Source: Actinomycetes bacterium (GTDB lineage Bacteria > Actinomycetota > Acidimicrobiia > Acidimicrobiales > SZUA-35). From it: 44,919 bases of DNA. The stretch lies in assembly GCA_024280015.1 (NCBI GenBank), contig JAJRQY010000036.1, positions 1 through 44,919 of the forward strand, read 5' to 3'. The notes under the pieces were generated by a model. The model searched no databases and was not told the origin of the DNA. It worked only from the letters and a program-made list of their open reading frames with translations. The position numbers and the translations under genes are program-made. Positions 1 to 44,919 of the stretch are shown piece after piece. Position 1 is the first letter of the stretch; the number at the start of each line of letters is the position of its first letter.

Positions 1-835
1 AGGTATAGGCGGTTCCCGTGGTCAGACCAGAGAACGTGAGCGACAAGCCAGTACCGGATGAAGCTGTCACCCCACCCGGGGTAGCGGTAACGGTGTAATC
101 AGTAATCGCCGATCCATTGGCAGCAGCAGCCGTCCAGGTCAGACCAACCGATGTCGAGCTAGCGACCGTCGCCACCGGAGTACCAGGCGAACCGGGATCA
201 CCTGATGGTGTCACCGAGTTGGATGCAGGAGATGCCGCTCCATTTCCGGCGCCATTGGCAGCGACGACAGAGAAGGTGTAGGACGTTCCTGTCGTGAGCC
301 CGGTCACGTCAACGCTGGTTACGCCTGCAGTTGATCCCGTCAACCCACCGGGAGAAGAGGTCACGGTGTAGCCCGTGATCGCGGAACCAGTATTGGTCGG
401 TGCTGACCAGGTGACCGTGGCCGAAGTCGAAGTAGCAACAACCGCAGCCGGAGCAGCCGGGGCACTTGGAACGGCATCCGGAGTGATGGCAGCCGAAGAA
501 GGACTCGCGGTTGAACCGTCAGCATTGTTGGCAGTGACGACAAAGGTGTACGACGCGCCCGTCGTCAGTCCGGTTACTTCAGTTGTGGTTGCTGTCGGGT
601 CGGCAACCGTAATCGGACCAACATCGGCCGGAGTCACCGTGATGGTGAAGTCATCCAACGCCGTTCCACCGTCACCGGGAATGACCCAGGTGACATCAAC
701 CGATGTGGCTGAGGCAATCGCAACCGTTGGCGCCGCTGGCGCGTCAGGGGCCAGCGCAAATACCGGGGTCGTGCTGAGCATGACCATGGCCATCGCACTC
801 ACGATGATGGCAAGAATTCTTCGTACGTTGCTCAC
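1..835 (-). CDS. Secreted fibronectin type III repeat protein (C-terminus beyond left edge)
   Basis: The frame runs from a GTG at 835 to the window edge without a stop (278 codons seen). The GTG is chosen because GGGAG lies 7 bases upstream (843-847) and the product then begins with a signal peptide: a basic start (SNVRR), a hydrophobic stretch rich in I, A, M and V, and a likely cleavage after VFALA near residue 30. Behind it are about three repeats of roughly 90 residues, each with the fibronectin-III pattern: P-x-A-P start, T-W core strand, G-x-x-I-T-x-Y/F-T-V, GLTTG-x-x-Y-T-F-x-V and a closing S-x-x-x-T-P. The repeats are very rich in T, S, A and V, as in cell-surface proteins. Function is unknown; such repeats usually act as spacers or in adhesion. 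A different domain may follow beyond the edge. It is divergent from the gene at 1117. Confidence 0.82.
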   Translation of the reverse strand, partial: MSNVRRILAIIVSAMAMVMLSTTPVFALAPDAPAAPTVAIASATSVDVTWVIPGDGGTALDDFTITVTPADVGPITVADPTATTTEVTGLTTGASYTFVVTANNADGSTASPSSAAITPDAVPSAPAAPAAVVATSTSATVTWSAPTNTGSAITGYTVTSSPGGLTGSTAGVTSVDVTGLTTGTSYTFSVVAANGAGNGAASPASNSVTPSGDPGSPGTPVATVASSTSVGLTWTAAAANGSAITDYTVTATPGGVTASSGTGLSLTFSGLTTGTAYT

Positions 836-1116
836 TACCTAGCTCCCTAGTCCGGAAGGCCCACAATCTCCCATTCTGCCTCATCGGCATGATCAACGAC
901 TGGCTGTAGGGAGAAATCACCTAACCGAAATCTGTTGACCACAAACCGGGGCCGTCTGACCACGGTCCGACCGCAAATGAGGTCGCATCACGGTGAGCTC
1001 TCCGCCCGATTCGTCCTCCCGGCACTCTCTCATCAGAATGAAGTCGCGGCCATCACCCATTCGTCCTCCACGCGTGTCACAATCAGGGCACAGAGGGAAA
1101 CGAAAGGTCGCGAACA
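836..1116. other. Divergent intergenic region
   Basis: This 281-base gap lies between two divergent genes and should hold both promoters. The only clear signals are the two ribosome-binding sites (GGGAG at 843-847 for the minus gene, GAAAGG at 1102-1107 for the plus gene). A short direct repeat, ATTCGTCCTCC, occurs twice about 54 bases apart (near 1008 and 1062). I see no convincing -35/-10 pair, RNA gene or terminator. Confidence 0.4.
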
Positions 1117-2832
1117 ATGTCAGCTAGTCGTGGGGTTCAGATTATTCCGGGGGACGGTTCGATAGCGCGTTCGGGTCCGCTCACCGTGGTCACGTCCGGG
1201 TCAGAAGCAACAGGCCTTGCCGCCCTAGCCATGATCGACGTTCTAGAGTCCACCAAAAACTGGGCCTTCGAGGCGGTTGCCGCCGCCCTGCACGAGTTAG
1301 TTGTTGCTCAGAACCCATCTGGAGTTACTGCTCTGCTTGATGACCCCGATGAGCCCATCATCTTCGTCTTTGATCGGGCGGAAGCTGTCATCGGCAAAAT
1401 CCGCCACAAGGGTGACGGACGCTCTGGGTGGACCACCGAGGTTGTACCCGGCCCTCTCGTAGAGCTCCGTCTTGCCAGCGTGCCCTTCTCCTCAATCGAT
1501 GAAGAAACTGAGCTTCGTGCTGGCCTTGTCCGAGGAGCCGGTGCCGCTGTGCCCGTCGATGCCCCAGCCCCCGCGGAAGAACCAGTAACCGGCGCCACCG
1601 AATCCCCGGAGACCGACGTCGAGGCTGACCCAGCCATGGTCGCTCCTACATCTGCAGCAGTCACCGATGCCGCACCGGCCTACCAAGCCCCCGAAACAAC
1701 ACTCGATCCTGGCGAAGCGCTCGACGTTCCGACCGGTGAGATCAAGGACTTGCCCGACCCAGAGCCGGTCGCTGTCTCCGTTGCCGCAACGGACGTACCG
1801 GATTCTGTGGTCGTGCCGCCACCACCGATGGACGTGCCAGAAGCTGACCCGGCCAACGACACCCCACCTGTACCAAGTGCCGATGAGGCCATGGAGGCTG
1901 GTGCAGCCGAGGTCGCTGCCGAAGCCGTCGAGCCTCCACCGACTCCTCCAATCCCGGAGCCAATTCTTCATCAGGAGATGACGGAACCTCCAACGGACTC
2001 ACCTCCACCGCCACCCGCACCCACACCTATTCCTCCCGCCGACGATCAACCCACCGATGATCAGGCAGACTCGGCCCCTGTTCCACCAGCCCCTGACCTC
2101 ATGCCCGCACCCGACCTGTCAGCACCCTCTGGCCTGCCACCCGCGCCGGACTTAGCACCAGCTCCCGGCCTTCCGCCAACACCAGACCTCGCACCGCCAC
2201 CAGGCCTCCCGCCAACTCCAGATCTAGCGTCCGCCCCGTCACTGCTAACTGACCCCCCGCCAATGCCGCCTCCAGGCATGACCCCTCCACTACCGGCAGA
2301 CGCGCCAGGTCTCGAAACGTCGCAACCACTTGATGAGCTTCCTCCTCTTTCGGAGATGCCGCCGCCAGCACCAATGGCTACGCCTCCCCCGGCTCCAATG
2401 CCTCTGGCAACGCCACCCCCCGCACCGCCACCAGGACCAGCCGCCCCTTCGGCCACCCCAGCACCTATGACTCCACCTCCAGCGAGTCCACCCCCAGCCG
2501 CACCGATGGCAACTCCTCCACCAGCTCCACCCTCAGCAAGCCCACCGCTGCCAGGAGCGCCCGACGGGTCCTTCCTCGGCGAACCGCCAGTCGCCGCTCC
2601 ACCACCACCACCAGACTGGGGACCACCCACCCAGTCCACGTTCGACCCGCCAGCAACAGACTTGGCACCACCCGTACCGTCGAACCCACTTGCTGTTGAG
2701 CCACCGCCAGTAGATCTCGGAACCGCACCTCCGCCAATGCCTCCACCAAGCGATGTCGCGCCGCCACCTCCTGGCGGCGAGAACCCCGGCAGCCCAACAC
2801 CGCCGCCGCCACCACCTCCCCCACCGGCATAA
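1117..2832 (+). CDS. Hypothetical protein with N-terminal globular domain and long proline-rich tail
   Basis: I do not recognise the family. The ATG at 1117 has GAAAGG 9 bases upstream. Residues 1-145 look globular, with mixed hydrophobic and charged residues and a plausible alpha/beta pattern (IIPGDGSIARSGPLTVV near the start, a helix around AFEAVAAALHELV, a strand in PIIFVFDR). From about residue 150 to 571 the chain is almost entirely Pro, Ala, Asp, Glu, Met and Thr, first acidic, then PPP-rich, ending in a run of prolines. There is no signal peptide or membrane segment, so it is probably cytosolic. The tail may be an extended scaffold or a site for proline-rich-binding partners. Because the tail is low complexity, long open frames on the opposite strand are composition artefacts. 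Confidence 0.75.
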   Translation: MSASRGVQIIPGDGSIARSGPLTVVTSGSEATGLAALAMIDVLESTKNWAFEAVAAALHELVVAQNPSGVTALLDDPDEPIIFVFDRAEAVIGKIRHKGDGRSGWTTEVVPGPLVELRLASVPFSSIDEETELRAGLVRGAGAAVPVDAPAPAEEPVTGATESPETDVEADPAMVAPTSAAVTDAAPAYQAPETTLDPGEALDVPTGEIKDLPDPEPVAVSVAATDVPDSVVVPPPPMDVPEADPANDTPPVPSADEAMEAGAAEVAAEAVEPPPTPPIPEPILHQEMTEPPTDSPPPPPAPTPIPPADDQPTDDQADSAPVPPAPDLMPAPDLSAPSGLPPAPDLAPAPGLPPTPDLAPPPGLPPTPDLASAPSLLTDPPPMPPPGMTPPLPADAPGLETSQPLDELPPLSEMPPPAPMATPPPAPMPLATPPPAPPPGPAAPSATPAPMTPPPASPPPAAPMATPPPAPPSASPPLPGAPDGSFLGEPPVAAPPPPPDWGPPTQSTFDPPATDLAPPVPSNPLAVEPPPVDLGTAPPPMPPPSDVAPPPPGGENPGSPTPPPPPPPPPA

Positions 2833-2844
2833 CACCTTGTTGCC

Positions 2845-4206
2845 TTAGCCGAGTAGCCAGTTCACGGGAACAAGGCCCGCAACCTCACCCTGCCGATAAC
2901 GGTCACGAGCCTGGATTGCTGCTTGGCGCAACGCGTGCTCTGGGTCAAACCCAAGTTGGCATGCCTGATCAACCACGGCAAGAAGTAGCTGGCCAAGCTC
3001 GTGCTCACCAGCATCACCGAGCAAGCCACGATCAAGCACCGCCGAAGCCAGGGCGGGATCACTGGCATGGTCTGAACGAGCTGCTTTCTCTTGAATCTTG
3101 TGCGCAAAACTCAGGGCCGGAAGAGCCGCGGGGATTCCGTCCATGATGGAGGCTCGTCCCTTTTCTTCTTTCTTGATGGCTTCCCAGTTTGAGACAACAT
3201 CCTCGGCGGTCTCGACCTCGGTGTTGGCAAACACATGGGGGTGGCGAGCGACCAGCTTGTCATGAACCGTGCGGGCCACATCGGCAATGGAGAACGCGCC
3301 AGCTTCGGAGGCCAGCTCGGCATGAAAGAGGATCTGGAACCAGAGATCACCGAGTTCTTCTTCCAAATCGATGTACTGGTCGACCCCATCGCCATTGTGT
3401 TTGATGAGATCGTCCAAGGCCTCCAACACCTCATAGGTCTCTTCCAGCAGATAGCGACGCAGCGACTCATGGGTCTGCTTCTGATCCCACGGGCACTCTT
3501 GCCGGAGGCGATGCATCAGATCGACCGTCCGCTTGAGCTCACTACCAACCGGAACAACAATGCTGGGGACAAAGAGCGAGGTCAGATGGTCAGGCTCGAA
3601 GGAACGGTCAAGATCAGGCCAGGACACATCGAAGATCTCCTCGTCTTGAGTTCCCAGCGCCTTCAGGACCGTTACTGTCTGCTCGGGCCCCGCATCCATA
3701 GCCAGCTTGATGTCGGACAACACCCAGGGCGCATGGGTGTGAGCAATAAGCAGCGGACCAGTCTGACCCTCGATTTCTTGGGCAAAGACATGACCATCGA
3801 CCAGTCGAACGCCGGCTTCAACCGGATCGATGGCCAAGCGAGCCCAGGCCACATCCAGGAACGACAGAGACGGAAGAATGTCAACCTCGATCCGAGTATC
3901 GGCACGGAGGTGCATCACCGAACGCTCGAGCACTAGGGGTGAACCGGGAACGACGTACAGCACGTCACCCGCCTCGGTCGCCGCTTCGACTAGGCGATCA
4001 GCAATGATCTGGTACACCTCAGCCAACGAGTCAGCCGAATCGTAGATTTCATCGAAGGTGACTGGGTTCTGCACCCGATGGGCAGTCGGATGACGGGCAG
4101 TGCGAAGAAAGGTCGGACGGCCCGAAGCTAAGGCCGCAGCCGTCGCCTCGGTGAGGTCGCCCTCACCGCCCGGGCCAAGACCACAAACCGTTACCCGCGG
4201 TGTCAC
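2845..4206 (-). CDS. mazG: Nucleoside triphosphate pyrophosphohydrolase MazG with N-terminal tetrapyrrole-methylase domain (YabN type)
   Basis: A two-domain protein of 453 residues. Residues 1-210 resemble the tetrapyrrole (corrin/porphyrin) methylase fold: the first strand ends in the glycine-rich VTVCGLGPGG and a later loop reads VVPGSPLV. Residues 230-440 are MazG: CPWDQKQTHESL, then EETYEVLEA and EEELGDLWFQILFHA, which supply the metal-binding acidic residues, followed by RHPHVF. MazG hydrolyses NTPs to NMP and pyrophosphate, cleaning the nucleotide pool; the role of the methylase half in such fusions is not established. The start is GTG, overlapping the upstream lipoprotein gene by 4 bases (GTGA, 4203-4206), so the two are co-translated. 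The stop is a normal TAA. Confidence 0.93.
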   Translation of the reverse strand: MTPRVTVCGLGPGGEGDLTEATAAALASGRPTFLRTARHPTAHRVQNPVTFDEIYDSADSLAEVYQIIADRLVEAATEAGDVLYVVPGSPLVLERSVMHLRADTRIEVDILPSLSFLDVAWARLAIDPVEAGVRLVDGHVFAQEIEGQTGPLLIAHTHAPWVLSDIKLAMDAGPEQTVTVLKALGTQDEEIFDVSWPDLDRSFEPDHLTSLFVPSIVVPVGSELKRTVDLMHRLRQECPWDQKQTHESLRRYLLEETYEVLEALDDLIKHNGDGVDQYIDLEEELGDLWFQILFHAELASEAGAFSIADVARTVHDKLVARHPHVFANTEVETAEDVVSNWEAIKKEEKGRASIMDGIPAALPALSFAHKIQEKAARSDHASDPALASAVLDRGLLGDAGEHELGQLLLAVVDQACQLGFDPEHALRQAAIQARDRYRQGEVAGLVPVNWLLG

Positions 4207-5135
4207 TGGCTTGGTTGCTGTACCGCCGGCGCAACAATCAGTTGCTCAGGATTCCAAAAGCCGATGGACGGGTCAACATCAACATCGGGCATCACCGATA
4301 GAACGGCCGAGATTCGCTCACTAGCCAGTTGGCCTGGGTCAACAGGGTTGACAACAGACTCTTCGTATTCATCAATAACGATGAGGTGGAAGCCGAATTG
4401 AGTCTCGACAGGCCCAAGAATCTCGCCTTGTTCACCGGCCAAGATGGCATCCCGGAATGGTTCAACGAACCGGTCAGGGGCACTACAACCGAGCGATCCG
4501 CCCTGGGCGCCACTCCCCGGGTCCTGAGAGAATTCGGCTGCCAGATCACTAAAGTCAGCTCCTTGGGCGATCTGTCCAGCAAGGTCATCAGCCTCGTCCA
4601 AGGTTTCGACCAGGATATGGCGGGTACAAGGAATCAGAGCCGTTTCCGCCTCGGGCTGTTCGGCCGCAAGTGCATCTCCAAGCGCTCCCTGCTTGGCCCG
4701 AATCCGGCTCAGCGAGTCCAAATACGGGGCAAGTTCATCAACAATCTCACTGGTCAGGTCTGGATCATTGAACAGATTGTTGACTTCAAGAACGAACGCA
4801 TCGCTTGACTCAGTGAAAGCTGACTCAGGAACCGTGATCCCTTCATCAACCAAGACGCTGTCGATGACCTTCTCGATGATCAAGGTTGTCAGCAGCTGGG
4901 CTTGAAATCCATCGGGCATCTGACCAGAAAACGCAGCATCCAAGAAGCGCTGACTTGACTCGATGGAAGTAACAATGTCAGTCAGTTCGCTTGACGCAAT
5001 CTCGACCGAATCACCGTCGGGAATATGGACTGTTGCTGCTGGCCCCCCACGGGTTACGCCGCAAGCGGAAGCAACCAACATGAGCGCACCAACAACAGCG
5101 AGCAGGATTCGAGTATTCGTCGAGGAAGTCTTCAC
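4203..5135 (-). CDS. Parvulin-type peptidyl-prolyl isomerase lipoprotein (PrsA/SurA-like)
   Basis: A 310-residue exported protein. The N-terminus is a lipoprotein signal: basic start, hydrophobic ILLAVVGALMLV and lipobox ASAC at residues 22-25. Residues about 30-160 form a helical chaperone-like region. Residues 165-265 carry the PpiC/parvulin rotamase domain: CTRHILVETLDEAD, ADFSDLAAEFSQDPGSGAQGGSLG and ETQFGFHLI. By family it helps fold exported proteins at the outer face of the membrane. The GTG start has no Shine-Dalgarno but a TAGCCT box 7 bases upstream, so it may also be read from its own leaderless promoter, in addition to read-through from korAB 18 bases away. It overlaps mazG by 4 bases. 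The cysteines in the rotamase domain (IPCTRH, LGCSAP) could pair; that is inference. Confidence 0.88.
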   Translation of the reverse strand: MKTSSTNTRILLAVVGALMLVASACGVTRGGPAATVHIPDGDSVEIASSELTDIVTSIESSQRFLDAAFSGQMPDGFQAQLLTTLIIEKVIDSVLVDEGITVPESAFTESSDAFVLEVNNLFNDPDLTSEIVDELAPYLDSLSRIRAKQGALGDALAAEQPEAETALIPCTRHILVETLDEADDLAGQIAQGADFSDLAAEFSQDPGSGAQGGSLGCSAPDRFVEPFRDAILAGEQGEILGPVETQFGFHLIVIDEYEESVVNPVDPGQLASERISAVLSVMPDVDVDPSIGFWNPEQLIVAPAVQQPSQ

Positions 5136-5142
5136 AATGGAA

Positions 5143-5148
5143 AGGCTA
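5143..5148 (-). promoter_or_regulatory. -10-like box, near-leaderless start of the PPIase gene
   Basis: TAGCCT (TANNNT consensus) ends 7 bases before the GTG start at 5135, placing the transcript start within a base or so of the start codon. It lies in the 18-base gap after korB. Confidence 0.45.
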
Positions 5149-5153
5149 GAGGC

Positions 5154-6182
5154 CTACTCGACGTCCCAGGTGGCACCCGAGTGCAGAAGATCGTGAAGAT
5201 TTCCTTCGCCCTGGTTCTTCTTCGCCAACTTCAGCTGATTCTCAACCGCTTCGGAATACTCCTGTTGCTCAACAGCACGGAGCACACCGAACGGTGTCGG
5301 GGACTGACGATTGTCTGCCATTTGCCCAAGGGCGAAAGCGACCGAAGGATCAGGGTTCTTCTCGTCATGAATGGCAATGGCGTCCAATCCGACATCGGCG
5401 ACCTCGGCGATGGTTGCTCCGCCGCCGTGCATAACGATGCCGCGCTGCTTCTCTGCACCGAACAGGATCGGCTCGCCGTGGACCAGGTCAATCATCATCT
5501 CGTCGCGGTTGGCCCGCTTCACGATGGCATCAAAAGCGCCATCGTTGAACACATTGCAGTTCTGGTAGATCTCGACGAGGGCGGCACCCTTGTGCTCATG
5601 GGCACGCTTGAACGTTGCCATCATGTGCTTGCGGTCAAGGTCATGAGTTCGGGCAATGAAGCTGGCGCCGGCGCCGGCAGCGAGGCCGAGAGGCTTGAAA
5701 GGAGCGTCGATGGAGCCCATCGGAGTCGATTTTGTCACCTTGCCAACCTCACTGGTTGGGGAGAACTGGCCCTTGGTCAGTCCATAGATCTGGTTGTTGA
5801 ACAGCAAGATCTTGATATTGACATTGCGTCGCAAGGCGTGGATCAGGTGGTTGCCACCAATGGACAGCATGTCGCCGTCACCGCCAATAACCCAAACATC
5901 CAGGTCAGGCCGGGCCAACGCAAGTCCGGTAGCAATGGCTGGTGCACGACCATGAATGGTGTGCATGCCGTAGCTGTTCATGTAGTACGGGAACCGGGCG
6001 GCACAACCAATGCCGGAGATGAAGACGGAGTTCTCTCGCTTCACACCAAGCTCGGTGTGCAGGAACTGCATTGCAGCCAAGATGCCGTAGTCGCCACATC
6101 CGGGGCACCAGCGGACCTCCTGGCTCGACGTCCAATGGCCACGCTTGGTTGGGTCAGTCTGAATTTCTACCGTGCTGCTCAT
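5154..6182 (-). CDS. korB: 2-oxoacid:ferredoxin oxidoreductase, beta subunit (probably 2-oxoglutarate)
   Basis: The 342-residue thiamine-diphosphate-binding subunit. WCPGCGDYGIL (Cys26 and Cys29) matches the start of KorB-type beta chains, and residues 101-130 hold the TPP/Mg motif from GDGDM to the terminal NN. NQIYGLTKGQFSPTS further on is typical of the family. With KorA it oxidises a 2-oxoacid and CoA to acyl-CoA and CO2, reducing ferredoxin; in actinobacteria this enzyme commonly serves as 2-oxoglutarate:ferredoxin oxidoreductase in the TCA cycle. Substrate choice cannot be read from sequence alone. The start overlaps the korA stop by 4 bases (6179-6182), so the subunits are translationally coupled. 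Confidence 0.94.
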   Translation of the reverse strand: MSSTVEIQTDPTKRGHWTSSQEVRWCPGCGDYGILAAMQFLHTELGVKRENSVFISGIGCAARFPYYMNSYGMHTIHGRAPAIATGLALARPDLDVWVIGGDGDMLSIGGNHLIHALRRNVNIKILLFNNQIYGLTKGQFSPTSEVGKVTKSTPMGSIDAPFKPLGLAAGAGASFIARTHDLDRKHMMATFKRAHEHKGAALVEIYQNCNVFNDGAFDAIVKRANRDEMMIDLVHGEPILFGAEKQRGIVMHGGGATIAEVADVGLDAIAIHDEKNPDPSVAFALGQMADNRQSPTPFGVLRAVEQQEYSEAVENQLKLAKKNQGEGNLHDLLHSGATWDVE

Positions 6183-8059
6183 GCCACTACTCCATCGATG
6201 TGCTGATTCATGCCGGACATGATCTCTCGTGCAGTGAAGGGAAGGCCCTTCATCTTGGTGATCGACTTGGCGTCGACCAGGAACTCTGAGCGAAGCATCT
6301 TCACCAACTGGCCCATATTGAGTTCGGGAACATAGACATGCTTGTAGCGCTTCAGCACTTCACCCAGATTGGAGTGGAATGGCGAGATGTGGGTGAGGTG
6401 GATCCGGTCAACCGGGGTGCCCTCCTGCTCCAGCAAGGTCTGGGCGTAGGTGATGGACCCAGCAGTCGAACCCCAGCCAACCAACAAGGTGTCTCGGTCA
6501 CCGGTTCCATGAACCTCAACCAGGGGAATGTCCGATGCGATCCCGTCGACCTTGGCTTTGCGAAGCCTGGACATGAGTTCGTGATTCTCCGGCGAGTATT
6601 CGACATTGCCGGAGCCATCGGCCTTCTCGAGCCCACCGAGGCGATGCTCAAGTCCGGGCGTTCCCGGTAGCGCCCACGGGCGAGCAAGGGTCTCTGGGTC
6701 ACGGAGGAAGGGATAGAAGGCCGGGTTGCCGTTGGCATCTTCTGCGTTGAACTCGGTGGTGAACTCAACAGAAATGTCGGGAAGACCATCGACATCGGGC
6801 AGGTTCCAAGGCTCGGCACCATTGGCCAGATAGCCATCAGTCAACAAGATGACCGGGGTCCGATACTTCAGAGCAATTCGAGAGGCCTCAATCGCCATGT
6901 CGAAACAGTTGGACGGGCTGTATGCGGCCACCACCGGTAGCGGTGACTCGCCATGGCGGCCATAGACGGCCTGGAGCAAGTCGCTGGCCTCGGTCTTGGT
7001 CGGAAGCCCAGTTGAGGGTCCACCGCGCTGGACATTGATGATCACCATTGGCAGCTCGGCCATATTGGCCAGACTGATGGTCTCACCCTTGAGGGCAACA
7101 CCAGGACCCGATGTTGTGGTGAAGGCAAGGTGACCACCAAAGGCAGCACCAACAGCGGCACCAGCAGCAGCAATCTCATCTTCAGCTTGGAAGGTCCGAA
7201 TACCGAAGTTCTTGTGCTTGGCCAGCTCGTGCAAGATGTCTGAAGCGGGGGTGATGGGGTAGCTGCCGAGGAAGATAGGCAGCTTGGCCAGCTCGCCCGC
7301 CGCAATCATGCCCCAAGCAGTGGCCGCATTGCCGGTGATATTGGTGTAGGTACCTGGAGCGTGCGGAGCAGCAACAACCTCGAACTGGTCGGCGAACATC
7401 TCGGTGGTTTCACCGTAGGCGTGACCCGCCTTTAACGCAGCAATGTTGGCGGCAACAACCTCGGGCTTCTTGGCGAACTTCTTCTCAACCCAGTCGATGG
7501 TTGGCTCAAGCGAGCGGGTGTACATCCAGCTGACAAGGCCAAGGGCAAAGAGGTTCTTTGACCGTTCGGCGTCACGCTTCTTGACATCGATGTCGGCGGT
7601 AGCGCCAACCGTCAACGACGTCATCGGCACCTCGTGCACGATGTAGTCATCCAGGCTGCCGTCTTCGCGAGGGTCAACCTCATAGCCACACTTGGTCAGA
7701 TTGCGCTCATCAAAGGCGTCGATGTTCAGAATCACCGTGCCGCCCGACTTGATCCGGGCGATCTGGCTCTTGAGCGCAGCCGGGTTCATGGCAACAAGCA
7801 CATCTGGCTCGTCACCAGGCGTATAAATCTCGTGATCGGAGATGTGGATCTGGAAGGCTGATACGCCAGCCACCGTTCCCTGGGGCGCTCGGATCTCCGC
7901 CGGGTATTCCGGCAAGGTGAGAACATCGTTTCCGGCTAGCGCACTAGCCGAGGTGAAACGGTCTCCCGTGAGTTGCATTCCATCGCCAGAGTCTCCGGCG
8001 AAACGGATTACGACCTGGTCAAGATTCGTCTTGTCGACCCGGTCAGCAGTATTGGTCAT
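6179..8059 (-). CDS. korA: 2-oxoacid:ferredoxin oxidoreductase, fused gamma-alpha subunit
   Basis: 626 residues. Residues 15-200 are the gamma domain (VVIRFAGDSGDGMQLTGDRF; LPEYPAEIRAPQG), and about 220-600 is the alpha/pyrimidine-binding and transketolase-like part (FLGSYPITPASDILHEL; TTTSGPGVALKGE; NVQRGGPSTGLPT), with ELNMGQL near the C-terminus. The gamma-alpha fusion is the arrangement seen in actinobacterial Kor enzymes. It is co-transcribed with korB. GGAG lies 8 bases before the ATG, supporting this start. The enzyme has no separate ferredoxin-like delta subunit here, so electrons would go to a ferredoxin encoded elsewhere. Confidence 0.94.
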   Translation of the reverse strand: MTNTADRVDKTNLDQVVIRFAGDSGDGMQLTGDRFTSASALAGNDVLTLPEYPAEIRAPQGTVAGVSAFQIHISDHEIYTPGDEPDVLVAMNPAALKSQIARIKSGGTVILNIDAFDERNLTKCGYEVDPREDGSLDDYIVHEVPMTSLTVGATADIDVKKRDAERSKNLFALGLVSWMYTRSLEPTIDWVEKKFAKKPEVVAANIAALKAGHAYGETTEMFADQFEVVAAPHAPGTYTNITGNAATAWGMIAAGELAKLPIFLGSYPITPASDILHELAKHKNFGIRTFQAEDEIAAAGAAVGAAFGGHLAFTTTSGPGVALKGETISLANMAELPMVIINVQRGGPSTGLPTKTEASDLLQAVYGRHGESPLPVVAAYSPSNCFDMAIEASRIALKYRTPVILLTDGYLANGAEPWNLPDVDGLPDISVEFTTEFNAEDANGNPAFYPFLRDPETLARPWALPGTPGLEHRLGGLEKADGSGNVEYSPENHELMSRLRKAKVDGIASDIPLVEVHGTGDRDTLLVGWGSTAGSITYAQTLLEQEGTPVDRIHLTHISPFHSNLGEVLKRYKHVYVPELNMGQLVKMLRSEFLVDAKSITKMKGLPFTAREIMSGMNQHIDGVVA

Positions 8060-8158
8060 GTTGTGTACTCCATGTGAGCGAAATCCAGCACGGGAGCGTC
8101 ACTCTGACCAGGAGGTGCTAGTCCAAGACCAGCCCCGTTGCTGGTAACGACGAAGGGT

Positions 8159-8185
8159 ACGTTACACCCGAAATCACGGTGACAA
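8159..8185 (-). promoter_or_regulatory. Candidate korAB promoter
   Basis: On the minus strand TTGTCA (8180-8185) is followed after 15 bases by TAACGT (8159-8164), giving a leader of about 90 bases before korA. The spacer is short, so this is tentative. Confidence 0.3.
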
Positions 8186-8224
8186 GCAACAGGTGACCGA
8201 TTCAATCTGGAATCATTTTCGTTT

Positions 8225-8237
8225 CGATTTGAAATCG
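8225..8237. promoter_or_regulatory. 13-base palindrome in the korA/aminotransferase divergent region
   Basis: CGATTTGAAATCG is a perfect inverted repeat (6-base arms, single central base), sitting in the AT-richer part of the 265-base divergent region, 40 bases upstream of the candidate korAB -35. It is a possible operator; no regulator is encoded beside it. Confidence 0.35.
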
Positions 8238-8312
8238 TCGTCAGACTCGATCCCTGACCCGAATCTACAGAACAATTGAGGACCAAAATCGGCCCCTTCG
8301 ATGTGACTGATG

Positions 8313-8318
8313 TAACTT
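8313..8318 (+). promoter_or_regulatory. -10 box for leaderless aminotransferase mRNA
   Basis: TAACTT ends exactly 6 bases before the GTG at 8325, so the predicted +1 is the first base of the start codon. No Shine-Dalgarno is present, which fits leaderless translation. Confidence 0.55.
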
Positions 8319-8324
8319 GAACCC

Positions 8325-9530
8325 GTGAAACGGACCGACCCTCTTTCCATGAAACTGCAAGGCTTCGGAACAACCATCTTTGCCAAGATGTCCGCCCTAG
8401 CAACCGAGACCGGAGCCCTCAATCTTGGTCAAGGGTTCCCCGACAGCGATGGCCCCACGGCGGTTTCTGACGCCGCAATCCAGGCCATTCGTGATGGCAT
8501 CAACCAGTACTCCCCCGGGCCCGGCCATCCCGACCTGCGACAAGCCATCGCCGAACATCAGCAACGCTTCTGGAACCAGACGGTCGATCCAGACTCCGAA
8601 GTCTTGGTTACCGCCGGGGCAACCGAAGCAATCGCCGCCACCCTCCTCGCCCTTTGCGAACCTGACGATGAGGTCATTGTCTTTGACCCGACCTATGACT
8701 CCTACGCTGCTGGGATCTCCATGGCCCAGGCCGTTATTCGGCCGGTGACGCTGAGGCCCGATCCAACTTCGTTAGCCGGCGTGTCAACGACCTATGAGTT
8801 TGACGAAGCCGAACTTCGAGCCGCCTTCGGGCCAAAAACTCGACTCTTTCTACTTAACACACCTCACAACCCGACGGGCAAGGTCTTCACCTCCAAAGAA
8901 CTGGATCTCATCGCCGAGCTTTGTGTCCAACATGACGTCATCGCGGTGACCGATGAGGTCTATGAACATCTGGTCTTCGAAGGACGTCACCGGTTGCTGA
9001 CCCAGAAACCCGGGATGGCGGAGCGAACCCTCACCATCTCCTCCGGCGGAAAGACGTTCTCGTTCACTGGTTGGAAGATCGGCTGGGTGAGCGGGCCGGC
9101 CGAACTGGTGGCCGCGGTACGGACGGCCAAGCAATTTCTGACCTTCGTCAATGGCGCGCCCTTCCAACCGGCAATCGCGGTTGGACTGCGGCTGGAAGAC
9201 GAGTACTACCACAACTTCGTCAATGACCTGCGGGCCAAACGAGACCTCCTCTGTGCTGCCTTGGAGCGGGCTGGCTTCCTCGTTCATCAACCACAAGGCA
9301 CCTATTTCGTCACGGCCGACATCACCCCGCTTGGCTATGAAGACGGCATCGAGTTCTGTCTTGAGCTTCCCCGACGCGCTGGCGTAGTCGCTGTACCTAG
9401 TCGGGTCTTCTACCAACAAGCACCAGAGGGCGAGACCCAACCCGGCAACAGCCTTGTTCGCTTCTGCTTTGCCAAGAGTGATGCAACCCTTACCGAGTCC
9501 GGCGAACGACTGAAGGAAGCCTTCCAATGA
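8325..9530 (+). CDS. PLP-dependent class I/II aminotransferase (glutamine/methionine transaminase-like)
   Basis: 401 residues, fold-type I. The PLP lysine is Lys243 in SSGGKTFSFTGWKIGW; the PLP phosphate/ring contacts are in the family motifs LNTPHNPTGKV and VTDEVYEHLVF. The opening LQGFGTTIFAKMSALA and NLGQGFPD are characteristic of the group holding E. coli YbdL, kynurenine/glutamine transaminase K and DapC-like enzymes. The gene overlaps a nitrilase-fold amidase by 4 bases; that pairing favours a glutamine transaminase that returns amino groups to a 2-oxoacid such as 2-oxo-4-methylthiobutanoate (methionine salvage). N-succinyl-DAP aminotransferase is the main alternative. The GTG at 8325 is preferred for its -10 spacing; the ATG at 8349 is also possible. 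Confidence 0.88.
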   Translation: MKRTDPLSMKLQGFGTTIFAKMSALATETGALNLGQGFPDSDGPTAVSDAAIQAIRDGINQYSPGPGHPDLRQAIAEHQQRFWNQTVDPDSEVLVTAGATEAIAATLLALCEPDDEVIVFDPTYDSYAAGISMAQAVIRPVTLRPDPTSLAGVSTTYEFDEAELRAAFGPKTRLFLLNTPHNPTGKVFTSKELDLIAELCVQHDVIAVTDEVYEHLVFEGRHRLLTQKPGMAERTLTISSGGKTFSFTGWKIGWVSGPAELVAAVRTAKQFLTFVNGAPFQPAIAVGLRLEDEYYHNFVNDLRAKRDLLCAALERAGFLVHQPQGTYFVTADITPLGYEDGIEFCLELPRRAGVVAVPSRVFYQQAPEGETQPGNSLVRFCFAKSDATLTESGERLKEAFQ

Positions 9531-10342
9531 GCAGTTCCAACGAGCAGGCGGCCGACCGGCCCAGCATCAGGGTCGCGGCAATCCAACACAGCATTGTGTG
9601 GGAGGACCCTCCGGCAACCTTCTTGCGGGTCGACCCGTTGATCGAAACCGCGGCCAAAGTTGGTGCCAAACTCATCTGCCTGACCGAAATGTTCTCCGGC
9701 GGATTCTCCATGGCCAGCGACAAGATTGCCGAGCCCGTTGATGGTCCAAGCGCCTCGTTTCTGATTGAGCAAGCAGCCAAGCATGACGTATGGACCTGTG
9801 CATCCATCCCGACTCATTCAGCTGACCACGATCGCCCGGTCAATCGCCTGCACGTTTGTGACGCCAACGGGATCGTTGCTCACTACGACAAGATTCACCC
9901 CTTCAGCTACGCCGGTGAGGACCAGTACTACGACCCAGGCACCCAACTCTTAACGTTGGATCTTGACGGTGTCCGGTGCACCTTCTTCATCTGCTATGAC
10001 CTTCGATTTGTGACCGAGTTCTGGGACACAGCAGCAGACACTGATTTGTATGTCATCGTCGCCAACTGGCCTGCTGTTCGCCGAGAGCACTGGCGGGCCC
10101 TGCTTCGAGCCCGAGCCATCGAGAATCAGTCATATGTCTTGGCGGTCAATCGAGTCGGAGATGACAACACTGGCCTGGCTTACGGCGGAGATTCCACCCT
10201 GATCGACCCGCTCGGCCAGACCCTGCTGCACGCAGCCGAGATTGAAACAACTCTGATCGGCGAGGTGAGGGCCGGGCATGTCGCCGAGGTCCGGGCCCAG
10301 TTCCCCTTCCATCTTGACCGAGGCAATACTGCGACTTACTAG
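9527..10342 (+). CDS. Carbon-nitrogen hydrolase, probable omega-amidase (Nit2/YafV-like)
   Basis: 271 residues of the nitrilase superfamily with the full catalytic triad: Glu54 (LICLTEMF), Lys122 (YDKIHPF) and Cys156 (FICYDLRF). The length and the motifs HYDKIHPFSYAGE and CYDLRFVTEFWD fit the omega-amidase/Nit2 branch, which hydrolyses 2-oxoglutaramate or 2-oxosuccinamate to the 2-oxoacid and ammonia. Its ATG overlaps the aminotransferase stop by 4 bases, implying coupled expression. Together the two would deamidate glutamine through its 2-oxo form and make the transamination irreversible. The first 12 residues are polar and probably disordered. Other carbamoyl or amide substrates are not excluded. 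Confidence 0.87.
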   Translation: MSSSNEQAADRPSIRVAAIQHSIVWEDPPATFLRVDPLIETAAKVGAKLICLTEMFSGGFSMASDKIAEPVDGPSASFLIEQAAKHDVWTCASIPTHSADHDRPVNRLHVCDANGIVAHYDKIHPFSYAGEDQYYDPGTQLLTLDLDGVRCTFFICYDLRFVTEFWDTAADTDLYVIVANWPAVRREHWRALLRARAIENQSYVLAVNRVGDDNTGLAYGGDSTLIDPLGQTLLHAAEIETTLIGEVRAGHVAEVRAQFPFHLDRGNTATY

Positions 10343-10360
10343 GTCCGGCCCACCTCAGTT

Positions 10361-10375
10361 CTAGCTCAGTGCTAG
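10361..10375. terminator. Short hairpin between convergent genes
   Basis: CTAGC/GCTAG arms around a 5-base loop, extended after a 2-base bulge by TCAG/CTGA (10355-10379). It lies between the nitrilase stop and the convergent vapC stop. There is no T tract, so it is weak. Confidence 0.3.
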
Positions 10376-10791
10376 CTGACGGCGAGCTGTAGGTCAGTTT
10401 GGTGAAAGTCATTCCCAACACACAGCAGGGGCAACGCTGTATGAGCGGCCAGCGCATAGCTGAAACAATCCCCATAGTTCAGTGATGCCCGGTGCCTTCC
10501 CTTACCGTATTTCTGCCAGGCAACGAAGGCCAGATCTGCTAGCTGCTCCGTCACAGGAATGCGATCGATCCCCGCTTGTCGCACGAGTTCATCAGCGATT
10601 CTGCTGCCTTGTTCTCCGAGACGAGACGTCGCCACCATCCGCAACTCCAACAGGGTCGCGTCACTGATGATGGCGGACCGGGCCTCACTCAGTGCTAACT
10701 CACAGGCATCCGCCTGGTCTTCTGCCAGAAGCATGGCCATGAGAGCAGACGTGTCCACGACCAAATCGTCAACCGCAGGGCGTTTCGTCAA
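10372..10791 (-). CDS. vapC: VapC-family PIN-domain ribonuclease toxin
   Basis: 139 residues. The four acidic residues of the PIN active site are visible: Asp13 (VVDTSAL), Glu49 (LLELRMV), Asp108 ([12 protein letters not shown]) and Asp128 ([10 protein letters not shown]). The [11 protein letters not shown] and GNDF motifs are typical of the mycobacterial type of VapC. The enzyme is expected to cut RNA (tRNA or rRNA in studied members) when the antitoxin is lost. It overlaps vapB by 4 bases, giving the usual antitoxin-first co-translation. All catalytic residues are intact, so it should be active. Confidence 0.93.
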
Positions 10792-11033
10792 ACTGGTAGT
10801 CCGGCACTATCGAATTGAGGTGAGGACGCTGGGTTCTCGGCCCGCTCCAGGGTTTGGGCGCGCTCCAGAACCTCTCGAATGCGCTCTGCTTTGGTTGGAC
10901 CGTGCACCAACCGCTCTTGTTTCAGCCGCTGGCGTAAGGATTCAATGACCGCTGTCGTGAGGCTTTCTCCGGTTAGAGACGAGAGTTCTCGCACCAACAA
11001 GTCTGCCTCGGGGTTCTTGATGCTAAATGCCAT
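10788..11033 (-). CDS. vapB: VapB-family antitoxin
   Basis: 81 residues. The N-terminal half ([36 protein letters not shown]) fits the short ribbon-helix-helix-like antitoxin family that pairs with PIN toxins; the C-terminal half is the flexible part that wraps the toxin. It lies directly upstream of vapC with a 4-base overlap. The start codon is inside an inverted repeat that also frames the -10 box, so the protein, or the VapBC complex, very likely represses its own leaderless promoter. Confidence 0.9.
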
Positions 11034-11061
11034 GTCTAGAATCTATCGGGTTTTCTAGACA
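11033..11061. promoter_or_regulatory. vapBC operator: inverted repeat around the promoter
   Basis: TGTCTAGA (11033-11040) and TCTAGACA (11054-11061) are perfect inverted arms separated by 13 bases, 21 bases centre to centre, about two DNA turns. Each arm itself contains the palindrome TCTAGA. The left arm overlaps both the vapB start codon and the last base of the -10 box. Confidence 0.65.
11040..11045 (-). promoter_or_regulatory. -10 box for leaderless vapBC mRNA
   Basis: TAGATT on the minus strand ends 6 bases before the vapB ATG, so +1 is predicted at the A of the start codon (11033). No ribosome-binding site is present. Confidence 0.6.
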
Positions 11062-11081
11062 CGACAAAGTCAGAGTCAAGA

Positions 11082-11116
11082 CATTGCCCAGAGTCGCATT
11101 GCCCAGAGTCGCATTG
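11082..11116. repeat. 15-base tandem repeat, about 2.3 copies
   Basis: CATTGCCCAGAGTCG occurs at 11082-11096 and 11097-11111, followed by the partial copy CATTGC. It sits between vapB and the molybdopterin oxidoreductase and could be replication slippage or a binding site. Confidence 0.6.
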
Positions 11117-11204
11117 CATGGTCGGATCGAGTAGGTTCGTTTGTTGAACTGACAAGGGGCCGAACTGCTCCCCTACCCGCCGATCGACCTGACTCGAGAC
11201 CGCT

Positions 11205-13538
11205 ATGACCCAAAGCCCGACCTGGCACAAGAGTGCCTGCATCCTTTGTTCCATCAACTGTGCGGTCGAGCTCCGCACCAATGGCCGTGAAATCATCCGA
11301 GTCCGGGGCGACAAGGCCAGCCCATCTTCGGAGGGCTACACCTGCGAAAAAGCCCTACGACTCAACCACTACCAGAACGACCAACATCGCCTGGCAAGCC
11401 CGCTGCGGCGCCGCGACGACGGCACCTTCGAAGAGATTGACTGGGACACCGCCATTGCCGAGATCGGAGACCGCTACCGCGACATCATCGACACCCATGG
11501 CGGCGACAAGATCCTTTTCTATGGAGGAGGCGGCCAAGGCAATCACCTCGGCGGCGCGGCCTACGGTTCAGCAACCCGAGCGGCGCTGGGTATCCGCTAC
11601 AACTCCAACGCCCTAGCCCAGGAAAAGACCGGTGAGTTCTGGGTCGACGGCCAACTCTTTGGACGGTCCAACTGCCACACCACCGGCGACTACGAAGAAG
11701 CTGAGGTATCGGTCTTCTGGGGCAAGAACCCTTGGCAGTCCCACGGTTTCCCCCAAGCCCGGCGAGTCCTCAAGGCCATGGCGAAGGATCCGAACCGGAC
11801 CATGATTGTCGTCGATCCCCGCATCAGCGAGTCAGCCAAGATGGCCGACATTCATCTTCGGCCAGTGCCCGGCGGAGACGCCCACCTGCTAGCAGCCATA
11901 CTCGGTGTCCTGGTCCAAGAAGACTTGCTGAACCACGAGTGGCTGGAAGCAAACGCCAGCGGCCTGAACGAGCTGTTGAGCCATGTACGAGCCGTCAACA
12001 TCAAGGCTTCCTGTGACAAGGCTGGGGTGCAGCCAACCCAGGTTCGAGAAGTCGCGCGGATTCTGGCCAAGGCTAAGGGTGGCGTTTCCATCTTCGAAGA
12101 CCTCGGTATTCAGCAAGCCCCTCACTCCACCCTCAACAGCTATCTGGAAAAGCTCCTCGTACTCCTGACCGGAAACTTCGGCGTGAAGGGAGGCATGAAC
12201 CTGCACTCGCGGTTCGCCTCTCTCAGCTCCGGTGGAGCATCGGGCCGCTCTCGCAACAGTGCCAGGGTCGAACCAGCAACCCCCGTCACCGGCCATCGAC
12301 TCGTCACCGGACTGGTGCCTTGCAATGTCATTCCCGACGAAATCTTGTCCGATCACCCCGACCGATTCCGAGCCATGTTGATCGAGTCCGGCAACCCAGT
12401 GCACTCCATTGCCGACAGTACCCGGATGCGTGAGGCCCTGGATGCTCTGGACTTCCTGGTTGTCATCGATGTTGCCCTGACCGAGACCGCAAGACACGCC
12501 GACTATGTGCTTCCAGGCTCCTCCCAATTTGAGAAGTGGGAAGCCACCTTCTTCAACCTGGAGTTCCCCTCCAACTTCTTCCAACTACGACCACCAGTCT
12601 TTGAGCCACTGGAGGGCACCCTGCCTGAAGTCGAGATCCACGCACGGCTTTGCCGAGAACTTGGCGCTTACAACGACGAGGACCTCGCTCCGCTGCATGC
12701 CGCCGCAGCCAACGGGCGTGCCGCCTACCTTGATGCATTCTTCTCATTCAGCATCGAGCACCCCGAATTCAGCCGCTTCGCCCCGGTGATCCTCTACGAG
12801 ACCCTCGGCCCAATCCTGCAAACGCCCGAAGGCATCTCCGCGGCCGGAGCAGCGGCCGTCTGGGGATTGTCCCAACTCTGCGTCGCCTCCTACGGACCCT
12901 CCGTTCTGCGTGCAGGAATTGGAGAGAATCTGGCCGATGGAGAGTCGTTGGGCGATGCGCTCTTTGACCACATCTTGGCCAATCCATCGGGCATCACCTT
13001 CACCATCGACAACTACTCTGAAACCATGGCCCGAGTACAAACCGATGACGGCAAGGTCCGTCTGGCCATCGACTCACTGTTGAGCGAATTCGACCGCCTT
13101 GCCACCGAACCGGCCCCCTTCGAAGCGGACCCCGAGTTCCCCATGGTGCTCTCCGCTGGCGAGCGCCGCTCATCAACCGCAAACACCATCTATCGTGATC
13201 CGTCCTGGCGAAAGACCGATCAACACGGAGCACTTCGCATCTCAACCACCGATGCCGAGGGTCTCGGGCTCGTCAACGGCGACAAGGCCCGAATCACCAC
13301 CCGAGCCGGAAGCGCGGTGACCGAAATCGAGATCACTGACACCCTGCTTGCCGGACACATCTCCCTACCGAACGGCTTCGGGCTCGGTCCGGCTGGATCG
13401 AGTGGCTCAGTCGGCGTAGCCCCCAATGAACTGACCTCGGGCAGTGACCGAGACTGGTTTGCTGGTACTCCCCATCACAAACATGTTCGGGCCAAGGTCG
13501 AGCGGGCCGAGATGCCGATGAAACAGGCTGTCTCCTGA
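11205..13538 (+). CDS. Molybdopterin-dependent oxidoreductase of the DMSO-reductase/formate-dehydrogenase superfamily
   Basis: 777 residues. The N-terminus binds one [4Fe-4S] cluster through Cys12, Cys15, Cys19 and Cys47 (C-x2-C-x3-C-x27-C) with a basic residue two places after the last Cys. Cofactor-binding segments follow (YGGGGQGNHLGG, FWGKNPWQSHGF, MIVVDPRISESAKMADIHLRPVPGGD, and LPNGFGLGP in the C-terminal domain from about 650). There is no Tat signal, so it is cytosolic. At the place where the Mo/W ligand is expected (about residues 133-142, NSNALAQEKT) no Cys or selenocysteine is seen. The opening TWHKSACILC recalls an actinobacterial branch of unassigned oxidoreductases. No electron-transfer partner is adjacent. 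An HxlR regulator overlaps its stop codon. Substrate unknown. Confidence 0.9.
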   Translation: MTQSPTWHKSACILCSINCAVELRTNGREIIRVRGDKASPSSEGYTCEKALRLNHYQNDQHRLASPLRRRDDGTFEEIDWDTAIAEIGDRYRDIIDTHGGDKILFYGGGGQGNHLGGAAYGSATRAALGIRYNSNALAQEKTGEFWVDGQLFGRSNCHTTGDYEEAEVSVFWGKNPWQSHGFPQARRVLKAMAKDPNRTMIVVDPRISESAKMADIHLRPVPGGDAHLLAAILGVLVQEDLLNHEWLEANASGLNELLSHVRAVNIKASCDKAGVQPTQVREVARILAKAKGGVSIFEDLGIQQAPHSTLNSYLEKLLVLLTGNFGVKGGMNLHSRFASLSSGGASGRSRNSARVEPATPVTGHRLVTGLVPCNVIPDEILSDHPDRFRAMLIESGNPVHSIADSTRMREALDALDFLVVIDVALTETARHADYVLPGSSQFEKWEATFFNLEFPSNFFQLRPPVFEPLEGTLPEVEIHARLCRELGAYNDEDLAPLHAAAANGRAAYLDAFFSFSIEHPEFSRFAPVILYETLGPILQTPEGISAAGAAAVWGLSQLCVASYGPSVLRAGIGENLADGESLGDALFDHILANPSGITFTIDNYSETMARVQTDDGKVRLAIDSLLSEFDRLATEPAPFEADPEFPMVLSAGERRSSTANTIYRDPSWRKTDQHGALRISTTDAEGLGLVNGDKARITTRAGSAVTEIEITDTLLAGHISLPNGFGLGPAGSSGSVGVAPNELTSGSDRDWFAGTPHHKHVRAKVERAEMPMKQAVS

Positions 13539-13990
13539 TGCGACGTACCCGGTTCGACGACGCCCGTTGCCCGGTAGCGCGGGCAACGGATCTGATGGGC
13601 GATTGGTGGACACCCCTCGTCCTGCGAGATGCCTTCTTCGGGCAACGCCGTTTCAGCGGATTTCAAGAAAGCCTCGATATTCCTAAGGCTGTCCTCGCCG
13701 CCCGATTGGCCCGCTTGTGCGACGAAGGAATGATGGAGAAGGTCCCCTACAGCGAGCATCCGCCGCGCTATGAGTATCACCTGACCGACAAGGGCCGGGC
13801 CTTCTGGGATGTCTTGGCCGCTATGTGGCGTTGGGGAACCGATTGGTGCTGGCCCGAAGGTGAGCACCCATACCTGTCGCTCAAATCGCGGGCCACCGGA
13901 CAGATTGTGCACCCAATCGTGGTTGATGAACTCACCGGCGAGCGTCTGGACCTCGACGCCGTCCGCTTTGGCCGCACCTCCACCGGATAA
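13538..13990 (+). CDS. HxlR-family winged-helix transcriptional regulator
   Basis: 150 residues. Cys11 in ARCPVARATDLMGDWWTPLVLRD, the recognition region RFSGFQESLDIPKAVLAARLARLCDEGMM and the wing YEYHLTDKGRAFWDVL are the hallmarks of HxlR/MarR-type redox or aldehyde-sensing repressors. A single N-terminal Cys is the sensor in several relatives. The ATG overlaps the oxidoreductase TGA (TGATG), so the regulator is co-translated with the enzyme and may control it. The residues after 115 (ATGQIVHPIVVDELTGERLDL) form a short extra C-terminal segment found in many longer HxlR proteins. Confidence 0.9.
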   Translation: MRRTRFDDARCPVARATDLMGDWWTPLVLRDAFFGQRRFSGFQESLDIPKAVLAARLARLCDEGMMEKVPYSEHPPRYEYHLTDKGRAFWDVLAAMWRWGTDWCWPEGEHPYLSLKSRATGQIVHPIVVDELTGERLDLDAVRFGRTSTG

Positions 13991-14007
13991 CGGCAAGCTG
14001 TGACAGA

Positions 14008-14961
14008 ATGCGGGCAATGAACTCTCGGGTGGTATTTGCGACGGTGATTTTGGTTGCCATTCTTGTCGGAGGCAACTTCACCTCCCTCAAGTTTGCCCTA
14101 GATCACACCACTCCCTTTCTTCTCACCTCCATGCGCACAGTCGTCGGCGGGATCGTCTTGACCTCCTTTGCTCTCCTGCGGGGTGAAGCGTTACCACGAC
14201 GACGCGACGATCTGGCACGAATCCTCGTTGTCTCCTTTAGCATCACCACCATCTCCAGCGCCCTCCTCGTCTTCGGAGTTAGCCGAGTACCCGCCGGCGT
14301 TGCCTCGCTGCTGGCATCCACCATGCCCTTGTTCACCGCGGTACTTTCCATCTTTCTGCTGAAAACAACCCTGCCACGGCTTGCCGTCCTCGGCCTCTCA
14401 ATCGGCTTTATAGGCACCATCATCTTGGCCATGCCCTCACTGGGCGGACAAACCGCCGGCATCGGCATCGTGTCCATGGTGTTTTCGGCCTTGGCTTGGG
14501 CCTTTGGCACCGTCTACATGAAATGGAAGGACCTGAGCCGAGTAAGTCCCATCATGCTGGTCGGCTGTCAGCTCTTGATGTCAGCCGTGGTCTTGGTGCC
14601 CTTCGCCCTCATAGTCGAGGGAACATCCAAGACCGATTGGAGTCTCGGGCTGGCTCTGCCTGTTGCCTATTCTGCCGTTCCCGGCATGGCTGTCACCTTT
14701 GCCCTGATCGCCACCGTTGTTCGTCGAGCCTCACCAACCCTGGCTGCTTCGACCGCCTACATCATCCCGGTCTTTGGTGTTCTCTTCGCCTTCGTGATCC
14801 GCGGCGAAGTCCTGGGAGTCGCCGAACTTATCGGGGGCATATTTGTCCTCATCGGGGTGAACATCTTGATTCGAGCAACCGCCCCTCAGGCACCCGCCGT
14901 ACCGCCGTCAGGTGAGCCGCCGACGACGAGGCCGCGCTCGGCCAGCGCAGCACGAACCTGA
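14008..14961 (+). CDS. EamA/DMT-family membrane transporter
   Basis: 317 residues with ten predicted membrane helices in two EamA repeats (first about residues 5-140, second about 150-290), for example FATVILVAILVGGNFTSLKFAL and ILAMPSLGG in the first half and IPVFGVLFAFVIRGEVLG in the second. The family exports amino acids or other small metabolites; the cargo cannot be told. The ATG at 14017 is an alternative start. It follows the HxlR gene by 17 bases, so regulator and exporter may be one transcript. The last 25 codons are antisense to the 3' end of the HAD gene (76 bases of tail-to-tail overlap), and the C-terminal 30 residues are polar and Pro/Ser-rich. Confidence 0.9.
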   Translation: MRAMNSRVVFATVILVAILVGGNFTSLKFALDHTTPFLLTSMRTVVGGIVLTSFALLRGEALPRRRDDLARILVVSFSITTISSALLVFGVSRVPAGVASLLASTMPLFTAVLSIFLLKTTLPRLAVLGLSIGFIGTIILAMPSLGGQTAGIGIVSMVFSALAWAFGTVYMKWKDLSRVSPIMLVGCQLLMSAVVLVPFALIVEGTSKTDWSLGLALPVAYSAVPGMAVTFALIATVVRRASPTLAASTAYIIPVFGVLFAFVIRGEVLGVAELIGGIFVLIGVNILIRATAPQAPAVPPSGEPPTTRPRSASAART

Positions 14962-15530
14962 TCAACACCCTTGGTCAGGACGGCGTCGATACCAAGCGCA
15001 ATTGCGGCATCGATATTGGGCTGATTGTCATCAACAAACAAGATCTCAGCTGGCGGGACCGCCAGCTCGGCAATCACGTGTTCGAAGATGATTGCATCCG
15101 GCTTGACCATGTCCAAGCGGTAGGACGTGAACACCCGATCAAACAAGCCAGCGATGATCTCGTGGTCGGCCTGGGTTTCCCAATGCATCTCATTGGTGTT
15201 GCTCAGCACCGAGAACGGCACACCGTTGGACTTGAGTTCTTCCAGCAGGTCCTGGGCACCAGGAAACAACCCCTTTGGCCAGCGGGCAAACCGCTGAACC
15301 AGTTCGTCCCCCGACATGGCCAAGCCAAGTTCGGCAACCAATTCGGACCCGAAGTACTCCGGCGTGCAGCGCCCTCGCTCGAAATGGCGAACCGTTGGAC
15401 TGCGCAACCAGCCACGCCAGAAGTCTTGCACCGAGATCTCTTCGTCGCCCAAGATGTCGCTGATCGGACCAAGTTCGACCAGAACCCCTCCCATATCAAA
15501 CACGACGGTCTTCGTTTTGGATTCATGCAT
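14886..15530 (-). CDS. HAD-superfamily hydrolase
   Basis: About 214 residues. The four HAD motifs are present: I, VVFDMGGVLVEL; II, FSVLSNTNEM; III, the Lys in MVKPDAIIF; IV, ILFVDDNQPNIDAA. The helical cap between I and II places it in the subfamily of YihX/epoxide-hydrolase-like phosphatases. It should dephosphorylate a small phosphometabolite. The ATG at 15530 is chosen because the product then starts eight residues before motif I; a TTG at 15566 would add 12 unconserved residues. Neither start has a clear ribosome-binding site. It is 64 bases downstream of the giant ATPase gene on the same strand and may be the last gene of that unit. The 3' end overlaps the convergent EamA gene. Confidence 0.88.
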   Translation of the reverse strand: MHESKTKTVVFDMGGVLVELGPISDILGDEEISVQDFWRGWLRSPTVRHFERGRCTPEYFGSELVAELGLAMSGDELVQRFARWPKGLFPGAQDLLEELKSNGVPFSVLSNTNEMHWETQADHEIIAGLFDRVFTSYRLDMVKPDAIIFEHVIAELAVPPAEILFVDDNQPNIDAAIALGIDAVLTKGVDQVRAALAERGLVVGGSPDGGTAGA

Positions 15531-15594
15531 CTTGCAGTGCTTTCTGTTTCCGAAGGCGGGCCACAACCATTGACTGCATCAAGTTGTTCGGGTG

Positions 15595-18500
15595 TCAATC
15601 AGGTTCTTCGGGCGGAGCAGGTTCAGACTCCCAGTCTGGCGGGCTCTGCCGGACTTTCGGCCTGCCCTCAACAACATGGATGTCGGGAGTGAAGTGGATG
15701 TCTGGCTGACTACTGAAGGCGTCGGCAACCGATTCGATGGCAGCAACCAGCCGGGTGGCTGGATCGCGATCATCACCACCGAGGCGTTGCTGTCGACGGA
15801 ACGTCTTCAGGATGTCACTCCAACGTTGCCGTTGCTCATCGGTCATGGAATCTCGAAGTTCAGCCAGACGAAGCAGATTCCACTCCGCCGCTCCGGTCAA
15901 GGCCTGAGACTCCGCCGCGTAGTGCTCATCAATCAAACGATCGACCTCATCAGCTGTCATGATCGGCAACAGCTTCGACGCCATCCGGGCCATATTCCGA
16001 TACGAGCCCTGCAATAAGAACGGCGGCTCGGTCCGGTACTGGTCATCGGTAGCGGCCGACGCGATGTATTGGCGGTTGACCGAGAGTACAACCTCTTGCA
16101 CCTGACGCAGGTGTCGCAGGGTTGCCACCATTTCGTTTACCTCGACCGAGGAGTAGGAACCATCGAGCATTGACTCTTCGATTGGTTCCGTTCCGGCGGC
16201 CCTGCCAGATGCTCGAAAGAACCGGTTGAGGTCTTCTGGACTACTGCCAGCCAGCGGTGCGAGTGCCGGATTCGAAGTCAGGGCGTTCTCCAGATAGCTC
16301 CGAGCAAAGACTTCTTCGTTGCCAGACAAGACATCACCAAGGTTATAGGTGTCGGCCCGATTGGCCAGCATGTCCGGGATTCGGAACCGCTCCCCTGACT
16401 CGGTGTAAGGGTTGCCAGCCATGACAACGGCGAAGCGTTTTCCTCGAAGGTCAAAGGAGCGAGCTGCCCCATCCCAAACCCCTTCAATTCGACGCTGGGC
16501 ATCACACAAGGAAATGAAGCGTTGGAGAAACTCAGGATTGGTGTGCTGGATGTCATCCAGGTACAAGATCACATTGCTGCCAACGGCAAAGGCCAAGTTG
16601 ATTCGTTCAATCTCTCGGGCTGCGGTTGCACTCGGAGCCTGAGCCGGATCAAGCGAGGTGACCTCGTGACCTAGGCCAGGGCCCGAGACCTTAACTAAGG
16701 CCATTCCCAAACGGTCGGCGATGTACTCAACCAGAGTCGTCTTGCCGTAGCCCGGAGGCGACAACAACATCAGCAGACCGGACCTGGCTCCAGCTCGATC
16801 ATCAGTAGTTCCGATCTGACGAGCGAGGTTGTCGCCAATGAGTGGCAGGTAGACCTGATCAATGAGCTGATTTCGTACAAACCCCTCCGGGACTTGAGGC
16901 TCCAAGTCATCAAGTCGCAGCGACTCACGCAAGCCAGATAGAGCGGCGTCACGGGCCCGGGTAAAGGCGCCATGGCGTGGCACCACTTCAGCATTGTGCT
17001 TGCGAACCTGCTGGATGACGTCATCAATTCGACCACTCAAGGTGCCAGCCTCAACCGTCGGGTGGCGACCGGTCAGCCCCTCAACCGAGTACGCAAGATC
17101 GATATCGACCATTCGTCGAGGGAGGTCGGGCAGGACCAACGAGACAACAACTTCTGCGGCCAAATAGCGGTTCTGTGCACCAATCTGGCGTTCGACATAG
17201 TCGTTGACCAGGACCATTGCCCCTTCGCGGTCATCGTCAAGACTCTGGACCAACGAAGAAACAACGTCATCCTTGGCCAACTTGTCCAGCCAGCCGACAA
17301 CGGCCCGAGATCGGGCGAAGGCGAACCCATCGGCTCGAAAGAGCTCACCAATCAGGTAGCGGGCAATCGGCCAAGTTGTGTCATCTGGTCTGTCTGGAGT
17401 GTCCGACCTGCCCAGACTGTCCGGCTCACTGGAGTCGCGGGGGTCATCATCGCCAGCAAGGTCCAGTTCTAGCTGATGAGCCAATTCATCCAAGGTCGAA
17501 AGCTCAACCCGTATTCCTGCGGCAGCGGCGCCACGCTCCACCCATCGATCGCGTTGCTCACTATCCAGCTGCTGAACCCAAGCAAGTTGGGCGGCGGCAC
17601 GAACCGAACTTGGCGTTAAGAGCGCCTCAGCACTCAGAGCCAGATGTCCGAGCTCACGAAGAATTCGTGTGGCGTCCAGATCATGAACACCACGGTCATA
17701 GCCTTCGGAAAGCCGCTGATCGACCTGATCTTGAACCAGTCGGAGCAGTCCATCAGACTCAGCAGCTGAGCCAGTATCGAAGACGGCTCCTGGCGTCTCG
17801 CCGGTCGCGTCCCGTCCCGCCAGCATGTCCAGAATCATGTCGACGGCCAGAAAAGTCGACCGGTACAGCTCGGAGGTTTCTGATACCAGCGGCCGTTCCC
17901 ACATGTCACGATCAGCCAGACCATCAGAGCTGGTAACTCCATGAGGGGAACCAGAACCAAGTGACATCCGCAGGTCGGTTCCGGTCAAGACCGCTTCCAG
18001 CTGGTCCTTACCGGGAACAATGGTTAGTTCACGGCGGCGATCATCAACGCTGAAGCGGTGCCGGCCAAGTTTGACGGCATCACCATCAAATAGATCTGCG
18101 CGGTCACGAAGGGCCCGAACGGCTCCATCACGAGCACTACCGATGCGAGCCTGCAACTCATCGGCTCGGACCGGTTCACCAAGCTCGCGAAGATCCTCCA
18201 ACAGCTTGCGGACACGGGCCACCATTGGATCAGCAGCAAAGAAGCCGTTGACGTCATCAGTTGATGGCAGATTGGCTGCTCGGTCCGACACCCGGTCCAG
18301 GGTGCGTTCGGCTGCTCCAACCAGTCTCTCAGCCCGCTGCTGGCGGTCATCCAGTAGCTGCTGGCGACGCGAAGACAGGGCTTCGGTTACCTGATCTCGG
18401 CGTTGCCCAAGTTCATCCAGCTGATCTTCTGTGCGGGGCCCAGCTGTCTCCAGTTGCTCCAATTGCAGCATGAGCCTCGCCAGGGCCTCATCACATGCCT

Positions 18501-20706
18501 CCGGGCTTGAGGCGCGGCCAACCGCAGTGGCAATGGATTGACCCAGCAAACCAAGTTCAGTAGCAAACGCTGCACCCGTCTCGGACTGGATCAGCAGATC
18601 GTTACGAGACTCGACAACGGCCCGAGCCCGATTGACCTCCGCCAGGACACCAGAGACTTGTGACAACACCGAGGTGCGAACTCGGGGATCATCGACGACC
18701 AGGTCGCCGACGGTGCTGGCCACCAGGTCCATTGAGTCAGACAGCTCATCGACCTCGACCAGAAGCTCCCCAGCTGCTACCGACGAATCGACGAGGGGTG
18801 CTTGTTCAGCGATTGCTGACAGGCGCTGGTGATAGCTGCTAAATGCTCCATCCGTTGACAGGTGCAGGGCCGCTTCTTGGGCCAATTCGTCGTGGGCGGC
18901 CTCGGCCTCACCGATGAGTTCGTCCACCCGCCCGACGTCGATCTCTCGCCGATCCTTGATGGTGTGGAGATGGCCGATCTCTCGCCGGACCACGGCCAGG
19001 CCACCGATGAAACCCTCGGTGTCTTTGGGTGGGGCAAGTCGAAACTCTTCTAAGGCTTTGGAAAGGGACGCCTCGGCTTCGGCCAGCGCTTCGGCCGCGC
19101 CAGCCTCGACCTCCTTCATCCGTTCAAACTCGTCAAGGACTTGCTCGGCTACCAGTCGAATGTCTCGGGCTGGACTGGCCAGATCACCGGATTCGGAATC
19201 ACCAGCCCAGTGATGGATGTCGACGAATCGTCCGGCGGAAGCTAGAAGATCTCCATAGACGGCGGCGCTCGCCTCTACTTCTTCAACCAGGCGGGCCAGA
19301 GCCAACGCATCAGCGATTCCACTGACCAACGAAGCGTTTCCGATTCGGTCAAACTCGGACTCTTGGCGTGGCTGCTTGGCGGCAAACTCATCGGAGAAGA
19401 ATGGAGTGATCCAGATCTGGATTGGATGAATTCTGGTTGGATTCGGTTCTTCACGAAACACCACCATGGTGCCGTCATCAAAGATGGTGTGGCCGTGGCA
19501 CCAGATTGGAGCAGAGACCTCTTGGCGAACCACGTTGTAGGTCAGCAGGATTGAGCGGCCACCGGCCTGCTCATAAAAGACGTACATAACATCTTCGCCG
19601 TTAGGAGAGCGAACGACCTCCAACAACTCCATGTCTGTGACGTCAAGATCGAAGGTTCGGACTTCACCAGTTTTGAGGTAGACCCCCTCGGGGAAAATCA
19701 AACCCTGGTCATCAGGCAACTGGCGAAAGGCATCGCCCAAGCTGTCCAAGCGCACCGCAGAATGAGCCAATCGGTTGACAACGTAATAGCGGTGATCGTT
19801 CTCGCCGTAAGGCAACAAATCAACCAGCACCAGATCACCAGCGATGGCCCAGCTGATCTCACAATCCTGCAACGACTGGTCAGCATGCTCCAGAGGATCC
19901 TCTATCAAGACACTCCCGGCCCCGCCATCATCAAGCAGGATCTGGAGAGAACCCCCAAGAGGATTGATCAGAACGCGCTCACCCAGCTGGATGAGTGAGC
20001 CATCCAGGTGATCGGCCCGCGTGCTTTTGATCCACTCGACGTCTTGGGAAGCAGGAAACGAATGGTCTCGCTCGCCCCGGGCATCAAGGTAGCGAAGCGC
20101 ATTGTCCGGTGAGATCTCCCAACGCAGAACCCGAATATCGCCCGCTCCCCCGCCCGTTCGAAAAACGGCGAGTAGGCGGTTTCCGGTTCGGTATAACTGT
20201 TGAAGCTTGGTCTGCTTGAAGTAGGTGTGAAGCTCTTCAAAGTCACGGCGGAACTGGTCATCATCCAGAACTGACCCCGTGAGCCCTTCCGGGTTCGGAC
20301 TGAAACTCACCTGAGCTGAGGTAGCTGCGGCTACGTCACCACCAAGTTCAAGATGATGGACCCCAAAAACGTCTTCAGGGCGGACACTGTCCGATACTCC
20401 GCTAACGGCGTTGTAGGCCAGGACCAGTTGCTCACCAATATTGGCGACATCACGAGGCACGGCATTGGACTCGGTCCGAACTCGTTCGGTACCAAGCAAG
20501 GCAAAGGGCGAGGAGCCGAACGCTTCGAGCCGCTTGGTGTTTAGTTCATTTGCTCGTGCGGTCAGCTCACTGGCTGCTGCTTCCAATCGACCCCGCAAAA
20601 GCGCGTAGGCACTCTGGGAAACACGGGATGAGTCATCGCCAGCCTCAGGCCCAGGACCAGAGGGCTCCTCATTGTCGTTGGTCTGGTCCTGTTGTTCGTC
20701 GCTCAC
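15595..20706 (-). CDS. Giant DUF3686 / AAA+ ATPase (annotated elsewhere as DNA repair ATPase)
   Basis: 1703 residues. The N-terminal half (about 60-450) is beta-rich and matches the DUF3686 style (DVFGVHHLELGGD; YRTGNRLLAVFRTG; VMYVFYEQAGGRSILLTYNVV). Residues 450-950 are charged and helical, probably coiled coil. The AAA+ module is at about 1290-1480: Walker A PPGYGKTTL near 1318, Walker B NVILYLDDIQ near 1382 and a sensor-1-like VVMAGNPYTESG near 1425. There is no signal peptide or membrane helix. It starts at a GTG overlapping the flotillin stop by 4 bases (GTGA), so they are translationally coupled. The family is usually called a DNA repair ATPase, but I know of no demonstrated repair activity; the neighbours suggest work at the membrane with the flotillin. 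Acidic, Gln/Asp-rich N-terminal and Pro-rich C-terminal tails are disordered. Confidence 0.88.
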   Translation of the reverse strand: MSDEQQDQTNDNEEPSGPGPEAGDDSSRVSQSAYALLRGRLEAAASELTARANELNTKRLEAFGSSPFALLGTERVRTESNAVPRDVANIGEQLVLAYNAVSGVSDSVRPEDVFGVHHLELGGDVAAATSAQVSFSPNPEGLTGSVLDDDQFRRDFEELHTYFKQTKLQQLYRTGNRLLAVFRTGGGAGDIRVLRWEISPDNALRYLDARGERDHSFPASQDVEWIKSTRADHLDGSLIQLGERVLINPLGGSLQILLDDGGAGSVLIEDPLEHADQSLQDCEISWAIAGDLVLVDLLPYGENDHRYYVVNRLAHSAVRLDSLGDAFRQLPDDQGLIFPEGVYLKTGEVRTFDLDVTDMELLEVVRSPNGEDVMYVFYEQAGGRSILLTYNVVRQEVSAPIWCHGHTIFDDGTMVVFREEPNPTRIHPIQIWITPFFSDEFAAKQPRQESEFDRIGNASLVSGIADALALARLVEEVEASAAVYGDLLASAGRFVDIHHWAGDSESGDLASPARDIRLVAEQVLDEFERMKEVEAGAAEALAEAEASLSKALEEFRLAPPKDTEGFIGGLAVVRREIGHLHTIKDRREIDVGRVDELIGEAEAAHDELAQEAALHLSTDGAFSSYHQRLSAIAEQAPLVDSSVAAGELLVEVDELSDSMDLVASTVGDLVVDDPRVRTSVLSQVSGVLAEVNRARAVVESRNDLLIQSETGAAFATELGLLGQSIATAVGRASSPEACDEALARLMLQLEQLETAGPRTEDQLDELGQRRDQVTEALSSRRQQLLDDRQQRAERLVGAAERTLDRVSDRAANLPSTDDVNGFFAADPMVARVRKLLEDLRELGEPVRADELQARIGSARDGAVRALRDRADLFDGDAVKLGRHRFSVDDRRRELTIVPGKDQLEAVLTGTDLRMSLGSGSPHGVTSSDGLADRDMWERPLVSETSELYRSTFLAVDMILDMLAGRDATGETPGAVFDTGSAAESDGLLRLVQDQVDQRLSEGYDRGVHDLDATRILRELGHLALSAEALLTPSSVRAAAQLAWVQQLDSEQRDRWVERGAAAAGIRVELSTLDELAHQLELDLAGDDDPRDSSEPDSLGRSDTPDRPDDTTWPIARYLIGELFRADGFAFARSRAVVGWLDKLAKDDVVSSLVQSLDDDREGAMVLVNDYVERQIGAQNRYLAAEVVVSLVLPDLPRRMVDIDLAYSVEGLTGRHPTVEAGTLSGRIDDVIQQVRKHNAEVVPRHGAFTRARDAALSGLRESLRLDDLEPQVPEGFVRNQLIDQVYLPLIGDNLARQIGTTDDRAGARSGLLMLLSPPGYGKTTLVEYIADRLGMALVKVSGPGLGHEVTSLDPAQAPSATAAREIERINLAFAVGSNVILYLDDIQHTNPEFLQRFISLCDAQRRIEGVWDGAARSFDLRGKRFAVVMAGNPYTESGERFRIPDMLANRADTYNLGDVLSGNEEVFARSYLENALTSNPALAPLAGSSPEDLNRFFRASGRAAGTEPIEESMLDGSYSSVEVNEMVATLRHLRQVQEVVLSVNRQYIASAATDDQYRTEPPFLLQGSYRNMARMASKLLPIMTADEVDRLIDEHYAAESQALTGAAEWNLLRLAELRDSMTDEQRQRWSDILKTFRRQQRLGGDDRDPATRLVAAIESVADAFSSQPDIHFTPDIHVVEGRPKVRQSPPDWESEPAPPEEPD

Positions 20707-22598
20707 TTGCCGATGCGACGTAGCAGATCAGCAACGGAAAGGTCTCGGAGTCCTTCCGGACCGAGCCCACCAATGGCTTCAGCTAGTTTGGCTACCAGGT
20801 CTTCATCACCAGTTAGATACGGATCTAGGGCTGTTTCGGCCACACCAGACTTCTCGACAAATGCATCCAGGGCCTTGCCCGAGCCAATGGCGCCGATTAC
20901 TCGATCGACGAAGATGTCTGAGCCGCCAACGATGTCGATATCGGCGCTTTCGAGCCCGGCCTTCATGGCATCGGCTTGAGCGGAAGCAATATCAACCTGG
21001 GCACCAACTGCGGCCAAACGAACCTTGGTGTCGGCTTCGAGCTCACGAACGAACTCTTCGTGCTCCTGACCGACGCCTTCCAGTTCACGCATTGCCGCGG
21101 CCTTCTCGGTCAGACCAGCGGCCTCACCCTTCAGTTTCGCCTCGGCGATTTCGGCTTCGGCCAGTCCAGCGACCCGCAACTTGTCGGCTTCAGCCTCACC
21201 AAGTTCGCGAACAACAACGGCCCGTGCCCGATCAACGCTGACAACAGCCAATCCGCTTGCCGCTTCTTCGGCCTTGATACCTTCAGCCAAGCGAATCTTG
21301 GCCTGAGCGCTCAACTCGGATGCTTCCATCTCGGCCTGAGCCAGCGTTATCTGGCGCTTAGCCTCATGCCCGGCGGCAGTCTCGGCTGCTTCTGCTTCCT
21401 TGATGTCTTTGACTAGGGCGCCCTGAGCCTCAGCTTCGGCGGCAATAACGACCGCATCACGCTCACGATTGGCCTGCTCAACAACCCGCAAGGTTGCGAT
21501 CTGCTCTTCTTGTTCGGCCACCGTCTTCTCGACTGCTACCCGGCCGCGCTTGATGTCGGCGATGACACTCATCTCTTCTTCCAGGGCTTTCTCCGCGGCC
21601 AAGGTCTCGACCTGGCGGCTCATGTTCTCCAGCTCAGCTGCCTTGCGAACACGCTCGGTCTCGACCCCAAGCACCCGCTCACGATTCTTGCCTGCAACTT
21701 CGATCTCGCGTTGCAGGTTCTCTTGCTCAATGCCGAGTTTCTGATCAACTTCGAGGGTTGCCATTTCGGCCCTCAGCCGCTCCTCGGCCTTCACCGTGTC
21801 AATGGTGGCCTGCTCGCGATGACGTACAGCCTGGATCTCACGGTGCTGACGAGCCTCGGCATCGGCTTGCTGGCGTTCAAGCTCCAATACCGCTTCACGA
21901 GTTTCCACGTTCTTGGCCGTGATCTGTTTGGCTTCGTTGTTGGCGATGTTGTTGGTGGCAACATGCTCGATGGCAGTCAGCTCGGTGATCTTGCGAATGC
22001 CCTGGGCATCGAGAATATTGTCGGTGTCCAGACTGGACAGGGGGGTCTGTTCCAAGTAGTCGATGGCAACGTCTTCCAATGAGTAACCGTTCAGATCGGT
22101 ACCGATTACCTCAATAATCCGATCACGGAAGGTGGCCCGCTCGGTGTAGAGCGAGACGAACTGCATCTGCTTGCCGACGGTCTTCAACGCCTCGGAGAAC
22201 TTGGCGGTAAACAGTTCCTCCAACGTCTCACGTTCTGAGGCTCGGTCACAGCCAATGGCCTGAGCCACCTTGATGACGTCTTCCTCGGCCTTGTTGACTC
22301 GGACAAAGAAGTTGACCTTGATATCGGCGCGAATGTTGTCCTCACAAATGAGTCCTTCCGTGCCGCGACGATCGATCTCGATGGTCTTGACGGAGATGTC
22401 CATCATCTCTGCCTTATGCAACACAGGGACCACAATCTGGCCGGTGAAGGTCACGATGACCTTCTTCATAGTGCTCACAACCAAGGCCTTACCTTGTGGC
22501 ACCTTTCGGTAGAGCCGCGAAAAGACCAGGCCGATGACGGCCGCCAACATCAAGAAGACGAAGACGACAACAAGAACAATTCCGATTGCTGTTGACAC
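20703..22598 (-). CDS. Flotillin-like SPFH/band-7 membrane scaffold protein (YqiK family)
   Basis: 631 residues. One membrane helix (residues 4-27) is followed by an SPFH domain (about 28-210: RKVPQGKALVVSTMKK; DISVKTIEIDRRGTEGLICEDNIRADIKVNFFVRV) and a very long Ala/Glu/Lys-rich coiled coil (about 215-520) with AEAEA-type heptads typical of flotillins. The C-terminal 100 residues (ADIDIVGGSDIFVDRVIGAIG) are the conserved flotillin tail. It should form large membrane-bound oligomers that organise a microdomain. GAGGGA lies 5 bases before the GTG start. It lies between a YqiJ-like protein and the AAA+ ATPase; yqiJ-yqiK is also a gene pair in E. coli. Confidence 0.92.
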   Translation of the reverse strand: MSTAIGIVLVVVFVFLMLAAVIGLVFSRLYRKVPQGKALVVSTMKKVIVTFTGQIVVPVLHKAEMMDISVKTIEIDRRGTEGLICEDNIRADIKVNFFVRVNKAEEDVIKVAQAIGCDRASERETLEELFTAKFSEALKTVGKQMQFVSLYTERATFRDRIIEVIGTDLNGYSLEDVAIDYLEQTPLSSLDTDNILDAQGIRKITELTAIEHVATNNIANNEAKQITAKNVETREAVLELERQQADAEARQHREIQAVRHREQATIDTVKAEERLRAEMATLEVDQKLGIEQENLQREIEVAGKNRERVLGVETERVRKAAELENMSRQVETLAAEKALEEEMSVIADIKRGRVAVEKTVAEQEEQIATLRVVEQANRERDAVVIAAEAEAQGALVKDIKEAEAAETAAGHEAKRQITLAQAEMEASELSAQAKIRLAEGIKAEEAASGLAVVSVDRARAVVVRELGEAEADKLRVAGLAEAEIAEAKLKGEAAGLTEKAAAMRELEGVGQEHEEFVRELEADTKVRLAAVGAQVDIASAQADAMKAGLESADIDIVGGSDIFVDRVIGAIGSGKALDAFVEKSGVAETALDPYLTGDEDLVAKLAEAIGGLGPEGLRDLSVADLLRRIGK

Positions 22599-22673
22599 TA
22601 TTTCCCTCTGTATCTCACTAGTAGGACCGGTTGGTATTGCATAACTGCTGGTATTGCGATTACTGGTTCATGA

Positions 22674-23360
22674 TCAGATCAGCCCATCGACGTCTGGTGA
22701 TACGAGGTAGTCGCCGTCCTCGTCCACCGAAACAATCAGAGCCCGAGATCCGGCACCAAGACGATTTGGGGTCTGGCACCTCACCTGGATGATGTGGCTG
22801 CCAGAAACGGAGTCAACCGCCTCGGCTTGCCCAAACTGCGTGCTGACGCTTCCGGTCCGGACGGTACAAAGGCGGCCAATAAGGTCGGCCCGACGGACGT
22901 GAGGCTCAGGCACGAAGACCGGAGCCAGCAAGATCGCCGTCTTACCGGCAATGAACATTCCCACGATCAGGCTGAGCAGGGTCAAGCCAACGCCGACCAG
23001 GGTCGCCGTGCTCCCCCCGGCTGAAGTGAAGAGCAGTGTGCCAAGGGCCGAGACCAAGAAACCAACGAGCGAGATGATGGTTAGCACGAGGGCCACCGGC
23101 ATCAGATGCAAGTCAAAGGCCTGCAAAATCCCAACAAGGAACCCGCTGGAACTCGCGGCGTCGCTGCCAGCATCACTACCCAAGTCTCCAGCGTCAGCTC
23201 CGACGTCGCCGGCAACATCACCACCCAGGTCAAGATCAAGATCGCCGCCGCCGCTTTCAAAGCCAAGCAACATCGACAAAATCCAGTAGCCAGCGGACAC
23301 CAGAAGGACCGTGGTGAAAATAGCTGTTGGATATCCGAATGCAATCTCTACAACCCGCAT
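22674..23360 (-). CDS. YqiJ-like membrane protein with C-terminal OB-fold (NfeD-like)
   Basis: About 228 residues from the ATG at 23360. A membrane helix (AIFTTVLLVSAGYWILSML) is followed by an unusual Asp/Gly/Ala-rich acidic segment (residues about 35-70), two more helices (about 80-110 and 115-145) and a C-terminal beta-rich domain (DLIGRLCTVRTGSVS ... GSRALIVSVDEDGDYLVSP) of the NfeD/OB type that partners flotillins. The 23360 start is chosen because GGGAGG lies upstream and the protein then opens with its first helix; a start at 23480 would add 40 unconserved residues and run over the divergent aldehyde dehydrogenase start. It is the first gene of the yqiJ-yqiK-ATPase unit, 75 bases ahead of the flotillin. 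Confidence 0.82.
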   Translation of the reverse strand: MRVVEIAFGYPTAIFTTVLLVSAGYWILSMLLGFESGGGDLDLDLGGDVAGDVGADAGDLGSDAGSDAASSSGFLVGILQAFDLHLMPVALVLTIISLVGFLVSALGTLLFTSAGGSTATLVGVGLTLLSLIVGMFIAGKTAILLAPVFVPEPHVRRADLIGRLCTVRTGSVSTQFGQAEAVDSVSGSHIIQVRCQTPNRLGAGSRALIVSVDEDGDYLVSPDVDGLI

Positions 23361-23462
23361 GCCGCTGCTCTGTCCTCCCTGGTTCGCATCATAGGTTCTC
23401 AGACCTAACGAGGGGGGCATCAGACAAGTTCCCAAAACTTCGGGCATTCGAACGACTGCCTC

Positions 23463-23468
23463 TAGCAT
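23463..23468 (+). promoter_or_regulatory. -10 box for leaderless aldehyde dehydrogenase mRNA
   Basis: TAGCAT ends 6 bases before the ATG at 23475, predicting +1 at the A of the start codon. No ribosome-binding site precedes the gene. Confidence 0.55.
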
Positions 23469-23474
23469 CGACGA

Positions 23475-24899
23475 ATGCATTACATCGATGGCTCATGGAT
23501 TGAATCCGCCAACACGTTCGAGGTCACCAACCCGGCAACCGGCGAGACGATCGGCCAGGTTGCTGACGGCGGTGCAGTCGAAGCAGCCCAGGCAGTGGCA
23601 GCCGCCAACAAGGCCTTTGCCTCCTTTGCCGCGCTCACTGCCTATGACCGAAGTGCCCTGCTGTACAAGGCGTGGACGCTCATGACCGAGCGGAGCGAAG
23701 ACCTTGCTCGCCTCATGACAGCCGAGCAAGGAAAGCCGCTCAAGGCCGCCCGCAACGAGGTCAAGTACGCCGCCGACTTCCTGCTCTGGTACGCCGAAGA
23801 GGCCAAACGGGTCTACGGCGAAACCATCCCATCGGCCCGAGCCAATCAACGTTTCATGGTCATGCGCCAGCCGGTCGGCGTCTGCGCCGCCATCACCCCT
23901 TGGAACTACCCGATCTCGATGATCACCCGCAAGATCGGCCCCGCCCTCGCCGCTGGCTGCACCATGGTGCTCAAGCCAGCAGAGCAGACGCCGCTATGCG
24001 CCATTGCCATGTTCAAGATCTTCGATGAAGTTGGAATCCCAGCCGGCGTTGTCAATATGGTCAACACCTCGTCGCCCGAAGAAGTCGGAAACGTCTGGTT
24101 GCAGGACAGTCGGGTTCGCAAGTTCACCTTTACCGGCTCAACCGAAGTTGGCAAACAGCTGGCAAGCCAAGCCGTGTCTAACGTCAAACGGGTCTCGATG
24201 GAACTTGGTGGCCATGCCCCATTCATCGTCTTTGACGATGCCGATCCTGTGCACGCGGCCAAGGGCCTTTCCCTGCTCAAGTTTCTCAACACCGGACAGG
24301 CCTGCATCTCACCCAATCGGATCTATGTGCAACGCACGATTGCCGAAGAGTTCTTGCAGACCCTGACTACCAGGGTGGCGGCCATGCAAGCAGGCGAAGG
24401 AACAACCGACGGTGTCACCATTGGGCCGTTGGTCGATACGGCCAGTGTCGACAAGGTGGAACGACAAGTGCAAGACGCCCTTGACAAGGGAGCCAAGCTG
24501 CTCACTGGTGGGCAGCGCCTGAACGAGGGCGGCCTGGACAAGGGGCACTTCTTTGCCCCGACCGTACTCAGCGACATCACGCCGGACATGCGAATCCACA
24601 ACGAAGAGACGTTCGGACCAGTGGCTCCGGTTATTGTCTTCGACGATGAGAGGGACATCTTGGACAAGGCCAATGACACGGCCTATGGACTGGCCGCCTA
24701 TCTCTATACCGACGACATTTCCCGGGCGTGGCGGATAGCCGAAGGCTTGCGTTTTGGCATCATTGGAATCAATGACATCAACCCGACTTCGGCCGCTGCA
24801 CCCTTTGGAGGAATGAACGAGTCAGGACTGGGCCGAGAGGGCGGTCACGTCGGCTTGGATGAATACTTGGACACCAAGCTGGTTGGCTGGACTGTCTGA
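23475..24899 (+). CDS. NAD(P)-dependent aldehyde dehydrogenase (succinate-semialdehyde dehydrogenase-like)
   Basis: 474 residues, full length for the family. The catalytic Cys277 lies in NTGQACISPNRIYVQ and the general base Glu243 in MELGGHAPFIVF; TPWNYPISMITRKIGPALAAGCTMVLKPAEQTP is the NAD-binding and oxyanion region and FTGSTEVGKQL the Rossmann motif. CISPNR and the overall pattern fit the succinate-semialdehyde dehydrogenase (GabD) branch, which makes succinate from succinate semialdehyde; aliphatic semialdehydes in general remain possible. It stands alone, divergent from yqiJ with 114 bases between the starts. It carries its own leaderless promoter and a hairpin after the stop. Confidence 0.92.
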   Translation: MHYIDGSWIESANTFEVTNPATGETIGQVADGGAVEAAQAVAAANKAFASFAALTAYDRSALLYKAWTLMTERSEDLARLMTAEQGKPLKAARNEVKYAADFLLWYAEEAKRVYGETIPSARANQRFMVMRQPVGVCAAITPWNYPISMITRKIGPALAAGCTMVLKPAEQTPLCAIAMFKIFDEVGIPAGVVNMVNTSSPEEVGNVWLQDSRVRKFTFTGSTEVGKQLASQAVSNVKRVSMELGGHAPFIVFDDADPVHAAKGLSLLKFLNTGQACISPNRIYVQRTIAEEFLQTLTTRVAAMQAGEGTTDGVTIGPLVDTASVDKVERQVQDALDKGAKLLTGGQRLNEGGLDKGHFFAPTVLSDITPDMRIHNEETFGPVAPVIVFDDERDILDKANDTAYGLAAYLYTDDISRAWRIAEGLRFGIIGINDINPTSAAAPFGGMNESGLGREGGHVGLDEYLDTKLVGWTV

Positions 24900-25489
24900 T
24901 TACTGGACTGTCTAGGCTCGCCGGCTGGACTGGCCGGCGCTAGAACGACTCCTGTTGGTCCTTGGGGCTCATCCATCTTGGGTACAGGATCCCAAATGTT
25001 CAAGAACTGACAAGTAGCGGTCGTAGTGGTTTGTGCGGAATCATCCGCGTAGCGAGACGTTGACTCTGGGGCCAGTAGTGGTCGCCTTATCCCCAGAGGA
25101 GTCAGTGGCGAAACCGACGTTGATCCCATTCAACTGTCGGGCTATCCGACACATCACCTGATCGGTGGTCACTGCAACAACTAGCCGCTGGGAGATAGCT
25201 CCCAAAGAAGTTCTCAAAACCTATTCGTGTCATCTGCCCTCGTTTTCGAGTGGCCGATGACCACCTTCAGCTTCAAGGCACACATGTATGCCTTGGAGGG
25301 GAATGGTCAGCGATCTCGTATCGCTCCATTTCCCATCGCTGGCCACTGGTCTGGCTCCGGGTGGTGGATGAAAGTATCGCCCACTTTCATACGCATGAGG
25401 CATGGTGGTTGGTTCGGCTCCCGCTGGAATCAATCACCGACGCCGCATTGCTCCGCTCCCGGATGCCAGCCGCTGGCCCCAAATCTGAA
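24900..25489. other. 590-base gene-poor stretch with several hairpins
   Basis: No convincing gene. Short open frames on both strands (for example plus 25250 onward and minus 25129-24845) have no recognisable motif or ribosome-binding site. Besides the hairpin after the aldehyde dehydrogenase, it holds GCGGA/TCCGC with a 4-base loop (25035-25048), CTCTGGGG/CCCCAGAG with a 19-base loop (25064-25098), and TGGGAG/CTCCCA with a 4-base loop (25189-25204). It could be a decayed gene or mobile element, or a structured RNA. Confidence 0.4.
24919..24939 (+). terminator. Hairpin after aldehyde dehydrogenase
   Basis: A perfect 7-base stem, CGCCGGC/GCCGGCG, with a 7-base loop, 20 bases after the stop codon. 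No T tract follows, which is common for actinobacterial terminator-like hairpins. Confidence 0.5.
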
Positions 25490-26314
25490 CTAGCTGTAGG
25501 AGACACCAAGGCCTGCCCGAGCATCCTGTTGCACCCCATAGGGCGGGATCGGATAGCGCAGACCATTGCCAGACAGCGCCTTCAGACCGGCAATTGCCTT
25601 GGGCAAGAACCCAGGAGGTGTCGCCATCAAGAGTTCGTCGTCTTGCACGCCCCCATAGCGCCTCTCGGCGAAACAAGGAATGGACACGCTGGGTTCCCGA
25701 GTCGCAAGGGCCCTGCCCCACGAGTCGGCACACGAAGACTCACCAACACATCCCCAGGAGAAGTTCTTGTATCCGCTCCACTGCAAACCATTGATGAGCA
25801 AGATCATCTGGGCCGGATTGGCGTAGATCAAGCAGATGTCGGGCGGTGTGAGACGACCCGAAACCAGGGGTGAAACCGCCATCGCAACATAGCGATCCTC
25901 GGGCACCGTATGCATGGCCGCTTGATGAATGGCCGAGTCCTCAAGGGTCTTGAACCACACGCCAGCCATATGTCGCCCCGATAGCCACTTGTCATCGCGT
26001 GGCCGAAGGCCAAGGACCGCGCCACATTGGTCCCCGACCAGGTCATCGTTGGTGATACCAACCGTGAAGTTTAAGCGACTGGCCATGCCAACAATCTGGT
26101 CAGCGGTATGGATGTCCTTCGGTCGTCGAATCCGCGGTATCGCCTCCATCTCCTCAACCGTGGCGAACATCGACATACCAATCGGGGTCGTCCTCAATCG
26201 GAGCAAGTGATTCAGCTCCGCCACCAGATGCTTCCAATCAAAACCGTCCCAGTCTTGCTGGCTCCAGTCCAACGCGTCTGTAGTCTCACCAAGGCTCACG
26301 GGTTGCTCGTTCAT
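25490..26314 (-). CDS. DUF169-family protein
   Basis: 274 residues without signal peptide or membrane helix. The pattern DWKHLVAELNHLLRLRTTPIGMSMFATVEEMEAIP, TVGITNDDLVGDQCGAVLGL, then PEDRYVAMAVSPLVSGRLTPPDICLIYANPAQMILLINGLQW and DDELLMATPPGFLPKAIAGL fits DUF169, a family of unknown biochemical role in bacteria and archaea. Conserved Cys (VGDQCGAV, GESSCADSWG, SIPCFAERR) suggest a metal or redox-related site; that is inference. A TAGCTT box 7 bases before the ATG suggests a near-leaderless promoter. It stands alone, divergent from a small lipoprotein across a repeat-rich region. Confidence 0.82.
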   Translation of the reverse strand: MNEQPVSLGETTDALDWSQQDWDGFDWKHLVAELNHLLRLRTTPIGMSMFATVEEMEAIPRIRRPKDIHTADQIVGMASRLNFTVGITNDDLVGDQCGAVLGLRPRDDKWLSGRHMAGVWFKTLEDSAIHQAAMHTVPEDRYVAMAVSPLVSGRLTPPDICLIYANPAQMILLINGLQWSGYKNFSWGCVGESSCADSWGRALATREPSVSIPCFAERRYGGVQDDELLMATPPGFLPKAIAGLKALSGNGLRYPIPPYGVQQDARAGLGVSYS

Positions 26315-26321
26315 GGGTCCG

Positions 26322-26327
26322 AAGCTA
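26322..26327 (-). promoter_or_regulatory. -10-like box of the DUF169 gene
   Basis: TAGCTT ends 7 bases before the ATG at 26314; transcription would begin about one base before the start codon. Confidence 0.4.
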
Positions 26328-26377
26328 GTTCACAACCAAAATCGGCACAGCATCGCAGCCGACACAGCATCTGACAT

Positions 26378-26407
26378 CCAGCACCGGCGAGCTGCCCCCG
26401 GTGCTGG
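26378..26407. repeat. 10-base perfect inverted repeat
   Basis: CCAGCACCGG (26378-26387) and CCGGTGCTGG (26398-26407) with a 10-base loop. It lies between divergent genes, so it is not a terminator for either; it may be a regulator site or a small extragenic palindrome. Confidence 0.65.
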
Positions 26408-26410
26408 CGG

Positions 26411-26468
26411 CGTGGTGCCAGGCGGCGCAGCGTGGTGCCAGGCGGCGCAGCGTGGTGCCAGGCGGCGC
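26411..26468. repeat. 20-base tandem repeat, 2.9 copies
   Basis: Units CGTGGTGCCAGGCGGCGCAG at 26411-26430 and 26431-26450, then 18 bases of a third at 26451-26468, identical to each other. It is GC-rich and immediately follows the inverted repeat at 26378-26407. Confidence 0.8.
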
Positions 26469-26512
26469 GTGGGCCATCCGGCCCACTTACTCAAGATGGC
26501 TCCTAGCAGACC

Positions 26513-26518
26513 GATACT
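26513..26518 (+). promoter_or_regulatory. -10-like box of the small lipoprotein gene
   Basis: GATACT keeps the key A (-11) and T (-7) and ends 6 bases before the GTG at 26525, so a leaderless start is plausible. Confidence 0.35.
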
Positions 26519-26524
26519 CAGAAC

Positions 26525-26929
26525 GTGAGAAATCGTTTCAAACTGATGGTTGCTTGCGCCGGACTCGTCGTCACCACCGCGTCATGCGGTGCTGCTGAAG
26601 AAGCGACTGAGCCTGGCCCCGACCTCGCCTACGTCCAAGAGTCCGGCGAAGAAGCAACAACAGCACCAACCTTCGTCCAACAAGACCTGATCCTTGATCT
26701 AAGCGACGAAGAGGAGACCCTCGTTGCCTTCGAAGCAGCCTGGGTTTGTGATGTGCAAAGCCAAACCTTTGACTCCAACGGTGCCATCTCCAACGCACTT
26801 GAAGATCGTCTGACCGAGGCCGGGATCGATGAACAAACCTATGGAGAGTTTCGTGAGTCCCTCAACCAGAACGACAGCTTGCGGATTGCCATCATGTCCA
26901 TCTACCAGGCTGACTGTTCAGGCAACTAA
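26525..26929 (+). CDS. Small hypothetical lipoprotein
   Basis: 134 residues. The signal is clear: RNRFK basic start, hydrophobic LMVACAGLVVT and lipobox TASC with Cys21 as the lipidated residue. The mature part is acidic (many E and D between residues 23 and 65), followed by a helical region. Two further Cys (WVCDVQ near 75 and ADCSGN at the end) could form a disulfide outside the membrane. I do not recognise the family. It is convergent with mfd, with 21 bases between the stops. The stop is a normal TAA. Confidence 0.75.
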   Translation: MRNRFKLMVACAGLVVTTASCGAAEEATEPGPDLAYVQESGEEATTAPTFVQQDLILDLSDEEETLVAFEAAWVCDVQSQTFDSNGAISNALEDRLTEAGIDEQTYGEFRESLNQNDSLRIAIMSIYQADCSGN

Positions 26930-26950
26930 CAGAGTGAAAAACCGGGCTTT

Positions 26951-29900
26951 CTAGGTTTCCTCCGGCCAGATCGTGTCGAGGAACATCAGCAGGTCGGGGG
27001 CAATCGAGGACTTCTTTCTCAATCCAACCTGAACCTGCCCACCCTCATCTCCGTACTCTTCGGACTTCCAAAGCCCCTTGGGGAACAAGCGCTCAAAGCG
27101 AATTTCTTGGCTGGCCTTCATACTCACGGGGCCAAGCTTGGCAATCCACTCTGGTCCCCCGAAACCTGGACCCTTCACCACCACGGCGTCTCGAATGCCA
27201 AGACGTGAACACGACGCACGAAGGAGAGCGACTTCAAGAAGACGTTCGGCAACTTCGGGAATTTTGCCGTAGCGGTCCTTCCATTCCACCCGAATGTCTT
27301 CGACCTCAGAAACCGAGCTCACGGTGGCCAACCTTCGGTACGCCTCCAGCCTCTGAGCCTCCGAGCTGACATAGCCAGCCGGAATGTTGGCATCGATCGG
27401 TAGGTCGATCTTGATCTCGGCTACTTCTTCAGCCACTGTTCCGTTGAGTTCGGCTACCGCTTCAGTAACAAGCTGGCAATACAAGTCGTAACCAACTGCG
27501 GCGATATGGCCGGTTTGGCCGACCCCAAGCAGATTACCTGCTCCTCGGATCTCCAAGTCTCGCATGGCAATCTTGAAGCCCGATCCGAGCGCTGTTGCCT
27601 CGCCAATCGTCTTCAACCGTTCGTAGGCTTCTTCGGACAGGGAGGCATCCGGGCGAGTGAAAAGGTAGGCATAGGCACGCTGGCCTGAGCGACCAACCCG
27701 CCCACGCAATTGGTGCAGCTGGCCCAGGCCAAGAAGTTCAGCCCGGTCGACAACAAGGGTATTCACCGTTGGCATGTCGATCCCGGACTCGATAATGGTG
27801 GTACAAACCAGAACGTCGTACTCGCCCTCCCAGAAGTCGAGCACCACCTTTTCTAGGCTGCCTTCGTCCATCTGGCCGTGAGCAATGGCGATTCGAGCCT
27901 CTGGCACCAGGTCACGCAGTTCATTGGCCACCTTCTCGATGCTCTGGACCCGGTTGTGGACGTAAAAGACCTGGCCTTCGCGCAGGAGTTCGCGTCGGAT
28001 GGCCTCGGCTACCGCCCGGTCGTCGTATTCACCGACATAGGTCAAGATTGGTTGGCGATCGGCTGGCGGTGTGTTCAACAGGGACAGATCCCGGATCCCA
28101 GTCAGGCTCATCTCCAGGGTTCGAGGAATTGGTGTTGCCGTCAAGGTCAGGACGTCGACGTTGGCCTTGAACTGCTTGATCGCTTCCTTATGGGAAACTC
28201 CGAAGCGTTGTTCCTCATCAACAACCAGCAGTCCAAGTTTTGGCAGCTTCACGTCTTGGGAGAGCAGGCGATGGGTTCCAATGAGGACATCGACCTCTCC
28301 GGCTTCGGTGGCGGCAATGACCGTTCGTTGCTGCTTGGCGGTGAGGAACCGACTGAGGACCTCAACCCGGACCGGATAGGGGGCGTAGCGATCACTGAAG
28401 GTCTGGAAGTGTTGTTGCGCTAGCAAGGTCGTCGGCACCAAGATGGCGACCTGCTTACCGGCTTGGACCGCCTTGAACGTGGCCTGTACCGCGATCTCCG
28501 TCTTGCCAAATCCGACATCGCCGACCACCAACCGGTCCATCGGTACTGGCCGCTCCATGTCTTCAGAAATGCTGGCAATGGATGTGGCCTGATCCGGCGT
28601 CAGCTCATAGGGAAATGATCCGGCAAGCTCTCGCTGCCAGGGAGTATCTGGAGGAAAGGCGTGCCCTTCAGCGGCCATGCGTTGCTGATAGAGCACGACC
28701 AGCTCCTGGGCGATCTCTTCGACCGCACTGCGTACCTTGGCTTTGGACTTAGCAAAGTCGCTGCCACCCAGCCGATGCAGAGAGGGAGAATCTCCGCCGG
28801 TGTAGGGCCGGATCAGGTCAATCTGGTCTGACGGAACATAGAGCTTGTCATCGCCGCGGTACTCCAGCATGAGATAGTCACGCTCATGTCCGCCGATGGC
28901 GCGGGTAACCATGCCAGCAAACTTGCCGACTCCGTGCTGGTGGTGAACAACCAAACTGCCAACTCGCAGATCGTCAAAGAATCCTTCGCTATGACGTTTG
29001 CGCGGCCGGACCTTGCGGTGAGCTCGTCGACGCCCGGTGAGTTCGGCCTCGGTCAGGATGGCAATACCAACCGATGGAAGCACGACCCCTCGCTCGACTG
29101 CGGTCACAACCAGGTGCGCTCCTGGCCCAAACTCTTCCGGGACAAGGCGACCATGTTGCTCTGGATGGATCCCCCATTCGCCCAGCAGCTCCATGACCCT
29201 GCTGGCTGAACCTTCCCCGTCCGCGGTGACAATCACCCGGGCACCCTCAGACAGCAGCTGGTGAAGCCGGTTGGACAACGCCTCCCCGGGGGCATCCCAA
29301 CCAGAAGCATCAAGTACCGCAACATCCGGGTTCTCTGGAGTCGCTGACACCGAGATGATTGGCGCCCCGGTCTTGACCAACAAGCGATCGAACGGGAGAT
29401 GGAGACAAGGGAACTCGGCGTGTTCTTCGCCTTCAACGGCCGCTCCCCACGTCTTGGCCAACGTTTCGGCCAGGTCCGCTTCTTCTGCCATCAAATCCGC
29501 GCCCCGGTCGCGCATACGTCGAGGCTCAATCAAGACAACCAATGCATCATCTTGAAGGAGGTCAGGCATGACACGTTCTTCGGGGCTCAACCAAGGCAGC
29601 CATGACTCCATTCCGTCGAACTGCTCACCCCGAGACAATCGCTCCCATTGCTCACGGCCCCAGGGCTCTTTTGCGACGAGAGCGGCCGCCCGTTCTTGGA
29701 TTTCCTCGGTTGGCAAGAGTTCGCGACAGGGAAAGATCTCGGTGTCGGCAATGTCGATGGTTGAGCGCTGATCCGAGGCACTGAACTCGGTCAGTCGATC
29801 GACTTCGTCACCCCATAGGTCAATGCGAATTGGCCCATCAGCGGTTGAAGGGAAGACATCAACGATTGAGCCCCGGATTGCCACCTCACCCCGGTGTTCA

Positions 29901-30397
29901 ACCTGTGCCTCACGCCGGTAGCCACTATTGACCAGGTCGCTAAGCAAGGATTGCGGGTCGATCTGATCACCGACTCCAATAATGATCGGGTCGACTTCTT
30001 CAACATGTGGACCAAGTCGTTGGACCAACGCTCGGGCCGGGGCAACGACTACTCGAGGGCAGTTCTCTGGGTCTTGTAGGTGCCAGAGCGTTCGAAGTCG
30101 CTGACCCATCGCTTCGGTCGAAGGGCTCACGCGCTCGAACGGCAGGGTCTCCCACGCCGGGAAGGACAAGACTTCGTTCTCCCCCAGGTACAGGGACAGG
30201 TCGTTCACCAGACGGTTGGCCTCAGCCGTCGTCGGAACCGCAACCAACACGGGACGACGTTCTGATCCTTCAGCCAGCGCAGCAATAGCAAGTGCTCGAG
30301 CCGGTTCGGGCATGGCAAGCACCGTCACGGCTCGACCGATCACCCGCTCAAGAGCGGGGTCACTTGCTAACAATTGCGGGAGGCGTCGAAAACTCAC
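26951..30397 (-). CDS. mfd: Transcription-repair coupling factor
   Basis: 1148 residues, the normal length. The N-terminal UvrB-homology part (about 1-350; RPVLVAVPTTAEANRLVNDL, FPAWETLPFERVSPS) lacks helicase ATP motifs as usual. The RNA-polymerase interaction domain follows (GSLVVHHQHGVGKFAG, about 490-560). The RecG-like translocase has Walker A GDVGFGKTE near residue 627, DEEQ box VVDEEQRFG near 725, TATPIPRTL and RGRVGRSGQRAYAY, and a C-terminal TRCF domain. It removes RNA polymerase stalled at lesions and recruits UvrA. The GTG start has a TAGTCT box exactly 6 bases upstream, so it can be transcribed separately from the VanZ-like gene only 48 bases away. Confidence 0.96.
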   Translation of the reverse strand: MSFRRLPQLLASDPALERVIGRAVTVLAMPEPARALAIAALAEGSERRPVLVAVPTTAEANRLVNDLSLYLGENEVLSFPAWETLPFERVSPSTEAMGQRLRTLWHLQDPENCPRVVVAPARALVQRLGPHVEEVDPIIIGVGDQIDPQSLLSDLVNSGYRREAQVEHRGEVAIRGSIVDVFPSTADGPIRIDLWGDEVDRLTEFSASDQRSTIDIADTEIFPCRELLPTEEIQERAAALVAKEPWGREQWERLSRGEQFDGMESWLPWLSPEERVMPDLLQDDALVVLIEPRRMRDRGADLMAEEADLAETLAKTWGAAVEGEEHAEFPCLHLPFDRLLVKTGAPIISVSATPENPDVAVLDASGWDAPGEALSNRLHQLLSEGARVIVTADGEGSASRVMELLGEWGIHPEQHGRLVPEEFGPGAHLVVTAVERGVVLPSVGIAILTEAELTGRRRAHRKVRPRKRHSEGFFDDLRVGSLVVHHQHGVGKFAGMVTRAIGGHERDYLMLEYRGDDKLYVPSDQIDLIRPYTGGDSPSLHRLGGSDFAKSKAKVRSAVEEIAQELVVLYQQRMAAEGHAFPPDTPWQRELAGSFPYELTPDQATSIASISEDMERPVPMDRLVVGDVGFGKTEIAVQATFKAVQAGKQVAILVPTTLLAQQHFQTFSDRYAPYPVRVEVLSRFLTAKQQRTVIAATEAGEVDVLIGTHRLLSQDVKLPKLGLLVVDEEQRFGVSHKEAIKQFKANVDVLTLTATPIPRTLEMSLTGIRDLSLLNTPPADRQPILTYVGEYDDRAVAEAIRRELLREGQVFYVHNRVQSIEKVANELRDLVPEARIAIAHGQMDEGSLEKVVLDFWEGEYDVLVCTTIIESGIDMPTVNTLVVDRAELLGLGQLHQLRGRVGRSGQRAYAYLFTRPDASLSEEAYERLKTIGEATALGSGFKIAMRDLEIRGAGNLLGVGQTGHIAAVGYDLYCQLVTEAVAELNGTVAEEVAEIKIDLPIDANIPAGYVSSEAQRLEAYRRLATVSSVSEVEDIRVEWKDRYGKIPEVAERLLEVALLRASCSRLGIRDAVVVKGPGFGGPEWIAKLGPVSMKASQEIRFERLFPKGLWKSEEYGDEGGQVQVGLRKKSSIAPDLLMFLDTIWPEET

Positions 30398-30403
30398 TGG
30401 CTC

Positions 30404-30409
30404 AGACTA
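30404..30409 (-). promoter_or_regulatory. -10 box for leaderless mfd mRNA
   Basis: TAGTCT on the minus strand ends 6 bases before the GTG at 30397; the predicted +1 is the G of the start codon. Confidence 0.55.
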
Positions 30410-30445
30410 GAGCCGGATCGTCGGCCTCCCCTCAGGGGACACAGC

Positions 30446-31003
30446 TCAATGAGTGAGCGTTCCTCGAACCCATCGGAAGCCATCAAAGGTCATGGTCAAC
30501 AACCAGCCTCCGATTACACCGAGGGTGATGCCCAAGACGTTGGCAATCAGATCTTGGTAGCTGGAGGCTCGGCTGCTCGAAAGCATTGGTTGCGCAAATT
30601 CAACGCCGGCAGAAATCGCAGAGAGGCTGGCAATCAGAAAGAGGCCACTATCGCGGCGCCCAATGGCGAACCAGCCGAGCAAACCAGCCAGCGACCACAT
30701 GAAGAAATGGCCAACGGCGTCAAACCGCCAGGGAATGTCACCCCGGCTAATCAAATCCATACCGGCCTGGGCTTCGACCATTCGAGCGAACCAGAGACCT
30801 CGAGCAGAAGTGAACCCTGGTGCCCGGTCGCTGAAAGACAAGCCAGCAACAAGAAGCGCAAACCCCAAGAATCCCAAGCGGAACGTCCACCGAAGGGCGA
30901 AATGCATGGTTTTGCGGAACGCATCAACAACACGAGCAACTACTCGTGGTTGAGAAGGTGGTGTTGAGTTGCGCCTCGATCGACGTCGCTTGCTGGCAGT
31001 CAC
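30446..31003 (-). CDS. VanZ-like membrane protein
   Basis: 185 residues from the GTG at 31003 (a GTG at 31066 would add 21 unconserved residues). After a basic stretch there are four membrane helices. The VanZ signature is seen in FDAVGHFFMWSLAGLLGW, the SAGVEFAQPMLSSSRASSYQDLIANVLG loop (Glu, Gln, Arg and Asp) and the final glycine-rich helix. VanZ itself gives low-level teicoplanin resistance; most relatives are of unknown function in the cell envelope. It lies between pth and mfd. A TAGACT box 7 bases before 31003 supports the shorter start. Confidence 0.85.
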   Translation of the reverse strand: MTASKRRRSRRNSTPPSQPRVVARVVDAFRKTMHFALRWTFRLGFLGFALLVAGLSFSDRAPGFTSARGLWFARMVEAQAGMDLISRGDIPWRFDAVGHFFMWSLAGLLGWFAIGRRDSGLFLIASLSAISAGVEFAQPMLSSSRASSYQDLIANVLGITLGVIGGWLLTMTFDGFRWVRGTLTH

Positions 31004-31010
31004 AAGATCT

Positions 31011-31016
31011 AGTCTA
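31011..31016 (-). promoter_or_regulatory. -10-like box of the VanZ-like gene
   Basis: TAGACT ends 7 bases before the GTG at 31003, one of several near-leaderless boxes in the window. Confidence 0.4.
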
Positions 31017-31111
31017 GGAAGAATACGGACCGCGTTGGGCGCACCCCGTTGAGCGCTTGTACCCACACCGTGCTCGCCATCTAGTTCGTGAGCCTCAACG
31101 AGCAGTCTCAG

Positions 31112-31744
31112 CTAGTCAGAATCTGGGCGACGATTCACCACGTTCATGGTGGCATCAAGACCTTGGGCCAACAAGAGTTCAACTGCGTCAGCGGCTTCCT
31201 CGATGGCGTGATCAAGAATCTGACGATCGGCTTTCGAGGGGCGCCGCAGCACCCAGTCTCGACCAGCCTGGGAAGCCGGTGGCTTGCCAACACCGATACG
31301 AAGACGGATGTAGTCAGTGGTACCCAGGTGCTGGGTGATTGATCGTAAGCCGTTGTGGCCGGCAAGCCCGCCGCCGCCCTTCATCTTCAGGCGCCCGGGT
31401 TCAAGATCTAGTTCGTCGTGGACGATGATCAGTTGCTCGCCGTCTTCAATTCCATAGCGGCGAGTGAGAATTCGGACGGATTCGCCCGAATTGTTCATGA
31501 AGGTCAGGGGGAAGGCAACAGCCAGACGTTTGCCGTCTACTCGCAGTTCAGCAGCCAGGGCGCGTTCCTTGCCCTTGCTGAGCTTTTATCCGTGGCGCTT
31601 GGCCAGGCAGGCAACGACGTCGGCACCAATATTGTGACGCGTATTTTCGAATTCAGGGCCGGGGTTTCCGAGGCCAACGAGAAGGAGATCGGCTGGAGTG
31701 CCGCGACGCTTTGGTTCACCCGGCGGGCGAGGCAACCGCGACAC
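31112..31744 (-). pseudogene. pth: Peptidyl-tRNA hydrolase gene interrupted by an in-frame TAA
   Basis: From the GTG at 31744 the frame encodes an 18-residue lead, then [19 protein letters not shown], with the catalytic His at codon 37, up to LAKRHG. Codon 53 (31586-31588) is TAA. The same frame then continues without a shift through KLSKGKERALAAEL, FPLTFMNNSGES, IIVHDELDLEPG and GGGGLAGHNGLRSI to a TAG at 31112, so the rest of Pth is complete (210 codons in all). One base change explains the lesion (for example CAA or AAA to TAA). Restarting at the internal ATG (31498) would lose the catalytic His. Pth rescues ribosomes by cleaving peptidyl-tRNA and is normally essential, so sequencing error, a second pth elsewhere, or read-through must be considered. 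It lies 9 bases after rplY. Confidence 0.85.
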
Positions 31745-31753
31745 GTCAGGAAC

Positions 31754-32416
31754 CTACTCTTCGCTGGAGGCCTCACCGTCTGCGGAGGCCTCACCCTCTT
31801 CGCCTTCGGCACCCTCTTCGCCTTCGGCACCCTCTTCGCCTTCTTCGTCTTCAGACTTGAGGCCACGAGGCACAACCGAAGCAGCGACAGTGATCTTGTC
31901 CAAGACCTTGGTGGTAACACCATCAGGCAAGTCGACATCAGCCAAGGATAGCCGTCCCTCAATTGTCATCTCGGTGATGTCGACTTCGAGGGAGTCGGGG
32001 ATGTGGTTCGGAGCGCAAGAAATCTTGAGGCTGAACATCTTCTGCTCGACCATGCCCCCGGCCTCAGCGACCATGACAGCTGAACCAACAAGGTTGACCG
32101 GAATGGTCAGGTTGACGCGGTGGTCATTGGAGACCCGAAGGAAGTCGGCGTGGATGGCACGGCGCTTGAGCGGGTCACGCTGAACATCGCGGACAACCAC
32201 GTCTTGCTCATCACCGTCGACACTGAGGACGAAGACGGTATTCAGCCCAGCATCTGTCTTGAGTGCATCACGCAGTTCGTCGTAGACGACCTCGACCGCG
32301 ATGGGATCCTTCCCGAGACCGTAGAGGACACCGGGGAGTTGACCAGCATTACGGAGACGCCGAGAAGCGCTCGAGCCGGTGGTACGTCCTGTTGTAGCTT
32401 TGACGACTGTAGACAT
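31754..32416 (-). CDS. rplY: 50S ribosomal protein bL25, CTC form
   Basis: 220 residues. Residues 1-95 are the 5S-rRNA-binding L25 domain (GSSASRRLRNAGQLPGVLYGLGKDPIAVEV; RDVQRDPLKRRAIHADFLRV) and 96-190 the TL5/CTC C-terminal domain. The last 35 residues are an almost pure Glu/Gly/Ala acidic tail encoded by an 18-base DNA repeat. AAGGA lies about 7 bases before the ATG. It follows prs in the usual actinobacterial order and precedes pth by 9 bases, so all are probably one transcript. Confidence 0.95.
   Translation of the reverse strand: MSTVVKATTGRTTGSSASRRLRNAGQLPGVLYGLGKDPIAVEVVYDELRDALKTDAGLNTVFVLSVDGDEQDVVVRDVQRDPLKRRAIHADFLRVSNDHRVNLTIPVNLVGSAVMVAEAGGMVEQKMFSLKISCAPNHIPDSLEVDITEMTIEGRLSLADVDLPDGVTTKVLDKITVAASVVPRGLKSEDEEGEEGAEGEEGAEGEEGEASADGEASSEE
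31797..31843. repeat. 18-base tandem repeat inside rplY
   Basis: Two identical 18-base units (31797-31814, 31815-31832) and a partial third (to 31843) encode the EGEEGA repeats of the acidic bL25 tail. Slippage could change the tail length. Confidence 0.75.
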
Positions 32417-32484
32417 GATGATCCTTGAGAAAAACGAATTCTGCCCTAGACGCGGGCAGACACAGACGGGACAGACTATCGGGA

Positions 32485-33468
32485 TTAGTTCTGGTTGTGG
32501 CCGTCGAAGATCTGACTTACTGAGGAATCTTCGAATACGGCTCGGATGGTCTCAGCAATGATTGGCGCAACCGATAGAACCTTGAGCTTGTCGAAGCGCT
32601 TTTCTGGCGGCAAAGGCAGTGTGTCAGTCACGATGACCTCCTCCATCACCGAAAGATCCAAACGCTCAACGGCTGGCCCGCTGAACACCGCGTGAGTCGC
32701 CGCGCAGACAACAGACTTGGCACCGCGCTCCATCAGGAGTTCGGCCGCAGAACAAATAGTCCCCGCAGTATCGATCATGTCATCAATGAGAACACAGACT
32801 CGACCATCAACGTCGCCGACAACGTCCTTGGCTTCAACCGCATTCTTCACGCCCTTCACCCGCCGCTTATGCACGATGGCAAGGTCGGCATTGAGTTTCT
32901 GGGTGTAACGCTCGGCCACTTTTACTCGCCCGGCATCCGGGGAAACAACAACCAGGTTGTCACCCTTGGTTTCCCTCAAATACTTCACCAGGACTGGCAT
33001 GGCCGTTAGATGATCGACGGGGCCACTGAAGAAGCCTTGAATCTGCCCGGAGTGCAGATCAACCGAGACCAGCCGCGATGCCCCAGCCGCCTTGAACAAG
33101 TCGGCAATAAGACGGGCGGTGATTGGCTCTCGGCCTTCGGATTTTCGATCTTGTCTGGCATAGCCATAGAACGGCATGACGGCAGTGATTCGCTTGGCCG
33201 AGGCCCGTCGTGCGGCATCAACCATGATGAGGTGTTCCATGATCGAATCATTGAGGGTTGCTCCAGCAATGGTGGAGTGGCTCTGGATAATGAAGACGTC
33301 AGAGCCGCGAATCGATTCGGAGAAGCGACAATGAGTTTCACCGTTGGCAAATTGGGCCAGATGAGATTCGGTGATCTCAATCCCGAGCTGGGTAGCAACA
33401 TCCTGTGCCAGCGCGAAGTTATGCCTGCCGGCGAATAGGTGCAGCTTCTTCGTTGTGACAGCTTCCAT
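32485..33468 (-). CDS. prs: Ribose-phosphate pyrophosphokinase
   Basis: 327 residues, full length. Family landmarks are present: ATP-binding ANGETHCRFSESIRGSDVFIIQSH, MPFYGYARQDRKSEGREPITARLIADL, DLHSGQIQGFF, VVSPDAGRVKVAERY and the PRPP-binding loop LIDDMIDTAGTI. It makes PRPP from ribose 5-phosphate and ATP for purine, pyrimidine, His and Trp synthesis. AGGGGA lies upstream of the ATG. In many actinobacteria glmU sits next to prs; here the gene upstream is tRNA-Gln, so glmU is absent or elsewhere. The stop is a normal TAA. Confidence 0.97.
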   Translation of the reverse strand: MEAVTTKKLHLFAGRHNFALAQDVATQLGIEITESHLAQFANGETHCRFSESIRGSDVFIIQSHSTIAGATLNDSIMEHLIMVDAARRASAKRITAVMPFYGYARQDRKSEGREPITARLIADLFKAAGASRLVSVDLHSGQIQGFFSGPVDHLTAMPVLVKYLRETKGDNLVVVSPDAGRVKVAERYTQKLNADLAIVHKRRVKGVKNAVEAKDVVGDVDGRVCVLIDDMIDTAGTICSAAELLMERGAKSVVCAATHAVFSGPAVERLDLSVMEEVIVTDTLPLPPEKRFDKLKVLSVAPIIAETIRAVFEDSSVSQIFDGHNQN

Positions 33469-33583
33469 ATGGTTCCCCTGAAGTGTGCACGAGTTCTCGC
33501 CGACTCTGTTCTGACGCCAACTCTACCGGGCGCCGCAAGCAGCATAGAGGGACCGGCTAGGGACGCCACTGAGGATTTATGAG

Positions 33584-33656
33584 CTCCCGGGGTTGGATTC
33601 GAACCAACGACGACCGGATTCAAAGTCCGGCGTTCTGCCAGCTGAACTACCCGGGA
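33584..33656 (-). tRNA. tRNA-Gln (anticodon TTG)
   Basis: 73 bases folding as a cloverleaf: acceptor TCCCGGG/CCCGGGA, D arm GTTCAGCTGGCAGAAC, anticodon stem CCGGA/TCCGG around CTTTGAA (anticodon TTG, reads CAA), and T arm GTTGG-TTCGAAT-CCAAC, with a G discriminator base. The CCA end is not encoded. A Gln tRNA near prs is also found in mycobacteria. Confidence 0.96.
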
Positions 33657-33804
33657 AGGATGAGCAACAACACTATCGGAGAGGTTGAACTATTTTGGCG
33701 AATAAACGGGCGAATAATCTGGAACAATTATTCTGAAACGTCTGGTGAGAGCAAAGTTCGCAGAGGTGAATTGCCCGACGCGTTGGAGCCACCCAGCCAG
33801 CCGC

Positions 33805-33810
33805 TAACCT
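33805..33810 (+). promoter_or_regulatory. -10-like box of the bS22 gene
   Basis: TAACCT ends 9 bases before the ATG at 33820, so the 5' leader would be about three bases. Confidence 0.4.
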
Positions 33811-33819
33811 TTCGCTCCT

Positions 33820-33918
33820 ATGGGATCGCTGATTAAGAAGCGCCGCAAGCGCATGCGTAAGAAGAAGCACCGCAAACTCTTGAAGAGGACTCGCGTGCAA
33901 CGTCGCAACAAGAAGTAG
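33820..33918 (+). CDS. Ribosomal protein bS22-type (AURKAIP1/COX24-like), 32 residues
   Basis: A 32-residue, almost wholly basic peptide opening MGSLIKKRRKRMRKKKHRK and ending RVQRRNKK. It closely matches the tiny actinobacterial bS22 protein seen in mycobacterial small-subunit structures and the AURKAIP1/COX24 C-terminal domain of mitochondrial ribosomes (recalled family knowledge). It binds rRNA near the decoding region of the 30S subunit. It is the only plus-strand gene between 30 and 43 kb, with its own near-leaderless promoter and two terminator hairpins in a row, which suggests strong independent expression. It is easily missed by gene finders because of its size. Confidence 0.93.
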   Translation: MGSLIKKRRKRMRKKKHRKLLKRTRVQRRNKK

Positions 33919-33937
33919 GCAGCAACAAGAGGGCTGC

Positions 33938-33957
33938 GGCTTGAGCTTGCTCAAGCC
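33938..33957. terminator. First hairpin after bS22 (possibly bidirectional)
   Basis: An 8-base perfect stem, GGCTTGAG/CTCAAGCC, with loop CTTG. It lies between the ends of bS22 (plus) and ispE (minus) and could serve both. Confidence 0.55.
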
Positions 33958-33970
33958 CCTCTTCTGACGT

Positions 33971-34720
33971 TCAATCTGTCGGAGACCACCCCGCTGGGGT
34001 GGTCTTTGTCGTTACCCGGCCCGGGCCAGGGAAGTGCCCACGCACAAACCAGGTCGAACCGCTGCCTGCCAACACCGGTTGCTCGCCTGTCGCTTCGGCT
34101 AACTGGTTTCGCCACTCCTGCAGTTCGGGGGCGACCAGGATGGCGGCGGCTTCAAGGTCATTGCCCCCATCGGGATTCGAAGGGCCGCCAAGTTCATCCC
34201 AAGCTTGGTAAACCAAGGGAGTTGAGCAGGCTATTGGTGGGGTGACCAGGGTGAAGTCAAGCGGGAGAAACTCCAGTGGGGTGACACGTTCTCCGATACC
34301 AGCGATATTGGCTCGACCGCCGGCAAGACAGAAGGCAATATCTGCCCCAAGGCCAGCAGCTCGATCAAGGTCATTCTGTTTTCGAGGATCGAACCCAGCC
34401 CAACGCAAGATCGCGCCAGCATCAGAGGATCCACCACCGAGTCCAGCCTGGGAAGGGATACGTTTCGTCAACGTGATCGCTCCGGACCTTCCTGCCAGCG
34501 CCATCGCTCGGTTTACCAGGTTCGTTGGACCCGTTGGGATATCGGCCTCTCCCCCGTATACGGTCAGGCCAGCCCCACCAACGTCAATCTCCAGAGAGTC
34601 AAAGAGATCGAGGGTCACCATTTCTGCTTCGATGAGATGAAGACCATCTGGGCGGACACCAACAACACGAAGCCCGAGGGTGAGTTTGGCTGGTGCTACC
34701 AGTTTGATGATTGAGGCCAC
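33971..34720 (-). CDS. ispE: 4-diphosphocytidyl-2-C-methyl-D-erythritol kinase
   Basis: 249 residues, a little short for the family. GHMP-kinase motifs: APAKLTLGL at the N-terminus, ATP loop PSQAGLGGGSSDAGA, GADIAFCLAGG and the C-terminal LAGSGSTWFV. It phosphorylates CDP-methylerythritol in the non-mevalonate isoprenoid pathway. The GTG start is 10 bases after the rsmA stop, and TAGCCT, starting with that TAG stop codon, ends 7 bases before it, so an internal promoter is possible. The final residues (TTKTTPAGW) are encoded by the stem of the bS22 terminator. rsmA-ispE order is typical of actinobacteria. Confidence 0.93.
   Translation of the reverse strand: MASIIKLVAPAKLTLGLRVVGVRPDGLHLIEAEMVTLDLFDSLEIDVGGAGLTVYGGEADIPTGPTNLVNRAMALAGRSGAITLTKRIPSQAGLGGGSSDAGAILRWAGFDPRKQNDLDRAAGLGADIAFCLAGGRANIAGIGERVTPLEFLPLDFTLVTPPIACSTPLVYQAWDELGGPSNPDGGNDLEAAAILVAPELQEWRNQLAEATGEQPVLAGSGSTWFVRGHFPGPGRVTTKTTPAGWSPTD
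33984..34010 (+). terminator. Rho-independent terminator of bS22, inside the ispE 3' end
   Basis: A 9-base perfect GC-rich stem GACCACCCC/GGGGTGGTC with loop GCT followed by TTTGT. The T-rich side is on the plus strand, so it ends the bS22 transcript. The same bases encode the last codons of ispE on the minus strand. Confidence 0.85.
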
Positions 34721-34727
34721 ACGAAGC

Positions 34728-34733
34728 AGGCTA
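34728..34733 (-). promoter_or_regulatory. -10-like box of ispE, made from the rsmA stop codon
   Basis: TAGCCT ends 7 bases before the ispE GTG; its first three bases are the TAG stop of rsmA. This could allow ispE transcription apart from rsmA. Confidence 0.35.
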
Positions 34734-35573
34734 GACGTTCGCCAGTTTGCCCCACTCGACTAGATCCAATGCTTCGGCCCGCTTCGTTGGGTCGATGCCA
34801 GCACTCTCAATCTGATCGCTGGTGAGGAAGGCGGCCAAGCTGCGCCGGATCATCTTGCGCCGTTGCCCAAACCCAGCGCGGACCAAAGCCATCAGGCGAT
34901 CGAAACTGGCATCGACCATCGGCTCACGTCTCCGTTCAAGCTTTACTAGCACCGACTCAACCTTGGGCTTGGGAAAGAACACCTGGGATGAGACTGACCC
35001 AACAACGGTGGCCGATCCCCAGAACGAGGTGATCACCGAGGGGATGCCGCAACCCTTTTCGCCAGGTTCGGCCGCCAGTCGTTCCCCGACTTCGGCCTGG
35101 ACCATAACCAGGTACCGCTCCAGCTGGGGCACGCTGGGCAGCATCTCCAGAATCAAGGGTGTGCCAACGTTGTAGGGCAGGTTGGCCACAACGCTCCACC
35201 TGTCAGACTGACCCGCTTCTGGCTGACGAGCTTCGGAGATTCCGCCAAGCTCAGCTTGCCAGTCAACGGCCATTGCATCGGCATGCAGAATGCGAACATC
35301 CCTCCCAACAACCACTTCCTCCAGAGCGGGAATCAAGTAGCGATCGATTTCGACTGCCAGGACCGACGCACCAGCATCGGTCAAGCCAAGCGTGAGCGAT
35401 CCAAGGCCCGGCCCGATCTCCACCACCCGGTCACCAGGCCTCACCCCAGACAGGCGCACAATCTTGTCAATCGTTCCTGGGTCACAAAGGAAGTTCTGTC
35501 CAAGGGCACGACTCGGAGATAACCCGTGCCTGTCCATCAGTTCACGCACTGCCGTTCGTGTGAGCAGGCTCAT
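34731..35573 (-). CDS. rsmA: 16S rRNA (adenine1518-N6/adenine1519-N6)-dimethyltransferase
   Basis: 280 residues. LGQNFLCDPGTIDKIV (from residue 24) and VVEIGPGLGSLT (about 50) are the conserved SAM-binding opening of KsgA/RsmA, followed by VLAVEIDR, NLPYNVGTPLI (the catalytic NLPY motif) and the C-terminal domain with VFFPKPKVESVLVKL and FGQRRKMIRRSL. It dimethylates two adjacent adenines in the 3' terminal helix of 16S rRNA during late 30S assembly. It lies in the actinobacterial block metG-tatD-rpf-rsmA-ispE, 48 bases after the Rpf-like gene. Confidence 0.97.
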   Translation of the reverse strand: MSLLTRTAVRELMDRHGLSPSRALGQNFLCDPGTIDKIVRLSGVRPGDRVVEIGPGLGSLTLGLTDAGASVLAVEIDRYLIPALEEVVVGRDVRILHADAMAVDWQAELGGISEARQPEAGQSDRWSVVANLPYNVGTPLILEMLPSVPQLERYLVMVQAEVGERLAAEPGEKGCGIPSVITSFWGSATVVGSVSSQVFFPKPKVESVLVKLERRREPMVDASFDRLMALVRAGFGQRRKMIRRSLAAFLTSDQIESAGIDPTKRAEALDLVEWGKLANV

Positions 35574-35621
35574 CGAGCCAGCATTCGCGCCAGAGTCAGT
35601 GTCGATGCCACCCAGCCAAGC

Positions 35622-36587
35622 CTAGCTTGCTGACAAATAGCGACCGCAGTGCGGCCATGGGCTGGAACCTCGACGATTCCACAGCTCTAACGCCAACGCG
35701 TCTTGATCTGCAGGGCTGGCTTGGCTTGGCAAGACTCCAACGAGGTCTGTTCGGCCCATCGAAGCGGCCAGACCGTCCCAGGTGGCAACACCAAATTGGT
35801 AAGCACCGTGATACCGGCCCGAAGGATTCACCACGGTGTAACTTCCGCTGGCTTCGCACTGTCGGAGTGCCGCCCATTGCTCAGCAGTCGGGCTTCCTGA
35901 AGCCTCCGTCGGTGGCGGTGAGGTATCCACGGGCGCGGTCATTGTTGGCGCTTCGGTGATTGGAGGCTCAGTAACTGGTGCGGTTGGCGGTGCAGCGGAA
36001 GTAACCGGTGAAGTGGTTGGTGATGCTGTTGTTGCTGGCGATGTGCTTCTAGGAGCACTGGTTGCTGGTTTCGCCGTTGTTTCTGGCCCATCAGAGATTA
36101 TTGATTCAAAGGTGGTTGGTGCCGCGATCAGAGTTGTTGACGCAGACTCTGGCAGCGTTGCTGGAGTGGCAGGTCGCGGTTCGATGCCCCTACTGGATTC
36201 CATGCCCCTACTGGCAGAGGGTTCAGGCTCGATGCTTTGACCGTAGGGCACCGCAACATTGGCTCCTGCTCGGAAAAGGTCTGAAGACTGAGACCCGTCG
36301 AAGAGCGAACTGCTGGTGGATTCAGCAACCGTGGTCGATGCGGTGGAGGACTCAGGGACTGCGACCGAAGCGGCAAGGATCTCACCGCTACCTTCAGCTC
36401 CGCCAGTCATGAGAATGGGGATAGCTAAAAAAGTCGACAGGATCGCTAAAACGATTCCTGTCGGACGAATTGATCGTGATTGCTCCAGAGGGAATTGCTG
36501 TGATGGAGCGAATCGCCGTTGTGTGGCCGGCACAGTTCGACTACGCACCCCGTGACCGTAACGGGGCCCGTAACACAACCGCAACAT
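35622..36587 (-). CDS. Resuscitation-promoting-factor-like transglycosylase
   Basis: 321 residues. A membrane/signal segment (PTGIVLAILSTFLAIPILMTGG, about 43-64) is followed by a 170-residue linker rich in T, P, S, A and E, and the C-terminal Rpf lysozyme-like domain (238-321): WAALRQCEASGSY with catalytic Glu245, NPSGRYHGAYQFGVATWDGLA, SPADQDALALELWNRRGSSPWPHCG. Cys244 and the Cys near 315 can form the family disulfide. Rpf proteins cleave peptidoglycan glycan strands and promote regrowth of dormant cells. Unlike mycobacterial RpfB it has no DUF348 or G5 domains; the linker takes their place. It lies 18 bases after the tatD frame. Confidence 0.9.
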   Translation of the reverse strand: MLRLCYGPRYGHGVRSRTVPATQRRFAPSQQFPLEQSRSIRPTGIVLAILSTFLAIPILMTGGAEGSGEILAASVAVPESSTASTTVAESTSSSLFDGSQSSDLFRAGANVAVPYGQSIEPEPSASRGMESSRGIEPRPATPATLPESASTTLIAAPTTFESIISDGPETTAKPATSAPRSTSPATTASPTTSPVTSAAPPTAPVTEPPITEAPTMTAPVDTSPPPTEASGSPTAEQWAALRQCEASGSYTVVNPSGRYHGAYQFGVATWDGLAASMGRTDLVGVLPSQASPADQDALALELWNRRGSSPWPHCGRYLSAS

Positions 36588-36605
36588 CGGCGTGTGGCCA
36601 CTCGG

Positions 36606-37445
36606 TCACAGTCCGTAAAGCTGTTGTCCGTTTGCCCAACTGGCAGCGGCCATCTCTGTTGCCACAATTTGTTGCAAATTTGCCACTTATTTTCCAACAA
36701 GGGACACCAGAGCCGGTCGATTGGGCTGACCGCGGTGGGGAACGGGGGTCAAGAAGGGTGAATCGGTCTCGATCAATGTGCGTTCGGTTGGGGTTAGTCG
36801 GGCTGCTTCTCTCAGCTCTTTTGCGCTGGGGAAGGTCACGATGCCACTAAAGGACAGAAATGCTCCACGCTCCAAACAAGCCTCAGCCTCTGCCGGTCCG
36901 CCAGTGAAACAGTGGAAAACCGTCCGCTCTGGCATGCCGACCTCGTCCAGGATCTCGAAGGTCTCGGGCCAAGCTTCACGGGTGTGAATAACCAGGGCCA
37001 TGTCCAGTCGCAGTGCCATGTCGATCTGGAGGCGAAAGACTTCGGCCTGCTCACGTCGGGGTGAGTTGTCATAGTGAAAATCGAGCCCACACTCGCCAAC
37101 AGCAACGACCTGCTCATCAGACAAGAGTTCTTCAAGACCAGCTACTCCGTCCTTGGCCTCGTGAGGATGTACACCAGCAGTGGCCCAAACATTGTCGAAG
37201 CCACCGGCGATTTCGATCGCCCGCTTGCTGTCAGCAACATCACAGCCGACCGTGAGCATCCTGCTCACTCCCCCAGCAACCGCCTCAGCGACTACCTCAA
37301 TGGGGTCACGCTTTACCGTGGTCAGGTGGCAGTGATTGTCGAACCAGCCGCCTATCTGGGAGTTCCCACCTACCTGGGAGTTCTCTGCCTCCTCTGGCGT
37401 CTGGCCAGCGGACTGCACAGTTTCAGACAGCACAGTCTCAGGCAT
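36606..37445 (-). pseudogene. tatD: TatD-family DNase gene with an in-frame TAA near the 3' end
   Basis: From the ATG at 37445 (8-base overlap with metG) the frame holds all TatD metal ligands: NHCHL (His38, His40), VGECGLDFHY, LVIHTREAW, VFHCFTGG and LIETDSPFL, then PVPHRGQPNRPALVSLVGK. Codon 253 (36687-36689) is TAA. The frame then continues for 26 codons (VANLQQIVATEM ... NGQQLYGL) to a TGA at 36606. That tail aligns without gaps to the family's usual ending (VAE-x-IA ... VA..T..NA..LFGL), the TAA replacing one residue. Stopping at the TAA removes the last helix, which packs on the barrel, while every catalytic residue remains. A single base change explains it. TatD enzymes are metal-dependent DNases or hydrolases and are usually not essential. 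Confidence 0.82.
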
Positions 37446-39066
37446 CGGCTTCCAGCTCAACCTTGGCGAAGAGTGGGGTCGGCTTAGCAATCGGGGTGCC
37501 GATGACCAGTGGTGCTCGATGCCAACCCTCAATTGGGCCGAGGATGTCGGAGATCTTGGCCGAGGTGAAGGGCAGGAACGGGTCGAACATCACTCGGACC
37601 CCGTTGATAGCGCTCAAGGCGACGTGAAGCATGGTTCGACCACGCTCCTGATCAACCTTGATCACCTTCCACGGTTCGGTGGCATTGAGGTAGGCATTTA
37701 CCGCCTGGGCGCTAGACATCGCACGGCGCAGAGCCGCCCGTAGTTCCACCGCACTGATTTGGGCTGCGGCGTCGACGATGGCCGCATCGACCAGATCAAG
37801 AAGGGCTTGGTCCTCATCGCTGTAGGGGCCAGGTTCGAGAATTTGTGCATCACAACTCTTGTTGGTCATGGACAGGACTCGGTTTACCAGGTTGCCCCAG
37901 GTTGCCACCAGCTCTTCGTTTACCCGGCGAGCAATCTCGGCCACGGAGATCTCGGTGTCAGACTGCTCCGGGAAGGCCGCAGCCAAGGCGTAGCGAATGG
38001 CGTCAGGCTCAAACTGATCCAACGCATCTTGGATGGTTAGCCCGATTCCACGGCTGGCTGAGGCCTTTCCGCCCTTAAAGGTGACGTACTGATTCGCGGG
38101 CACATTGGTCGGCAAGTTGAGGCCGCCGTAGGCCATCAATTGGGCAGGCCAGAAGATGGCATGGAACGGAATATTGTCCTTACCAACAAAGTAGTAGGAC
38201 TCGGCCTCGGGGTTCTCCCACCAGTGCTTCCAGCGGTCGGGGTCATCGGTCCCAGCCGCCCACTCCTTGGAGGCAGACAAGTAGCCGATTACCGCGTCGT
38301 ACCAGACATAAATCCGCTTGCCCTCGCCAAGGTCATCAACCGGCAGGTCAATACCCCATTCGATGTCCCGGGTGATGGCACGATCGTGCAGGCCCTCTTC
38401 GATCCAGCCAAGCGCGAAATTCAGGACATGGTTGCGCCAGCCTTTTCGAGACTTCAGCCACGTTTCCAACTCCGTTTGAAAATCGGACAGCTTGAAATAG
38501 AAATGCTCGGTCTCACGGGGTTCCGGAGTCGCACCCGAAAGCTTGGATCGAGGATTGATCAGGTCGATGGGATCCAGAGTGCGCCCACAATTGTCGCATT
38601 GATCACCTCGAGCGTCGGTGTAGCCACAGTTGGGACAGGTTCCTTCGACATAGCGATCGGGAAGGAACCGCTGGGCTTGCGGATCGTAGAACTGTTCGGA
38701 GATTCGCCGGTCGATGTGGCCATTCTCCAACTGCTTCATGAACATGTCTTGGGTGACGGCCGCGTGGTTGGCGGTGCCGGTGCTGGTGTAGAGATCCCAG
38801 GAGATACCTAGTTCCTCCCATTGGCGAACGAACTCGTTGTGGTAGCGATCGACAATGTCCTGGGGAGTCACCCCTTCTTCATCAGCCCGAACCGTAATTG
38901 GGGTACCGTGCACGTCGGAACCACTCACCATCAGCACCTCGTTGCCAATCCTTCGCTGAAAACGGGCAAAGACATCGGCAGGCAGGTAGGCGCCACCAAG
39001 ATGTCCAACATGGCGTGAGCCAGAGGCGTAGGGCCAAGCAACGGCTACCAGTATCGGTTTACTCAT
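37438..39066 (-). CDS. metG: Methionyl-tRNA synthetase
   Basis: 542 residues, a class I synthetase. The HIGH motif appears as HVGH (19-22) in YASGSRHVGHLGGAYLPADVF. The connective peptide holds a full zinc knuckle pair, CPNCGYTDARGDQCDNCG (about 142-160). The KMSKS loop reads KASASRG (about 330); mycobacterial MetRS has KFSTSRG as I recall, so loss of the usual lysine seems to be a feature of this branch. ATWGNLVNRVLSM opens the anticodon-binding helices. There is no C-terminal EMAP-like domain. TACGCT 8 bases upstream of the ATG suggests its own start just after the rmuC stop (15 bases away). It overlaps tatD by 8 bases. Confidence 0.95.
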   Translation of the reverse strand: MSKPILVAVAWPYASGSRHVGHLGGAYLPADVFARFQRRIGNEVLMVSGSDVHGTPITVRADEEGVTPQDIVDRYHNEFVRQWEELGISWDLYTSTGTANHAAVTQDMFMKQLENGHIDRRISEQFYDPQAQRFLPDRYVEGTCPNCGYTDARGDQCDNCGRTLDPIDLINPRSKLSGATPEPRETEHFYFKLSDFQTELETWLKSRKGWRNHVLNFALGWIEEGLHDRAITRDIEWGIDLPVDDLGEGKRIYVWYDAVIGYLSASKEWAAGTDDPDRWKHWWENPEAESYYFVGKDNIPFHAIFWPAQLMAYGGLNLPTNVPANQYVTFKGGKASASRGIGLTIQDALDQFEPDAIRYALAAAFPEQSDTEISVAEIARRVNEELVATWGNLVNRVLSMTNKSCDAQILEPGPYSDEDQALLDLVDAAIVDAAAQISAVELRAALRRAMSSAQAVNAYLNATEPWKVIKVDQERGRTMLHVALSAINGVRVMFDPFLPFTSAKISDILGPIEGWHRAPLVIGTPIAKPTPLFAKVELEADA

Positions 39067-39074
39067 AAGTGTGA

Positions 39075-39080
39075 AGCGTA
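39075..39080 (-). promoter_or_regulatory. -10-like box of metG
   Basis: TACGCT ends 8 bases before the ATG at 39066, in the 15-base gap after rmuC; the leader would be two bases. Confidence 0.35.
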
Positions 39081-39081
39081 G

Positions 39082-40332
39082 CTACACCGCTTGCCAGAGA
39101 GCTGGGGTTTTCTGGTCTTGGTCGCTTCCTCTCGGGTACTCCTCAGATTGGACTGCCGGACTGGCTTCCTCGGCGAGCTCAGCCAGGCGACCATCGCGGA
39201 CCGACTCCAGCTTGTCCAACTGCTTCTCAAACTGGCGAGTACGGGGACCAGTCAGATCGTCGAACCCCTTCTGGGCGGACGTGAGCCCACGACCGATCTT
39301 GTCGACCGAGTCACCAAATTTTTGCCATTGCTCACGAAGTCCCCCGATGGAGGACAAGATTTCGTCACTTCGCTTTTCGACCAGGAAGTTGTCGGCCGCT
39401 TGGCGGATAACGGCTAGCACCGCAAACAGGCTGGTGGGCGAACACAGCACCACTTTCTGAGCCAGCGCCAAGTCGACAAGGTTGGGGTCGTGTTCGTGCA
39501 GGAATCCATACACACTCTCGTTGGGGATGAAGAGCAGGAGATAGTCAACGGTGGTCTCCGGGTCAATATAGGAACGATCTCCTAGTTCCTTTACCCGCTG
39601 GCGAACATCGCGACGAAACAGCTTCAGATGCTGATCCTTTGCTTCTCGGGTGTCGACCTCGAGCCAGCGGAGGTAGTTGTCAATCGGGAATTTCACGTCC
39701 ATATGGACCACCCGTTCCTGAGGGAGATTGAAGGTGTAATCGGGGATTCCTCCACCAGCTACCTGAACCTGCTTTGAATAGTTAATGCCATCGACGAAGC
39801 CAGCGAGCCGAAGAACATCCTCGGCCATCCGTTCGCCCCATTGACCACGAGCCTTGGGGGAAGCCAACGCCTGACGAAGCGACTGTGTTGTTTCGGCCAG
39901 GGTGGTTGTCACAGCAAGCGCTTGCTGCATGCCAGCAACAAGCCGACCGTCCTGCTCAGCTCGTTCTTGCTGAAGGTTGGTAACCAGGTCGCCGACTCGC
40001 TTCAGCTCATTCTGGAGCCCTTCGACCTGATCAGCTACCAGGCTGTGCTCGCGATCGATGACCTGCTTGCCGACAGTCATCTGGTCATCAAGCTTGGACG
40101 AGGCAACAGAGAGCACGGTTTCTAACGTTTGCTGCATCATCTCTGCCCGTTCACGTTGAGCAGCCCCAAAAGCAGCACTAATGGCCTCAGAGCGCTCCTC
40201 TTCAATAACTGCAGGATCCACCGCTGGAAGCCCTTTGGGCGCACGTCGCTGACCAACGACAAGGAATATGAGCAGTAGAACAGCGATGACCACAAGGAGA
40301 AACAGTGCAGGAAGAATCATGATGATGACCAT
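39082..40332 (-). CDS. rmuC: RmuC-family DNA recombination protein
   Basis: 416 residues from the ATG at 40332 (a TTG two codons earlier is also open). A single N-terminal membrane helix (IMILPALFLLVVIAVLLLIFLVV) is followed by a coiled coil (about 45-155) and the RmuC nuclease-like core: SPKARGQWGERMAEDVLRLAGF, then PDYTFNLPQERVVHMDVKFPIDNYLRWL with the D-x-K of the PD-(D/E)xK fold, and TVDYLLLFIPNESVYGFLHEHD. RmuC limits inversions at short inverted repeats in E. coli; its biochemical role is poorly defined. It lies upstream of metG. Confidence 0.93.
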   Translation of the reverse strand: MVIIMILPALFLLVVIAVLLLIFLVVGQRRAPKGLPAVDPAVIEEERSEAISAAFGAAQRERAEMMQQTLETVLSVASSKLDDQMTVGKQVIDREHSLVADQVEGLQNELKRVGDLVTNLQQERAEQDGRLVAGMQQALAVTTTLAETTQSLRQALASPKARGQWGERMAEDVLRLAGFVDGINYSKQVQVAGGGIPDYTFNLPQERVVHMDVKFPIDNYLRWLEVDTREAKDQHLKLFRRDVRQRVKELGDRSYIDPETTVDYLLLFIPNESVYGFLHEHDPNLVDLALAQKVVLCSPTSLFAVLAVIRQAADNFLVEKRSDEILSSIGGLREQWQKFGDSVDKIGRGLTSAQKGFDDLTGPRTRQFEKQLDKLESVRDGRLAELAEEASPAVQSEEYPRGSDQDQKTPALWQAV

Positions 40333-40429
40333 AAACAAGGCCTGTGACAGCGACGTATCAGCGAAGTATCTCCACTAAGTCTTGCTAGGCCCTTGCTACA
40401 CCAAATGTGTGAGTACTTCCGACAATTAC

Positions 40430-40831
40430 CTACTCACGCCCGCGGAATTTTTGGATCTCCCGGCGGTCCTTTTTGGTTGGACGACCAGCACCTGGGTCGC
40501 GAATACCTGGATCGAATCCGGCAGCATCCCCACCTACGGAATCAGAGGAGTACGACGAAGGAAGTACGGGTGGCGAATGATCGTCGTAGGCATCAGCGGC
40601 CAATGCCGCACCGACTCGTTTCTCCAACAGCGCTACAACCACGTATATCGTTGTTCGTTCTTTCAATCTGGCTTCGACCCGGTCGCCGATTACCAACTTG
40701 GTTGACGGTTTGGCGATCTCATCATTGACCCGAACTCGCCCGGACTTACAGCCTTCGGTTGCCTGGGATCGGGTCTTATACACCCGCACCGACCACAGCC
40801 ACTTGTCGACACGAACCGTTTTGGGTGCCAT
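40430..40831 (-). CDS. S4-domain RNA-binding protein (Hsp15/RqcP-like)
   Basis: 133 residues. Residues 5-60 are an S4 domain: VRVDKWLWSVRVYKTRSQATEGCKSGRVRVNDEIAKPSTKLVIGDRVE. The C-terminal GRPTKKDRREIQKF is typical of the Hsp15 (HslR) group. These proteins bind 50S subunits carrying stalled peptidyl-tRNA; the RqcP branch works in ribosome-associated quality control. It follows rsmI by two bases, so expression is coupled. The middle part (about 85-112) is polar, Gly/Asp/Ser-rich and probably disordered. Confidence 0.9.
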   Translation of the reverse strand: MAPKTVRVDKWLWSVRVYKTRSQATEGCKSGRVRVNDEIAKPSTKLVIGDRVEARLKERTTIYVVVALLEKRVGAALAADAYDDHSPPVLPSSYSSDSVGGDAAGFDPGIRDPGAGRPTKKDRREIQKFRGRE

Positions 40832-40833
40832 CG

Positions 40834-41769
40834 CTACTGTGTTGCTTCTTCTGTACTGATGTCCTCTGTGCTTGCATTCTCTGAGCCAGCCGCAACTCGG
40901 TCAGTAAGCAGTCGGTAGACACGGTTTTTCCCAACACCAGTATTGGCAACGACTGTTACTACCGCGTCCCGGCGAGATGACCCGGAATCAAGCTCGACTC
41001 GCAAGAGCGCGACCAGCTCATCATCAGTCGCTTCGGCGGCGGGCTCTCGCCCAGCAACAACAATGACGAACTCGCCCCTGGGCTCAGTTTCGGAGAAATG
41101 TTGGATGAGTTCAGCCACAGAGCCTCGAACCACCTGCTCATGCAGCTTCGTGAGTTCCCGAGCCAGGGCAACCTGATGCTCAGCCCCACAGTGCCGCTCA
41201 AGGTCCCTGAGTGTCGCCTTGATTCTCTTTGGCGACTCATAGAACACAACAGTTCGCTGCGACTGGACGATCTCATCCAGCTGGGTGGCCCGTTCCTTTC
41301 CCTTCCGAGCAAGGAACCCCTCGAAGCTAAACCGCGAAGAACTCAGACCACTCAGGACCAGGGCGGAAATGACCGCGGTCGGGCCTGGTACTACTTCGAC
41401 TCGACATCCATTGGCGATCGCCTGCTGGATGAGCCGCTGCCCAGGATCGGACACCCCGGGCATCCCGGCGTCGGTGATCAAGGCGAATTGTTGACCGGAC
41501 TGGATCCGCTGTATGACCTCGGCCGCTACTCGGGCTTCGGTGTGCTCATTGGCCACCAAGAACGGCCGCTTGGGGAGACCCAACTGCTGGAGCAACCGAC
41601 CTGAACGCCTGGTGTCTTCACAAATGATTGCATCGGCCCCTACCAAAGCAGCCTTTCCGCGTTCGGAGAAGTCAGCAAGATTCCCGATTGGGGTTCCGAC
41701 CACCAGCAACACCCCGGGCGCCGACAAGGCTGCAGCATGCTCAGCCTCCGTCACGGATCTCCAACTCAT
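40834..41769 (-). CDS. rsmI: 16S rRNA (cytidine1402-2'-O)-methyltransferase
   Basis: About 311 residues. LLVVGTPIGNLADFSERG, IICEDTRRSGRLL, ALITDAGMPGVSDPG, VEVVPGPTAVISALVLSG and FEGFLARKGKER are the conserved RsmI motifs of the tetrapyrrole-methylase fold. With RsmH it modifies C1402 in the P site of the 30S subunit. The ATG at 41769 is preferred; GTG and TTG codons just upstream would add two residues. Its start lies inside the 3' end of the DUF192 gene (29-base overlap, different frame), which suggests translational coupling. rsmI next to metG is a common actinobacterial neighbourhood. Confidence 0.95.
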   Translation of the reverse strand: MSWRSVTEAEHAAALSAPGVLLVVGTPIGNLADFSERGKAALVGADAIICEDTRRSGRLLQQLGLPKRPFLVANEHTEARVAAEVIQRIQSGQQFALITDAGMPGVSDPGQRLIQQAIANGCRVEVVPGPTAVISALVLSGLSSSRFSFEGFLARKGKERATQLDEIVQSQRTVVFYESPKRIKATLRDLERHCGAEHQVALARELTKLHEQVVRGSVAELIQHFSETEPRGEFVIVVAGREPAAEATDDELVALLRVELDSGSSRRDAVVTVVANTGVGKNRVYRLLTDRVAAGSENASTEDISTEEATQ

Positions 41770-42115
41770 CACCAATCTTGAGTTCCCACTGGTTGAATGC
41801 GCCCGCTTCGGCTTCGAGCACGGAGCGAGCGCGCCACATTGGTGCAGTCACGCGATGGCGTCGAACCCGCAGGGTCTTGATCACCACAGAATCCTCATCC
41901 AGCAAGGCAACGTCAAGATCGAACTTCATGCCAACGGTGTGAACTGAGCAAGCAGGTCGGATGAGCATTGCCCCTTCCAGCCCCCGCCGACCGAGCAGGC
42001 CCTTGGCCTTGCCCTTGCGTCCAACAGGAACTTCGAGCGAAGCGAGCACACGACCGTCACGGACGAGCCAGCAGGACTCCGGCGTCTCACACGCAACCAC
42101 CTCTCTCAAACCCAT
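41741..42115 (-). CDS. DUF192-family protein
   Basis: 124 residues. The DUF192 core is clear: GRKGKAKGLLGRRGLEGAMLIRPACSVHTVGMKFDLDVALLDEDSVVIKTLRV, then RARSVLEAEAGAFNQWELKIGDEL. The family is small, beta-rich and of unknown function. Many relatives are secreted; this one has no signal peptide. AGGAG lies 6 bases before the ATG. It lies between ychF and rsmI on the same strand. Confidence 0.9.
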   Translation of the reverse strand: MGLREVVACETPESCWLVRDGRVLASLEVPVGRKGKAKGLLGRRGLEGAMLIRPACSVHTVGMKFDLDVALLDEDSVVIKTLRVRRHRVTAPMWRARSVLEAEAGAFNQWELKIGDELEIRDGG

Positions 42116-42148
42116 GTCGCTCTCCTGGACCCTGAATCCCTTTACCTA

Positions 42149-42168
42149 GGCCAGATCAAGTTCTGGCC
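42149..42168 (-). terminator. Hairpin after ychF
   Basis: A perfect 7-base stem GGCCAGA/TCTGGCC with a 6-base loop, 12 bases after the ychF stop and before DUF192. There is no T tract. Confidence 0.5.
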
Positions 42169-42180
42169 AAGCCTCGTCGG

Positions 42181-43257
42181 CTAGGTGCTGTGCCGGATGT
42201 CCAGCACATCACCATCTTGCACAATGTAGTCCTTACCTTCTTGACGAATCTTGCCAACCTCTTTGGCTTTTGCCCACGATCCGAATTCCAATAGCTCATC
42301 CCAACGGATGGTCTCGGCCTTGATAAATCCTCGCTCAAGATCCGAATGAATCTTGCCAGCACAGACCGGGGCTGTTGAGCCAACCCGAAAGGTCCACGCT
42401 CTGGTTTCTTGCTCACCAGTGGTGAGGAAGGTCCGCAATCCAAGCACGTGATACGCCTGCTGGATGAACTGCGGCAATGCACCTTCGCCTAGCCCCAAAG
42501 CTTCGAGCATCTCGGCACGATCTTCTTCATCCAACTGCGCGGCCTCGGCCTCAAGCTGGATACTGGCTCCAAAGACAGAAGCAATCTCGCCAAGCTCGGC
42601 CTTCACCGGGGCGATCACCGACTCGATCTCCTCCAACTGCTCTTCGCCGACATTGACAATAGCCAACACTGGCTTATTGGTGAGGCGGAACCAGGGCCGA
42701 AGTTCTTCACGGTGCTCGTCACTGAGATCACTGCGGTAGATGGGAACTCCTTCTTCAAGGACCGCCAACGCCGCCTCTGCAGCATCAACCTCAGGTTGCA
42801 GCGATGCATCCGCACGCGCTGCCTTGCGCTTCTTGTAGATCTGCTTCTCAACCACATCAAGGTCAGCCAGCGTCAACTCGATCTCGAGAATGCGCAGATG
42901 TTCCAGCGGGTCACTTGGCCCCGGAACGTCATCGTCCTCGAACGCCCGCAACACAAAAACAATGGCATCAACTTCGCGGATCCCGGCCAAGAACTTGTTG
43001 CCAAGCCCCTCACCCTTGCTCGCGCCTTCGACCAGGCCGCCAATATCGTTGAATTGAACCGACGCATGAACGATTTTCTTGGTATTGCTCATGATCGACA
43101 GCGCATCCAGTCGCTTGTCAAAGACCTTGGCTACCCCAACATTAGGATCGGTGGTAGCAAAGGCATAAGGGGCTGCAAGCGCGCTCCCCCCGGTCAGTGC
43201 GTTGTAGAGCGACGATTTTCCCGCGTTGGGCAAGCCAACAAATCCAAACTTTTCCAT
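42181..43257 (-). CDS. ychF: Redox-regulated ATPase/GTPase YchF (OLA1 family)
   Basis: 358 residues, full length. The P-loop is GLPNAGKSSLYNALTG at the N-terminus, G3 is DIGGLVEGASKGEGLGNKFL, and the G4 position reads NVGE instead of NKxD, the change that makes YchF prefer ATP. A helical hairpin (about 130-200) and a C-terminal TGS domain (ETRAWTFRVGSTAPVCAGKIHSDLERGFIKAE ... GKDYIVQDGDVLDI) follow. YchF binds ribosomes and takes part in stress and redox responses. TAGCCT upstream suggests a very short leader. Confidence 0.96.
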   Translation of the reverse strand: MEKFGFVGLPNAGKSSLYNALTGGSALAAPYAFATTDPNVGVAKVFDKRLDALSIMSNTKKIVHASVQFNDIGGLVEGASKGEGLGNKFLAGIREVDAIVFVLRAFEDDDVPGPSDPLEHLRILEIELTLADLDVVEKQIYKKRKAARADASLQPEVDAAEAALAVLEEGVPIYRSDLSDEHREELRPWFRLTNKPVLAIVNVGEEQLEEIESVIAPVKAELGEIASVFGASIQLEAEAAQLDEEDRAEMLEALGLGEGALPQFIQQAYHVLGLRTFLTTGEQETRAWTFRVGSTAPVCAGKIHSDLERGFIKAETIRWDELLEFGSWAKAKEVGKIRQEGKDYIVQDGDVLDIRHST

Positions 43258-43266
43258 ACGCCGTGC

Positions 43267-43272
43267 AGGCTA
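43267..43272 (-). promoter_or_regulatory. -10-like box of ychF
   Basis: TAGCCT ends 9 bases before the ATG at 43257, giving a leader of about three bases. Confidence 0.35.
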
Positions 43273-43372
43273 GGTCTGAACTGAGCCTCCACCTCCCCCG
43301 CGGGAGAAGTCCGACCGGATCAATCAGCTTCTAGCCAGCAAGTGGCCCAACTCCTCTCCTAACCTGGAGGAG

Positions 43373-44479
43373 GTGAACGCCGATCAAACCATGAAGGCCA
43401 CCTCTCCCCTGGATGCCATTGATCGGGTCATCTACTGTCTGGATCGCTCGTTGGCACCGGTCCAGAAGATACGGGCCTTCAGTAGGGGGCGGGCAATTCT
43501 GGCCGCCATCGAACCTGAGAGACTTCACCAATTGGCCGAGTCCAACTCACTCACCACGCTCGAAGGAATTGGCAAGTCCTTGGCCTCTGTCGCCTCCGCC
43601 GCCCTCCTCGGCCAACCAAACACCTACCTTGCCGAGCTGGAAGCGAAGACAACAATTGAACCCGAACAGGGACTCCAGTTACGACAGCAATACCGCGGCG
43701 ACTGCCACAGTCACTCAACCTGGTCCGATGGCGGTTCTTCAATCCTGACCATGGCACTGGCCGCACGAGAACTCGGACACTCCTACCTCGTCCTGACCGA
43801 CCACTCGGCTCGTCTTACCATCGCTCACGGACTTTCTGAGGACCGTCTGGAGGAACAGCTGACAGAAATCCAATCCATTAATGCTGGATTTGCAGCCCAA
43901 TCAACAGGCCAGGCAGCCGGTCAGAGGACCAAGTCATTTCGAGTGCTGAGTGGAATGGAGGTCGACATTTTGGAGGATGGCACGCTTGATCTGTCCGATG
44001 AGATGCTGGCCAAGCTCGACATCGTCGTGGCATCGGCTCACTCCAAGCTGGCACAACCCAGCGACATCATGACCAAGCGTCTCGTTCGGGCCGTTGCCAA
44101 TCCGCACGTTGACATCCTCGGGCATTGCACCAACCGTAAGGTCATCCCGGATCAGCGGGCTCGAGGCGGCAGCGGAATTCGCAAGCAGAGTACCTTTGAC
44201 CCCGACTATGTCTTTGCTGCTTGCGCCAAATACAACACTGCGGTTGAGATCAATTGCCGACCAGAACGGCAAGATCCGCCCGATGACCTCCTCGACCTCG
44301 CCCTGAACTGGAACTGTGAGATTGCCATCAACTCAGATGCCCACGCGCCGGGCCAGCTGGAATGGATCAACTATGGCTGCGAGAAGGCCGAGCAACACCA
44401 CATCGATCCAGACCGAATTCTGAATCTGTTGTCTCCGGAGGAACTGGTTGCCCGCGGGCGACAGGACTCATCACTCTGA
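43373..44479 (+). CDS. PHP-domain metal-dependent hydrolase with N-terminal PolX-like helical domain
   Basis: 368 residues. Residues 10-90 resemble the helix-hairpin-helix region before PHP domains of PolX DNA polymerases (AFSRGRAILAAI; TTLEGIGKSLASVASAAL). Residues 105-350 are a PHP domain with its metal ligands: GDCHSHSTWSDG (His112, His114), LTDHSAR, SGMEVDIL, ASAHSKL, ILGHCTNR and INSDAHAP. The polymerase beta core is absent, so this is a stand-alone nuclease or phosphoesterase; histidinol phosphatase is less likely because of the helical N-terminus. The GTG start follows GGAG closely, and the Shine-Dalgarno lies in a short hairpin (CTCCT/AGGAG) that might limit translation. It is convergent with the EAL gene, one base between the stops. 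Confidence 0.88.
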   Translation: MNADQTMKATSPLDAIDRVIYCLDRSLAPVQKIRAFSRGRAILAAIEPERLHQLAESNSLTTLEGIGKSLASVASAALLGQPNTYLAELEAKTTIEPEQGLQLRQQYRGDCHSHSTWSDGGSSILTMALAARELGHSYLVLTDHSARLTIAHGLSEDRLEEQLTEIQSINAGFAAQSTGQAAGQRTKSFRVLSGMEVDILEDGTLDLSDEMLAKLDIVVASAHSKLAQPSDIMTKRLVRAVANPHVDILGHCTNRKVIPDQRARGGSGIRKQSTFDPDYVFAACAKYNTAVEINCRPERQDPPDDLLDLALNWNCEIAINSDAHAPGQLEWINYGCEKAEQHHIDPDRILNLLSPEELVARGRQDSSL

Positions 44480-44480
44480 G

Positions 44481-44919
44481 TTATCGGACCTCGGCTACTT
44501 CGCCGAAGCCAACCGCAATCAGTTCCCGCAGGTCCTCAGCCGCGACGGCCCCGGCGTACAGGAATCCCTGCGCCAAACGGCAGCCAACCGCCTGAAGCAC
44601 ATTCACTTGCTCCAGGCTCTCGACACCAAGGGCAATCGTGGTGATCCCAACGGTGTTGGCCGCCGACACCAATTCAACAACACGATCACGTCCAGCCAAA
44701 CTTGCGGCTGTGGTAATGGAGCGATGCAGCTTCACATAGTCAATCGGCAAGGTCTCGAGCATCGAGGTTGACGACATCAAGATACCAAAACCATCGACGC
44801 CGAGGCTGAACTTGGGTCGCACCATTTCAGCCAGCCTCAAGAAAGCCCCACGGTTCTCCTCAACGACGGTCTCTGGAACCTCGACCGCGATTCGACCGGC
44901 CGGAATACCGGGATCCTCA
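44481..44919 (-). CDS. EAL-domain protein, degenerate (N-terminus beyond right edge)
   Basis: The frame is open to the edge (145 residues seen). It matches the C-terminal half of an EAL domain: IAVEVPETVVEENRGAFLRLAEM, then GVDGFGILMSSTSMLETLPIDYVKLHRSI, VELVSAANTVGITTIALGVESLEQVNVLQAVGCRLAQGFLY. Two catalytic motifs are altered: the metal-binding DDFGTG is DGFGIL, and AEGVE is ALGVE, losing an acidic ligand. The Lys of DYVKLH remains. It is therefore probably not an active c-di-GMP phosphodiesterase but may sense c-di-GMP or act by protein contact. Whether a GGDEF or sensor domain precedes it is outside the window. The stop is a normal TAA. Confidence 0.85.
   Translation of the reverse strand, partial: EDPGIPAGRIAVEVPETVVEENRGAFLRLAEMVRPKFSLGVDGFGILMSSTSMLETLPIDYVKLHRSITTAASLAGRDRVVELVSAANTVGITTIALGVESLEQVNVLQAVGCRLAQGFLYAGAVAAEDLRELIAVGFGEVAEVR

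Follow-up and report, generated by a model that had tools for sequence, protein, structure and literature searches.

Peptidyl-tRNA hydrolase (Pth) is essential in Escherichia coli (PMC8012679). In-frame stop codons in conserved bacterial genes were described as widespread and short-lived by Belinky et al. 2021 (PMC7918605), who trace them to annotation artefacts, sequencing error, pseudogenes and stops in functional genes, and who retained only stops that were orthologous in at least two species, thereby removing sequencing errors. The pth gene considered here lies in a window of 44,919 nt (the whole stretch of DNA that was analysed), which is one contig of a 175-contig, 4.80 Mb draft genome with a completeness of 96.6%, from an uncultured actinobacterium of Acidimicrobiia type. 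It resembles the cases of Belinky et al. in that the stop is isolated and the frame is under purifying selection, but differs in that the stop is private and occurs in a draft metagenome-type genome. The closest named records by Pth are the metagenome genomes Dive96_bin3.128 (Actinomycetes bacterium, 90% identical) and SZUA-35 (Acidimicrobiia bacterium, 75% identical). Among the matches listed from the literature on pth loss, nonsense errors in metagenomes, rescue, read-through and the origin of the sister genome, we found no report of this interrupted pth.

The pth reading frame and possible backups

As the preliminary description had stated, the pth frame is intact on the minus strand except for a single TAA at codon 53, its sole internal stop (Table 1). 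The motifs GLGNPG and RHN precede the TAA, and FMNNSGES, HDELDLEPG and GHNGLRSI follow it in this order. Read through the TAA, the frame scored 208.4 bits against PF01195, covering positions 1-183 of 183 (cut-off 27), and 190.3 bits against TIGR00447 (cut-off 100). The Pth1 active-site motifs GLGNPG, RHN, HDELD and GHNG (with N10, H20 and D93 in E. coli numbering) are all present and were aligned to solved Pth chains. The gene thus shares full-length homology and motifs with the Pth1 family (TIGR00447/PF01195), but unlike a regular member it is not one uninterrupted ORF. The gene order prs-rplY-pth, followed by mfd, is common to this locus and the sister genome. Elsewhere in the window, positions 15595-24899 hold a 1703-aa ORF, a 631-aa ORF and two more ORFs without a counterpart in the colinear stretch of the sister, except for short sister matches to the first and third. 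We take the 631-aa product to be flotillin-like, the third to be NfeD-like and the fourth to be aldehyde-dehydrogenase-like.

A frameshift or deletion at the pth stop was rejected, as the frame is continuous and the identity with the sister runs across the stop; the lesion is a point nonsense, as had been proposed. It also holds that a restart at the internal Met would lack the catalytic His: the 128-aa ORF that starts at the first internal ATG has neither the His of RHN nor the Asn of GLGN and, judged from its sequence, would not be expected to be active, with the N-terminal motifs missing. No Shine-Dalgarno-like run was seen by eye in the bases adjoining this ATG upstream.

The interrupted gene is the only copy found. 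The suggested search for a second pth or a PTH2 was carried out, and neither was found in the 4.80 Mb at 96.6% completeness. The frames of RF1 and RF2 are both open, and both tmRNA and SmpB were found. An ArfB-type enzyme, also named as a possible rescuer, does exist: like ArfB (NF006718, PRK09256), one gene of the genome has the GGQ motif, but a one-base frameshift precedes its basic C-terminal tail. ArfB-like genes occurred in 32 of 39 family genomes (own included), and arfB was unshifted, in a single frame, in all 29 relatives fetched. Being frameshifted before the basic tail, the gene, otherwise the obvious backup hydrolase, cannot be counted as one in this assembly, and the rescue idea is weakened.

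Table 1. Features of the pth locus, the tatD locus and the arfB gene. Positions refer to the window unless a locus is named.
Feature	Position	Strand	Remarks
pth (peptidyl-tRNA hydrolase) frame	31112..31744	-	GTG start to TAG, one interruption
Ends of the pth frame	GTG at 31744; TAG at 31114-31112	-	
In-frame TAA, codon 53 of pth	31586..31588	-	Sister CAA (Gln), next relative GAA (Glu)
N-terminal pth piece, 52 codons	31589..31744	-	With GLGNPG and RHN motifs
128-aa ORF of pth	31112..31498	-	From first internal ATG (31498)
tRNA-Gln(TTG)	33583..33656	-	Anticodon stem of at least 5 pairs; directly upstream of prs-rplY-pth
TatD-family (TIGR00010) frame	36609..37532	-	Read through to ...LYGL end
In-frame TAA, codon 282 of TatD-family frame	36687..36689	-	Sister AAA (Lys)
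ArfB-like gene	L005 1393-1797 (contig C164); also L121 near 5117-5404		With GGQ motif

Codon 53 among relatives and selection on pth

pth was present, as a single copy each, in 37 of the 39 family genomes (own included) and was kept in all 20 family genomes with a completeness of 90% or more and a contamination of 5% or less. A stop inside the gene was confined to our genome, with none in the 36 family relatives that have pth. In a phylum sample pth was found in 382 of 396 genomes and, among the matches listed, again only our genome had a stop inside it. Codon 53 aligned to a sense codon in 78 of 80 pth loci from genome_contigs (two were uncovered) and in all 29 loci fetched from the family, the two sets overlapping. 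Two more stops flagged among the loci lie at the C-terminal end and upstream of the start, respectively. The alignment with the sister genome that the preliminary description had called for thus revealed no stop there. Besides the codons of the sister and the next relative (Table 1), other family members encode Ala, Thr, Glu, Ser, Val or other residues at this position, and the column is highly variable. Programmed or selected read-through would be marked by conservation of the same stop in related species, which the TAA at codon 53 does not have among the relatives examined.

The Pth proteins of our genome and the sister are 89.8% identical over 206 residues in an alignment that runs on across the stop, with pN at 0.080 and pS at 0.695. 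Downstream of the stop, 9.4% of the nonsynonymous and 73.2% of the synonymous sites differ. Judged by the outgroup, six amino-acid differences arose in our lineage and four in that of the sister, and ten could be placed in neither. At the pth columns invariant in all 29 relatives fetched no residue was unique to our genome, and the frame carries no further lesion besides the TAA. A long-standing pseudogene was rejected on these grounds (pN versus pS, no change at invariant columns): the relaxed selection or additional lesions expected of a pseudogene were not seen, although this would be equally true of a very young pseudogene. As the protein is conserved on both sides of the stop at near-saturated synonymous divergence, the lesion is either very young or not real.

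The invariant-column test covered six window genes (pth, rplY, prs, part of mfd, tatD and metG) with 22 to 29 relatives each; a seventh gene had no testable column. The six genes have 389 fully invariant columns. Our genome alone broke no column, the sister alone broke 3 and the other genomes, each alone, broke 110 in total, the close sister in the alignment depressing the counts of both our genome and itself.

A second TAA in tatD and the decoding of TAA

About 5 kb from the pth TAA, a TatD-family frame contains another in-frame TAA (Table 1), after which 26 residues can be aligned with relatives; the preliminary description of the pth stop leaves it unmentioned. All 29 loci fetched from relatives encode an amino acid at this position. 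TatD matches of four other relatives were flagged with one stop each; three of them (L303, L329 and L331) show no stop in the alignments, in which they start further downstream, and the fourth (G003) is outside the alignment set. Mapping of the sister orthologs on our genome (131 tested, 44,733 residues) yielded two internal stops judged genuine, those in pth and tatD, and the reverse mapping onto the sister (133 tested, 45,357 residues) likewise yielded two, both TAG and both on contig C46. Before curation, five orthologs in our genome and eight in the sister had a stop in the alignment; three and six, respectively, were discarded by eye as lying near the alignment end, upstream of the start or within a gap-ridden stretch. 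An uncurated scan for frame changes gave 2/133 for our genome and 2/135 for the sister. Both stops of our genome are TAA and fall within the window (Fisher 0.025, post hoc), and those of the sister are clustered on C46 (Fisher 0.0017, post hoc), where the two TAG (L262, positions 1190 and 5740), some 4.5 kb from each other, interrupt two conserved genes. A coding-potential scan for broken genes without homologs did not separate neighbouring from broken genes, and only its terminator counts were used.

Within their families, the columns of the pth and tatD TAAs both belong to the top 6% in variability; ranked among TAA-prone codons alone, they reach 0.10-0.17 (pth) and 0.17-0.24 (tatD), which is not significant. 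With nonsense changes making up 2.8% of substitutions and an assumed missense share of 72%, a uniform error load derived from two TAAs in 21 window orthologs (7,496 residues) amounts to about 3.2 errors per kb. At that load about 2.7 missense changes would be expected at the 389 invariant columns, where none was seen; the chance of zero is 0.07, or 0.72 if the load is set to its lower bound.

Of the 133 ORFs with a sister ortholog, seven run to the end of a stretch, and the 126 with a visible end terminate with TGA (58), TAG (49) or TAA (19). Long coding-like ORFs, sampled in the first 0.65 Mb (n = 316), end in TGA 141, TAG 130 and TAA 45 times, a count that may include antisense ORFs that are no genes. 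TAA therefore terminates genes here, and the loss of TAA as a terminator that marks a reassigned codon is not seen in this genome. Its 47 tRNA places correspond to 46 distinct tRNA sequences with 44 anticodons, one weak partial place not being called by ARAGORN. None of the anticodons TTA, CTA and TCA occurs among the 46 tRNAs read from the assembled sequence, to which unassembled tRNAs might add. A read-through tRNA type with a four-pair anticodon stem has been described (PMC13092985); the stems have at least five pairs in the seven types inspected (Gln TTG, Gln CTG, Lys TTT, Glu TTC, Tyr, Trp and Leu TAA), so this type was not seen among them. The tRNA-Gln(TTG), which has a match of 92.9% identity at the corresponding place in the sister, would be a plausible misreader of UAA. 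Basal UAA read-through is low. The preliminary description had further argued that TAA followed by A is a strong stop. The base at +4 is indeed A; however, the reported reduction of read-through concerns +4U (PMC5289835), and this argument is thus weaker than claimed.

Origin and meaning of the interrupted gene

We consider it probable that the pth TAA is a private point nonsense without programmed function, being either a consensus or minor-strain artefact or a very recent, unfixed allele. An error or a recent lesion had been the leading choices from the outset, and they remain so with a private stop in a pth that is otherwise without decay. In the case of an artefact, the TAA would stem from a sequencing or assembly error, or from an allele of a minor strain or of dead cells that entered the metagenome consensus; in the other case, it would be a nonsense allele that arose very recently. 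Either way, the variable codon 53 would be a sense codon in the functional cell population, and the lesion would not be fixed in living cells. Isolated lesions are background in both drafts, which supports this reading. Three observations count against it: our genome has no unique missense change at conserved columns of the six genes, which speaks mildly against a contig full of errors, both of its stops are TAA and lie in the window, which independent rare errors fit poorly, and both TAAs occupy highly variable columns, as tolerance by read-through predicts. The placement of the two TAAs and the lack of unique missense changes in the six genes, together with the conservation of pth on both sides of the stop and the read-through proposed for the widespread in-frame stops of Belinky et al. 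2021 (PMC7918605), would also fit a real nonsense allele that is tolerated, with misreading of UAA, for instance by tRNA-Gln UUG with insertion of the Gln of the sister, frequent enough to supply sufficient Pth. We regard such misreading as possible but unlikely, given that no suppressor anticodon occurs among the 46 tRNAs, that the seven inspected types have stems of at least five pairs, that RF1 and RF2 are open and TAA ends ordinary genes, and that the stop is absent from every relative examined. The earlier reluctance to invoke read-through was thus well placed. That the lineage in general tolerates real UAAs at permissive sites, with pth and tatD as natural leaky genes and peptidyl-tRNA recycling hanging on misreading while arfB is interrupted as well, seems to us very unlikely.

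A real loss of pth, offset by an unassembled second pth, by ArfB, by tmRNA or by a low rate of peptidyl-tRNA drop-off, is decidedly unlikely: a completeness of 96.6% leaves room for a missing gene, and tmRNA and SmpB are present, but the relatives are single-copy, neither a second Pth nor a PTH2 was found, the ArfB gene is frameshifted and pth shows no sign of relaxed selection. Reassignment or programming of UAA as a sense codon genome-wide might be suggested by the two TAAs that interrupt conserved frames within 5 kb of each other, and is already contradicted by the normal termination at TAA. Both release factors are present, no UAA-reading anticodon was found among the 46 tRNAs, just 2 of 131 orthologs are affected, and both sites are sense codons in the sister, so that we give this idea hardly any credence. 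The same improbability attaches to a split gene whose 52-residue and 128-residue pieces cooperate: both pieces are open and conserved, but neither product would contain codons 54-82, by eye no ribosome-binding-like run precedes the one internal ATG that lies ahead of the conserved part, and a stop inside pth is absent from the 36 relatives.

Our best estimate is that consensus damage or recent unfixed alleles explain both the private stop in a well-kept pth and the scattered lesions in the two drafts. Of the conserved genes tested in these drafts, about 1.5% carry an internal stop (2/131 and 2/133). If the pth stop is an artefact, an isolated stop in a single-copy essential gene of a draft genome is no ground for claiming recoding; if it is real, a bacterium whose sole pth is interrupted would offer a natural test of the minimal need for Pth and of the leakiness of UAA.
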